Source: Saxidomus purpurata
Lineage: Eukaryota > Mollusca > Bivalvia > Venerida > Veneridae
Direction of reading: 5' to 3'
NCBI GenBank assembly: GCA_022818135.1
Contig: JAFMSR010000031.1
Coordinates: forward strand, 62,001-126,000
Length of the DNA: 64,000 nucleotides
Positions 1-64,000 of the stretch are shown in pieces; within the stretch, counting starts at the first letter, position 1; every line of letters begins with the position of its first letter. A program made the translations under genes and the position numbers. The notes below the pieces were generated by a model. It did not search any database. It saw only the letters and a program-made list of their open reading frames with translations, and was not told the origin of the DNA.

Positions 1-912
1 CTTGTATATTTAAAGTGTACGGACTTGATTCTCGTCTTGTATACTGGACATATACGAAATGATAAACGAACCCGTATACTTGACATATACGAGAGGATAT
101 ACCTGTAATAATATTCATTACTTTACATTGTAACCAGAACAATTGTTTTCTCAATAATATTAATGTTTAATGCCAGGTGAAGTGTAAAGTCATCTTTGAT
201 GGTAAATACTGCTTATATTTCCGAATGTTCAACAGTTTGTCAGGCAGTAATGATCTGTAAAATGAACTAGATGGGTGTTCAGTAGAGCACTTATGTAGCT
301 CTCTTACACTTTCGCGGAATAACAAATAATTTCGTGACAAAATCTAAGGCAAAAAGAGGCATAACTCAGTCAAATATGACATAGACCTACACAATTTTGC
401 CATAAGCAAGGTAATTTGAAAGTTTGTGAAGGAATCTTATGAAGTTATAGCGAACGTTAAGTTTTCATGACAAAAACTAAGTACAAAAAGGGAAATAACA
501 CTGTCAAATAAGACATTTACCTACAAAATGTAAGGGCATCACGCCCCTTTTGTCATAAGCAATACAATTTCAAAGTTTGATAAAGAAATCTAAAGAAATG
601 GCAAAGTTATAGCCAACTTTAAGTTTTTGTGACGGACAGACGGACTGACGGACCGACGGACTGACGGACTGACGGAGTGACGATCCCTTCGAAAGTGCGA
701 CAAAAATAATATATAATCTCTATGTTCTGAATTTTAAACGAGTAATACTATGCTATATCAATAAATTAAGTCTACAATGTCTAATAGAATAGACCTGTAC
801 TTCAATTATAAAAATAATGCCGGCAGCTGTTGAATTCCAAATTTCGGCCTCCGCATCAAAGCCAGATTACACGTTTACACTGTCTAAGTTGCACAACGTA
901 GATATTGTTACG
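1..912 (+). repeat. Interrupted copy A of a 440-bp inverted dispersed repeat
   Basis: Bases 1-247 and 718-912 match, in reverse complement, the continuous segment 27175-27614. Position 1 pairs with about 27614, and the shared CAACAGTTTGTCAGGCAG and CTCTATGTTCTGAATTTTAA blocks anchor the alignment. Without the 248-717 insertion the two copies have nearly equal length (about 442 and 440 bp). The copy probably continues to the left of the window. Its nature is unknown; no coding sequence is visible. Confidence 0.8.
291..703 (+). mobile_element. Degenerate short TIR element inserted in repeat copy A
   Basis: It belongs to the same family as 51285-52314. It has a decayed left end related to TTGTGTCGCCCT, two units of a 'ggcataactc...gtcaaatatgacatagaccta' type repeat, a run of GACGGACTGACGG, and a right end GTGCGACAAA. 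A GTGTTC/GAGCAC-type hairpin sits just outside the left end at 275-290. The uninterrupted inverted copy near 27.4 kb shows the site without it. It is non-coding and non-autonomous. Confidence 0.65.
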
Positions 913-1092
913 TTCCAGAGGGTCAGGGGTCCCTAAACCTTTGCACTTAATAATCGACTGTTCTAGCACGTTTACTTATCGGTATAATAAGTATAATGGT
1001 AGCTGGCTTTGTACCAGGGGTAAAAACGTCTATAAAGACTTTAAAATACGGTCGACTCCTTTTAAGTATGGGTACTGTATATACAGTTGGGA

Positions 1093-1300
1093 TCAGGTAA
1101 ATATTGCAGAGTGGTGCATATACTACCGGCGACCTATAAGTGAAGATGCTGCAGTTACTGTCAGGTGAGTATTGCAAACTTGCGCATGTACTAGCGATGC
1201 CCACTAAGTGAAGGTGCTGTGGTTAATATCAGGTAAGTGTTACATTCATTTACATACACTAGCGGTGCCCTCTAAGTAAAGGTGCTGCAGTAGCATCAGG
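1093..1300 (+). repeat. Three-unit 68-bp tandem repeat
   Basis: TCAGG recurs at about 1093, 1161, 1229 and 1296, giving three units of about 68 bp. Each unit contains a 'tactagcgatgcccactaagtgaaggtgctgc' type core. The unit starts read CAGGTAAAT, CAGGTGAGT and CAGGTAAGT, which resemble consensus 5' splice sites. No gene is recognised here. Confidence 0.7.
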
Positions 1301-1975
1301 AAAATATACAATGGATTTGGCATACCCTGCTGCTTAAGGACGTATATCGGCTTCCAGACGTCAAGGGATCGCAGTGGTGTGAAAACAATGCTCAATTGTT
1401 TTCTTCATAAACCAACCTGGGCTATTTGATCTATATGCCCTCAGAAATCCAACAACACTGATTTAACTATTTAAATTTAACTTTATTAACAGTAATAAAT
1501 ATTGCCCAATCAACATTAGGGCTTGAATGACTTCATAAATAGTTTTACTAAGTTTTAGTGTTAGGTTACGCTAACAAAATGTAAGGTCTCCGTGTTATGT
1601 TGTATCAACGCGCGTATACCTCCGATATGACGGAACTTTATAAAATTCGCTTCACGTCAAATCAATCCACTGTGACATACAGGTACCAGATTCAATATCT
1701 ATGGAATTAGACATTTATAATTTAATCCGAATCCGATATGGAATTCGAAATCCGAGAAAAAGACGGTGTTACAAAGTAGTGGTCTCAAGGCATATTTTAT
1801 CAATAAGGTCAAACCATCAATGTATGTGGTTTTCGGACTAACTTTAAGACGGCACATTTTTTTTTATTTCATGAACTATTCACGTCAATCTTTATAAAAT
1901 AAGATATACTCAGTAACAAATAATGTTTATAACGATAATTATATGACTGTTACAAAAAAAAAACAACGAAGCAAT

Positions 1976-3118
1976 TCAATTGTCATCTGAGTCCATCCCA
2001 AAATCTCTCATTATTCTGGGTAGTTTACGTTTCATGAAGTCATTATATAGTTCGTGGTTTTCACGAATCAGATCTGCTAAGCGACGTCTACGCCTAGGTG
2101 GTGGTTGAACGTCATCATTACTTGAGTCACTGTCCGACAATGCTTGCGCAATAGCGTCACGGTGATCCTGAACACTAACATTACCGCGATTATCGCCACG
2201 TTGGTCAGCCTCTTCGTCGTTAGTATGTTGATCCTGAACAACATCGTCGCGACGATTAGCACCACGTTGGTCAGCATCCTGGCCGTCAACGTCATCGACT
2301 TGCTGTCCCTCGTCCTATTGAGGTGCTTGGGGTTCGTTATTGGGCCTCCCTTGCACAAGCCGTCGTTCCATCACCCTGATGTTTTCTACTTCGTTTCTAA
2401 ATGTATATAAACAATGTCAAATTGTTTTCAAGCTTCAATTGCTTTATGTGTAATAAGTCAATTTCAATGTACAAAGAAACTTTATATTCAACTAATGAAA
2501 CTAAAACTACAGGGACAAGAGCACTACTCACAAACTTTAAAAGAAAACACGTGAACATTGCATATCAATATAATTGTATTATTCTAGTGTAAATTACCTT
2601 ATATCTGCATCCTGAATGTTTCTGTTGGCTATCAGTTTTGCCAACTTCGTGGAAAGCCTGTCCTTCAACTGCTTTGCACCAGATGTATTGTACAGGTCCA
2701 CTGTCTGGGGTGAAAGTTGGTTAATGTTCTCCTTTATCTCGTCGATCACATCCGCCCATCTCGTTGGATGCTGCTGATATGCTCTAAGCATGAGAAGAAT
2801 TTCTTCTTTGGTCAGTCTCACTGATCGCCGTCGTCGTTGAAGTAATGTTGCTGAAAGAATGATATATTAATGCACATCATATCATTTGTTTGGCCTTATC
2901 ATACTTTCACACGACCACGAATTTCCCGTGCAGTAAAACCAGTTCACCCGATACTATATTTGGTATACATGAAGCTTTTACAGTTGGAATAATTTTATAT
3001 AAGAAAAAGTGCAAAGGGTAACTTATGTTTTATTTCTATTTAATCATCATTAAATATTTAATTCAAAAATGAAAAGAAGTGTGTTCTTTATTATAAAAAA
3101 GTTCTTACCGGCATCCAT
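1976..3118 (-). pseudogene. Harbinger Myb/SANT-like accessory protein gene, one nonsense codon
   Basis: Three exons can be read on the minus strand with GT-AG introns and matching phases: 3109-3118 (ATG GAT GCC G), 2598-2850 and 1976-2396. Exon 2 encodes a basic RRRR stretch, then a Myb/SANT-like segment (LTKEEILLML..YQQHPTRW.DVIDEI). Exon 3 encodes an acidic, Q/D/R/N-rich linker and a C-terminal basic block (PPPRRRRRLADLI), ending MDSDDN. In Harbinger elements this protein binds the transposon ends and brings the transposase into the nucleus. Exon 3 has an in-frame TAG at 2315-2317 (minus), right after a PQAPQ segment, probably from CAG. The frame is otherwise open, so inactivation is recent or limited to this site. 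Exon boundaries are my reading, not confirmed by transcripts. Confidence 0.8.
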
Positions 3119-3199
3119 AACAATGTATATCCAACTATAATTTTGCACGAGTTACGAATACGCTTCAGTGATTGCGTGCTATTGTAAAAAATACAGGGT

Positions 3200-3600
3200 C
3201 GTAGGTAGCATTGGTACTAGTAAATCACGGTTTAATGCAGTAAAAAAATGACTGATGCTCGTAAAATGACTGAATATCCCCATAATATTATGTGCACTAG
3301 GGGTGAGCAATTGTAATGAACGTGTTGTGTAGATAGCTTGCAAAGAGAGAAAGCTTGGGATTGCATTTGGGGTCTCTTGGGTCAAGGTGAAGGTCACTGT
3401 TACTTAAAATATATTTCTTAATCTTTAAATAGCTTTAAGGAGATTTCTTTTTTTTGGGGGGGTGGGGGGTGTAAGATTACTCTTTTCTCTCTCTAGGGTC
3501 AAGGTCACTTTTACTCAATTTATATATTTTTAAATCTAAAATTGTTCTCATAATAAATGGTATTTAGGGAGAGGATCAAGGTGACTGTTATATTATTTTA
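3200..3600. repeat. Tandem-repeat element fragment inside the Harbinger transposon
   Basis: Phrases such as GTGAGCAATTGTAATGAA, TAGATAGCTTGCAAAGAG, GATTGCATTTGGGGTC and 'tcaaggtgaaggtcactgttactt' closely match 62600-62760. The segment therefore belongs to that dispersed family. It sits between the divergent start codons of the Myb-like gene (3118) and the transposase (3621), where a shared promoter would be expected. Confidence 0.65.
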
Positions 3601-3620
3601 AAGGCTTTTTTTAGAATACA

Positions 3621-4667
3621 ATGGACGAGAGATATCGGAAGGGAAAGCTGGTGGCTATTCTACCGACTATTTTGCAGCCACCACCAGATCATGCCGAAAA
3701 TATGCAACATATTATCGCAATGATCACAGCAATGATGAGCTTGCCTCCATCCCCAGATACTGATATTCGACATCGACTTTTCAGTGAAGATACAAATTCT
3801 TATCAAACAAGAGATGTGTTCGTCGATTTCTCCAGCAATAGGTATCAATTCTATCAAATCACCGGCGAAACACCAGAGACTCTTCTAAGCCTCGTAAACT
3901 TCATCTCACTGAACGCTACAAGAGAACATATACTTTCATCTCGAAACCGTATTTTGCTTTGTTTAATCTGGCTGAGGTCATATCCAACATATCACATGCT
4001 GGCTACAATTTTCGGTGTCAGTGTGCCTACAGTGAAAAATGAAATCAGGACGCTACTTCCCAGTCTTCATAGAAAGTTGAGCTTATACGTACAGTGGCCC
4101 ACAATGGACGAGTGGAGAGCAATGAGACGAGTTTGGTCAAAACTTCCATATGCACTTGGTGCAATAGACGGCACATCACACGAGATATATAGGCCTGAAA
4201 CGGAACCCCAGGAACAATATTATTCAGGACATAGGTGCTACCATGCGATTCACACACAAATCATTATAGACGTGCACGGTGATATTCGTTATGTCGAAAG
4301 CGGTTTTCTCGGTCACACAAACGATGCTCAGCAGTTTGCGTTAATGCGTCAAGTAGGAAATGATTTACTATTTCCAGAACAGTGCTACCTGCTTGGTGAT
4401 AAAATCTATCCCAATCGAGGATCGATAATGACTCCGTATACATCAGCACAGATAGCACGAAAGGGTAGAGAAATGCGGCGTAAATGCTTAAAACTGAACC
4501 GCCGTATGAGGAAATATCGAGTGCTTGTCGAACATGCAATAGGAGATTTAAAGTGTTACAGAGTTATAGGGTCATTATGGCGACACCCGAGAGATTTACT
4601 AGCTTCGGTTGTGAACACTTGTGCTTCACTTGTTTGCCGTCGTAAGAAACTTGAAATAAATATGTAA
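3621..4667 (+). CDS. PIF/Harbinger transposase (HARBI1-like DDE nuclease)
   Basis: An uninterrupted 348-residue ORF encodes a DDE_4-type transposase that would cut and paste the surrounding element. Reading in order: an N-terminal region; a helix-turn-helix-like segment near residues 118-150 (LIWLRSYPTYHMLATIFGVS); the first catalytic Asp in GAIDGTSHEI near residue 188; the second Asp in GFLGHTNDAQQF near residue 235; and the last acidic residue in LVEHAIGDLK near residue 311. The length fits the family (about 340-360 aa). The ATG context is ACAATGG. No frameshift or stop is seen and the catalytic acids are present, so the protein could be functional. Residue numbers are estimates. Confidence 0.93.
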   Translation: MDERYRKGKLVAILPTILQPPPDHAENMQHIIAMITAMMSLPPSPDTDIRHRLFSEDTNSYQTRDVFVDFSSNRYQFYQITGETPETLLSLVNFISLNATREHILSSRNRILLCLIWLRSYPTYHMLATIFGVSVPTVKNEIRTLLPSLHRKLSLYVQWPTMDEWRAMRRVWSKLPYALGAIDGTSHEIYRPETEPQEQYYSGHRCYHAIHTQIIIDVHGDIRYVESGFLGHTNDAQQFALMRQVGNDLLFPEQCYLLGDKIYPNRGSIMTPYTSAQIARKGREMRRKCLKLNRRMRKYRVLVEHAIGDLKCYRVIGSLWRHPRDLLASVVNTCASLVCRRKKLEINM

Positions 4668-4892
4668 AATGTGTCTTGTTATATTATGTGACGAAAACGT
4701 TATTCGCCCTGAATTGACTACTATATAAAGAAAAAAACACAATGATTACTTAAAACATGAATATAGCACACCAGATTGATACGCCCGTTATATTTGTACA
4801 TAATTTCACGTAAAGCTGTTTTGACAACGTCCCCATGAAAACCATGAAGTAGAAATCGGTATCGGATTCGGATTAACTTATAAATGTCTATT

Positions 4893-6390
4893 AGGAAGAA
4901 CCAGAGAAAATCTATTAAAATATCAAAATGTTATAAAAAGTCTAAAAAAGATATAGATCTAGTTCCATCTCGGCTATATGAATCTATAATACTATGTACT
5001 TTAATTAAAACTCTGAAAATATCTTATTCAGCTTACATTAAAATTCTTTACGGTATTGTTTACAATATTCTGACAAAAATTAGCGTGGACTGTCCCAAAG
5101 TATTTCGAGAACTAGAATCCTTGTGTGACAAAAATGCGTTGCTTATATACTATGCAGCGGTAGCAGCTACCCAAAATTGGTAGATATACCCATTTCTGGT
5201 AGAAGCTACCAACTATTGGTAGAGCGATCACTACCCAAAAATGGTGACTACCATGGTAGCTACCAAAAATTGGTACCAAACACCATCAACTAAATAACAA
5301 AAATGGCTATTGACATTTTATGAAAAATCGGACTGCCTAAGTTTAACAATAAACTTCTATAACAAATAAGGTAAAAACCCTTAAGTTAAGTGCTAGAAGG
5401 TAGACAACAGTGACTGAATTATTGGATATTTGCTGAGTCAGAGTTGTCTCTGCTAAAAATATCCCACAATGCAACGGAAAAAAAAGTTACATGGAGGGAA
5501 ATTACAAAAATCAATAACAAACATTTACAATTTAAAGTGATTTAACAATTGAATTAAACATTCAGACTTGGCTTAAATATAGATAAAATGTCATATCATA
5601 TGATGACCTTAACAGAATTAACAGGAATGAAGGAGTTTTAAAAGAATAAATGCAAACACTTGTAAACATAAGGAATCGCGGAGTCATGTTGCTTGACCTA
5701 ATGCCAGGTAGAGAAAAATCAACAGATGAACAAGAGATAGATAATGGTGACCACTATTTGTTTTATGTGTAGGCTGGCTTGCTAAATAACTCAGGTCAGA
5801 ATGCATATTTTATGTATGGTGAGTTGCCACATGCTTCACACGACTAACACGGAGACCTTGAGATAAAATCCTGTGAAATACATCCAGGTAATTTCTAATT
5901 ATAACTTTCATTGAATAGCAGATTTACGTAAACGACAGTTGACTGTACTTAAAGTCAAATTAGACATAAATAACTTTATAACGGGTTTAGTGAAAACCCG
6001 GGTATAACAATATACCTAGCGTATCGAGTGAAACTAACAGTTACTTAACTTGAAATGTGAGTGAAGGCCGATATTATAACTTATTAAACTGTCCCTCTGA
6101 CATAAATTTCGTTTGATTTACTAATGTTATTTTGAAAATAAATTAGCAGTCTCAAAAGTTTCACTGAACTTTTATAAAAGTCGAAACAAAAGACAGTGTA
6201 GGAAATCAGAATCTAAAATCTTCATGCAAAAATAAGTTACAGACCATACATATGTTAAACATATTTTGAAACTAAGTGAGGACAAAATAAACAATTTTAA
6301 AGTGAAACTGAAAACTTTTTATATAATAAAAAGTTGATGAAACCGAAGGTAAATATATAAACAGTGTAAAGATTATACAAAAAACCTTAC
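4893..6390. other. Non-coding stretch, no gene recognised
   Basis: This AT-rich sequence lies between the Harbinger right end and sulfotransferase exon 6. A 99-codon open frame starts at the transposon end, but it has no family resemblance and I do not call it a gene. I searched the minus strand for a last sulfotransferase exon and found none. Confidence 0.5.
5165..5280. repeat. Cluster of short TACC/GGTA palindromic repeats
   Basis: The motif TACCAAAAATTGGTA and variants (ctacccaaaattggtag, ctaccaactattggtag, ctacccaaaaatggtgac, ctaccatggtagctacc) recur at least five times within 120 bp. Each can form a small self-complementary hairpin. Function is unknown. Confidence 0.6.
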
Positions 6391-6535
6391 GTATATTTAG
6401 AAATCGATAAACCATTTTCATTGTGGTTTCTTTGTCTCGTAGATTTTCATTTTGAAGAACTAGGATGTGTTCCCTTGGAAAAACTCTGGTCAGTTCTTGC
6501 CAGAATATGTAATATATTCCTAGCTGAATCTGAAT
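6391..6535 (-). CDS. CHST15: CHST15-like sulfotransferase, exon 6
   Basis: 145 nt, phase 0 in and phase 1 out. The acceptor is ...GTATTTCAG, followed directly by an IQIQLGIYYIFW segment. The donor is ATAC followed by GTAAGG. The encoded text (VFPREHILVLQNENLRD...MVYRFLNI) matches the family's conserved late region: 'VGLY..Y...W..VF....LI.R.ED......TM..V..FLN'. The preceding exon ends in phase 0, which fits. The next, last exon was not found in the window. Confidence 0.88.
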
Positions 6536-6785
6536 CTGAAATACATCTATGATCAATTAATACATTATCGTACAAACTCTTTCTTATATAATTAAATGAA
6601 ATTACTGAAAAAAATTTAACCAGCAATTTGAAAAAAGTGACACATGGAATAGCTGAAAGGCAATCAAAATTAGCCTTTGAAAGAAAACGTATTCTAGAAA
6701 TTTTAAAACAAATGTTTATAATCTAGCGTTTGGATCATTGTCCACAACTGTAGACTGTCTCGTTCATAAGATAAAACACATAAAA

Positions 6786-6874
6786 ACAAAAATAATATCA
6801 AACAGGGAATGCCACGTACCAAAAACGCAGCCTCCCCAAAACGAACCCCACAGCACCCAGAAGTGCACACCACC

Positions 6875-6928
<54 letters not shown>

Positions 6929-7045
6929 TACACACGAAACACACACACAATCATGTACACACACACATATACACTACCAACACACACTAGCATACAAAGC
7001 AAACACACGAGGACAAAACGAACAATTAAAGGAACACAGTGGGAC
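6786..7045 (-). mobile_element. Truncated Penelope-like element 3' end (copy 1)
   Basis: The sequence from AATAATATCAAACAGGGAAT through 'ccacagcacccagaagtgcac', the CA run, 'gcatacaaagcaaacacacgaggac' and 'ggaacacagtggg' matches the 3' terminal region of the full element at 53952-54215, in the same orientation. Only the last ~260 bp are present. It lies in sulfotransferase intron 5. Confidence 0.85.
6876..6923. repeat. (CA)n microsatellite inside Penelope-like 3' end
   Basis: About 24 CA units, continuing as imperfect CA-rich sequence to about 6995. The same simple repeat lies at the same internal position in the related copies at 33.4 and 54.0 kb, so it is carried by the element and is not an independent locus. 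Confidence 0.85.
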
Positions 7046-7205
7046 AGTCGCTTCCGGAACAATTATGTAAAACCATAGAGAAGTCTTATAGATGAATTGT
7101 GTTTTAAAGTCATTACATGTAAATGCGACGATTTATATCACATTGCGAATCAAGCTGCTTTAAATGAAAAAAACAAATATTCATTTAGAAATTGAGAATA
7201 CTTAC

Positions 7206-7377
7206 TTTTGTCTGTGTGTACAGAAATGGTTCATAAACACAGCTGCGAACAGAACGACGTCTGAAGCAATCCTGATATAGTTTTACACCTTCATAAGCCA
7301 CTTTGTGAAACTGGCGAGGATTGGGCCTGTTGTTTTTCATATGCGAACCATACTCGTGGTAATAGTCAGAATATAGT
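7206..7377 (-). CDS. CHST15: CHST15-like sulfotransferase, exon 5
   Basis: 172 nt, phase 2 in and phase 0 out. The acceptor AATACAG is followed by ACTATATTCTG, which completes the Arg codon begun in exon 4 and gives VER-LYSDYYHEYG. The donor is ACAAAA followed by GTAAGTATT. The Ser of LYSDY is the family's 3'-phosphate-binding serine of the PAPS site. Downstream FHKVAYEGVKLYQDC and CVYEPFLY fit the conserved region after this motif, including the two spaced cysteines. Confidence 0.92.
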
Positions 7378-8108
7378 CTGTATTTAATGATTAACATATA
7401 TTAGATATACGAGTCAAAATTGTTGTTACGATTTCTGCAAATGCTGAACAAAGTGTAAAAAGGGCAAGAATAGCAAGTAGTTTGACAGGTTACTTGATTA
7501 CTGAAATCGCTAAACACACTTTCAAAATACATGTATAACTATGGAATAAGATCGTAGTAAAGGCGCATAGAAAACCAAATTGCAGAAACTGTGCAGACAA
7601 ATATTTGTAATAAAATAGGATGACATTATCGTGGATGTTAGTTTGTGTAACCAAGAAAACATATTTTAGCAAGACAAGTTATAAAACAGAGAAAACTATA
7701 ACGTTCGTTGTAGGGATCGAAGAACTGATGAACGTGAAAATCTACAAAACAATTTCTTATTCATATAAACAACCCTCTATTATAATGCATATACTACTGA
7801 CGGGATCGACGAAAGAACTGTAAAAAACCAAGCAATGAAGCTGAAGAGAAAGTGGTAATTATGGTCAAATGGAGTTATTAGCATTCAAAATCCGATCATT
7901 TCAAAGTGTTATCAAAACAACCCTATTTAGGAAGCAGGTTCGAAATCAAAGGTACCTTAATACATGGTTTGTTTAATGGATTTATAGAACAGTCTTGAAT
8001 GGAGAAAGTAACGTTGAATGAGTATTCCTAACAACATTATAATAAAATGAAGAGCTGCTTTAAAAATTGCCACGTCTGATACTCATACACTACATTTTGC
8101 TGATATAC

Positions 8109-8265
8109 CTTTCTACTGGGTCTCGAAATGTTATAAGGAGTTTGGCTTGAGGTATGAAATGACGAATATAGTCTAAAATTACAAATTTTGGTTCGTTTAA
8201 CTCTTCATTTCCAGGAAGATTCTTCCAGTGAGAATTCAGGTGTAAATTGGAAGGACTTCCTTCTC
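8109..8265 (-). CDS. CHST15: CHST15-like sulfotransferase, exon 4
   Basis: 157 nt, phase 1 in and phase 2 out. The acceptor is GTTTTACAG and the donor is GAAAG followed by GTATATC. The protein starts TGEGSPSNLH across the junction, matching the 'GE.S..T' region of CHST15-type enzymes. It then reads PKFVILDYIRHFIPQAKLLI and ends TFRDPVER. The RDPVER block is the first half of the 3'-phosphosulfate-binding motif. The frame is open and uninterrupted. It would be missed by a simple ORF search because it lacks an ATG. Confidence 0.92.
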
Positions 8266-8569
8266 CTGTAAAACAGACAGAAACAAAAATTTGAAAAAAA
8301 CATCAGTTCAACATTTTCTATATTGCTTGATACAAATGGATCGTCGATACTGTATTTCTGATTTTATGTATAAGTTGTGTACTTGAATTTGTTTAATTTC
8401 CTTTTCACATATTCTGAGGACCGATTTTTCCCTGCACGTTTTTCTGTAGGTCTAGTTGCTTGCGGGTATTCTGCTTGATTATATCTGAGAATACCTGCTA
8501 TTCCTCAACTAAATTTAAAAAGAAACGCTAACAAAAAGGTAAGCATGGAAAATATAAATCCTTAATTAC

Positions 8570-8695
8570 CAGTTACATGTACGTAATTATGAAGTGTGCC
8601 GTTACGTATACTCGTTGATTTGGACAGGATTTTTGAAGCTGCTGCGCTAAACATAGCGACATACTCGCCAATATCGTGAAAGGTACTGCCTGGTC
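8570..8695 (-). CDS. CHST15: CHST15-like sulfotransferase, exon 3
   Basis: 126 nt, phase 1 in and phase 1 out. The acceptor is TTATGTTTCAG followed by GACCAGG. The donor is ACTG followed by GTAATTAAGG. It encodes PGSTFHDIGEYVAMFSAAAS, then a stretch ending NGTLHNYVHVTG. It joins exons 2 and 4 without breaking the frame. Conservation here is lower than in the PAPS-binding exons, as in the family. NGT is a possible N-glycosylation site, as expected for a Golgi-lumen protein. Confidence 0.85.
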
Positions 8696-9186
8696 CTGAA
8701 ACATAAATATTATAATTTCTATGACAACACCATTTATCGTCAAGTTGCCTTAGAATTTATATAAAAGGTACATTTGATATTATATTGACCGTTCGATTAT
8801 AAACAAGAATACCAAGATGGCCGTATATCGCTGACATTGCTACCATAGGCTATAATACAGGATCAGAAAGGGTTAATATTATCTGGGTTATCTAACACTA
8901 TTTCGTAGACGTCTACTACACAATGCTACATGCCAAATATCGAAGTTCTGCGCATTGTGGTTTAAGACAAAAATATTTTTTGTGCAGATCTACAAAGTAT
9001 TTTATTTAAGTTCTCTGAAAGGCAAAATTGTTTATGATTCATCATTATTATAAACCACGTTCATGATTTTATGATTTTTAACATGTTGCAATGCACACTT
9101 TTCTTTTTATATTACTTGATTAACGAACTTGTTACTGTAATTTCAAGGGAAGTCGTAAGATTTGACTTGCGATGCTTCTTGAATAT

Positions 9187-9216
9187 GGTTAGGGTTAGGG
9201 TTAGGTTTAGGGTTAG
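9187..9216 (+). repeat. Short interstitial telomere-like (TTAGGG)n tract
   Basis: Four to five units of the animal telomere hexamer, one imperfect (GGTTTAGGG), lie in sulfotransferase intron 2. The tract is only 30 bp, so it does not mark a chromosome end. A weaker GGGTTAGGTTTAAGG occurs near 62366. Confidence 0.8.
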
Positions 9217-9524
9217 CTACTCCATTAAGTCTTCAGAGTGCACTACGCTTCTATCCTCGAAAACATGAAAGTGTTAAAACGCTTAACGTCGAAGAAAATA
9301 GTATTGCATAGCAAGAATGGAAAACTAAAATTTGAAGTATGTCTATGCATAATAAATAAGTACTCTGGCCCCAGCAGACACATGTAACATAAATCGCATT
9401 GCTAATAGTCGAAAAGGTTTGCCTTAAACAAAAAAGATTTTTGGTAAACATCTTTGAAACGTTAAATATACGTAAAGAGTGTTCGAGTGTTTGGAACGTG
9501 AATACTACTTAAACTTTTACTTAC

Positions 9525-9720
9525 TAAATCGTTTACGTGCAAACCATTGCGCTTCTTTGAATCCGGGTTTAATAAAATCTGGATGAAGAGAGAGTCTGTA
9601 AAAGAGATCACTGGTTCCACATTTCTTTACGCCAATCACATAAGCATAAGGCAGGCAGTTAAATGCTTGTTCCTCAAACCAACATGGGTTTTTGAAGTTT
9701 GGATTAAACTTGAAAACTGG
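9525..9720 (-). CDS. CHST15: CHST15-like sulfotransferase, exon 2 (5'-phosphosulfate-binding loop)
   Basis: 196 nt, phase 0 in and phase 1 out. The acceptor is TATATTTTGCAG followed by CCAGTTTTC. The donor is GATTTA followed by GTAAGTAA. It encodes FNPNFKNPCWFEE, then YAYVIGVKKCGTSDLFYRLS, which is the 5'-phosphosulfate-binding loop (K-x-GT) of PAPS-dependent sulfotransferases at about residues 191-200. HPDFIKPGFKEAQWFARKR follows. This text is very close to CHST15-type proteins (FKNPCW..., GV.KCGT.DLF.R...HP) and gives the firmest family assignment of all six exons. Confidence 0.95.
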
Positions 9721-10896
9721 CTGCAAAATATAAAACCCGGTTAATTTGAAAATAAATTCATAATATTTGTTCATTTACACATTCAGTTACTGTCTGAATT
9801 AATTTTCATTATTTTCTCTATGATGACTACTGCACACTTAACTTACTAGTATCACAGAGTTTAAAAACTGCGTTTTTCATAGGCGTCAGGTTGCTTTAAG
9901 CTGACTTCTGTCGTTCTCGTTTTGTCATTCTGACTTCCCTGCCAAAACAACAAAAACAATGTTTTGTGTTTTCGCCTTTTCGTTCTGTTGTTTTTTAACT
10001 CCTTCCATAACGAAATCAAAGCGTTTTGAGCGCTGAAAGCCTGGGGCTACATTGATTGTTGGATATAAGGTCCGCATCATCTTTTGCCGGCTTGTCGCTA
10101 TTACGATAGATTTTGATATGACAAAAACTTCAAACTGGAAACATCTCCGATAACCAAAAACACATGGTTCTAAAGTTTTCTTTTCGTTCAAAGCGTAAGC
10201 TGGACACCAAAGATGAACGCCGATTGGTCTATTAAAACTGACCTATAGAAACAGGTCTTACAAATCAGATATTTTTCTTTATTCACCAGCATTACGAATT
10301 AACAAAAGTACATTCAATGACACAGAAAAGAACATCAAAGTGGTTTGTTTGATTCTTCTATATAAAGCATGTGGAAAAATAAATGTTCATGGCAATGCTT
10401 GTACTTTTTATTTAACAGTCAACAAACACTCCAGCAACCGTCACATTCAGTAGAATAGGGAACAGTCTGTGTACCACTCCCACTTTATTGTGTTACTATT
10501 TAAGTAACAGCAACCTCTTTCTTCATCACATACTACATAACAAAATGTTAAATTTTCCATCTGCAGGTAATGGGTCAAGTGAAACACACTTTCTCAGGTA
10601 CATGGAGAGGAAGAACTCGTTTTTAATGCTTCCCTTTGTAACGTTCTCGTTGAACAATATTATAGCTGAAAAGTATACCATTTACTTGATCGTTCACTTT
10701 TGGACCGTAGACATTGACAAGAACGAAAGAAATCCAGGGTCATTACTGTTGCCCAATTGATAAACTATTCATATTTCTTACTTTTTGTTTGGGTTGCATC
10801 TTGAAATCTTTTAACAAATATTGTTTGCAACTTCACACAGTAATTTGGGGTATTGATTTAAAACCAAACTCGGCTTTGCTTCATCTATATAAGAGT

Positions 10897-11300
10897 ATAT
10901 CACTGCGAAAAATAGGGTAATTTACGGGAGTGAACGGGACTCCGTATATTAGCAATACACGGGAAAGTATACGGAAAACTTAGAATACTGAGATCGGGAT
11001 CGTATATGAAATCAGTATTCTTAAATACACGGGAAATGTGATATACGATAGCCCGTATTCAATTAAGATACCGGATCGTTCATTTAAATCCATATATTCA
11101 TAAAATACGGAAGTCCGTTTACTTGCAAATACGGAAATAATGACAAATGAAAGACCACATGCTACTAAAATACGGTATTGTTTTTACTTACGAATACGGG
11201 AAACTAGATATACTATCCCGTAAACGACTGAAATACTACCAACCCGCAGTTCATTCTGAAATACGGGAGTCCGTATACGGCTAAAATACGGTAATGTGTA
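10897..11300 (+). repeat. CCGTATA/TACGG-rich degenerate repeat
   Basis: It starts with CACTGCGAAAAATAGGG, which matches the inverted CACTACGAAAAATAGGG at 28136. About fifteen variants of TACGGG, CCGTATA or ATACACGGG follow at roughly 20-30 bp spacing. A short related patch lies at 13435-13480. It appears to be a dispersed element with loosely periodic short motifs. No coding sequence is seen. Confidence 0.6.
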
Positions 11301-12049
11301 TACTTTTAAAAGAAGGAAAGCATTTGCATTAAATACATATCGATCTTTTCTAAGAGTTAAACTACATGAAAGTAGTAGTGAACTTTCAAAATCGTCTTTT
11401 CTCTAGAAAATATCGCTGTTTCCTTGGGGGTCATTTTTCACATATAGCTATTTCTGAAAAACTCCGCCTATAGAATTAGCTAAACAAATTCAAATACTAC
11501 CTAGCAGTATATGAAATCATATGTAGAATAAAGCGTTAATGTCCATAGTTTACAAATATAACATTTGTTTTTCAAAGAGACCATTTTAATTCTTGGTCGA
11601 CCGTTAAATAACTAGCAACATTTTTCTGTAAAAGCATTGGTCATTATAAGGGGTCGGACCACCGTCGCAACTTTTAATACTATTAAATATTACACAAAAA
11701 CTGTTCCAAAAGCATGTTTAATTAAAAAACGCCGTTTCAAGCTCTTTTCAAAGTCAATTTACCCCCACCAATTTGTATAAAAAAATCATATTTGAACATT
11801 TGTGCCAAGGTCTACACTTAAAAAATACAGATCCTTAAGCATCTTCCCTTCTCTAGGCAAATCCCATTTTTCTAGACAGTAATTTTTTTTTTGTTCCGGC
11901 CAACTAATAAAAAAATTGGTTCATTGGTTTTTCCTTCATAAACTTTTGTATAAATTATGGACCGGACCCCTATCTATAAAATAGTACCAAAAATCGTTCT
12001 AAAAAGCTTGCTTTATCCAGATATGACATATTACGCTTATTTTAGTGTT

Positions 12050-13235
12050 GAATAACCCCACTCCGTTTCGCCGAGGTAGAACATAATATTGAAGTAGAAA
12101 AATTATTACAAAATCTGTAAAAATGATCGCCTTTTTATGCCTCCGAAGGGTGGCATATTAAAATCGCACCGTCCGTCTGTCTGTCTGTCCGTCCGTCTGT
12201 CCGTCTGTGAGTCCACACTTACAAATTCGTGTCCGGACTGTAACTTTGTCATGCATTGAAGGATTTTAAAATAACTTGGCACAAATGTCTAGCACATCAA
12301 GACGACGTGTCGCGTGCAAGACCCACATCCTTACCTTAAAGGTCAAGGTCACACTTGGAGTTTGAAGGTAATGGAATCCTCTATATATGCACACATTCGT
12401 TTACGGACTGTAACTTTGTCATGCATCGAAGGATTTTAAAATAGCTTGGCACAAATGTTCAGTAGATCAAGACGACGTGTCGCGTACAAAACCCACGTCC
12501 CTACCTTAAAGGTCAAGGTCACACTGGAATCCTTTATATATGCACACATTCGTGTCCTGACTGTAACCTTGTCATGCATTAAAGGATTAATAAATAACTT
12601 TACACAAATGTCTAGCACATCAAGACGACGTGTCGCGTGCAAGATCCACGTCCATACCTCAAAGGTCAAGGTCACACTTAGAGTTTGAAGGTAATGGAAT
12701 CCTGTATATATGCACACATTCGTGTCCGGTCTATAACTTTGTCATGCATTGATTGATTTAAAAATAACTTGGCACAAATGTCTAGCACATCAAGCCGATG
12801 TGTCGCATGGATGTTAAAATTACATACCACAATTATTGAGCACATGGAAAGGACAAAGACTGTGAGACACAACATTCGGGGGCATTCGTCACTTATGAAG
12901 GACAGCTCTTGTTATCTAAAATTTTGCATGAAAGTGACTTATTGTTATACAAGTCCTTAGGAACATTTAGATTAAAAAATCATTTGTAGTTAAGAAATTG
13001 GATCTCCATTTTCCCGGCGAAATATCTCAATTTCGCCGAGGTAGAACACAAAATAAAAAAAGACAAAAAATATTATCAAATCTTTCGAAATACACTTTTC
13101 TTTCTGAAATTTTGCATGAAAATGTTGTATTGTTATTCAAATGAGTAGGAACATTTCAAGCAAAGTTTACATTTTGTAGTAAATGACTTATATTAACATT
13201 TCGCCCAGAAACTTCATTTCGGCAAGGTAGAACGC
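12050..13235. repeat. 'TTTCGCCGAGGTAGAAC' ~185-bp tandem repeat, split by an insertion
   Basis: The block 'tttcgccgaggtagaac' recurs at about 12065, 13034 and 13218 (last copy diverged). 'aaattttgcatgaaa' and 'aggaacattt' recur between the later copies. The element at 12137-12913 interrupts one unit. Confidence 0.6.
12137..12913 (+). mobile_element. Non-autonomous element with ~170-bp internal tandem units (family of 39.6-42.3 kb)
   Basis: The left end ATGCCTCCGAAGGGTGGCAT is a palindrome. It is followed by GTCCGTCTGTCTGTC and four units of about 170 bp, each with 'gcacacattcgtgtccggactgtaactttgtcatgcattga', 'cttggcacaaatgt', 'gacgacgtgtcgcgtgcaa' and 'aaggtcaaggtcacactt'. The right end reads GACAGCTCTTGTTA. 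It interrupts an older repeat unit, which supports transposition as a unit. The mechanism is unknown and there are no proteins. Confidence 0.7.
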
Positions 13236-14319
13236 GTTGTGATAGATGAAAATTGATCATCATAAAATCTTTAAAAATGAAATGTATGCGTGCGTATCGG
13301 AGGAGGAAAGGGCATCTGAGCATGCACATCTAATGCACGTGCATACCGAAAGAGGTTTAACTCAGTGCACAAAACGACTCTGTGAAGTTCAGTGGTATCA
13401 ATCTCCTTCAGTCTGTACAGAAAGGTGTGTCATAAAACCCCGTACATAACTGAAATACGGACGCGTGCTTGCGAGTCCGTATAGTAATATTACATATTCA
13501 TGGTAATATCATAATCTAGATGTGCAAGTTTGTTTACCTATTTATCTCTAAGATTATCTTTAAGTTTGAGCCGAAATAATTGGAAAAGAAATCCGCTTTG
13601 ACGTGCCTGATGTTTGAATCATTTAGTTGAGATTTTCTGACGGAGCCGACGCCATTGAATAAAGTTCAGTATACAAATGTATTACACTCTACAAACTATG
13701 TATATATAAAACACTGGAATGATTTCAACAAATTCTTAATTAACGAATGTGCGTATTGATCTGTATCTTTGACATTTCAAGAAGGTTAGCTTTTCCAGTT
13801 TATTCTACGGGTATTGTGCGGGCCTGATCATTTATTTTTAGAATATTGAAAGTGTTTAGACAATGACCAGTTTAAATGTTTTTTCTTTCATTCATAAATA
13901 CTGAATAAATGTACGGGAAATTACCGATTACTTATAACTATTAACACATGTTCTAATAATTATTATGACAAAATCGATTTTAAACAGCAACGTCCATATA
14001 TATAATATATTCGTGAACATTTTCGGTCCTCAAATAAGCGCGCAGAATTCCGCACAATAACCACTTAATGGAAGCTGAAAAAAATGGTGGCAGAAATGTT
14101 GAAGTCTGATCGTTTGATGTAAACAGGTGAATATTTGTTAAGGTAAGCATAGATATCGTGTAAATGTTGTTACACAGATAAAATGCAATGTAATTGAAGT
14201 GGCGCTAGGAGTTTAAAGGGTTGTCACGATGTGAATGTAGAGTACAAAGGAGATTGTCATTCATCTGTTCATCACAAAAACTGAAAAGTCTCAACTTTAA
14301 GAAAAAACCCCACCATAAC

Positions 14320-16149
14320 TAGGGGTGTCACGTCTACACGTATATACGGAAGCGTTTCGATTAGCAGCGCTAAACGTTTAGTAACTTGGGTATCCATTTA
14401 CACGTAAAATAACACATACAACAGCTTAGTTAATAACATCTACCTTATTATTGAACCGGACTACGTATAGTAGTCCCCGCTGCTACCGCGTCCTGGATGC
14501 TACCGTGGTAATTTAAAAATTTATTAATTTGCTTACGTAGTGCCGTCTGTTGACTGTTTACCTCATCAAATTTAAAGCGGAAGTGCTGCTTTTTCACGTG
14601 CACGATTTGCCAAAAAATGTCTTCGTTACTGGTAGTTTCCATTAATATTAATAAAATGAACCATTTCTTACCATGTTTTTACTTGTTTGCCATTGTTTAT
14701 GCTCTATTTTCCCCTAAATTTCATGTTTTGCAAGTCAAGATCGTCTGCTAAGAGGTCATAGCCCGCTATTGACAATAAATAATACGGAAGCGAATAAGGG
14801 CCATCTGTTTGTAAAGATACAGATAAAGATAAAGAAGCCTTATTTAACGTCACATATGATAGCTACAAAGCTATTGTGCGACAAACAGTGTATCCAGTAA
14901 CAAGTACTTACCTTTTCCCAGAAGTAGGAAGCTTTTCTTTATCTTCCTGACACTACCCTTTTATAATGCTGAGCGCCAAGCAAGGGAGCTGTCAGTACCA
15001 TTTTTCTCTCGTCTTTGGTATGACGCGGCGGGGGATCGAACCAACGACCTCCCGCACACGGACGCTCTAACACTAGGCTATCGCGGCTATTTGCTGTCAA
15101 ATATTTTGACACCCTTATAAATAAATTTTGATCTACAATATTTAAAATTTGGGGATGTAAAGCAGAAGTATTTGTTACCTGGGGATATGTGGTTTTTGCC
15201 CACATTTGACACACTTGAAAAACTGCTCAGAAGTTAGGGTGTTTAAGAAGGGACAGTGTGTCTAGGTGCCCTCACTGTTTAAAGGTTGACTAAAGAACAA
15301 GTCACCTTTTTTTCCACAAAATTGGTTTAAAAAATACAACCTAAATATTACTGCGTGTTATTTTTAGACATTTCAGAATTTAACAGTGTTCCCATAAATT
15401 TGTTGAAATTTGTGTGCCTGTATGGACACCATACTTCAAATGTTAAGTCAATACAGAGTTACCGCGGTCGCAGAGTGGACTCCCTTGGAAGTACCTGCTG
15501 TCAACATGGAGGATTGACATTGATTTTTTTTTCGAAAATACTTGGACTTCAACTTGGATATCTACAGGAATTGAAAGTTAAGATGTGACAGTTTATCCAA
15601 GTTAATAATAGGAATATTAAATAGATAAGTTCTTTTTATTATGCTTAATTGTCGCCAAAATTAAGTACCGCGGTAGCGGCGGGGACCATCCTACTATAAC
15701 TTTAATATAAGTCACATGATTGAAAACATATGTATTATATATGGCCGCTGAATTTGTATTCATGTATCAGGGCGATCTGGACATCTACATAACTAAACGA
15801 TTACCGGTTGGTGAGCCGCCAGCTAGTTAAATAATGGTTACCGTATGCCTACCTGCCTGGTGCCTGGCATTAAAAAAGGATAGGATTCGGGAGGTACATG
15901 TGCTAAAAAAGGGGGTGTCTCGTAAGTCAGAAATGGCTGGCCCTTTAAAAGGTGGTCACACTATAATAAACAAACACTTTACTTTTATTTGAACAGGTAT
16001 GTGACATTTGTTACTTCAACGAATATTGTTTTGAACGCAGCATGTATGATGATTTACTGAAACTGATGTAAACAACGTTTAAACGGATCCGTTTCGTTTA
16101 ATGATAGACGTGTACACGTTTACCAAATTCCCTAAACGTGTCACCCCTA
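14320..16149. mobile_element. Non-autonomous hAT-type DNA transposon
   Basis: The left end TAGGGGTGTCACGTCTACAC and right end ...CGTGTCACCCCTA form terminal inverted repeats of the classic hAT TAGGGGTGTCA type. A perfect 8-bp target duplication, ACCATAAC, flanks it (14312-14319 and 16150-16157). No transposase remains in 1830 bp. Inside are a tRNA-derived SINE (14815-15087) and a second pair of inverted sequences (near 14475-14495, tagtccccgctgctaccgcg, and near 15664-15695), suggesting nested insertions. It lies in sulfotransferase intron 1. Confidence 0.9.
14815..15087 (-). mobile_element. tRNA-derived SINE
   Basis: On the minus strand a tRNA-like head GCCGCGATAGCCTAGTGTTA carries an A-box-like TAGCCTAGTGTTAGAG and a B box GGTTCGATCC (around 15030). 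A body 'gacagctcccttgcttggcgctcagcattataaaagggtagt' and a TTTATC-repeat tail near 14815-14835 follow. The head is too diverged at its 3' side to be a functional tRNA. It is probably transcribed by RNA polymerase III when active. Confidence 0.8.
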
Positions 16150-16157
16150 ACCATAAC

Positions 16158-17270
16158 TGGTATTATCTTGTTCTTTGTTCTGGTACAAATAAATAAGCTG
16201 CATAATAGCCTTATTAGTCGGTCATAGCTATTCATAGTTTATGTTTATTGTATTGCCTATTGTAGTTCTGACTTTTATAACTAAATTGGTCTTTTTCAGG
16301 TTGGTTATAACACTAGATTTAGTAATGGTAAACATAACTAAATACGGTAACATTGTTGTGAATAATCGGTATGACCCGAATCTTGTCATACTCCCTCACA
16401 TCTCTATTATTAAATACCTGCGCATGCCCTGTGAGAGCGGGTTCAAAAACAAATATATATATTTGAATATATGCGTTGGGTAAAACCCCAGGTCCAGTGC
16501 ATACTCAGTGCGAACTTAATGTTTACAAACGGATAGAGTGCAAACTTTGTTAGTGTTTCATTATTAAGACACTATCCCGGCGCCCCAGCGAAGCTCGAAA
16601 AACACCTAAAATTCCTGGTAAATTAAATTTTGGTAAAAAAAACCTACGAGGTTCATAAAATATCAACCTATATACACGGTCAATACCATGACACGTGATA
16701 TCGATAATGAAGAAGTACTTGTATTGTGTACAGTCAATAAGATGACGAAATTAATTCGTTGACAAGAGTTTGTGTTAATTGTCACTATCATCTTTGGTCA
16801 ATTGCCCGAAGGGTAGTTAGCGGTGATTCATTAACTTTTCAAATAGATGATTAGCCGATAATCAACTGTCAAACAATTCACTACGCTCCAAACATGCCAA
16901 TAATTAAATCATTTAATCAAGTTTAACAAAATTCAAAAATTTGATGTTTTTGTAACAGCACAAAAACAAATTTACACATCGATTGGCGGGTGTCCATGCA
17001 ATCATGCATCTATGTTGTGATAAATTATCGGAAACCTCTTGTGTTCTGACTGGATGAGTGCATAACGGGCAACGCCTTCAAATTTATCAGCTTGCAGATT
17101 ATGATTAGTGACCCATGTTTCCTCAAAGCTTTAAAATGCAGGATTTCCTCCCAAAAATATATATATACCAGTGAGCTGTCCTAAAACCCGGGGATTTGCA
17201 AAAATCTCCTGGCATTACTGTAAACCTAGAAATTATTTGGCACGTTTTAAGTAAGCAAATTCGCGACACA
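16158..17270. other. Non-coding intron DNA, nothing recognised
   Basis: Part of sulfotransferase intron 1. No exon, repeat unit or transposon end was identified on either strand. Confidence 0.5.
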
Positions 17271-18122
17271 GTCGATCCTCGAACTTAAGTGGTCGCAAAA
17301 TCGTCACTAAAATTTGTTCCTTATATCCAGAGTTCCTTATATCCGTATATATCGAACAAGTTCCTTATATACGATGTATATATATCGAACTAAAATATAT
17401 ATCATACAAGTATTTTTATTGTCAAATGTAATAAAATCCGAACCATCGACTTATAGTTGCTTTTGATTCTCCTACCGTCCTTTTGAAGAGTTATAAAAAT
17501 CTATAACTGTTATCCTTTTCTATATCCGTAAACCTATGTAAAAATATTGCAGGGATTAATAAAACATAAAAAAAACGGTTTATGTTTTAATCAAATACAA
17601 TTTTCGCTCACTTGCCATAACTTTAATATTTAACAGGGTATTTTTCCCAGTATGGGATTTCATCCTGTCTGCATGCTTTTAAAAAACCGCTCACAATTAT
17701 TTACATAAAATATTATCACTTGAATATATATCCTACTTAGCAATTATGTTTATATTCTCATTTAACTAGTTAACCAAGAGGTTACACATGTGTAATGATT
17801 TACCTTTATGAATAATAGTTACAAGTGTGCTATGGAAATTACAATGCAGACGGCAAAAGAAAAATGCAAAATCAGTAGATATTTTTAAGTCTTCAGAACA
17901 TATTTTCAGTTCGATATATACGATAACTTTACTGTACATTTTTCATTGTTGGGCCGGAAAATATTGTTCCTTATATCCGAAGTTTCCTTATAACCGGAGT
18001 ACAATATAACCGTACATTTTTACATTAAACAAAGAAGGGAAAAAATCGGGCCAAAACCAACTGTTTTTTATATCCGAAGTTACGTTATATATATCTGGAG
18101 TTGATATGTACGGAGTTTACTG
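17271..18122. repeat. Repeat with 'TTCCTTATATCC' motifs, possible pogo/Tigger-like relic
   Basis: TTCCTTATATCC and variants recur near 17329, 17341, 17370, 17970, 17985 and 18068. The left edge CAGTCGATCCTCGAAC and right edge GGAGTTTACTG are loosely inverted (CAGT.....TCC), as in pogo-type ends. No transposase is visible. The family call is tentative. Confidence 0.35.
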
Positions 18123-21100
18123 TATTTACAATTTGAAGATTTATTTATGTTAGTTGTAGGTACCGAACGGAACAATGGATGACGGGCGGACGTATATCGT
18201 AAACTACTTCAGTGACATTTGAACACTATGTTTTTAATTCCCATATTGTACATTGTACGGCAGCAGTAGGCTGTTAAACGGTACAAAAACAAATTATGTC
18301 TACTGTATTGAATAACTCCAGGTCACTTTTACATCCACTTTTCAATTGTCCTACGATGTAGTTTTTTTACAACAGTCATTCTGTTACACCGTCATGTTTT
18401 ATGATGTAATGTCATTTAAGAAAATGAAAATATTGATTAAATTCTATTTCAAATTGTTTACTAATGTCATGAAATGTTAATTAAATTTCTGTCCACCATA
18501 CATGGAACTCTCAGCCTGAGTTAATCTTTATTTTTGTTTCATTTGTTTCATTGAATCAAATGACAAGTTACTTTAGTTGAAGACTTTAGATGAATATTTT
18601 TTACAGTTGAGCCACTAAAAAATTGATCGGCATTAAACAAACTCTCTGTGACAATTAAAAATAGAAATTATAATCGTGACATGTCAAAAATGTAGATGCG
18701 CTGGTGTGACCTGACCAACAATATTTCTCGAGTTATCATATGAAGTCGAGTTATTAATGCTCTAATTCAAGAAGTTATACTGTACCTGTAAATATTTACA
18801 GAGATCTGCAAGCATTTAAATCGTGCGATTTTGGTTTAGATCTGTTTCTAATTTTTTACGGTTTTTACTAAGTTTTGGTGATCAACCATGACTACAACCA
18901 TGACAACCGAACAGTGTTTCAAATATTACAGTATTGATAGAAATTTTGATAATGCATTTTAATAAAAGGAAACAAAATTCCGACCCTACTTTGCCCAAGA
19001 AAGGAACGTGCCTAGGTGTACTAAGTTCACTTTCTATCAGGGAACCTCAGTTGCATGTCGTGGTATTAACTGATTATAAAACCCAGTATTTTCAGTTAGT
19101 CTTTACAATCATTTTGACATCATAATTATGTTTTGTCTGCATTCTTCAATGATGCTGCAGCCAAAAATACATTTGACAGCCTCAAAGTGAAAATGGTAGC
19201 CACACATTAAATTGAACCAAAATCAAAACCTCTTATTTCGAAATGTTCCAGGCGTTTAAAATGACCCAAAAATTTATAGTCCCTGGAGCACTTTGTATTT
19301 AAAATTACTTGTAGCCTTTACATTACATGTACAAAGAGCAATCCCTTACCGGTGAAACTGGCAATTATTTGTATGAAAAACATTCCTTACATTGCTTTTT
19401 ATTTGTAAATCAAAAGTACTGCATTACATTATATTAAGTCTTGTACATGTATAGCGCATTATTTTTTACGATGATATTGCAAAAAATAGGAAAAGTGTTC
19501 TGAGAATGTGTTAAGTGAGGTTACAGCGGCAAAGGAATGAAAGGAAAGTATACATCAAACATTGTTCTATCATTAATTATTCTACCTTTAAATTAATTTT
19601 TCTATAGAAGAGTATGAAGAGTATTTAATGTGCTCTTGGGACTTAAAACTTTGTCATGGATTGCCATCAGAATTTTCATTTTTACCATGGTTAGGGATGT
19701 TGCAGAAAACGCCATAGATTAATATTATTCTCTGTTTACTATACCCCCGTAACAAAGAAGTTGGAAGTGATGCCATTATTTCCAGCTTACATATGCATGC
19801 CAATTATGTGTATGGGGATTGTTACTCAGTTTGTTAAAATTTCAAGTTTTACATATTCCTTTTCAGACCTCCTTGAATACGGGTGAATATGACGTCATTT
19901 CTGTGGAAAACACTCGGCCTAGAAGCCGCCAAGTCAAATTAGGTAAAGATAGTAATTAATTTTTCTCAGTTTTTGTTAAAAACTTTCAAACGAAAATATT
20001 AGGGGTTTCTGTCCGGGCAGAATGATCATGATCTGTGCTGGAAACAAAGGCGGGAACACTTTCTACCAGAGTGGTATTAAACGGTTAAATGATGTTTCTT
20101 ATGCACCTAATGCAGTGATAAATGTAACTTTCTAAAAGTGTTTGATGCTTCAGATTATCTCAATTATTACCATGTTAGTAAAAGAAATAAAAATTATTTT
20201 TTTTGTTAATATGGTGAAAGGAAACATGTAAATTTAATTTATTTAAATTATTAGCTTCATTTCACAATGTTTCACATTTAGTCTAATAAAATTGATCTAT
20301 TTTTCTCATACAATCAAAATGCTTGTATTTACTGTAACATTATGCAGTTATGAATTTTGATTTGAATATTTTTCTTGTCTTATCATGCTTATTACTATAT
20401 GTACATCCCTTATTTTCCTGAGGGGCAATAACACATTTGGCCACCTGCTGATTAATGACCAGTATTGTCATAAAATTGTACAGTACATGACATTGTAGGA
20501 AACCACCATTTCATTATCACAGTGTTCTTTTTTAACACAGGGCCTTTAATAAATTTATTGGAAGGTGTAATTTATTCCCAATATTATTTAGATGAAGACA
20601 ATGGTATATATTTATTTTGATTTTTCAAGTTATAAAGTTCAGATTGACCATAATACATGAATGTCTAGAACGATGCTTACTTTTAGAAATAATGTGAGAA
20701 ATAACTCTCATGAATTATCTGTTATTAGCAGACAAAATTGAAATAACTTTAAAACCACACTGGTATAATATTAGCAAGTATATGTGTCCTTTTAGACAAA
20801 AAAATCACTTGATTTATTATATAAACAAAATGTATATGAAATCTTGTGAAGATTTTCTACATCAAATAAACAATCAAGCAATTAAAAGAGCCGATTTTCA
20901 GTTTCATCGGATTAACTGCATGTGTTTGCTTCAGATGTGAAGGTGACCATTAAATGTTAGAACCTCTTCTAATTATCAAAAGCATCTTAATTTATTGTGC
21001 CCGTCTTTGAGGTGCAAACAACTTTACAAGAAACAAAAGCCAGCTGTTAAAATTTCAGTGGACGTTCGCATCACAGTCCCGATTACGGGAAGCTTTTTCA

Positions 21101-21335
21101 CTGGCCATTGACCGCGGACGTCAGGTGACTGCTGTTCCCAGTCTTTTAAAGAGCAAATTTGGATGGGGGATATTCTGACTGGCTGTTGTCAGCAGGTGAC
21201 CTCTAGTTAAAGGTGACCTTTAGCACAAGTTTGACTGTATTGTCAAATTAGAATATTGATTAGATACTGATTTTTAATAAAGACAACAGAAAAAGTGTGA
21301 AATTTAAGGCAGTTGTATGTAAAGATTTAAATTTT
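18123..21335. other. Non-coding intron DNA, nothing recognised
   Basis: AT-rich, with scattered chance ORFs up to 76 codons and no recognisable protein, repeat unit or RNA. It lies within sulfotransferase intron 1. Confidence 0.5.
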
Positions 21336-22003
21336 TGTCGAGCCCGCCTGCGGTGAGCTCGATATAGTTGTCACTTTTAGCGGTTCGATGTATGTGCGTG
21401 CGTCCGTCCGTCCGATTTTGTCCGGACCATATCTTTTTCATGCATGGAGGGATTTTGATGTTACCTGGCACAAATGTTCACCATCATGAGACGGAGTGTC
21501 TTGCGCAAGAACCAGGTCCCTAGGTCTAAGGTGAAGGTCACACTTGGAGGTTAAAGGTAAAATTCAAGAATGGCTTTGTCCGGAGCATATCTTTTTCATG
21601 CATGGAGGGATTTTATTAAACTTGGCACAAATGTTCACCATCATAAGACGGAGTGTCATGCGCAAGAACCAGGTCCCTAGGTCTAAGGTCAAGGTCACAC
21701 TTAGAGGTTAAAGTTCAAAGTCAAGAATATCTTTGTCTCGAGCATTTCTTCTTCATGCATGGAGGGGTTTAATATTACTTTGTACAAATGTTCACCACCA
21801 TGGGCTACCCTTGTTTTTAGAAATACTTCCCTTTGTTGTTACTATAAATAGCTTATTGTAACTTTTTTATTACTGGCCGTAGAGAAAAATCGAGACCACT
21901 TTTCTGTGGCACAACATGATTGTTACATCCAATATTTAGGTTTATTTTGACCCATCTCTACTTGGTTAGGAGTTAGCCCTTTTGACATATGGCGGGCTCG
22001 ACA
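21336..22003. mobile_element. Non-autonomous element with 12-bp TIRs TGTCGAGCCCGC
   Basis: TGTCGAGCCCGC (21336-21347) is mirrored exactly by GCGGGCTCGACA (21992-22003). Inside are GTCCGTCCGTCC and about two and a half units of about 150 bp beginning 'ttgtccggaccatatctttttcatgcatggagggatttt', with 'gcacaaatgttcaccatcat' and 'aggtctaaggtcaaggtcacactt'. No protein is encoded. Confidence 0.7.
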
Positions 22004-22139
22004 TGTTGCACGTGGGCATCTTGTTTAAGTAGTTCACTAGAAACATTTGACAATGATGCCAAATAGATGAGATAAATTTCCAAGTATTTGCAATGGAAAT
22101 GGTGATGAAATGTTAGCTGTGAGCTGTTAGAGAATATTA

Positions 22140-23345
22140 TGTCGGTCAGTCCGTCACATAAACTTAACGTTGGCTATAACTTTGCCATTTCTTAATATTT
22201 CTTATCAAACTTCCCAATTGTATTGCGTATGATGAAAAAGTCGTCATGCCACCAGATTTTGTAGGTAAAGGTCATATTTGACAAAGTTATGCCCCTTTTT
22301 GTGCTTAGATTTTGTCACCAAAACTTAACGTTGGCTATAACTTTGCCATTTCTTAAGATTTCTTCATCGTACTTTCAAATTGCATTGATGATGACATAAG
22401 GGTTGTAATGTACTCAAATTTTGTATGTCAAGGTCATTTTTGACAGAGTTATGCCCCTTTTGTACTTAGATTGTGTCACGAAAACTTAACATTGGCTATA
22501 ACTTTGCCATTTCTTAATATTTCTTATCAAACTTCCCAATTGTATTGCGTATGATGAAAAAGTCGTCATGCCACCAGATTTTGTAGGTAAAGGTCATATT
22601 TGACAAAGTTATGCCCCTTTTTGTGCTTAGATTTTGTCACCAAAACTTAACGTTGGCTATAACTTTGCCATTTCTTAAGATTTCTTCATCGTACTTTCAA
22701 ATTGCATTGCTGATGACATAAAGGTTGTAATGTACTCAAATTTTGTATGTCAAGGTCATTTTTGACAGAGTTATGCCCCTTTTGTACTTAGATTGTGTCA
22801 CGAAAACTTAACATTGATATAACCTGATAACTTTGACATTTCTTAAAGCTGCTTGCTCTCAGTTACTGTTGATTTATTTTTTAAAGATTGACACTTTATT
22901 CATTAGAATAAAATGAAAGACTGTCCAGAATCAAAATATAAGCAAGAATCTAGGAAGGAATCGATTGAAAATGTTGGTTACATGGAACTGCCACTTCACA
23001 TGTTTATATTGAAATTTCAAAAGCGTTTGCTTATTTTTGTAAATTTAGAGATATACCAGACATAAATTTATGCTGGAGCCTTTTTATATGACCATATGTT
23101 CTAAAATACGTTATTTATATGCAGTTTTGAGAACTTTATTTTTTTACCAAAATCTGAGAGCGAGCAGCTTTAACATCAAATTTTTTAAAATTGTATTGTT
23201 AATGACAAAAAGAACGTGATGCCAAAAAATTAGTAATGTTAAAGTCATAGGTTACAGAGTTATGTCCCTTTTTGTACTTAGATTTTGTCACCAAATTATT
23301 GGTTATTTTGACAAAGTGTAAGAGGGCGACACAAGTGTTCTTTTG
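22140..23345 (-). mobile_element. Copy of the TTGTGTCGCCCT TIR element, interrupted by a MITE
   Basis: It is inverted relative to 51285-52314. Units such as 'cgttggctataactttgccatttcttaa...ttatgcccctttttgtacttagattttgtcac' repeat about five times at alternating spacing. The right edge GAGGGCGACACAAGTGTTCTTTTGAACAC carries the terminal repeat plus the external hairpin. The left edge has GTCGGTCAGTCCGTC. The MITE at 22847-23169 is inserted in one unit. Confidence 0.75.
22847..23169. mobile_element. piggyBac-type MITE, copy 1
   Basis: The ends AGCTGCTTGCTCTCA and TGAGAGCGAGCAGCT form a terminal inverted repeat. TTAA flanks both sides (22843-22846 and 23170-23173). Undisturbed units of the host repeat read 'catttcTTAAgatttcttcatc' at this point, so one TTAA was the target. 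TTAA duplication is the hallmark of piggyBac-like transposition. A related copy lies at 61564-61880. No coding sequence. Confidence 0.9.
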
Positions 23346-23775
23346 AACACCAATCTTAGTTTATAGTTAATACATGTACTTTCCAGACGCATCAGCTGAA
23401 ATGTTGATGATCATATAAATCATTAAGAAGAACATAATTGTTGTTGTTGAAACTTCCCTTATAATTATCAATTCAAAGTCTTGTGTGATACAGGGCACTG
23501 TCTTGCACATATATCAGTAACCACTTGAAGTATTACTTTAAAACTTTGTTGTAGTGTTCAGGGTTACTCTTGACTTAATATCTTGCCTTTTACGGTCATT
23601 CTTTGCACTTTGATAATCCACAGATGCTTGTCTTTGCCTTTTACTGCCCAAACTTTTTTTTATTGGTAAACACTGAGAAAAGTTGAGCACGCTGTCTTAT
23701 GGACAGCTCTTGTTAAGCATTAAAATAAGTTATGCTAACTTTAAACAATTATAGCATGATGCTACTTTATTATTA

Positions 23776-24447
23776 TACCACCGAAACGAAGTTTTAGGGG
23801 GGTATATAGGGGTCACTCGGTAGTTGGTCGGTCGGGTGGGCAGGGGATCTGTTGCATTTTCCTTGTCCGGAGCATAACTTGAAAACTACTGGTTGGAATT
23901 GAATACAACTTCATACAATGGCCAAGCACATTGAGAGGAAGTGCAGTGTACAAGAACCATAACTCTATCTTGACTAGTTACAGAGATATTGCCCTTTGTT
24001 ACTTTTCCTTGTCCGGAGCATAACTGGAAAACTACGGGTTGGAATTCAATACAACTTCATACAATAGTCAGACACAATGAGAGGAAGTGCATTGCACAGG
24101 AACCATTAGTCTATCTTGACTACAGAGTTATTGCCCTTTGTTTTTTTCCTAGTTTGGAGCATTGCTTGAAAATTACTGGTTGGAATTCAATACAACTTCA
24201 TACAATGGTAAAGTACATTGAGAGGAAGTCCAGTGCACAAGAACCATTACTCTATCTGTACTAATTCAAGAGTTATTGCCCTTTGTCGATTTTCCTTGTT
24301 TGGAGCATAACTTGAAAACTACTGGTTTGAATTTAATACAACTTCATAAAGTGGTCCGGCACAATGAGAGGAAGTGCAGTGTACAAGAACTATAACTCTA
24401 TCCTGACAAATTACAGAATTATTGCCAAGAACAATATCTCTATTTCA
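23776..24447 (+). repeat. Tandem element, ~146-bp units ('cttgtccggagcataacttgaaaactactgg')
   Basis: It starts with a hairpin-like TATACCACCGAAACGAAG and its GGTATA mirror. Four units of about 146 bp follow, each with 'ggaattcaatacaacttcatacaatgg', 'acaatgagaggaagtgcagtg' and 'agagttattgccctttgtt'. The family is shared with 45.05-45.86 kb. Confidence 0.75.
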
Positions 24448-24488
24448 GTTTTTTTTGCAAGGTATTCTGTTACTACGAATTTCCTCAG

Positions 24489-24693
24489 GTTATAAACAGC
24501 CCTCTTTCGATGGTATTAATCACATTTAGTGATAGGTCTAGTTTTTATGGGTATGATCCAGATACAATGAGAGTCCTGGCACTACAGATATTACTGGTTC
24601 TTTTACAACAGAACATGCAGCCCCGGGTTAACGACTTCATCCGCAAGATAACTAATAGTATTAATGTCAGTGATGGAGCCGGAGATCAATCTG
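24489..24693 (+). CDS. Possible orphan exon, unidentified protein
   Basis: After a possible acceptor (GAATTTCCTCAG) the plus strand is open for 68 codons up to a possible donor (CAATCTG followed by GTGAAT). The text includes SFYGYDPDTMRVLALQILLV, then LQQNMQPRVNDFIRKI, and looks like amphipathic helices of a HEAT/ARM-type repeat protein. Composition is protein-like, unlike nearby chance ORFs. I do not recognise the family and found no partner exons. It lies on the opposite strand inside sulfotransferase intron 1, so it could be an exon of a nested gene, a retro-fragment or chance. Confidence 0.3.
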
Positions 24694-24993
24694 GTGAATT
24701 GTGGCTTACTAGTCCAGTGTGTTATATGATTGAATTATGGATCCAAATATAAAGATCAGTTAAAAGAAGTGTGATTTTACATTGAACATGAATATGAAGC
24801 TTGGTTTTACAGTGTGATGTCAATGATCAGTACAATTACCAGGGTAAGTGATACATACACCTGGAAAACGTTAATACCATCATACCTTGAAATTAACTGA
24901 TTTTGTTACAAGAGAAGAGTAGGTAAATGTGTTGATAAGAATTATAAACTTACAACAAATGCAATACTGTACTAATTCTTTTACTGAAATATT

Positions 24994-25340
24994 TTGGTGG
25001 TGCAGTGGTTTACGCTCTGGAATACCAATCTGGAAGTCCCTGGTTTGAATACCGTCCAGGGCACTGGAAGTTTCAGTGTTTTATACCATATAGAGATGAA
25101 CTGGTTTGAAACAGAAAGTCTTGCATGTATCGGTACAATACACCGGACACACAAAAAACCAAGGGGTCTATTTGTAAAAAAGCTAGGATCTAGTACCTAG
25201 ATTCCCTGTCATTTGCATCTGTCTTTTAAACCTGAATCTGAGGTGAGTCTTCGTAGTTCATGTACACCCAGGACACGGTTCATATAGTAATGTACAGACT
25301 CTGCCCGGGGAAAATCCTAGGGTTGACCGGTGACTATAAA
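24994..25340 (+). mobile_element. tRNA-derived SINE
   Basis: A head GTGGTGCAGTGGTTTACGCT has an A-box-like TGGTGCAGTGG and a B box GGTTTGAATACC about 55 bp downstream. A non-tRNA body follows, ending near GGGGAAAATCCTAGGGTTGA. It differs from the SINE at 14.8 kb. The 3' limit is approximate. Confidence 0.6.
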
Positions 25341-25344
25341 ACAA

Positions 25345-27000
25345 TCTAAATGAAGTTTAACTTTATCCGATTTTATTTATTTCCAAAATTACATTCTAAC
25401 ACAAGTGGCTGCTTTTCCTATATAAACAAATAGGGAAAAGCCGTATTTTAATTAACGATAAAAATTCAGCACGTTTTTCCAAGGACAATGTGCGGTAAAT
25501 GACGTGACATATGTAAACAAGTGCTACCAATCGTATTTCGCGTTTCATGGATACAATGAAATTATACTACGCGTTAAATAAAGTTTGGGATAGTTTTCAA
25601 AGAAAGTCATTTGGATGCGAAAAATACTGCGCAACCAAAGTCCTGATTATATTTTATTCAACGATAATATACAGGGAGATATTTATTATTTCTTAATTAA
25701 AGTGAAGAATAATTTAGAACTATAAGCAACTTGCTATACGTTACTTTTTTGTTTCTGATAGTAGGCCCATTGATAGCCATGAGAGGTACCGGTTTATTGC
25801 AGAAATACTTTGCATGATTCTGGTCATTCATTTAATTTCAAATTTATTTGGCATTCAAATGTTTGTAGATTATCAGTTAAGTCAGGAATGTTATATACTG
25901 GATCACTTGTTACAGGGAATATTTGCAGTGAGTTCCAGCTAAAGCGAAGTGAGTAAGTGACTAACGCATGTGGCAATAAAGTGATTACTGGCTGAAGTTA
26001 TTTAGCTAAGTGTGACACAATATTATTGTTATTCTTTAGTTTTTATCATTCTTTATTACATCATAATCATAATGAATAATTTCACCAGTACAGCTCCTCA
26101 ACCCCTTTTATTAAGCCTAGCGTAACTGGTCATGATAGTATCTATTTAATTGTAACATTTTAATTTATTTAAGATTTTGATGATATTTCAAGTGTATAAA
26201 ACCAAAAAATGTAGATATGAAGTGTAAACTGACTTAAAAATTAAACATTTCCGAAATTTGGAAATTTAAACATTTTTTATTAAATCAAATGTACTATAGT
26301 GTGACCAGTCATTTTCTTAGTTAGAACATTTCCGAAACGATGGTCACTATTTCGACCGAATCTATTGGACGGTAAAGCCTTGAGAATATGTAAACGAATG
26401 GTGAAAGCTTTACTGATTATGTCCTAAAATGGCGAGGAAAATATATATGCGCATGCGTAATGTCGTTTTCTCGTTTCACGCGGTGCATGCGCAAATGTAA
26501 ATTAACGTTTCACGGTACGCATGCTCAGAAGGGAATTCTCGTTTAACGGTTACACGGTTAAACGATTACCGCATGGTAAACGAACGAAAAACGGTTATTT
26601 TCCCGAAAACGCGGAAGTGAAACGCAGGCGGTACTGTATGTATATCTGAAGGTTACGTCCTCACACCTGTATAAAATCTATTTATTACCGAACGTGCACA
26701 TCAGCTTTTAGCAAGTCCCTGTTCATGCGCGAGTAACTTTATATTGCCACAGTTGCATTTGGAGGAGAATGTCGAAGACAAGGGATAGTGAATAAAATGG
26801 TATTTAACGTATGCAACATTCCAAAAGTATTCAGTTTTCTGTGGGTCGGTGGCATAATAGTGTAAGAATATTTGTGACATGTATATTGTATATTAATTTT
26901 GTAAAACAAATGTATAAATTTGAATATATCAAGCATTTAACTCGAGCTTATAAAATAAATTGCACAACTTTTAACCTTAAATGTAATCAAAGTTGATCAT
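25345..27000. other. Non-coding intron DNA with a CpG-containing patch
   Basis: No gene recognised. Between 26440 and 26535 the sequence has GCGCATGCGTAA, GGTGCATGCGCA and TACGCATGCTCA, three close matches to the GCGCATGCGC type of motif, in an otherwise AT-rich setting. Confidence 0.45.
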
Positions 27001-27174
27001 TTGACTTCTGTTATTCGAAGTACGGCAGATACATTCTCGACTTGCGTATACGCGATGTGCATATACGAAAATCTTTCTGAAATATAGACGCAGGTACCGA
27101 TGTCCTCTTTAAGTCTTTCATTAATAATTATTGTTGCATATAATAGTTTCGATGCTGCAGCACTTTATAAGATC

Positions 27175-27614
27175 ATGACACAAATATAATTGTACAACTT
27201 TAAGCGTGTAAACGTGTATTATGGCTAAGATACGGAGGTCGAAATTTGGCATTTAACAGCTGCCGGCAATATTTTTATATTGAACTACAGGTTTATTTTA
27301 TCAGACATTGTAGACTTTAGTTGTTGATATAGCATATTTTGACTCATTTAAAATTCAGAACATAGAGCTTATGTATTCATTTTTCTATTTATAGCAACCC
27401 TGCCTGACAAACTGTTGAATTTTGCAAAATATTGGCAGTATCTACCATCAAAGATGGCATATAACTTAACCTGACATTAAACTTTAATATTATTGAGAAA
27501 AGTTTGTTCTGGTTACAATGTTAAGTAATGTATATCATTACAGGTCCGTTTATCCTTCCGTATATGTCCAGTATACAGGATGAGAATCAAGTCCGCAAAC
27601 TTTTAATATACAAG
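27175..27614 (-). repeat. Uninterrupted copy B of the 440-bp inverted repeat
   Basis: It is the reverse complement of 1-247 plus 718-912, with many point differences and small indels. It shows the site without the 291-703 insertion: after CAGGCAG it has about 32 bp of unrelated sequence before CTCTATG. Confidence 0.85.
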
Positions 27615-28136
27615 CCTGCATTAAAGCCTGAAATACGGTTCCCTACATATGGTTTTTACGTCTATGTCTATGTCTATTTCCCGTATCCTACGAAAATATA
27701 GGTCCGTATATCCCCTTGTATATGGTTGAAATACCATTCCTGTACACTACGTATGCGAAGTATATACTAGTCCGTATTCTTGGTCCGTACATCTGTAGTG
27801 TAAGTACATCTGAAAGTAAATTTAGCCCGTATATGGTTGAAATACTGTTCCCGTACAAGTCGTATATCTTTCATGTAAAAATCCGTATTTTTGTCCCATA
27901 TATTCCAGATATACAAAGAAAATACAATCTCCGTATATTGAAAACAGCTGAAAAACAACAATTTTAATGATACGACCTTCGAAAATGTCCGTATGTTTGA
28001 AATGTACTAGAAGAAAACAAGCATGTATATTCAAAGAATACAGATGTCCGTATTTGTGTGGGAAATATACGGGATTCTCGTATACTAGATGTTCTAATAC
28101 GGATACCCTCCGTATATTGCCCTATTTTTCGTAGTG
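27615..28136 (-). repeat. CCGTATA-rich degenerate repeat, inverted relative to 10897
   Basis: Read on the minus strand it begins CACTACGAAAAATAGGGCAA at 28136. It contains about fifteen CCGTATA/TACGG variants, then runs directly into copy B of the 440-bp repeat. The two therefore probably form one element of about 1 kb, whose left part is cut off at window position 1. Confidence 0.6.
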
Positions 28137-29103
28137 TATATTGCTACAATTCTTGCTCTGAATTTCAGTCATAACCATTGACTGGATTTTTTTGTTAAAA
28201 AAAAAACAACACGGAAGACACTAAGAAGAAACTTTAGTATATTTTACTCTTTATCAAAGCGCAATAATTACTTCCACAAAAATACACATCTTTACGGTAA
28301 CAAATCACGTTTATATTTACATAATTACTCATCCAGCATTTCTTTCTAACCAGAGTCCTTTCTTCCATTTCCAGATAACTAGCCGCTTCCTAGCATTTTT
28401 TAAAAGCTAACCTTGTCATGTCTTTATAGACAATTACATGAACATGATCTGAGCTGTACAGAGCTATCACTGGCAGTACCAAAGTGGGCTACAAAACAGC
28501 TGAATTGGTTGTAAAAATGATCAACACATTTTCCTTGGTCAAAAAGATGCGCAGATAAAAGTAAACTGTATGTCGGTAGCTGATAATGGCAGCGGTATTT
28601 ACTAACGTTTGGTAGTGCCAAGCAACGGCATATGACGATTACAAGGCATATAATTTAATAGTGTAAAGAAATGTAACTAAAACTTGATGTGCTTAACTGC
28701 TTAATGGTAGCGCTATTTATAACTAATGAAATTACTGTTATCTGCAGTATATTTGTTAAATATCAACACTCAAGCGTATTTGTTTGTAAATATTTATGCA
28801 AGGATTTTACGGCCCATCAAGGAAAATTCACAGGCTCGCATATCTTTCTGCTTTAAAATACTACTTCTAAATATATGTGAAGTTTTTTCATTGAAAAGCA
28901 TTGAGAGATTAGGCAACAAGGTAATGAATGTACATGATCTTAGTTTTTTGTTTCGATAAGATTATTGATACTGCTTGTAGTCATTACCTCAAAAAGTAGC
29001 TCCAAATACTATACATCATTACGTCTGCGAAGAATAACTATAGTCTCTTTCACATTGAACATAATTGTTACCCACAGTTCATTTTATATTTACACTTTTC
29101 TAA

Positions 29104-32100
29104 ATGTTTATTTCCAAAATACATTTAGGGTCTATTAATACACAGGGTTTGCAAAGTTCACCAAAACGTTTGAGACGTGTAGAAGGAATAAATCAGCAAA
29201 AAATGGACATAATATTTCTTCAGGAAACACACTTTACATCAGATATAGATCTAGTACAAGCAACTACTATTGATTTCAAACTGTTCGAAATGTACAATTC
29301 ATTCGGCACAAATAAGAGTAAAGGTTGTTCCATACTTGTGTGTAAATCAGTCAACATTGAATACGAAATATTAGACAAACCTTCAGATAGTGATGTAAGA
29401 TACGTTCTCATCTATATTGCTCCAAATGATAAACGTAATCGAAATTTATTTTTCAAATTCATTGACACTACACTTTTGCCATTATCCCAAGGTTTGAAAA
29501 TAATAGGAGGTGACTTTAACGATAAATATACGATTCAGATAGACAGGCACGCTCAAACGAAAAATCAAAAACAGTAGATAATGTTAAAAAGTTAATAAAG
29601 AAACATAAGTTATGCGATATTTGGAAAATAAAAAACTAACAAAATTCAATTCACCTGGAAACGCTTAAATGGTTTCGAAAAAAGTAGAATTGATCATTGG
29701 CTGACAGAAAACAATCTTTCAACATTAATTTGCCACACAGATATACGGCCTGCTCAAATAAAAGATACAGACCATCTTGCAATATCTCTGAAACTCGATA
29801 TTCCAAATAAACGTGGACCTGGTTTCTGGAAACTAAATAACTCGTATTTAGACGATCCTGAGTACTTAACTCTAATTGTTAACACCATCAATTCTGTTGA
29901 AAATAATTTAAGACTTGTTAAAGTAAATCATCACACGATGTTGGAGGTAATATAATACTCCAAAAATAAGACAACTGAACGCCGTAATCGATTATCAATG
30001 TTAGAAAAAGAACTTATTTAGTTAGAAGTTAAATATGAGTTATGCAATTCAAATGACAAAATTGTAAAACGTATTAAGCATTGAATCGGAAATAGAAAAC
30101 ATAATTATACGATATAAAAGTAAAAGGCGCTCAAATACGATCTCGAGCACAACTCATCGACGAAGGCGAAAAAAATTCTAAATACTTTCACTCGCTAGAA
30201 AAATCAAGACAAACAAGAAAAGTCCTTCATTCATAAATTATTGATGGAAAATCAATAACAAAATCCGAAGACGTTCTAAGTGAGGAAGTTAACTTCTACA
30301 GTAATTTATATAAAACTAAAGCTCAAAATACAAATATGGACGAGTATTTTGAAACTGTTAATTTTCCTAAAACACTAAATGAAAAAGATGCTGATATTTG
30401 TGAAGGATTAATAGCACTCGAAGAGTGCGAAGCTGCTCTAACAAGCATGAAAACGAACAAAAGTCCTGGAAATGACGGTCTGGCAATATAATTCTATAGG
30501 ATATTCTGGGACAATTTTAAAACACATACTTATAGACAGCTGTAACGAGACATATTATAAAAAAGACCTATCTGTGACCTAAATGATAGGCATAATCACG
30601 CTCTTGCATAAGAAAGGAGACCCTCAAAACATTGAAAACTGGCGACCCATTTCTTTATTAAATACCGATTATAAAATATTAACACGTGTACTTGCGTATG
30701 TACGTTTACAAAAAATTCTTCCTTCCATAATGAATTCTGACCAACAAGGTTATATTAAAGGTCGTTATATTGGAAACAATATCAGACATATATCAGACAT
30801 AATAGACTGTTGTGATGAAATGCACATTGATGGCGCAATACTTTTTCTGGATTTCCGAAAGGCCTTTGGCACAATTGAACTAGACTTTCTTTTTGAAGCC
30901 CTTAAACATTTCAAATTCAAACCTATGTTTATACAATGGATAAAGTCAATATACTCTAATATATCCTCGTGCATTTTAAACAATGGTTGGATGTCTAATA
31001 GCTTCAGCTTAACACGTGGATTAATACAAGGATGTTGTATATCATCTCTCCTTTTTATAATAGTTGCTGAAATACTAGCAAATAAAATGCGAAGCAATGG
31101 AGATATCTCAGGCATTTCTGTTAAAAACAATGGAAACACAACTAATTTGAAACTGACACAACTTGCTGATGACACAACTTTATTTGTTAAAAACGAACAA
31201 GATATACAAAATGCAATTAAAACAATTAATACCTTTGGTGTATACTCGGGTCTATCATTAAACATAAATCAAACAGAAGGATTATGGATCGGAAACTTAA
31301 AATGTTCAAAAGAAGAAATATGTAACATTAAATGGTCAAAATGTGTTAAAGCGTTAGGAGTCTTCTTCGGAACAAATAAAGATGAATGCAAAATACTTAA
31401 CTGGGCCTCAAAACTAGATACATGCCAAAACATTATTGATCAGTGGAAAAAGCGAAACCTAACACTTTATGGTAAAATTGCAGTCATAAAATCAATGGTG
31501 CTACCAAAGCTAACGTACTTTGTACAGTCACTTACTCTTCCTAAACATATATTAAACGCAATTAATATCATGTTTTACAATTTTATTTGGAATAGCACGC
31601 GCGAAAAAGTCAAAAGAACAATTGTCATAAATAAATTAGAAGATGGGGGTTTAAACATGATCGATCTCGAAAGTTACTCAATAATGCTTCAAATTAAGTG
31701 GGTAACATCTTTACTCTCTTCTAACGAGGCAAATTGGAAAATAATACCGTGGTACTACAAATTTGGCCAAAACTTTCTCGTATTTTACATGAATTTAGAA
31801 ACTATCAAAAGTCTACCTCAAAACATTTTGTCACTACCAAACCTTTACAAAGAGTTATTAAAAAGCTGGATAATGTTTAGAAATATCAATAACACAAACC
31901 ACAATAATTTAGTGAAATACGCAAAGAGTTAATTTGGGGCAATGAATCAATAAAACACAAAAACAAAGGGTTATTTTTTAAAAACTGGATTAACTAAAGC
32001 ATACTGTTATATCAGTGTTACGAAATGCAATATCCAAAGCTTGGAAAATAAAACCGAAATCTGAAAATTCAAAGAAAACGTCAGTAAAAACCTTTTTAAG

Positions 32101-32915
32101 GCCACTTCCATATCAAAATATATCGTTAGATAATATAACGAACAAAACGATTTACAGAACACTCCTCAACAAAAATGCTACAAAGCCCTATATTCACAAA
32201 CTGTGGGAAAACAAATTCATTTTAGAAATACCCTGGTCTAAAACATATCTACAGATAAATGCATGTATTGATAACAGGTACAAACAATTCCGATACAAAG
32301 TGATAAATAACATCGTCCCTACCGGAGAAAATCTTTACAGGTGGAAACTCTCTAGTAATCCCGATTGCAAATTATGTCATACGGTAGATAATATGAAACA
32401 TTTCTTCATTGGCTGTCGCTCACTTCAAGCTTTCTGGAGCAAGATTAGGAACAGCCTTCAAATGTGTGACATAAAAATATTGTCCACTTAAAAACAATTG
32501 TGACAGGATACAATTTCGAAAATCAGAAATATTGGGAATTGAATTTATTAACCACAATAATCGGTTTCAGCATTTATAAAACATTTTTTTTAAGTAAGCA
32601 ACGCTCCGAACCAGTCAATATATCCAACACTTTTTTCAATTAAATAAGCAGAGTAAAAGAATATTTCCAGTTGAAAAGAAAAAAACGTTCCTTTTTTAGC
32701 CAGATTTATCGAATATTATTAATACTAGCACTTGATGATATAGCAAATATATTTCTTTTTGTTTCATGATTTGTTCACTTAAAATACAATCATGACGTTA
32801 ATGTACTTACATAGATTTACACACATTTATTGTTAATATGCAATTGATTGTCAACATTTTGTTAATATGCAAGTGTTAGCATTTATTGGATTTTAATAAA
32901 AAAAGAAAAAAATAT
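29104..32915 (+). pseudogene. Decayed L1-like non-LTR retrotransposon (ORF2: endonuclease and RT)
   Basis: Endonuclease segments lie at 29104-29577 (INTQGLQSS, IFLQETHF, GGDFND) and continue in another frame to RIDHW and TDHLAISL near 29690-29790. RT starts near 30583 and is open for 449 codons: NWRPISLLNTDYKI, FLDFRKAFGTIE, a diverged GCCISSLLF block and the catalytic LADDTTLF. A zinc-knuckle-like C-terminal part (CKLCHTVDNMKHFFIGC) is at 32015-32491. The ~1 kb between 29580 and 30583 has many stops and frame changes. An A-rich tail at 32895-32915 probably marks the 3' end. It is inactive and lies in sulfotransferase intron 1. Confidence 0.88.
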
Positions 32916-33058
32916 ATAAACTCGTTGCAGTGCTCAACAACAGCATAGTCAACGAAGGGAAACAATGGCACGTTACTTCTCTGTCGGGAATATACGTAAA
33001 TTCGTTTTTAAAGATTTTTTTAGTGAATATACATGCAATCGCTCGTAAATAAGAAGGT

Positions 33059-33612
33059 TGTCCTCTGGCCTGTTTCGTCGGGCCGTTTAGGGTGTTTCTC
33101 TTGGTGCTCTGCCTTCTGCAAAGGCATTGAGTACATACGTTGTTTGGTTCTCAAGGTTTGCTTTTTATATATTTATACACGAGCATTTTTGTGTTTTACA
33201 TACCATGCCTTTTGTTTCCATTGCGTGTGTTAGAGATTCACCTAGCAGGGATTACTTTTATTTACACTGTCCTGTGACTTTGGAACATGGTGGGGGTAAG
33301 AGTGAGGTTGGGTGCGCACCATAAACCGGTTTAAGCTCCCCAGTGGTGTTTTTGCCACTGACCGTTCCAAGGCGGTGCCCCACTGTGTTCCTTTTATTGT
33401 TCGTTTTGTCCTCGTGTTTGCTTTGTATGCTAGTGTATGTTGGTAGTGTATGTGTGTGTGTGTACATGATTGTGTGTGTGTGCGTGCGTGCGTGCGTGCG
33501 TGCGTGCGTGTGTGTGTGTGTTGGTGGTGTGCACTTCTGGGTGCTGTGGGGCTCGTTTTGGGGAGGCTGCGTTTTTGATACGTGGCATTCCCTGTTTGAT
33601 ATCATTTTTGAT
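33059..33612 (+). mobile_element. Truncated Penelope-like element 3' end (copy 2)
   Basis: From TGTCCTCTGGCCTGTTTCGT through 'ggtggtgtgcacttctgggtgctgtgggg' to CATTCCCTGTTTGATATCAT it matches the reverse complement of 53955-54535. Only the 3' untranslated end is present, as expected from 5' truncation at insertion. The break falls inside the SECIS-like region, so only the last stem arm remains. It carries a GT/GC-rich simple repeat at 33446-33520. Confidence 0.9.
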
Positions 33613-33872
33613 TTTTTGTTTCAATGAAATAACATGATATATTAAAAAATTAAACTACAAACGCTTATGCCGAGCTCCGTACGTTTCGTAAATATCCGTA
33701 CATTTCCGTGATATGCATATGATTATTTCCATAATCAGCATATTGTAGTACACACCATAAATAAAGCTATCGCAAAAGTAAAGTAAAGTGAACCTCGCGT
33801 CAAGTTTAGTTTAAAAAGTACTGCACATTTGATACACTATAATTACTCTTTTGTATGAAATAAGTTACTTAC

Positions 33873-34355
33873 GTCTTGCAACAAATTTCGACCATCGTAT
33901 ATTGAAGTAGAGCCATTTCCTGATGTCTCCCTTTTTGACGGTACATATTTCCAAAGTCGTATATCTTCTGAGATTTTGGCTTGAACAGAATTTGGTACAA
34001 CATCTATATTGTCAGACAATTCGACTTCCGGTTTTGTCTTTAATTTTAAATATCCATCAGAATTTTTAACAATAGTGGGGCTTGTTGTAGTAGTATTTGT
34101 AGTTGACGTTGATGTACTTGTAGAAAAACTTTCTTCTTGGTTTAACATTTTTTCCTTCATAACTTTTTGTACAATGTTAACTAAATCACCTTTCACTACA
34201 TTTGACATATCCTCCTTTTTATACCCAATTTGACCATTTTGTTTGGATATTTCTACCGATTGGAAAACGTGCTTCCGGTATGGAAATAGAAAAATCTGAA
34301 AACAAATTAAAGTCATTGATAAAACAAATATTGGTATCGTTAGTTTTGACATCAT
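33873..34355 (-). CDS. CHST15: CHST15-like sulfotransferase, exon 1 (signal anchor and stem)
   Basis: Codons 1-161 start at ATG ATG TCA (34355), the first ATG in frame; the second ATG is possible. Residues 5-25 are strongly hydrophobic and followed by YRKH, a type II signal anchor that places the catalytic part in the Golgi lumen. The rest is a low-complexity stem with a Ser/Thr-rich run (residues about 92-105) and ends WKYVPSKRE...DGRNLLQD. The donor is AAGAC followed by GTAAGTAA, phase 0, matching exon 2. Linking it to exon 2, 24 kb away, rests on phase, strand, topology and protein order, and is slightly less certain than exons 2-6. Confidence 0.78.
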
Positions 34356-34411
34356 CGTCAAGGGTTGTATAAAGAAATGTGTTCAATTATACACCAGCAG
34401 CTGCCGTTTTA

Positions 34412-34419
34412 TTTTTATA
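34412..34419 (-). promoter_or_regulatory. Possible TATA box upstream of the sulfotransferase start
   Basis: TATAAAAA on the minus strand lies about 57 bp upstream of the proposed start codon, in an AT-rich context. A 5' untranslated exon is not excluded. Confidence 0.25.
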
Positions 34420-34540
34420 TTTCTTTTATCCCGCTTAATTGCATCATTATAATAAATTATTTTTGCCACATGTATTTGAGACAAAATGTTCGATACCACG
34501 ATAACTCCGTTTCATAATATTATTTCTAATCCCTACTGGT

Positions 34541-34616
34541 AGACACGCAGTGTTACTGATAGGAACTTAGGCCATTATAATTTGTTTATTCAGTGTAGTT
34601 ATTCAACTGCGTGTCT
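34541..34616. repeat. Perfect 11-bp inverted repeat AGACACGCAGT with 54-bp loop
   Basis: AGACACGCAGT (34541-34551) and ACTGCGTGTCT (34606-34616) are exact inverses. They lie 190-260 bp upstream of the sulfotransferase start codon. The structure may be a tiny MITE or a regulatory palindrome. Confidence 0.6.
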
Positions 34617-35204
34617 GTAATCATACATTTTTCCTGTGTTTATTTATGCCTCACCATACATGTTGCTATATCCTATACATCTTTAAACAATATATCAGTA
34701 TTCAACATGTATGCTACTAGAAACCAATTATGAGACAGTAAAAATATAGCAACTTATTACTAATAACTAATTTACAAAATGCAAAAGTTTTATTACCATT
34801 ACTTATCGCTTTTACTGCAATGCCTTGATACATCGTAACATATACTTTATCCGACATTAGTTAATAGCCGTTAAAACAAGTGCAAATTATGACAAATTAC
34901 ACGGAATGCTGGTATGCTATACAATTTACAGAGAAACTGGTTAATTCTAGATCTAAAACCATTTGAAAACATGGATGATACTTTTTCATAATAATTCCAG
35001 CTTATAGAATCACGAATGGTGTCGTAGCACTGAAAATGTAGCTGTATATGGAGATCACGTACGGTAAGAATATAGCCTACTGTTTACATGGAGAGAGTGC
35101 ATCTACCGATTTCGATAACTGCAACACTTCTAAAACTTTGACAGTGAACAGTTTTACAATACTGCCCTACATTAAATATATTTTTTTTATTTCCATTACC
35201 TTTT

Positions 35205-35407
35205 AACTCTAAATGTGACTTTGACATTAAAGGTAGGGACTTTAATCTTGCACGCGACACCTCGTCTTCATGTGCTGAACATTTGTGGCATTTTATATGA
35301 AAATCCCTTTATGCATGGCAAAGTTACATCCCAGACACGAAACAATGGAAGGACGGACACACGTACGGACGGTGTGATTTTAACACGACCACCTTCGGGG
35401 GCATAGA
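35205..35407 (-). mobile_element. Fragment of the 39.6-42.3 kb repeat family, inverted
   Basis: It contains 'tgactttgacattaaaggtagggac', 'cttgcacgcgacacctcgtcttcatgtgctgaacatttgtggca', GGACGGACACACGTACGGAC and the terminal CACCTTCGGGGGCAT. These are reverse complements of the family's unit and left end. Confidence 0.7.
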
Positions 35408-35880
35408 AAAACAAGACATTTAAAACATATGCATATTTATGACCACTCTATACCAATGCAGCCTATTTACAAATGACAGGGAAAATGTGTTTCCCAATTT
35501 GTACAATATGCATTAATTGAAATTATAGATAAAAATCTTCTATGGAAAAAAAGAAAGAACTACAATGGCAACAAGAAAACTGTTATACAAAAGTATCACA
35601 GCGGGCCTTAGAACTGTGTCTTAAGTAAGTCATTGCCAAGTCACCATTCATTTTTAAGGTTATGTTTGCCTTTACAGAGACAGTTTCCTAGTTTGTTTTG
35701 TAATATGATCAAAACTATTTCACATATTACAAATTTTATCGGAAAGAAACTTGTTTATATTTTATATATTTTAAATTTAACAAAAGTAACGACTAAAATT
35801 GATAATACCGACACTCCACTTTTTCGTTTAAAACAAAAATGTAACAAATGAGACAAATCATCAAATGTTGATGCCTGGCA

Positions 35881-36128
<248 letters not shown>

Positions 36129-36129
36129 A

Positions 36130-39100
36130 TACACGCACACACACACCAATACGTGTTCAAACCTGAAAATTACTACAGAGCTTTTTAGATGTAACAGGAA
36201 AATTAAAGGCATTTTACGGTAAAATTGATCTATAGAAACCTAACAGGGGGGAGAATAAGTATAAATTCTAACTTTGAAATATCACCTGAAAATGACTACA
36301 GTGTCACGTGATCAACGTGATGCACACCGGCAACCGGCGACAGAGAAAACATACATGCATTCCACTACATCTGTTTTAAACACACATACATTCCACTGCG
36401 GCTTTTCTAAACTCACATACTTTCGTCTAACGCTGTTCTAAACACACATACTTTCCACTACCGCTGTTCATTCAACTTTTACTGTACCTAACACACATGC
36501 ATTCCACTAACACACACATTCCATTTTGACTTAATTAATCTTAGAAGAACTCCTTCTTATTATTCTTAATACATATGTACGTTCAATATTCCTAAAAATA
36601 ACAACGAGTGTTTGCTCAGCCAGTTACATAATTCAGTTTTGAAAGTGTATTGTCATTTGCACGAAAACATTTTAGCTATAGCAATCAGAATTGTTGTTCG
36701 AGTATAAAGTGTAAGTTATTTCTTGTAATGGTATCCCCTATATTTTGACTGGCAGTATCTTTATTAAGCCAAAGTATTTTCTGACATTGTCCGTAGCGAC
36801 AATATCAAATTGTATGCATACCTTAGATTCCAGTATCAGAGCTAACTAAGCAAGGATGTAAATACGAAAATGGCTGACCTGATAAGCCCATATACGTCGC
36901 AAGAGAAAGAAAGTCTACTTTGCATTGTTGTTCGGTGAAATAGATGGTGTGATGTGTGTGACTTTATCTTATCTCGTTCCCACGAGATAATATCTCATTT
37001 TCTTAACATAATTATATCGTTTCCGCGAGATAATTAGGCAATCTGAAATAGTGAAGCTTTAACAAACATACCTTTTCTATGTTACTTTAGACTTTTATTT
37101 GCGTGATTTAACCATTTGTATACCCAGGTAAAACCTTCACTACTCACTGTTGAAAAAAATGACCTCATAAACTGGCATTGCAGTTGACCGGCACTTCGAG
37201 AAAATATTTCCATTACAAAGAATGTCGAACGATCTTACTAGTTTAAGCTAGTTTAAGATTGTGAAAGATAATCAAAATGGACGTTTAACTTTAACGATGG
37301 TATATTATTTTTTGTTTTACACTAACATAATTATACTTTAATGGTACCGATACAGCTCACAATATCAGTTAACGTATCTCCTACGAATGTCAATGGAAAT
37401 TCAACATAAATTGAATATAATTACGCCTATATGCACTTTTACAAACCTTTCCAAATAATGTGTGACTAAGTAGGCTTAAAGAATTTCAACACAAGGTTAT
37501 TCTGTCTAAAAAAACAAACGAAAAAAACAACAACATTAGAGCTAAAAGGGTAAAATGTTAAACTAATTACCAACATGTGATCGAAGGTTATGTGTACCCG
37601 TAATAGTTACTAACAGTGTTCTTGGTGCTTGGGTGAAGTTTTACATCCTAACTTTGTTAAACGATCAAATCAGACATTTTATTGATTTGGTAGTAAGGTT
37701 CATGTACTTCATAGCAACGTCGTTTTAGTTAGTCTAATCTTGTAGATTTTCAGATCCCTAAAGTGTTTTACAAATATATTCCTATATAAAGGCAATACCC
37801 TAGGCAATAACATACCTTCCACCAAATACCCTCAAGATTACAACTTAGATATGATTTTGTCTAAATGTTAAACATGGCACAGGTTGTATATAATATCATA
37901 ACGTTGATTGTCCATCCTTTCTGTGAATATTGTACCGTAATTTCCTGACAATAGGTCGCATCTTTTACTTATAAGAAATAAGAATTTTCATAGATGCTGC
38001 CTATATGACCTTTTTATTTTTGAATTTGGTAGATTCAAGCGGTTTTTTGTAATTGGAATTTTGAGTGCCAGAGCTGGATTCTTATGTTTATATGTTGTTT
38101 GAAAACAGTTCGCCAATTATTTCCAAACCATTTAGCCTTAATAGGTCAATAATCTACCGTATTCTACCGTACATCAGCAGATTAGCGGGAGAGATTAATC
38201 TCAACAAAGGTGCGGCTCGTTTTTAACGCCTGGATATATGCGCCTTATTCGGCGTATCGGCCGCGGCCAATATGCCGGAGCGGCATATACGTTCATTTTT
38301 TTCTAAAACCGTTACAATTAAGAGGTTCGACCAATACATTGATGCGGACTGTTGTACGGAAATTGCTGTAGTAGTAATAATTTGTACATGTTTATATATG
38401 TTTTCGGTATGTAATTCATACTCGTAACGAAGTATATAGCACACATTAGTAACACGACAATATCATTCAAGATTTATATTTGATACTTCATTGCAATTGC
38501 CGGCTTAAATCATTCATAAGACATTTCTCAAATAAAATAACAAACGTCGTAAACACCAGTCTTCTAAAAAGAAGTATTCACTAAAATATACAATCTTAAA
38601 TTGGACAGTGTATTTTCACACGTTTGGAGCACATTTGATTACGTCGGAAAAGATTGTGATTTTGTGTTACAGCTGATTTTATATCTTAGCTTAAACATAA
38701 AAATACTTATTTATCTCCGTTTGTTTAGATTGTAAAACTGTGGTGTTTTACTTTCAAAATTGTGCGTACGAGAACCACTGATGTCTGTAATGGGCATTTG
38801 CTTTCTGTTCTGGGGGTATTAGGCATATGAAAACTGTTAAACGGTTCTAACGATAAAATGCAAGGATACATATAAACACAATGATACTTACCAGTACAAC
38901 GTGGAGATTATACACTTTTATTGTTGGCTAATTATTGCTTTCAATGGAATATGTGCAAAAAATTGATGGTCTATTTAACAAATACAAACAATCACATTTT
39001 AAAGCAATTGACAAGCTAGATATATTTCAAATGAGTTTTCGGTACATGCATATTTCAATTATGTCCTAATATTAACTATTATATAGTCGAAACGTGATTT

Positions 39101-39580
39101 TGTGCTAAAATCAAGTAATATAAAAATAAACCGGGCGACAAAGGCGAAAATATTGTGTTGCATGTACACACTGACGTGTGCATTTTGTAAATCTTGACAG
39201 TAAGATAGATGGACAGCACGCGCTCTTACCTGTATTATGACAGACTCTTCTCTTGTCAATCAGTTTCACCAATTGAACGTGAACTATATTCATTTGATGG
39301 TCTTACGTCACAAGTATTGCGTAGCAGCATTTTATTTTGAGGCAAACACAATCAAAACGCGTTGTAATTAGATATTATTTGTAATACAAATATCTAGAAA
39401 AACCATTTTAATGTATGTGAAACGAAAGCGCTACACTTTACACAGTAGTTTTACATATCTGTGCTTAAAGGTAAGCGTTTTTTTTTCAAAAACTCACAAC
39501 ATATCAATATAACCTGTTTGGTGTTAAAAAAACAACTCTGTGCTGCTTTTTCACGGAACAATTGATACTATTTGTAATGT
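36130..39580. other. Intergenic DNA, no gene recognised
   Basis: It contains 'cacacatacattccactac' type near-repeats at 36350-36520 and a TTATCTCGTTCCCACGAGATAA patch at 36970-37035. No coding region, RNA or transposon end is supported. Confidence 0.5.
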
Positions 39581-39583
39581 TTT

Positions 39584-42330
39584 TATGCCCCCGAAAGATG
39601 GGCATATTAAAATCGCACCGTCCATCTGTCTGTCCGTTCGTACGTCCGTCCGTCCATGCGTCCGTCCTTTTGTTTTTTCGTGTCAGGGCTGTAAATTTGT
39701 CATGCATTGAAATTTTTTAAAATAACTTGGCACAAATGTTCAGTAGATCAAGACGTGTCGCGTGCAAAACCCACGTCCCTACCTTCATTATCAAAGTCAC
39801 ACTTACGGTTTAAAGGTAACGGAATCCTGTTTATAAGCACACATTCGTGTCCGGACTGTAACTTTGCCATGCATTGAAAGATTTTAAAACAACTTGGCAC
39901 ACATGTTCAGCACATCACGACAATTTGTCGCGTGCAAGGCACACGTCACTACCTCAACGGTTAAGGTTACACTTAGGGTTTACAGGTTATGGAATCATAT
40001 ATAAATGCACAGTATATATGCACACATTCTGTCCGGACTGTAACTTTGTCATGCATTGAAGAATTTTAAAATAACTTGGCACAAATGTTCAGTAGATCAA
40101 GACGACGTGTCGCGTACAAAACCCGAGTCCCTACCTTCAATATCAAAGTCACACTTAGGGTTTAAAGGTAACGGAATCCTGTTTATAAGCACACATTCGT
40201 GTCCGGACTGTAACTTTGTCATGCATTGAAAGTTTTTAAAAAAAACTTTGCACACATGTTTAGCACACTACGGAGATCTGTCGCAGGCAAGGCCCACGTC
40301 ACTGCCTCAACGGTTAAGGTCACACTTAGGGTTAAAAGGTAATGGAATCATGTATAAATGCACAGTATATATGCACACATTCGTGTCCGGACTGTAACGT
40401 TGTCATTTATTGAAGAATTTTAAAATAACTTGGCACACATGTTTAGTAGATCAAGACGACGTGTCGCGTGCAAAACCTATGTTCCTACCTTCAATATCAA
40501 AGTCACACTTAGGGTTTAAAGGTAACGGAATCCTGTTTATAAGCACACATTCGTGTCCGGACTGTAACTTTGTCATGCATTGAAAGTTAAAAAAAACAAC
40601 TTTGCACACATGTTTAGCACACTACGGAGATCTGTCGCAGGCAAGGCACACGTCACTACCTCAACGGTTAAGGTCACACTTAGGGTTAAAAGGTAATGGA
40701 ATCATGTATAAATGCACAGTATATATGCACACATTCTGTCCGGACTGTAACTTTGTCATGCATTGAAGAATTTTAAAATAACTTGGCACAAATGTTCAAT
40801 AGATCAAGATGACGTGTTGGGTGCAAAACCCACGTCCCTACCTTCAATATCAAAGTCACACTTACGGTTTAAAGGTAACGAATCCTGTTTATAAACACAC
40901 ATTCGTGTCCGGACTGTAACTTTGCCATGCATTGAAAGATTTTAAAATAACTTGGCACAAATGTTCAATAGGTCAAGATGACGTGTTTGGTGCAAAACCC
41001 GAGTCCCTACCTTCATTATCAAAGTCACACTTACGGTTTAAAGGTAACGGAATCCTGTTTATAAGCACACATTCGTGTCCGGACTGTAACTTTGTCATGC
41101 ATTGAAAGTTTTTAAAAAAAACTTTGCACACATGTTTAGCACACTACGGAGATCTGTCGCAGGCAAGGCCCACGTCACTGCCTCAACGGTTAAGGTCACA
41201 TTTAGGGTTAAAAGATAATGGAATCATATATAAATGCACAGTATATATGCACACATTCGTGTCAGGACGGTAACTTTGTCATTCATTGAAGAATTTTAAA
41301 ATAACTTGGCACAAATGTTCAGTAGACCAAGACGACGTGTCGCGTGCAAAACCTATGTTCCTACCTTCAATATCAAAGTCACACTTAGGGTTTAAAGGTA
41401 ACGGAATCCTGTTTATAAGCACACATTCGTGTCCGGACTGTAACTTTGTCATGCATTGAAAGTTAAAAAAAAACAACTTTGCACACATGTTTAGCACACT
41501 ACGGAGATCTGTCGCAGGCAAGGCCCACGTCACTAACTCAACGGTTAAGGTCACACTTAGGGTTAAAAGGTAATGGAATCATGTATAAATGCACAGTATA
41601 TATGCATTCATTTGTGTCCGGACTGTAACTTTGTCATGCCTTGAAGAATTTTAAAATAACTTGGCACAAATGTTCAAAAGATCAAGATGACGTGTTGGGT
41701 GCAAACCCACGTCCCTATCTTAAATATCGAAGTCACACTTAGGGTTTAAAGGTAACGGAATCTTGTTTATAAACACACATTCGTGTCCGGATTGTAACTT
41801 TGCCATGCACACATGGCACACATGTTTCAGCACATCACGACAATCTGTCGCGTGCAAGGCCCACGTCACTACCTCAACGGTTAAGGTCACACTTAGGGTT
41901 TACAGGTAATGGAATCTTTTATAAATGCACAGTATATATGCACACATTCGTGTCCGGACTGTAACTTTGTCATGCTTTGAAAGATTTTGAAATAACTTGG
42001 CACAAATGTTCAGTAGATCAAGGCAACGTGTCGCGTGCAAAACCCACGTCCCTACATAAGGTCAAGGTCACGCCTAGGGTTTAAAGGTAATGGACTCCTG
42101 TTTATAAGCACGCTGTAACTTTGTCATGCATTGAAGGATTTTAAAATTACTTTGCACAGCTGTTCAGCACATCAAGACGACGAGTCACATGTTAGACCCA
42201 TGACCCTTCCTGAAAGATCAAGGTCACACTTAGAGTTTAAAAGAAATGGAGTCCTGTACGCATGGTAACTTTGAGACTGTGAGATACTTCTTTTGGGGCT
42301 TTCGTCACTTACGAGGGGCAGTTCTTGTTA
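39584..42330 (+). mobile_element. Expanded tandem-unit element with ~356-bp higher-order period
   Basis: The left end ATGCCCCCGAAAGATGGGCAT is a palindrome. GTCCGTCCGTCC-type sequence and about fifteen units of about 177 bp follow. 'gtgtccggactgtaactttg' recurs near 39849, 40027, 40200, 40382, 40554, 40737, 40909, 41078, 41256, 41431, 41610, 41785 and 41953. Two unit types alternate: one with 'aaatgcacagtatatatgcacacattc', one with 'tttataagcacacattcg'. The right end reads GGGGCAGTTCTTGTTA. It is a greatly expanded relative of 12137-12913. Open frames inside are chance. Confidence 0.85.
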
Positions 42331-42917
42331 AATACCTATTTAGTACATAGCTTTTGTGAGAATTTATGAGGGTAAACTTTGATGAAAATACATCTTTTAA
42401 GTGAAACATGTTGCCATATTAATGTTTTTGTTTAAATTTTTGTTAGCAAAACATGAATGAATAAAAAGACATCTTTTAAACGTATCTTTTTCAATCACTT
42501 TTGGACATCGCAAACATACCATGTTAAAACAATACTTCAATTCACCAGGGCAGATCTTGCATATGTAGTTAATGGAGTTTTTGTTTGTCTTCATTTTAGA
42601 TATGTATTTTCAATGTGCTACTTGAAAAAGCAAGCGTAATCTTTGTAATGATGCTAAGAACATAACCTGTGTGTAACTTTTACCTTGATATTACATACAC
42701 ACATTATGAAATGTACGTATATTTTGCATAAAAGCATAACGAGAGGTAGTACGAAACAAGAATAATGTTTCTTATCATACCAACTCTCTGCACCTATAGT
42801 GAGGTAATGGACAAACATTTTTTGTTTGTGTAACCATGTGAAGAGCAAACAAATCTACCTATATACTCTTTATCTTAATACCTCATAAGCATGCTATTTC
42901 AAAGATGCACTATTTTA

Positions 42918-42970
42918 GCTCACCTAAGCTATGGTCAAGGTGAGCTTTTGGGACCACATAATGTCCGTCG
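42918..42970. repeat. AGCTCACCT/AGGTGAGCT inverted repeat
   Basis: TTAGCTCACCTAAGC is followed after about 12 bp by AAGGTGAGCTTTTGGGACCA. This hairpin-like edge resembles a common mollusc repeat end. The right limit was not found; it may reach about 43.5 kb. Confidence 0.5.
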
Positions 42971-45040
42971 TTATGGCTTTTTTAATATTTCTATGTGGAA
43001 AAGTATATCTTTATGCTTTAATAATAAACACACATTTTTTTCATTGTTGTAATAGTTGGTAATTCTGTAGTTAAGCAAAATGTGTCTAAATGCAAAATTT
43101 CATTTTTGCAAAAATTTAAAATTTTGGCCCATTTAAACTAAAAATAAAATTAAAAGGCAGCAGTGATGGTTATAGTGAAAAATATTTCCAGAAAGAGTAT
43201 CATTTTGTGTAGCAGGATAAGACAATAAATCAGTGGGCACTTCAACAAAAAGTTACAGTTGTCAAAGTTACTGTAGAACAAGCTTTTCGAAAGGTACATA
43301 TAGCTTGTATGTGCACTAGGGGGTTGCTATTTTCAAGAACTTGATGTATTTTTACAACAATAATGCAGTTTATCTATGTTACAAATAAATACACATACCA
43401 TCACAAGTTGAAGCTAAAATGCACACACAAACACAACAGAACATAATGATTGCTATGGCAACAGTTTTCTAACTGGGGCTGCTCGGGAAGATAAAAGACC
43501 TTAAATCACCGCACATAAACGAAAAAGTGAGCAAACGTTTCTTTTGAAAAATGTATGAAATCATTTTAAATCATGTTATATCGGAAAGGTTACTGAAACA
43601 ATTAAATGTTTGTCTTTATCTGCGTTAAAATAAAGTGATGCCAAACCTTAGAATGGTGCAAAAACGTCTAAACACCTCTTTCTGGACAAGCAAACACAAT
43701 TCGATGAATATTTCTTTATCAATATTATTTTAAATATATCTCATATAAATAAACAATTAAATAAACTGTATGTTTAACATCAATAAAAATATAAACAAAT
43801 ACACATATTTCTATTCTCTAGCAACAATAGATCCCTCCTTCTTCAATCTTTCAATTTGGTACTTCATACTGGCAAAAATTATAGTCTAAGAAAATTGGCT
43901 TGAAACCTTAAATTGGGTAACATGTATACGCAGACAGCAGAAATAATTCTTCATGGTATTAATACATATCTATTAGAAAACAAATCACCTCACAACAGCT
44001 GAACAAACATTTTTTTTTAATAATGGCTAATTATTTAAAAGGAAATCCTTAGGACACAGGCGTCCCCTACTATCACTGATTTCACGGCCCTTCTCTCACA
44101 GTTTTAAGTACTGTCCAAATATACTAATATGTTTTAGTTTAAGGGCTACAAGATATGAAAACTCCTCTTTAAAGTCAAGGGCCATAATTTTATTCATCCT
44201 AAATGTGAACCGAAAACCCATGTTCACAACTTTGCAAAATGATTCAATTATTTGTAAGGTTTCATGACTAGCCAAACAAGCTGACTGCAGGAGCACTCTT
44301 TCACATGCAGATGCACATTTCAGTAAAGTTTCACAATTCAAGCCTTGAAACATTTTGAATTTGATGCAACACATGCTAAAAGTGCCAACTTTCTGATACG
44401 CCAAGAGCCATTACTCTGCTCTTACTACTGACAGGTATGCATCTACAATGATGATCATGAAAATGTCATTGTTTTGCTTGATCAAGGGCCAAAGCCTTGC
44501 TCATACTAGAGCCAAGCAATGATATGCAGTGTTCTATAAGTATCAATTATGAAAGGCGTCTATACTCCAGTACACCAACAAGCAAAATAAACAATACCAA
44601 GTACACTGACTCGAGTTATATTGTTATAAGTATTTTGTCTCAAAAATAATGTTTGTTGATGAATCTTTCGTCGCGAAAACTAATGACCTGTAATAAATTT
44701 TGAGCCAATATCCGGTGGTCGTTCATCCATTGATTATAGGCTAAAAAATATAGTTTTGCGATAATCTGAAAAATTTAGCCGTCTAAGTAGAATAAAATAG
44801 ACTATACATTTTGAATGATTGAAAATTAATTACTATCTGTTGCTTGTGTGCTGTTTTTTTCTGTCATCTAATGATGTATAGGCTCTTAAGATTCACAAAA
44901 CAGTGCTTCCTTTGATGTTGCAATATTACTTAATTTTCTTCGGTAATTAAACTTAATCACAGCAGGGGGAGTCAAACCTGATAAAGCAATATTTAAGCCG
45001 ACGCCTTTATATATTAACATGTCTTTTGCTTTTATCTCTT
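42971..45040. other. Non-coding DNA, no gene recognised
   Basis: AT-rich sequence with phrases such as 'gggccataattttattcatcc' and 'ccaagagccattactctgctctta' around 44100-44500, which look like diverged tandem-repeat units. A 102-codon minus-strand frame at 44096-44404 falls in that repeat-like part and is not supported as a gene. Confidence 0.45.
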
Positions 45041-45044
45041 GCAT

Positions 45045-45860
45045 ATAGAAACCGACTCGCCGGTCATCCCGTCCGAACGTCAGTCCTTCCGTCTGTCCGT
45101 CCGTCCCCACTTTGTCCGGAGCATAACTCAAAAAGTGTTAAGGGAGTTACTTGAAACTTTATGCAATGATAGAGCCTAATGAGGGGTAGTGCAGTGCCTA
45201 AGAACCATAACGCTACCTTTCCCAACTTGATTATCCTATTTTATTACATTTTCTCGTCCAGCGCATAACTCGAAAAGTACTGAAGGAAATTTCTGCTTAA
45301 ATGAAAGAGGCGACTCCGTGTAGTTACAATTCCCTAGAACCATATTCCTATGTTGTCTTATTTTTTGATTAGCTCCACTTATTGCATTTGCTTGTCCAGT
45401 GCATAACGTTAAAAATACTGTAGAGAATTATCTGAAACTTCATACAGTGATAGAACACAATGATTGAAAGCACAGTACTTAAAAACCATAATTTTATCTT
45501 GTCAAAATTTTTTAATTAACCCCGTTTGTAACATTTTCTTGTCCGGAAAATAATCCTAAAAGCACAGAAGGAAATTCCTACAAATTTCATACAATAAAAT
45601 AAGACATTAAGGGGAAGTGCAGTTTTCAAGAATCATAAACCTAGATTGCTTTATTTTTCAATTATATCCTTGATTGATAATTCTTTTCCGGATCAGAACT
45701 GCAAAATTATTCAAGTGAACTACTTGAAACTGCATACAGTGATAAAGAACAAAAAAAGGAAGTGCAATGTACAAGAGCCATAACATTTTCTGATCTATTA
45801 ATTATCCCCCTTTCTTACATTTTCTTTTCCAAAGGATAACTCTTGAAGTACAGCGCTAAG
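45045..45860 (+). repeat. Diverged tandem element, ~146-bp units (family of 23.8-24.4 kb)
   Basis: GTCCGTCCGTCC-type sequence at 45085-45105 precedes about five units with 'ttgtccggagcataactc', 'gaaacttcatacagtgatag' and 'gggaagtgcagt..aagaaccataa'. It is older and more diverged than the 23.8 kb copy. Confidence 0.65.
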
Positions 45861-46390
45861 TGAACATAAATGAGTGTAAATGATCAGATGTTAAAGTTTC
45901 AAACAAATCTGCTACATGGCCAAAATCTGATTATCCACCTTTAAAACCTACTACAAAATTAAAGTAAAAACATATATTTGTTAAATTAAATTATATTAAA
46001 GTTTCATTGGCACACCCACTTTTTTTTCTGAGAAAGTTTTTAATTAATGAAACTTCCGTTTCCGTTATGAAAATATAGACAAAAAAATATGAAGTAGAAG
46101 AAAAAACGATAATAGGACCACATATATAGCTACACAGATCGTGAGATTTCATACAGATGTGCACAAACAAATGACAATTATGCTGGTATAAGATTTTAGA
46201 CTTGAAATGCTGTAAATAGTTGTAGAAGACACAAACTTTCTCACGCTAGCTTGAGAAAGAAAGGGTGGGGAGATAGATATTGGAAAAAAGTAACTTTAAA
46301 AGGTGAACAAAGGCCGAAAAATTCGTCACGCATGATGAACGATGAAAAGCACATAGGTGAGCGGTTGAAAATAAACAAATTAAAGAAGAG

Positions 46391-47053
46391 TTGTCAAGTA
46401 AAGACAAAGATATTGAAACACCTAAGGAGAAAAATCCAGAACTAAGACAAAAGAGCAGTCGTGAAATTAATTATAATGAAGGCGTTCAGAATGAATTTGA
46501 CCAATACAGTAGACGAAATAATATTAGAGTGTATGGTGTAACGGAGGATGAAGATAAGCAAACCTCTAAGAAAACTACAGAGCTGGTGATAAAACTAAAT
46601 GAAAAACTCAAAGTGGACCTACATAAAACAGATATCGATATCGCCCACAGACTAGGCAAACGTGAACAGGGAAAGAATAGACCAACTATAGTGAAGTTCG
46701 TGAGGAGAGAAACGAAACAAACGGTTATGATACACATCAAAGCCCTGAAAGGCGAAAAATTGTCTATTAACCATGATCTCACGTGGCCTAACCAGAAAGT
46801 GTTATCATCCATCAGAATGAAAGACACGGGTAATGAAATTGATGAATGCTAGTATTCAGAAGGGAAAATCTTAGTTAAATATGCAACTACGGGAAAACAT
46901 GGCAAAACAGTTAAGTTGACAAATCAGATCAAACAGAAAAATTTCGCTTATTGGCTAGGAAAACCGTGGTCGAAGCGAGAAGAAAAACAACAAAAACCAG
47001 ACAGAGACAATCCTGTGATAGTGAAAATTGGGCTAGGTGGCGTGAAAAAGTAA
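46391..47053 (+). pseudogene. Non-LTR retrotransposon ORF1 (L1-type RNA-binding) remnant
   Basis: The frame reads NEFDQYSRRNNIRVYGV, then DIDIAHRLGKRE, RPTIVKFVRRETKQTVM and KGEKLSINHDLTWPN. This is the coiled-coil/RRM layout of L1-like ORF1 proteins, which coat the element's RNA. An in-frame TAG at 46850-46852 interrupts it. The same frame resumes with YSEGKILVKYATTGKHGKT and NFAYWLGKP and ends at 47053. No RT follows, so this is a truncated or retroposed piece. The extreme 5' part (46251-46445) is in a different frame. Confidence 0.75.
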
Positions 47054-48464
47054 TTTCTATAGCGCGGAATGTTGAACAAACTGTTCACTGACTTTTCACC
47101 GAGCTAAAGAATTATGAAAAAAGTCGCAATATTGTACTTATAACATATAGAGAAAAAGGACAGGTGTTCCCTTTCTGGTCGTTTTTCAAAAGCCGTTTTT
47201 TGTATTTGCTTCTTTCTTCTCTTCCTAGATGTTGAAGTTCTATTTCTAATAACGAATATCTTCACACAAAAGTAATTTTCAATTCCAGAATTCTATAAAT
47301 TTGAAGTATGTCGTACCAAATAACTACATTTAGATATGATGTAATGACTAGAAAATGTTTCGTACGCCGTATCATCTAGAATCTACTAGTAGTATGTAAA
47401 AGTATTATTCATGGTCATTTAATATTAGCTAACATTCAGTGTATAACATACTGTTACGTTGACGTTACCTCCATTTGACTATATTGCTTTGAGAACTGTG
47501 ATAGATTCTAAACATACCGAGTTACCTCTCCTAGTTTAAAAGACGCCAATTACAGTGATGTTTTTGTAAGTCCATACTGTGTTAGGATTGAAGTGCACTT
47601 TGTTATACAAATAAATGAGTGGTTTATTTGTTGTTGTTTTTTTTAAGACGTTTTTCCTTATTAAGTATTGTCAACACATTTTAAAGTTAAAACTCAGTCT
47701 TTAGATATTATGAAAGGTAAGAATAAATTATTCCCTATATACAGAAATTACTTACTAATCCAACGAGATCATTTTGTGATAGAAAGCTAATGCAAGCAAT
47801 GTATTACAAAACACTAAAAATCGGATTTTTCAAAATGTATTAATGTGGTTTATGATCTAAAACCTTCATTTATTTTTCGCGTTTTTGTCTTAAAAGAAGG
47901 TTATATTTTTCCATTGTTATAAAATAGTTGATACAAATGGTTGTTAACAAATCTTATAAATGTTATGTATACACGTCATGTTTGATACAGAAAATTACTA
48001 CAATGCTCTACGTTTTATTTATGATGACATGTGTAATTGCCTTCAAATCCTTTCGTTATTTTGTTATTTTTTTATTTTTTTTTTTGGAAGGAAAGCGTTT
48101 TCCTAGTATTCTAGTATCAGCAAATGATATTAAATTATAATGAGAATCCTTATCAATTAAGAGCTTTTTAAACCTCTTATGGAAACATTTTATAAAAACT
48201 TTTGTACAGTTGTATTGACACTTGATGAAGCTTCCAATAATACAATATACCATATTCACTATTAGATTTGACTGCTATGTAATAATTAGTGCATATGTAA
48301 TGGTCCCTTTTCTCTGTTTTTTTTTCTCTCGCTGTTTCAAAGCAACTGTTTTGATGGACATATAAACCACTAATCAACTGTGCACATAAAATCTCAGAGA
48401 AAATGATACTCTTAGGTATTCAAAATAAAATTTACTTAAAACATTGTGGTTCCTATTTATTTCG
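47054..48464. other. Non-coding DNA, nothing recognised
   Basis: AT-rich sequence between the ORF1 remnant and the gypsy left LTR. No gene or repeat was identified. Confidence 0.5.
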
Positions 48465-48619
48465 ACGGGTATTAAAACCGGTACATCTGGTCTGTATTGT
48501 GACCCGTTTGTTTCACAACCCGGATGAAGTGTGGACTAAAGTTATATTAATGATAAGATGAACAATAAAGACGTATATATATACAGATCTTTTCTCTTTT
48601 GTGACTCACATGGGTTACA
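48465..48619 (+). repeat. Ty3/gypsy left LTR, 3' part only
   Basis: From about ACGGGTATTAAAACCGG to CACATGGGTTACA it matches 61313-61476 with few differences. These are the last ~155 bp of the 1142-bp right LTR. The rest of the left LTR is absent, so the element is truncated at its 5' end. Confidence 0.85.
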
Positions 48620-48622
48620 AAA

Positions 48623-48635
48623 TGGCGCCCAACGT
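48623..48635 (+). promoter_or_regulatory. Primer binding site, tRNA-Lys type
   Basis: TGGCGCCCAACGT starts 3 bp after the LTR end. It is complementary to the 3' end of animal tRNA-Lys (the type ending ...ACGTTGGGCGCCA). It would prime minus-strand DNA synthesis. Confidence 0.8.
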
Positions 48636-51600
48636 CAAAATTCTACTTTAAACTGGTGGGTGATGTGTTGTGAACGTTTCAGCGTTTAATTTGGACTATA
48701 TTTATATTAATTGAAATTCTACTATGGACTTTACTTTAAAAAGTAATTTAATTTACTACTTCAGAGGAACTTTAAGTGTTGCTTGATGTATTGATATTCT
48801 GCACCTTGTGAGGCGTAGTTTAGTCAAATCGTTGCTGGATCGGAAAGCTGGACTCTATTTGTATACAGTTAGAAAAATAATACAGGTTATACGTTAAACC
48901 TCTTTTAAAGTCTCAGGACTTACAGGAAAGTCACCTCTTTCCAGGATCATAGTGTTTGGACTATTTCACAAGAAAGAAACCTTTTCTCGGATCACGCTGT
49001 GTAGATATACGATTTCAATAGATGGGAACTTCATACAATTATTTCATGGACGCTATACAATTTACAAGTGCTTTTATAGACACTTCCAAATTTGTGCCAC
49101 GAAGAGACATACTATAAATAGTGATTTAAGTTCTGAAGACTTTGGTTTCTGTAAATTCAAGTTCCAGTGCTGTTCAACAGATGGTGAGTCTGTGTAGCTA
49201 AGCTTATATTTTGCGTTCTGGGATATCATTATTTTGCTTTTCAGTCTAAAGATTGATTTTCAAAATAATGAAAATTTAGTTTTAGAGCATCAATCATTAA
49301 TGACAGAGATGTAGATCGAAAGATAATTGTTAGCTTTCAGCTGTTAAACAAGCCTTACTGTAGATTTACGATAAACTATTGGCATAATATAGTCTTGCTG
49401 TAAAGTTTATACAGTTGTTTTTGCCAGTACATCGTAAACAAGTGAGAATTTTTTTTCTTTCATATTAAAGCATCACTTTTGCTTAAAAATTCAGTATTTG
49501 AAAGAAAGTAAATTTTCTGCAAGCTTTATAGATTAAATTTAACTTTAATCTTAGGTTTTAAATCCCAGACATTTTTTATACATGTGTGAATATTGTATTT
49601 TTTATAGAATGTAAGTGATCACTGCACATTTAACATTTGCATGAGATTTTATTAACATTCTAGATAATATATTTTTCATCTATATTTTCCATCTTTACTC
49701 TTGTTAGTCAAGCAAACTCGGTGACAGAACCTCGGTTTGGTTTGTAAACATTGACAATTCAGTGTGTTTTTGTTTTGATGTGTAGTCTCTGTGGAATTTC
49801 ATTCATAGGGTCAACAAATGTAGTGTTGTGTTTGTAGTGTAGGTCATTAATGGAAAACTTAAGTGTATGACCTCTAGTAACCTTTCAGTGGTATAGTCTG
49901 ATAGGCTAGTTGTTTACAGGTTAGTGTCATAGGTCACAGATATAGGTGAATAGGTAGCACAAAACCTGATAGCATAAATCTATTGAATTTGTTATTGAAA
50001 TATTTTGTTTATTTCAGGAAAAAGAATTTGTACATGAATACATTTTAAACCAAACTGGTTTATTTGTATTTAATTATAGGGTTAGTTTAGCTTACAGGTT
50101 AGCTAAATAAACTTTGTTTATTTGGTTAAATTTTCTTAGAATGCTGTACTTGTTATTGTTTTTTTTTGAAAAAGAAATAATCAAGTTTGTTCGTTTTGAC
50201 TTAAACTAAAGTGAGTCGCTTTGCTTCAACTTAGTCTCTGAAAACAATTTTTTGTTTTTCCTATTGTGTATTCTGAAATTGAGTTATTAATTTCGGTAAA
50301 AGTTGTTTGAAATATAGACTGCAGTGTAGTTTATATTACAAATTACTCAGAATTACGCGTTTTGTTTCAGTTGCCGCGTTGTGTGGTTCTTCGTGACTTA
50401 CTGTGGAAATTGAGAAAATACTTTGTGAAATTAAAGTATACTGACAAGACTACATAGTGCATTAAAAAATAAATTAGATACACATTTGGCAGCTTAAACT
50501 TAAATAAACGTTAGTGCGTCAAGACAGTTTGAACTAAAATAAAAGATGATTTGTTACCAGTAATAATTAAATAAAATTACTTTTCTATGATAGGGTTGTT
50601 AAGTTGATTTAAAATCTAGTAAAAGTGGACTTAGTATAAATTTCACTTTAAATATAAATCATTTAAATTAATAATTTAATATTCACGGTATTATATATAA
50701 ATTATAATAATACAGTTAAAGGTAGTTATAACTAAAGATTACATTAAGGTTGTTCACTTTATATTAAATTAAGGTGGTTCATTTAAGGTAAATTGAATTA
50801 AGGTGATTTTTACAATTAAAATTTAAAAAGGTTAATTGTTTGTTAATTTAATTTAAACGTTAAATGTCATTAAACATTAACAATAATTAACATTAAGGTG
50901 TTAGTTAACTTAAACTTAAATAAAGATTAAAGTTAAAATAAATTAAATGTTTAATTTAATTAAAATAAATTAATAAATTAACATAAGGTTTGTTGCTTAA
51001 CTTAAATTAAATAAATACTAGTTAAGAACAAATTAAAATAGCTAATAGAATTAGTAAGTTAACATTAATTAGAATTTATTTTGTTAAGGTCCTTGTTAAA
51101 TATAAAAATAAATTGAGAAAATGTAATCATTGACAGATTTTTGATAAAATTCAGTCAAATCCTATATTGCAAATATAGTTTATAGCTGCCAAAAATAAAG
51201 TCAATTGAATTTGCACTTGGATATTGTCATACACAAAGGTTGTAAAGTGAATATTATGAACTAGATGGGTGTTCAGTAGAACACTTGTGTCGCCCTCTTA
51301 TGCTTTGTCAGAATAACCAACAATTTTGTGACAAAATCTAAGTGTAAAAAGGGGCATAACTCTCAAATATGAACTTGACCTACAAACTTTGGCGGCATCA
51401 TGACCCTTATGTCATAAGCAATACAATTTAAAAGTCTGATGAAGAAATCTTAAGAAATGGCAAAGTTACAAAAAGTACAAAAAGGGGCATAACTCTGTCA
51501 AATAAGACCTTGACCTACAAAATTTGGCGGTATCACAACCCTTTTGACATAAGCAATATAATTTGAAAGTTTGATAAAGAAATCTTAAGAAATGGCACAG

Positions 51601-52591
51601 TTATAGCAAAAATCTAAGTATATAAAGGGGCATAACTCTGTCAAATATGACCTTGACCTACAAACTTTGGCGGCCTCATGACCCTTATGTCATAAGCAAT
51701 GCAATTTGAAAGTTTGATGAAGAAATCTTAAGAAATGGCAAAGTTATAGCCAACGTTAAGTTTTCATGACAAAATCTAAGTACAAAAAGGGGCATAACTC
51801 GGTCAAATATGACCTTGACCTACAAAATTTGGTGGCATCACAATCCTTTTGACATAAGCAATACAATTTAAAAGTTTGATAAAGAAATCTTAAGAAATGG
51901 CAAAGTTATAGCAAAAATCTAAGTATATAAAGGGGCATAACTCTGTCAAATATGACCTTGACCTATACAATTTGGCGGTATCACGACCCTTATGTCATAA
52001 GCAATACAATTTGAAATTTTGATGAAGAAATCTTAAGAAATGGCAAAGTTATAGCCAACGTTAAGTTTTCGTGACAAAATCTAAGTACAAAAAGGGGCAT
52101 AACTCTGTCAAATATGACCTTGACCTACAAAATTTGGTGGCATCATGACCCTATTGTCATAAGCAATACAATTGTAAAGTTTGATGAAGAAATCTTAAGA
52201 AATGGCAAAGTTATAGCCAACGTTAAGTTTGTGTGACGGACGGACGGACGGACGGACCGACGGACGGACAAAGCGATCCCTATGTATCGCCTTTTCTCCG
52301 AAAGGGCGACACAAAAAGTGTGATCAAGTGAATATTGTGAAATAGTGTTGTGCTACTTTAGTGATCAAGTGAATATTGTGAAATATTGTGATCAAGTGAA
52401 TATTGTGAAATAGTGCTGTGCTGCTTTAGTGCATAGTGAGGTGAATAAACACACATTGTAACTTAAGTGTGGTGAAGTACATTGTGAAGCATACAGAGAA
52501 TTTATTTCACATACAGGCTTCAGTTAATTTATTTTGAATCACATTGAGTGATAGTGACACTTTGATTCGGTGAACATTATAAATTGCAAAA
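48636..52591 (+). other. Long gypsy leader region before gag
   Basis: About 3.9 kb between primer site and gag ATG, far longer than usual even after removing the TIR element at 51285-52314. The part 50560-51110 is extremely AT-rich and built from TTAA/AATTAAGGT-like words. At 52318-52440 the phrase 'gtgatcaagtgaatattgtgaaat' repeats three times, and a related phrase stands just left of the inserted element (51248). No ORF is supported. Confidence 0.55.
51285..52314 (+). mobile_element. Non-autonomous TIR element with alternating tandem units
   Basis: The TIRs are TTGTGTCGCCCT (51285-51296) and AGGGCGACACAA (52303-52314). A small hairpin GTGTTCAGTAGAACAC stands just outside the left end. Six units begin 'ggggcataactctgtcaaatatgaccttgacctacaaa', at spacings of about 133, 142, 162, 142 and 164 bp. 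The longer units contain an extra 'ccaacgttaagttttcgtgac' block. GACGGACGGACGGACGG precedes the right end. Related copies are at 291-703 and 22140-23345. Confidence 0.8.
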
Positions 52592-53659
52592 ATGGCATCA
52601 CCTAAGGAGCCTAAGGAGGATGTTAAACTTACACCTGAGGAAATAACACTTATTCCAGCAGCACGGAAGCTGAAAATAGGAAGTGCAGCAGAATTGAAAA
52701 TGAGGATACCTGATCCACTTCCTACAACTACAGTTATTGAATCTAAGGGTACCTACCCAAAGATATCAACATTTTATGGAGAGAAAGGAAAAGGAGAAGT
52801 CAATTTTAAGACATGGGAGTATGAGGTCAAGTGTCTTATGAGAAAGTACAATGAAGATCAGGTACGTAATGCAGTTCGGCGATCTGTTAGAGGAGAAGCT
52901 GCTGATATACTCCGTCGTCTAGGTGTTAGTGCAGGACTAGCAGATGTCATTAGTAAATTCGAAAGCACCTACGGAGATATTGAAACAAAAGAGTCACTTT
53001 TGAGGAAATTGTACAACTGTGTCCAAGACAAAACTGAGTCTGTAACGTCATACGCTATACGGATAGAAGAATTGTACTCTGAAGGACTACAAACAGGGGC
53101 AATAGCCGGATATAGCGATGCAATTCTAAGTAGTGTTTTTTACCAGGGATTAAAGCCACATATAAAGCAAATGGCTAATTATAAATATGACACCATAAGT
53201 GACTACGATAGATTCAAGATAGAGGTGAGGACGATTGAAAATGACTTGTCACTGGTAGAAAAGGACACAACATGAAAAGCGGCCAATAAAGTAGAGGAGA
53301 AATCGGAACTTAAGGAAGTTAAGGAACTACTTTTGAAGATGGATGCAAGAATACAGATACTTGAAAAAGAAAAGCAAGAAGGAAGCCGCAATACATACTA
53401 CAGACAACCATCCTTCCGAGGAAGTGGTAGAGGACAAAGAGGTAGAGGCTACCAACAACAACATGGAAATAGAGGCAGAGGATCCTACCAACAATCAAGA
53501 CCAACAGCTGGCAATACGTTTAAACCTGAAAGGAATCAAGACAACAACACTCGGGGAAACAACAGTCAAGGTTATTACAATCAACGCCGAGGAGGATGTT
53601 ACAACTGTTGACAAGAAGGTCACATTGCTAAGTTCTGCCAGGAACAGGGAAACTTTTAA
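52592..53659 (+). pseudogene. Ty3/gypsy gag with two in-frame TGA codons
   Basis: One frame runs from ATG 52592 to TAA 53657-53659. It encodes a capsid-like region (FKTWEYEVKCLMRKY, YNCVQDKTESVTSYAIRIEE, VFYQGLKPHIKQMANY), a coiled stretch (LKEVKELLLKMDARIQILEK), an RGG-rich nucleic-acid-binding part and a CCHC zinc knuckle (CYNC, 4, H, 4, C). TGA codons interrupt at 53273-53275, after the capsid, and at 53609-53611, inside the knuckle right after CYNC. Gag forms the particle that packages element RNA. The second stop removes half the knuckle, so this copy is disabled unless stops are read through. Confidence 0.85.
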
Positions 53660-53951
53660 GTGCCTCTGTAACAGGACCAAACGCGCACACTGATAACAAA
53701 GGTCCACAACTTGTAGGCAATTCAACTGAAGCTGATGTTAAAGTCAACAACATAGAAACCAATGCACTAATAGATACAGGAAGCTGTATTAGCTACATCA
53801 GTGAAACTTTTTATAGGGATCATCTCAAAGATATGGAGATTAAACCACTTCAAGATATTATTAATGTGGAATGTGCTGACGGTAGTAAACTTCCGTATGT
53901 GGCTACATCGAAACATCGTTATAAACAGCTGGTATACCTCGGTCAAAGGAA
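53660..53951 (+). pseudogene. Ty3/gypsy protease part, interrupted by the Penelope-like insertion
   Basis: In a frame different from gag, ALIDTGSCISYIS (about 53765-53805) is the aspartic protease active-site region (DTG). DGSKLPYV follows at 53880-53905. A one-base loss near 53899 and a TAA shortly after break the frame before the insertion point near 53950. The homologous sequence resumes at about 56280, right of the inserted element. Confidence 0.75.
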
Positions 53952-54045
53952 AAACACAAAAATAATATCAAACAGGGAATGCCACGTACCAAAAACGCAG
54001 CCTCCCCAAAACGAGCCCCACAGCACCCAGAAGTGCACACCACCA

Positions 54046-54120
54046 ACACACACACACACACACACGCACACACGCACACACGCACACACGCACACAACAC
54101 ACACAACACACACACACACA
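54046..54120. repeat. (CA)n-rich microsatellite within the Penelope-like 3' UTR
   Basis: CACACA interrupted by CGCACA and CAACACA. The same unique sequences (GTGCACACCACCAACACAC on one side, 'accaacacacacaagcatacaaagc' on the other) flank the tracts at 6.9 and 33.5 kb. Confidence 0.85.
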
Positions 54121-54529
54121 ATCATGTACACACACAAACATACACTACCAACACACACAAGCATACAAAGCAAACACACGAGGACAAAACGAACAATTAA
54201 CGGAACACAGTGGGGCACCGCCTTGGAACGGTCAGTGGCAAAAACACCACTGGGGAGCTTAAACCGGTTTATGGTGCGCACCCAACCTCACTCTTACCCC
54301 CACCATGTTCCAAAGTCACAGGACAGTGTAAATAAAAGTAATCCCTGCTAGGTGAATCTCTAACACACGCAATGAAAACAAAAGGCATGGTATGTAAAAC
54401 ACAAAAATGCTCGTGTATAAATATACAAAAAAAGCAAACCTTGAGAACCAAAAAACGTATGTACTCAATGCATTTGCAGAAGGCAGAGCACCAAGAGAAA
54501 CACCCTTAAGGGCCCGACGAAACAGGCCA

Positions 54530-54593
54530 GAGGACAGAAATCAAAACAGTTTCGTCCCAGTGGGATTTAAAAACTGCCCATCACAGAGTCCTC
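54530..54593 (-). promoter_or_regulatory. SECIS-like element (type II), selenocysteine insertion signal
   Basis: On the minus strand, read in order: helix I arm GAGGAC (54593-54588); internal loop TCTG; quartet TGAT (54583-54580); helix II arm GGGCAGTTT plus TT; unpaired AAA (54568-54566); mini-helix TCCC-ACT-GGGA; CG; helix II return AAACTGTTT; quartet TGAT (54543-54540); loop TTCT; helix I return GTCCTC (54535-54530). The UGA/GA quartet, 11 nt from quartet to AAA, and the extra apical helix are the defining features of eukaryotic type II SECIS. It starts about 12 nt after the RT stop codon. The first core base is G rather than the usual A. Folding was done by eye. Confidence 0.8.
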
Positions 54594-54604
54594 CCCCTCT
54601 TCCG

Positions 54605-56129
54605 TCAGACACAATCAAAGAAGGAAGCATAGCGTCCAACTGTAAACGGGTTGAACACCAAACATGCGGTGTGTCTCAAAACAGTAGGGTCGTAACCTCT
54701 TTTAACAAAACGTTTTATAACTTTAGCAAATACAGTTGGAAAATTGCCATGACCCAAAATCTTACGAAGTTTGTAAACCACATCCCCATAGAACTCGGGT
54801 TTTGAAATACCTTCTCGCAGAAGAGTCTTTAGATTACTATTGAATTTCAAAACCAAATCAGAATTACGATAGTAAAATTTAGCAAAATATTTACGCAATT
54901 TGTAATAACGGTAGCCCTGTTGAAGAAGTTTATTTGTAATATATTGATTACGTTCATTGAAATCCTCAACATGACTACACGCTCTGGCAAACCGAATTAA
55001 CTGAGAAATGTATACCCCATAAGATGTAGCATGAGGTACATCCCCATCCAAATGGGGGAAATTTACAATACTAAAATTAAAATCATCCCTCTTGTCATAA
55101 ATTTTGGTATGTATAATATTGTTATAAATAGAGAGATGTAAATCTAAAAATGAAGCACCAGTATCCAAATTGTTAGTTTTAATTAACTGGAGTTCCCGGG
55201 GATAAATAGTGTCCACCAATTGACCAAAAAGCGGGTTATCCATATTAAGAATATCATCCAGATAGCGTGATGTATTATTAAAAGCAGTGATAATGTCTGC
55301 CTGCGTATCTGGAGAAAGACTCAACATAAAGTCTCTTTCATAACAATATAAAAACAAATCTGCGACAAGGGGTGCACAATTTGTTCCCATGGGAATACCG
55401 ATTACTTGTCTGAAAACTGCATTCCCAAACCTTATATAAATGTTGTTCAATAAAAAGGAAAGGGCTTTACAAACTTCGTCACAGGTCCACATAGTATAAT
55501 GTTTAACAATACAGCCAGTAAAAAAAGCTTTATCGAAATTGCAGGCGAGAAATGTAGCATTCTCCCTGGCAAAAGTCTTTTGAATTAGGGCAGTTAGCTT
55601 GTCATTTATCAAATTATGTGGTAAAGTGGTATACAGAGTAGAAAAATCGTATGTACTGACTGAAGTTACTTTGTAATTATTAACTTTAAACTTATCCAGG
55701 ATTTCGCCAGAATTTTTGATCGACCAAAATAAATGTTTACCAGAGTTTTCGTATACTTTATCACAATATCTTTTCACGTGGGCTTTTATAGCAGTTAGGC
55801 AAGATGTTAATAGTTTTGAAATATTTGTAGTGGTACAAGAGCTTGAATTAGCGATGAAACGAGCTTTATATGGTTGTTTATGTAATTTAGGAATCCAGTA
55901 CATAGTAGGAAGTTTAATATGTTGATCATCTATACGAACTTTCAAATTAGAAACTTCACTGATGTGATCAGTGACCACATTTTGTTCAACGGAAGGACTC
56001 AATATATAAGCTTTAGTGCTATTTAGTTCGTTTTGTAAAACATTAATATAATGTAGGCGTCAAATGATGATAATATTGTTGGCCGCCTTGTCTGCTGGAA
56101 CTAAGACATACTTAGAATGAAATTCCAAG
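54605..56129 (-). CDS. Penelope-like reverse transcriptase, 5'-truncated, one in-frame UGA (candidate Sec)
   Basis: The frame is open from the junction near 56129 to TGA 54607-54605 except for UGA at 56062-56060. In order: EFHSKYVLVPADKAANNIII, [UGA], RLHYINVLQNELN; YWIPKLHKQPYKARFIANSS (finger region); STYDFSTLYTTLPHNL (catalytic Asp, motif A); IGIPMGTNCAPLVADLFLYC (motif B); SRYLDDILN (YLDD, motif C); DTGASFLDLHL; and a C-terminal thumb part ending NPFTVGRYASFFDCV. These are Penelope-like RT motifs. The enzyme copies element RNA into DNA at a nicked target. The UGA falls where relatives, as I recall them, have a Cys or Trp. All catalytic residues are present. The N-terminus is missing. Confidence 0.88.
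56060..56062 (-). other. In-frame UGA, candidate selenocysteine codon
   Basis: This is the only stop in a ~508-codon frame. It lies about 1.45 kb upstream of a SECIS-like structure in the same transcript. The frame and the family motifs continue on both sides (PADKAANN before, RLHYIN after). Ordinary nonsense mutation is the alternative. Confidence 0.6.
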
Positions 56130-56207
56130 GCGGTGCCCCACTGTGTTCCTTTAATTGTTCGTTTTGTCCTCGTGGCATTCCCTGTTTGATATTATTTTTG
56201 GTTTTAA

Positions 56208-58470
56208 AGTAAACTTGGGTTTTGATGGAAGTAGGTGTTCATTTGTTTGGTAAAATTTTATACGAGAATCGGCAATGTTAAAAACACTTGTTTATTTTTG
56301 ATAACACCAGAGACAGCATACAGTAAAACTACACCAATACTTATTGGCACAAACATATTGAAAGAACTTTTAAATGACTGCAAGAAAAGTTTTGGAGAGA
56401 CATATTTACAAAGAGCAGGTCTACTAACTCCATGGTATTTGGCGTTTAGGTGTATGGCTTTAAGAGACAAGGAACTTAGAAGGAACAAAGACCGTCTTGC
56501 TTTTGTTCGAAGTGCTGAAAAAGGAATGTCATCATTGAACCAAACTCTACAGTCAATATTAGGGCTTTCACTGATAATGAGATAGATCATGTGCCAACTA
56601 ATGCCATCATACAGGAAACAGAAGAGTGCATATTCAACAATTGAATTGACGTTACTCCTTCTGTTATACGTTATAACTACAAGAACAATTGAGAAATTAC
56701 AGTGAATGTTTCAAACCTGTCAACAAAAACAGTAAGTGTGCCACCTAGAACAGTCATATCAGAACTTCAGCCTGTTCAAATAGATGAAAGTGTGTTTGAA
56801 AAACTGGAAGAAGAAACAGATGCTGACATTCTAAAAGAGATACACATCAATTCTACTTTAACTTTTGAACAAGATATCAATTGAAACACCTTCTCGAAAC
56901 ACATAGGAATATGTTTTCAACAAGTGATATTGACATAGGGAAATGCGATGAAATCAAACATAGGATAGACAAACGAAGTACCATTTAAACAATGACATCG
57001 AAGAATCCCTCCAACTATGATAGAAGAAGTTCGACAACATATAGAACAATTACTTGCAGCTGGTGTAATACAAAAGTCTAAATCCCCATGGGCATCGAAC
57101 GTTGTGCTAGTACGAAAGAAAAATGGCAAACTAAGAATGTGTATTGATTACAGAATGCTCAACAAAAGGACAATAAAGGATGCTTATGCACTACCCAGAA
57201 TTGAAGATGTCTTTGACTAAAGGAGCTAAAATGTTTAGAACAATAGATATGAAAGCAGGTTATCATCAAGAAGAAGTGGAAGAAGATCACAAACAACGAA
57301 CAGCTTTTACCGTAGGACCTTTAGGATTTTATGAGTACGTAAAGATGCCTTTTGGTTTATCTAATTCTCCGGCATCATACCAAAGACTTATGGGAGAGTG
57401 TTTGGGAGATTTCAACATGACCATATTATTTACCTTGATGACCTGATAGTATTCTCTGAGAACTTTGAACAACATCTTTAAAGGCTAGACATAATTTTAA
57501 CAAGGTTACATGACTGTGGATTAAAGCTTTCACCAGATTAGTGCTACTTTCTGCAAAAAAGAGTCAAATTTTTGGGCCATGTGGTTAGTGAAGATGGTGT
57601 GGAAACTGACCTAGACAGGATTGATAAAGTCAGGAATTTGCCAAGACCCAACAACGCAGATGAACTTAGATCTTTCTTAGCATTTGCTGGGTATTACAGA
57701 AGATTTGTCAAAGATTTAAGCAAGATAGCAAAACCTCTGAATGATTTACTGCCTCCAACATCAAAGAAAAGAATTCTAAACCTGAGAAACCATGGATTTG
57801 GAAAGAGATTAAATAGAAGACATTTGAACATTTGAAAGAAATACTGACGTCACCTCCAATCCTAGCATACCCAGATTTCTCACTTCCATTTGAACTTCAT
57901 ATAGACGCTTGCATAACTAGACTTGGAGCTGTACTTTATATGGTTGATAAAGACAATAAGAAAAGAGTTATTTCATATGCCAGTAAGAGTCTATCTAAAT
58001 CAGAGAGACATTATCCAGCCTTTAAATTGGAGTTCCTTTGTTTAAAATGGGCTGTTACAGAAAACTTCAGCGACTACCTCACAGGTCATCATTTTACAGT
58101 CTACACAGACAACAACCCTTTGACACATGTGCTTACTACGGCTAAATTAGACGCAGCTGGCCATAGATGGACATCAGCTCTGGCAAATTATGACTTTGAT
58201 ATTTTCTATCGACAAGGATTGAAAAACACGGATGCTGATGCTATGTCCAGATATCCTCATCACAAGTTGTCAAATGAAGGTAAAGACTTCATCAAGTTGG
58301 AAAGCGATGCTGTCAGAGACATTTGTAATTCAGTGCATGTGGAAAGATTAATTGATATTCTCCCAGCTGCATCTATTAACATTATAGAAGCAACTGAATC
58401 AACAGGACAGCAAATGGCTCAAATTGAACTACGAGAGATTCGAAAAGCACAAAGAGAGGACTTTCTCATA
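56208..58470 (+). pseudogene. Ty3/gypsy pol: protease end, reverse transcriptase, RNase H
   Basis: The interrupted polyprotein resumes with LFLITPETAYSKTTPILIGT near 56300 and continues through TVSVPPRTVI (about 56730). RT begins near 57017 ([29 protein letters not shown]), then MFRTIDMKAGYHQ (motif A Asp), FGLSNSPASYQRLM (motif B) and YLDDLIVFS at about 57430 (motif C, seen only in a shifted frame), then FLGHVVSEDGVETD. RNase H follows at 57832-58260 (FELHIDAC, LEFLCLKWAV, VYTDNNPLTH, DADAMSRYP). Stops or frameshifts occur near 56700, 56884, 57218, 57416, 57480, 57540 and 57790, so the copy is dead. The catalytic motifs themselves are still readable. Confidence 0.88.
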
Positions 58471-59850
58471 TTTTTGTTTTTTTCTCATATGAAATACCAT
58501 CAAAAATTCATTCAGATCAAGGCGGTAATTTTGAGAGTGGTATTATTAAAGAAGTGTGTACTATAATGGGAATGCAAAAGAGTAGAACAACTCCTTACCA
58601 TCCCATGGGTAACGGAAATACAGAGAGATTCAACAGCACTTTAATAGGAATGCTAGGAACATTGAAACCTGACCAAAAGCAAAACTGGAAACAATATCTA
58701 CCATCCTTAGTCTTTGCTTACAATTGCACCAAACACGAATCAACAAAACACACTCCTTATGAGCTAATGTTTGGTCGCAAGCGAAAGTTACCGACTGACA
58801 GGCTGTTTGAATCAGCAGTTGAAGATCAGACATCAACAGATTATGTGAAAGATTTGAGAGAAAATTAAAGCTACACAAGAAATAGTTTAGAAACACACAG
58901 ATGCAGCAAGGTCCAAACAGAAACAAAATTATGACAAGAAAGCAAAAGCATCTCAACTGGAAATAGGAGATAAAGTATTGGTACGTGTTTTGGCATTCAA
59001 AGGAAGACATAAGATCGCATATAAATTCGAGGAAAACGTTTATACTGTTATAGAACAACCAAACAATAACATACCAGTGTTCAAGATCAGATCAGAAGAC
59101 GGTACATTGAAGACCCTACACAGAAATCATCTGTTACCGATAGGTTATTTCAATGATGAAATCATTGACAACAGAAAACCAGTACCAAAACCGAGGAGAG
59201 GCAAAACAGTTAAGAGGATTGATCAGAAAAAGATTGAAAGTGAGGTCACTGTAGTTGAGTCTAGTGATTCGGAAGATGAAATTGTCACACTGACAATTAG
59301 ACATGGGGACGCCCAGCATTCTGAAGAACCTGACAGAAATATTCATGTTGAAGTGTTGGCAGAAGAATCTGACAATGGAATTGAAGTAGATGAAGTTACT
59401 GAACATGAAGATGATACAGTACGGAAGACATTAGAAGAGTTTATAGAAGGCACTCGCTATGATAAGCATAGGAGTAGAGTAGAGGAAGATAGAACAAAGA
59501 TAGTATTTGATGATCATTCAGAACTGAAATTGCCACATACAGAAGTAACTAGAAGTGAAGTTACAGAAAACGATAAAGAAGCTAGTCAGCCTAGTCAACA
59601 AATGGTACCTCCAAAAAGGAAAGGGAGACCACTAGTAAGAGTGGAGACACCACCAGTAAGACCTAGAAGATCTGAAAGACCAAGCAAGAAACCAAGATAC
59701 ATGGAAGATTATGTTTGCAACTTGTTAAGTGCAGACAATAGACCGTTAGACTTAAAGCTAGATGCTTTAACCAAATTTTTAGATTCAGGATTGTTGAATC
59801 TTGTGACATCAAATGTCGCTCATAGGATTGTGGAAGCAATCATGACATAG
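58471..59850 (+). pseudogene. Ty3/gypsy integrase with internal deletion, plus acidic C-terminal tail
   Basis: Only the second half of the integrase core is present: IHSDQGGNFESG (second catalytic Asp), TTPYHPMGNGNTERFNSTLI (third acidic residue) and FAYNCTKHESTKHTPYELMF. The N-terminal HHCC zinc domain and first catalytic Asp, normally just after RNase H, are missing. At the gap TTTCTCATAT occurs twice, 10 bp apart (near 58460 and 58480). After a TAG near 58890 the frame continues with KVLVRVLAFKGRH and a GPY/F-like region. A 250-residue acidic tail follows to TAG 59848-59850, with RPSKKPRYMEDYV near its end. Confidence 0.82.
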
Positions 59851-60320
59851 AGTACTGTTTCTTTTTATCATTTTATTGTTTTTTTATTTTGATTCTTTTT
59901 TCTGTGTTCCAGGTTGCAGTGTCACAGTGAATAGAAGAAAGTTTACATTTCATATATGTATTGTTTGTACAATCTAATTATGTCTTTGTATATTGTAGAG
60001 ACAAAATTTCTTTTCTCACAGGGAGAGAAGATAACTGATGAGATGATTCATGTCCTCACAAAGATGACATTACCTTAAAGCAATTTGTGTCACAGTATTA
60101 CTTATATTCATGGTTACATATTTCAGATATAATAAACTTGAAATATTCAGAAATGTAGCATTATTCTTCAAGTTGTATGTCTTTAATGTTGTATGTTTGT
60201 TTGTTTTTCAGAAAATGGTGAGACATCACCTTTGACAGCTGGAACTTTTGTTTATAGTTCCTTAAATTATTTGTTTTAATCATATTTCAAATTTCAGAAA
60301 ATGATGGGACATCATTTTCC

Positions 60321-60334
60321 AGAGAGGTGGGGAA
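60321..60334 (+). promoter_or_regulatory. Polypurine tract
   Basis: AGAGAGGTGGGGAA stands directly before the right LTR and would prime plus-strand synthesis. A related 'cagaaaatggtgagacatcacc' block at 60210 resembles the sequence just upstream (60297), suggesting a local duplication. Confidence 0.8.
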
Positions 60335-61476
60335 TGTAGCAGGGTTGAGTTTTAGTGGTGCTTTACATTTTATTTAGTTGTCTGACACCTGCATTAATAT
60401 ACTTCTTTTTACAGCGTAAGCTTACATAATTTAGTAGTTGACAGATAGGTCAAAATTTGCAATAGCCTTAGTTCTTGATAGTGAATGGTCAATTAGTCAC
60501 TAGTGTAGTAATTTTCACTAGTCTGGCGCTAGATTTGGTTCTGCCAGTCAATTGTTCACCACAGTAGTCAGAGATGGCAAGATGTGTTCTTGCTAGTGAG
60601 AGGTTTTGTTGATAGTTTTCTTTGGCATATCGTCAGAGAATTAGATAGAGATGATCTAGTATGTATTAGCAAGTATTTATCTGTCGATAGCTTGAATTGT
60701 AATTAATTCTACGGTTTTATCTAGTCGCATGAGTTTGTTGTATTTTGGATTGTCATGGGTTTTCGCGAGTCTGGTTCCAAGTCCGTATTCTGTCACTCGA
60801 TTTGCAAAGCCACTGTCTTTACTAAACGGCATGACTATAATGGTGGTTGGTACTTTTCAGAGTCCTTTTAGTATTACGACACATGCACCACACCAGGGAG
60901 TAAGCCGGGGGTGTATAGTTGTATGGTTAACAATTGTATAATTGTATATTTTATCTTAAGTAATTCTCATTGTATGAGATACAATGAACATCACTGGATT
61001 GTTAAAACTTGTATACACTGTTAAGGGTATTCCTTAATAGAAAGTGGAACCTTTCTCAAGCAGACATTTAGTACTCACAGCTTGAGTACTAATCAAGCGA
61101 ACCATATTATATGTAATGTTTTATCTTAATGATCATGTTAATACTGTACTTTTACTTATTAGTCCTTGTTATGTATTTTCCAGGTCGGTTTAGACTCATG
61201 GATCAGTATGTTGAAAACTATGGATCATTAGATTTAAACCATGGATCAGTATGCTTTAAACCATGGATCACTGACTTTAAATCATTGATCAGTATGATTT
61301 AAAATAGTATGAGACGGTTATTAAGACCGGTACATCTGGTCTATATTGTGACCCGTTTGTTTCACAACCCGGATGAAGTGTGGACTAAAGTTATATTTAT
61401 GATAAGATGAACAATAAAGACATATATATATACATATAAACAGATCTTTTCTCTTTTGTGACTCACATGGGTTACA
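60335..61476 (+). repeat. Ty3/gypsy right LTR, full length
   Basis: It runs from TGTAGCAGGGTTGAG to CACATGGGTTACA, giving TGTA...TACA ends. The last ~160 bp match the left LTR fragment. AACAATAAAG at about 61409 could serve as a polyadenylation signal. No target duplication can be checked because the left LTR lacks its outer end. Confidence 0.85.
61197..61305 (+). repeat. ~28-bp tandem repeat 'CCATGGATCAGTATG' inside the LTR
   Basis: Variants of CATGGATCAGTATG followed by TTTAAA-like spacers occur five times (near 61197, 61222, 61240, 61262 and 61285). Repeats of this kind in an LTR can act as enhancer-like modules, but that is inference. Confidence 0.7.
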
Positions 61477-61563
61477 ATTACACATCCAGAAAAGATGTTT
61501 AACATTAGTCTCTTGTATATTACAAATATCGCATTGGTTCGAATTCACAAAGTTTACCTTTAA

Positions 61564-61880
61564 AGCTGCTCGCTCTCAATTTGCCGTTGAAATTTTGAAA
61601 ACTAAAGGCAATAATCAACAATAGAAGTAAAACTCTAGGTAGGAATTTGCAAAAAACGATTGAAAATGCTGGTTTTACGGCAACGCTATATGTTTATATT
61701 GAAATTTCAAAAGCGTTTGCAAAGCTTTATGATATGGTAGCGTATTATTTCAAATCTACAGATTTACTTTGCAGAAATTCATACTGGAACCTTTTTATAT
61801 CACTGTCTGTTCTAAAATATGCTATTTTCTAATTGTTTGAAGAACTTTATTTTTTCACCAAAATCTGAGAGCGAGTAGCT
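61564..61880. mobile_element. piggyBac-type MITE, copy 2
   Basis: The ends AGCTGCTCGCTCTCA and TGAGAGCGAGTAGCT, with an interior including 'tatgtttatattgaaatttcaaaagcgtttgc', match 22847-23169. The left flank is TTAA (61560-61563) and the right flank TCAA (61881-61884), a TTAA duplication with one change. Confidence 0.88.
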
Positions 61881-61884
61881 TCAA

Positions 61885-62567
61885 TAAAAATGTATTTGTT
61901 GGCAATATACCTAATGAATATTTAAACTGAAAATTTAAATGTCACAGTTTCAAATTTAGCTTTGAACGGAAAATATATATTTTCCCAGTTTAAATCGGTT
62001 CAAATATATTTTACCACTTTTCTTCAGATTTGATTTCAGGTTTAACTTTGAATTTTAGCTGTTTATTTATATAGGGGTATATTTGTTGGATTTCGATTTC
62101 AAGTGAAGTTCAAGCAAAGCGTCGCAAACCTCTTGATTATTGTTCTTTTTTCAATATTAAAACAGTACTAAATGAAATCAAATGGATAAAACGTTTTTGT
62201 TCTGTTATCAAGAATGTGCCCCGACTGTTTAATTCCCTTCTGATACCATATAGCATAGAACAGGGACTTTTTAAACTTTTTATTTATGAATTATTCCACA
62301 GTATCTGCTTGTAATAAGTTACTTTACCATCATCCTGTTTTATGTCATTTCATGCAGTCAATATAGGGTTAGGTTTAAGGTTATGGACTAACCCACAGAA
62401 AGCTTTTTACCTTAAATAATTAATGAGTTATACGTCTATATTTGATAAGTTGCATAACAACTTTTCGCCAACATATTTCAAAAAAGGTCCATAAAGGACT
62501 GCTACTTTCGTTTAAAAGTCGTTTTATCCAGCACTTCTTTCAAGAATTGAGAAACAACACGTATATT
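61885..62567. other. Non-coding DNA, nothing recognised
   Basis: No gene or repeat family identified. Confidence 0.45.
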
Positions 62568-63024
62568 TATGCCCCCTTCGAAGGGTAGTTTGCGGGGAGA
62601 GGAAGCTTGGATTGCATTTGTGGTCACTAGGATAAAGGTTTAGGTCACTGTAACTCAAAATAGGAAAATGATTTCCACTTGGTAACATGAGTTAGGAGTG
62701 ACCAATTGCAATGAAACTTGATGTTTAGGTAGCTTGCATGAAGAGGAAGATACTTAAAAAAAAATTCTTTTAAAAATCTATATTGTTTTAAGAAATTTGT
62801 TTTTCGAGGGGTGGCTTTTTTGATAGTAGCTGAGATGGGCAGCTGTATTTTTGGATGGTTGTGTTCAAGGAAACTATAAAATGTTGCCTTTTGTTTAATT
62901 CTACAATTTCTACAGACGCCGTTTTCACGAATTCCACACTGAGTTTTACCTTAAAAACTGTTCCTTTCATAGCACAACGTTTGCATCAAGGGGGGCATAT
63001 GCGTTTTACAAACAACTCTTGTTA
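62568..63024 (+). repeat. Dispersed element with palindromic end (family of 3.2-3.6 kb)
   Basis: It starts TTATGCCCCCTTCGAAGGGT and ends near GGGGGGCATATGCGTTTTAC and AACTCTTGTTAGC. Its interior 'ggattgcatttgtggtcact...aggtcactgtaactc' is shared with the fragment inside the Harbinger element. Confidence 0.65.
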
Positions 63025-63394
63025 GCATATAAGTTTAATTCTTAAGCATGTCTTTTTATTTTCCCTGGCTTTACATCACATACAGTAAAAAAGTTACAGA
63101 TTGCTTTATGTATATAATTCATGGTGTTGAATAACTGTTAGTGTATATATTAGTTTTGGAATAGCAACGTTTTTATCACTGTTTATTATTGTTACCTTAC
63201 CTAGAAGGGTAGGTTTACGGTGTTCCCATAGTTTTAAACAAGATTAGAAACTTTTCAGGTTTGACACGAAATTAAGTTTTTAGTTTCTTTCTGTATTGTT
63301 TGAAACCTCTAGGCCAATGTTGATAAAACTATGCAGGAATGTTCCTTGCATGAAGCTCTACCAAAATTGTTCAAAGAATTCCATTCCATGCAGA

Positions 63395-64000
63395 ACTCTG
63401 CATGGCAATAAATAGGAAAAACTTTAAAAATCTTCTTCTCTGAAACCACAAGGCATAGAGCTTAGATATTTGGCATGTAGCATTGTCTAGTGGACCTCTA
63501 CCAAGATTGTTCAAATTATGACCCCCGGGTCAAAATTGACCCCGCGCGGGTGGGCCCTTAGTTTTTGCATAGGAATATATAGGGAAAACTTTAAAAATCT
63601 TCTTCTCTGAAACCACAAGGCCTAAAACTAAGATATTTGGCATGTAGCATTGTCTAGTAGACCTCTACCAAGATTGTTCAAATTATGACCCCCGGGTCAA
63701 AATTGACCCCGCACCGGGGGTCACTTAGTTTTGCATAGGAATATATAGGAAAAACTTAAAAAATCTTCTTCTCTGAAACTACAAGGCCTAGAGCTAAGAT
63801 ATTTGGCATGTAGCATTGGCTAGTGGACCTTCACCAATATTGTTCAAATTATGACCCCCGGGTCAAAATTGACCCTGCACCGGGGGTCACTTAGTTTTGC
63901 ATAGGAATATATAGGAAAAACTTTAAAAATCTTCACCATTGCCTAGTAGACCTCTTTAAAGTTTGTTCAAATTATGCCCCTGGGGTTAAAACTGACCTTG
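63395..64000 (+). repeat. ~168-bp tandem repeat running off the right edge
   Basis: 'aaaatcttcttctctgaaac' recurs near 63427, 63595 and 63763. Each unit has 'aagatatttggcatgtagcattg', 'caaattatgacccccgggtcaaaattgacccc' and 'ggaatatatagg'. About three and a half units are visible. The CCCCCGGGTCAAAATTGACCC block is itself partly palindromic. Confidence 0.9.

Follow-up and report, generated by a model that had tools for sequence, protein, structure and literature searches.

Elements of the Penelope group are expected to encode a reverse transcriptase (RT) that resembles telomerase. Within this group, the Naiad elements reportedly carry an N-terminal GIY-YIG nuclease and a CxC linker, traits ascribed to a description by Craig et al. 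of 2021, which is also said to have presented those of spiders and clams as selenoproteins containing multiple selenocysteines; an insertion bias for microsatellites is reportedly a further trait of the group. Known selenoproteins are mostly redox enzymes. In their synthesis, a SECIS element recruits a SECIS-binding protein and a selenocysteine (Sec)-specific elongation factor, upstream UGAs are read as Sec, and one situated right next to the SECIS acts as a stop. Canonical Penelope and Poseidon elements are described by a telomerase-related RT, a GIY-YIG nuclease and a pseudo-LTR or partial-tandem structure (PMC11167929).

Here, we analysed a stretch of 64,000 nucleotides from the clam Saxidomus purpurata (the window, 64 kb). 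Judged from sequence, it contains a 5′-truncated copy of a Penelope-like retrotransposon whose open reading frame is very probably decoded as a selenoprotein, a reading to which we assign a probability of about 0.93. Selenoprotein Naiads have reportedly been described before; the present analysis provides codon counts across genomic copies, maps three proposed Sec sites and finds the copy in the window defective. Among the papers listed in searches of a limited collection, none dealt with selenocysteine in Penelope-like elements.

Layout of the element and comparison with known systems

The element is ordered as GIY-YIG nuclease, CxC linker, RT and stop. As full-length reference we used the 1063-codon frame of another copy in the same genome (L013), which reads NCGIQYVGQTGRSLKIRFREH...AEFKWIKNLQS before the RT; its GIY-YIG motif was recognised by eye and its linker is YCEC. 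Pfam gave no GIY-YIG match in the L013 protein itself, six N-terminal relatives out of 33 matched PF01541 with E ≤ 0.1, the lowest value being 1.3e-4, and a structure model of the N-terminal part (pLDDT 69) had no useful fold match. Among 163 relatives covering the linker, the motif is CxC in 76, WxC in 48, RxC in 13, LxC in 10, SxC in four and of other composition in 12. For the RT, there was no Pfam match above the cutoff, and profiles of the RT and of the N-terminal part found nothing when searched against PDB sequences; the nearest folds of the RT model (mean pLDDT 79.5) are telomerase reverse transcriptases, a match that concerns the overall fold rather than the insertion-in-fingers domain.

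The Saxidomus element resembles Naiad, as the latter is said to be built, in its N-terminal GIY-YIG nuclease, its CxC linker, an RT without C-terminal nuclease, partial tandem copies and several proposed selenocysteines. The partial-tandem arrangement is found in five of the 38 genomic loci that were fetched (L013, L022, L027, L032 and L038), where the longer copy has a partial one upstream of it; the partial copy runs into a stretch of 60 bases, the same each time, which would represent the start of the downstream copy. Unlike the microsatellite bias reported for Naiad, the 3′ flanks show none: none of 40 copies has a repeat of at least six units within 150 nt of 3′ flank, whereas 40 such repeats occur among 2668 control stretches taken from outside the element, counts that speak against a strong microsatellite insertion bias on the 3′ side. 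By layout and motifs, the element nevertheless appears to fit the Naiad Penelope-like elements, and the assignment to this group in a preliminary description of the sequence is supported by the layout together with three internal UGAs.

With canonical Penelope and Poseidon elements, the Saxidomus element shares the telomerase-related RT, the GIY-YIG nuclease and the pseudo-LTR/partial-tandem structure, but its nuclease is N-terminal whereas theirs is C-terminal. Also unlike these elements, and like Naiad as reportedly described, it shows no hammerhead ribozyme, no such family reaching the Rfam gathering score in the 38 loci. Compared to eukaryotic selenoprotein genes with a type II SECIS (RF00031), it similarly has an in-frame UGA at a position that can hold Cys and a SECIS above the gathering score in the 3′ UTR. 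In contrast to those genes, it is not a host redox enzyme but a retrotransposon frame with three UGAs and thousands of first-look candidate copies.

The copy in the window

On the minus strand of the window, a Penelope-like RT frame extends over 54605–56122 with one internal UGA at 56062–56060. Downstream of this codon, 484 open codons (54608–56059) lead to a terminator UGA (54607–54605), while upstream the frame comprises just 20 codons (56063–56122). The preliminary description had reported an RT frame of about 508 codons broken only by this UGA; the codon is indeed present in the RT frame, and the claim holds for 54608–56122 but not beyond, where a rearranged segment contains an in-frame TAA. 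From left to right, the features are the following:

53632–53957, plus strand: interrupted left part of the frame of a host Ty3-like retrotransposon, identified by eye as its protease region; from its open reading frame and the joined flanks
53950–53957, plus strand: target-site repeat AAAAACAC, left copy; an 8-bp direct match flanking the insertion
53958–56279, minus strand: insertion of a Penelope-like element, 5′-truncated, 2322 bp, with a boundary uncertain by a few bases (GTTTTT is common to the 3′ ends of most copies); from the 8-bp target repeat, joined flanks and homologous copies
54036–54159, minus strand: GT-rich microsatellite in the 3′ tail of the element, differing between copies; from the repeat and copy comparison
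54177–54228, minus strand: segment of the 3′ tail with an inverted copy at 56123–56174; from the inverted repeat
54531–54592, minus strand: SECIS of the AAA type with apical mini-helix (type II); from Rfam, folding, our own descriptor and other copies
54605–54607, minus strand: UGA serving as terminator, at codon 1063 in the full-length element; TGA in 34/34 long copies
54605–56059, minus strand: RT frame downstream of the internal UGA, 484 codons and stop; from homologs and a predicted fold nearest to telomerase RT
56060–56062, minus strand: in-frame UGA proposed to encode selenocysteine, corresponding to codon 578 in the full-length element; from comparison with other copies
56063–56122, minus strand: 20 upstream codons in the same frame, FHSKYVLVPADKAANNIIII; from in-frame reading
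56123–56205, minus strand: rearranged segment that breaks the frame and consists of the 3′ end of the element copied in inverted orientation; from self-complementarity and copy comparison
56206–56279, minus strand: fragment coding for part of the RT N-terminus, where the 5′ truncation falls; from comparison with other copies
56280–56287, plus strand: target-site repeat AAAAACAC, right copy; an 8-bp direct match flanking the insertion
56288–56390, plus strand: the same Ty3-like frame continued, CLFLITPETAYSKTTPILIG...; from the joined flanks

Joining the flanks across the insertion yields an open frame of the host Ty3-like retrotransposon. The 5′ truncation of the inserted copy falls inside the N-terminal region of the RT, and the rearranged segment consists of a 52-nt arm that is 98% complementary to 54177–54228 and a 46-nt arm that is 85% complementary to 53952–53997. 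This segment is missing from all 34 other copies whose alignment spans the place, so that the inverted repeat was ruled out as the 5′ terminus of the element; the inverted piece of 3′ tail rather looks like a template switch during insertion. Being 5′-truncated and interrupted within the RT frame by an inverted part of its own 3′ end, the window copy is to be regarded as dead.

An intron at the UGA site was also considered and ruled out, because database proteins stop exactly at this codon without extra residues and the window frame runs on directly. Elsewhere in the window, a tandem satellite with units mostly 143 and 162 bases apart occupies 51324–52239, a 350-aa frame at 3615–4667 (plus strand) resembles a Harbinger-type transposase by eye, and frames that likewise resemble, by eye, a LINE endonuclease and reverse transcriptase lie in pieces at 29104–32491 (plus strand).

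UGA codons and SECIS across genomic copies

The genome assembly comprises 1.135 Gb in 4232 contigs. First-look searches gave 2340 candidates at the DNA level and 3931 at the protein level, of which 40 and 71 were scored, respectively, and 38 loci were fetched. At the UGA site, 40 alignments representing 39 other copies (L034 aligned twice) showed TCA in L036 and TGA in the 38 others, and none of the 39 had TGT, TGC or TGG. The 484-codon RT frame is free of other stops and indels in 37 of the 39 copies, the exceptions being L024 (frameshift) and L042 (TAA). Aligned to L013, the 34 long copies have TGA at codon 140 in 15/15 readable cases, at codon 151 in 16/16, at codon 578 in 33/34 and, as terminator, at codon 1063 in 34/34. 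Counted by aligned codon with indels ignored, the only further stops in these copies are one TGA at codon 166 and one TAG at codon 206, each in a single copy. The N-terminal half is frameshifted in several copies; six of 12 copies that were read directly contain all three UGAs in one unbroken frame down to the terminator.

The copies are 94–98% identical to the window copy over long alignments. Their coding sequence is conserved on both sides of the in-frame UGA, and amino acid changes are fewer than would arise in the absence of selection: 110 of the differences are non-synonymous and 70 synonymous, where 130.5 and 44.7 are expected (ratio 0.54). Among 36 copies, there are 34 distinct 3′ flanks; L011/L012 and L040/L041 are each the same insertion on different contigs, and their identical flanks suggest duplicate haplotype contigs in the assembly. 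Because the copies are young and two pairs are the same insertion, conservation among copies does not constitute many independent tests. In L036, the copy with TCA, the rest of the RT frame is intact and a tRNA-Ser (cga) is located nearby at 4957–5038.

The SECIS (54592–54531) begins 12 nt past the RT terminator. It matches SECIS_1 (RF00031) at 38.7 bits, above the gathering score of 35; the E value is 0.00031 when the whole 64-kb window and every Rfam family are counted, and 2.4e-06 in a 501-base stretch. No other Rfam family reaches its gathering score anywhere in the window; relaxing the threshold to E ≤ 5 adds three other families, all with E ≥ 2.8. Folding of this strand gave the layout put forward in the preliminary description at −28.4 kcal/mol (z −2.19), with seven of 200 shuffles folding equally well. 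Our own type II descriptor, applied to both strands of the 64 kb, found exactly one site, which is the SECIS, with 10 pairs in helix II and seven in helix I. In 100 dinucleotide-shuffled windows, the descriptor found a mean of 0.6 sites per window, and four sites in total had at least 10 pairs in helix II and at least six in helix I. The SECIS reaches the gathering score in 35 of the 38 genomic loci (19/20 and 16/18), the remaining three scoring 34.1, 33.0 and 32.5 bits, below the cutoff of 35, and it scored 38.7 bits in all of four further stretches. The element 12 nt after the stop, as claimed beforehand, was substantiated by Rfam in the window and in most loci. Over the 89 nt past the stop, 25 of 34 copies match L013 at every position and the other nine have small differences; the SECIS hardly varies among copies, which leaves little room for compensatory changes to show.

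These data bear on whether the UGA is simply a premature stop in a decaying copy, accompanied by a SECIS-like hairpin that arose by chance. The window copy is truncated and rearranged, as such a history would predict, and equally strong hairpins turned up four times in 100 shuffled windows, but the recurrence of this UGA in 38 of 39 copies, two further fixed UGAs, a SECIS at threshold in 35 of 38 loci and database relatives that end exactly at the codon render this explanation extremely improbable. Alternatively, the UGAs could be read through without selenocysteine, or could only end short nuclease-side products at a fixed ratio to the EN-RT product (compare gag-pol), the SECIS being incidental. 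Termination at UGAs before the nuclease and before the RT would indeed part functional units; however, a complete SECIS 12 nt past the terminator is needed for selenocysteine decoding and not for general readthrough, and two of the UGA positions can be Cys in relatives, as would be expected of Sec but not of an arbitrary residue. We therefore consider readthrough of this type very improbable, if somewhat less so than chance decay.

The pattern supports the claim of the preliminary description that the UGA is a selenocysteine codon, on the strength of TGA in 38 of 39 copies, the absence of TGT, TGC and TGG among them and the SECIS at threshold in 35 of 38 loci; the single copy with TCA at the site and the N-terminal frameshifts in several copies count against the selenoprotein reading. 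In this reading, the element is a Penelope-like retrotransposon, abundant and active until recently, with one 1063-codon frame for GIY-YIG nuclease, CxC linker and telomerase-like RT, and its 3′ UTR SECIS would recruit the host SECIS-binding protein and the elongation factor with Sec-tRNA. The UGAs at codons 140, 151 and 578, all at a long distance upstream of the SECIS, would be read as selenocysteine, and the UGA at codon 1063, 12 nt before the SECIS, would end translation. The product would be the full nuclease-RT with Sec at positions 140, 151 and 578, and Sec insertion may be needed for transposition or may simply be tolerated.

The family would belong to a type of mobile element that is already known, though little studied, and that appears to rely on the selenium machinery of its host, and a replication enzyme with three selenocysteines would link mobile-element activity to selenium and host Sec machinery. 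More speculatively, and in our view rather doubtfully, the UGAs might act as a selenium-gated switch, with only N-terminal fragments produced at low selenium and the full nuclease-RT at sufficient supply; transposition of a family with thousands of candidates would then track the selenium supply of the host. With 2340 and 3931 first-look candidates, a single genome offers a testable system.

Protein relatives and the reading of UGA

Protein searches accepted proteins of 0.55–1.75 times the query length and the best 120 were listed, so that the counts given here are not frequencies; because of this length filter, full-length Cys variants are mostly missed and the distribution of database ends is biased. 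Among the 120 matches listed for an N-terminal query, 48 end exactly one residue before the UGA site, 19 have Trp, six Cys, two Phe and one Arg there, and 44 end or align elsewhere; the Phe and Arg rows and one Cys row (P0170) look frame-shifted. Of the 120 matches listed for a second N-terminal query, 67 end exactly at the UGA site and 37 just before the first Cys of CxC, at residue 213 of P0166, and some relatives probably use UGA at this fourth place, where the Saxidomus family has Cys. Codon 578 is Cys in 12 of 17 relatives counted as covering it among the 120 listed, although one, P0070, is not a credible alignment. Codon 151 is Cys in P0272, and codon 140 is reached by two relatives only, both with Trp. 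In P0295 and P0320, Trp occupies both positions that are UGA before the nuclease in the Saxidomus element.

A different genetic code in the host or the element, in which UGA stands for Trp, would account for the several database relatives with Trp at exactly the UGA sites. Yet UGA is also the terminator in 34/34 copies, and Trp at the RT site accompanies Trp at the CxC site in 23/23 rows in which both are known, while near-identical proteins start just past the site, as if code 4 had been used on some contigs; a deviant code is therefore very unlikely. Nine proteins that start two codons past the site are 94.7–98.8% identical to P0036, which has Trp there. Trp at the UGA sites of relatives probably reflects UGA translated with genetic code 4 by a gene caller, TGG being also possible. 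Trp exactly at proposed Sec sites is seen in P0036, P0295, P0320, P0083 and others, with near-identical entries that begin just past the site. The tree of relatives includes 131 of 338 proteins, leaving out 150 that are short, 55 without readable state and two with F or R.

Several pairs of N- and C-terminal proteins agree in contig size and source, as expected if each pair were one gene split by the UGA on what would be the same contig. In addition, among 22 N-terminal proteins with the nuclease motif MQYVGQT, 16 begin precisely at its M-QYVG, perhaps due to an upstream UGA. Gene callers truncate selenoproteins of this kind at UGA or seem to render UGA as Trp, which results in split or mis-read database entries.

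Searches of viral contigs, bacterial genome contigs and plasmids yielded no usable DNA relative. The lone locus that they returned (L001) is an RT fragment, 43% identical and without SECIS at threshold; this Penelope-like fragment (208–597) lies on a contig filed under a Candidatus Thioglobus MAG, which is probably animal-host DNA in a bacterial bin.
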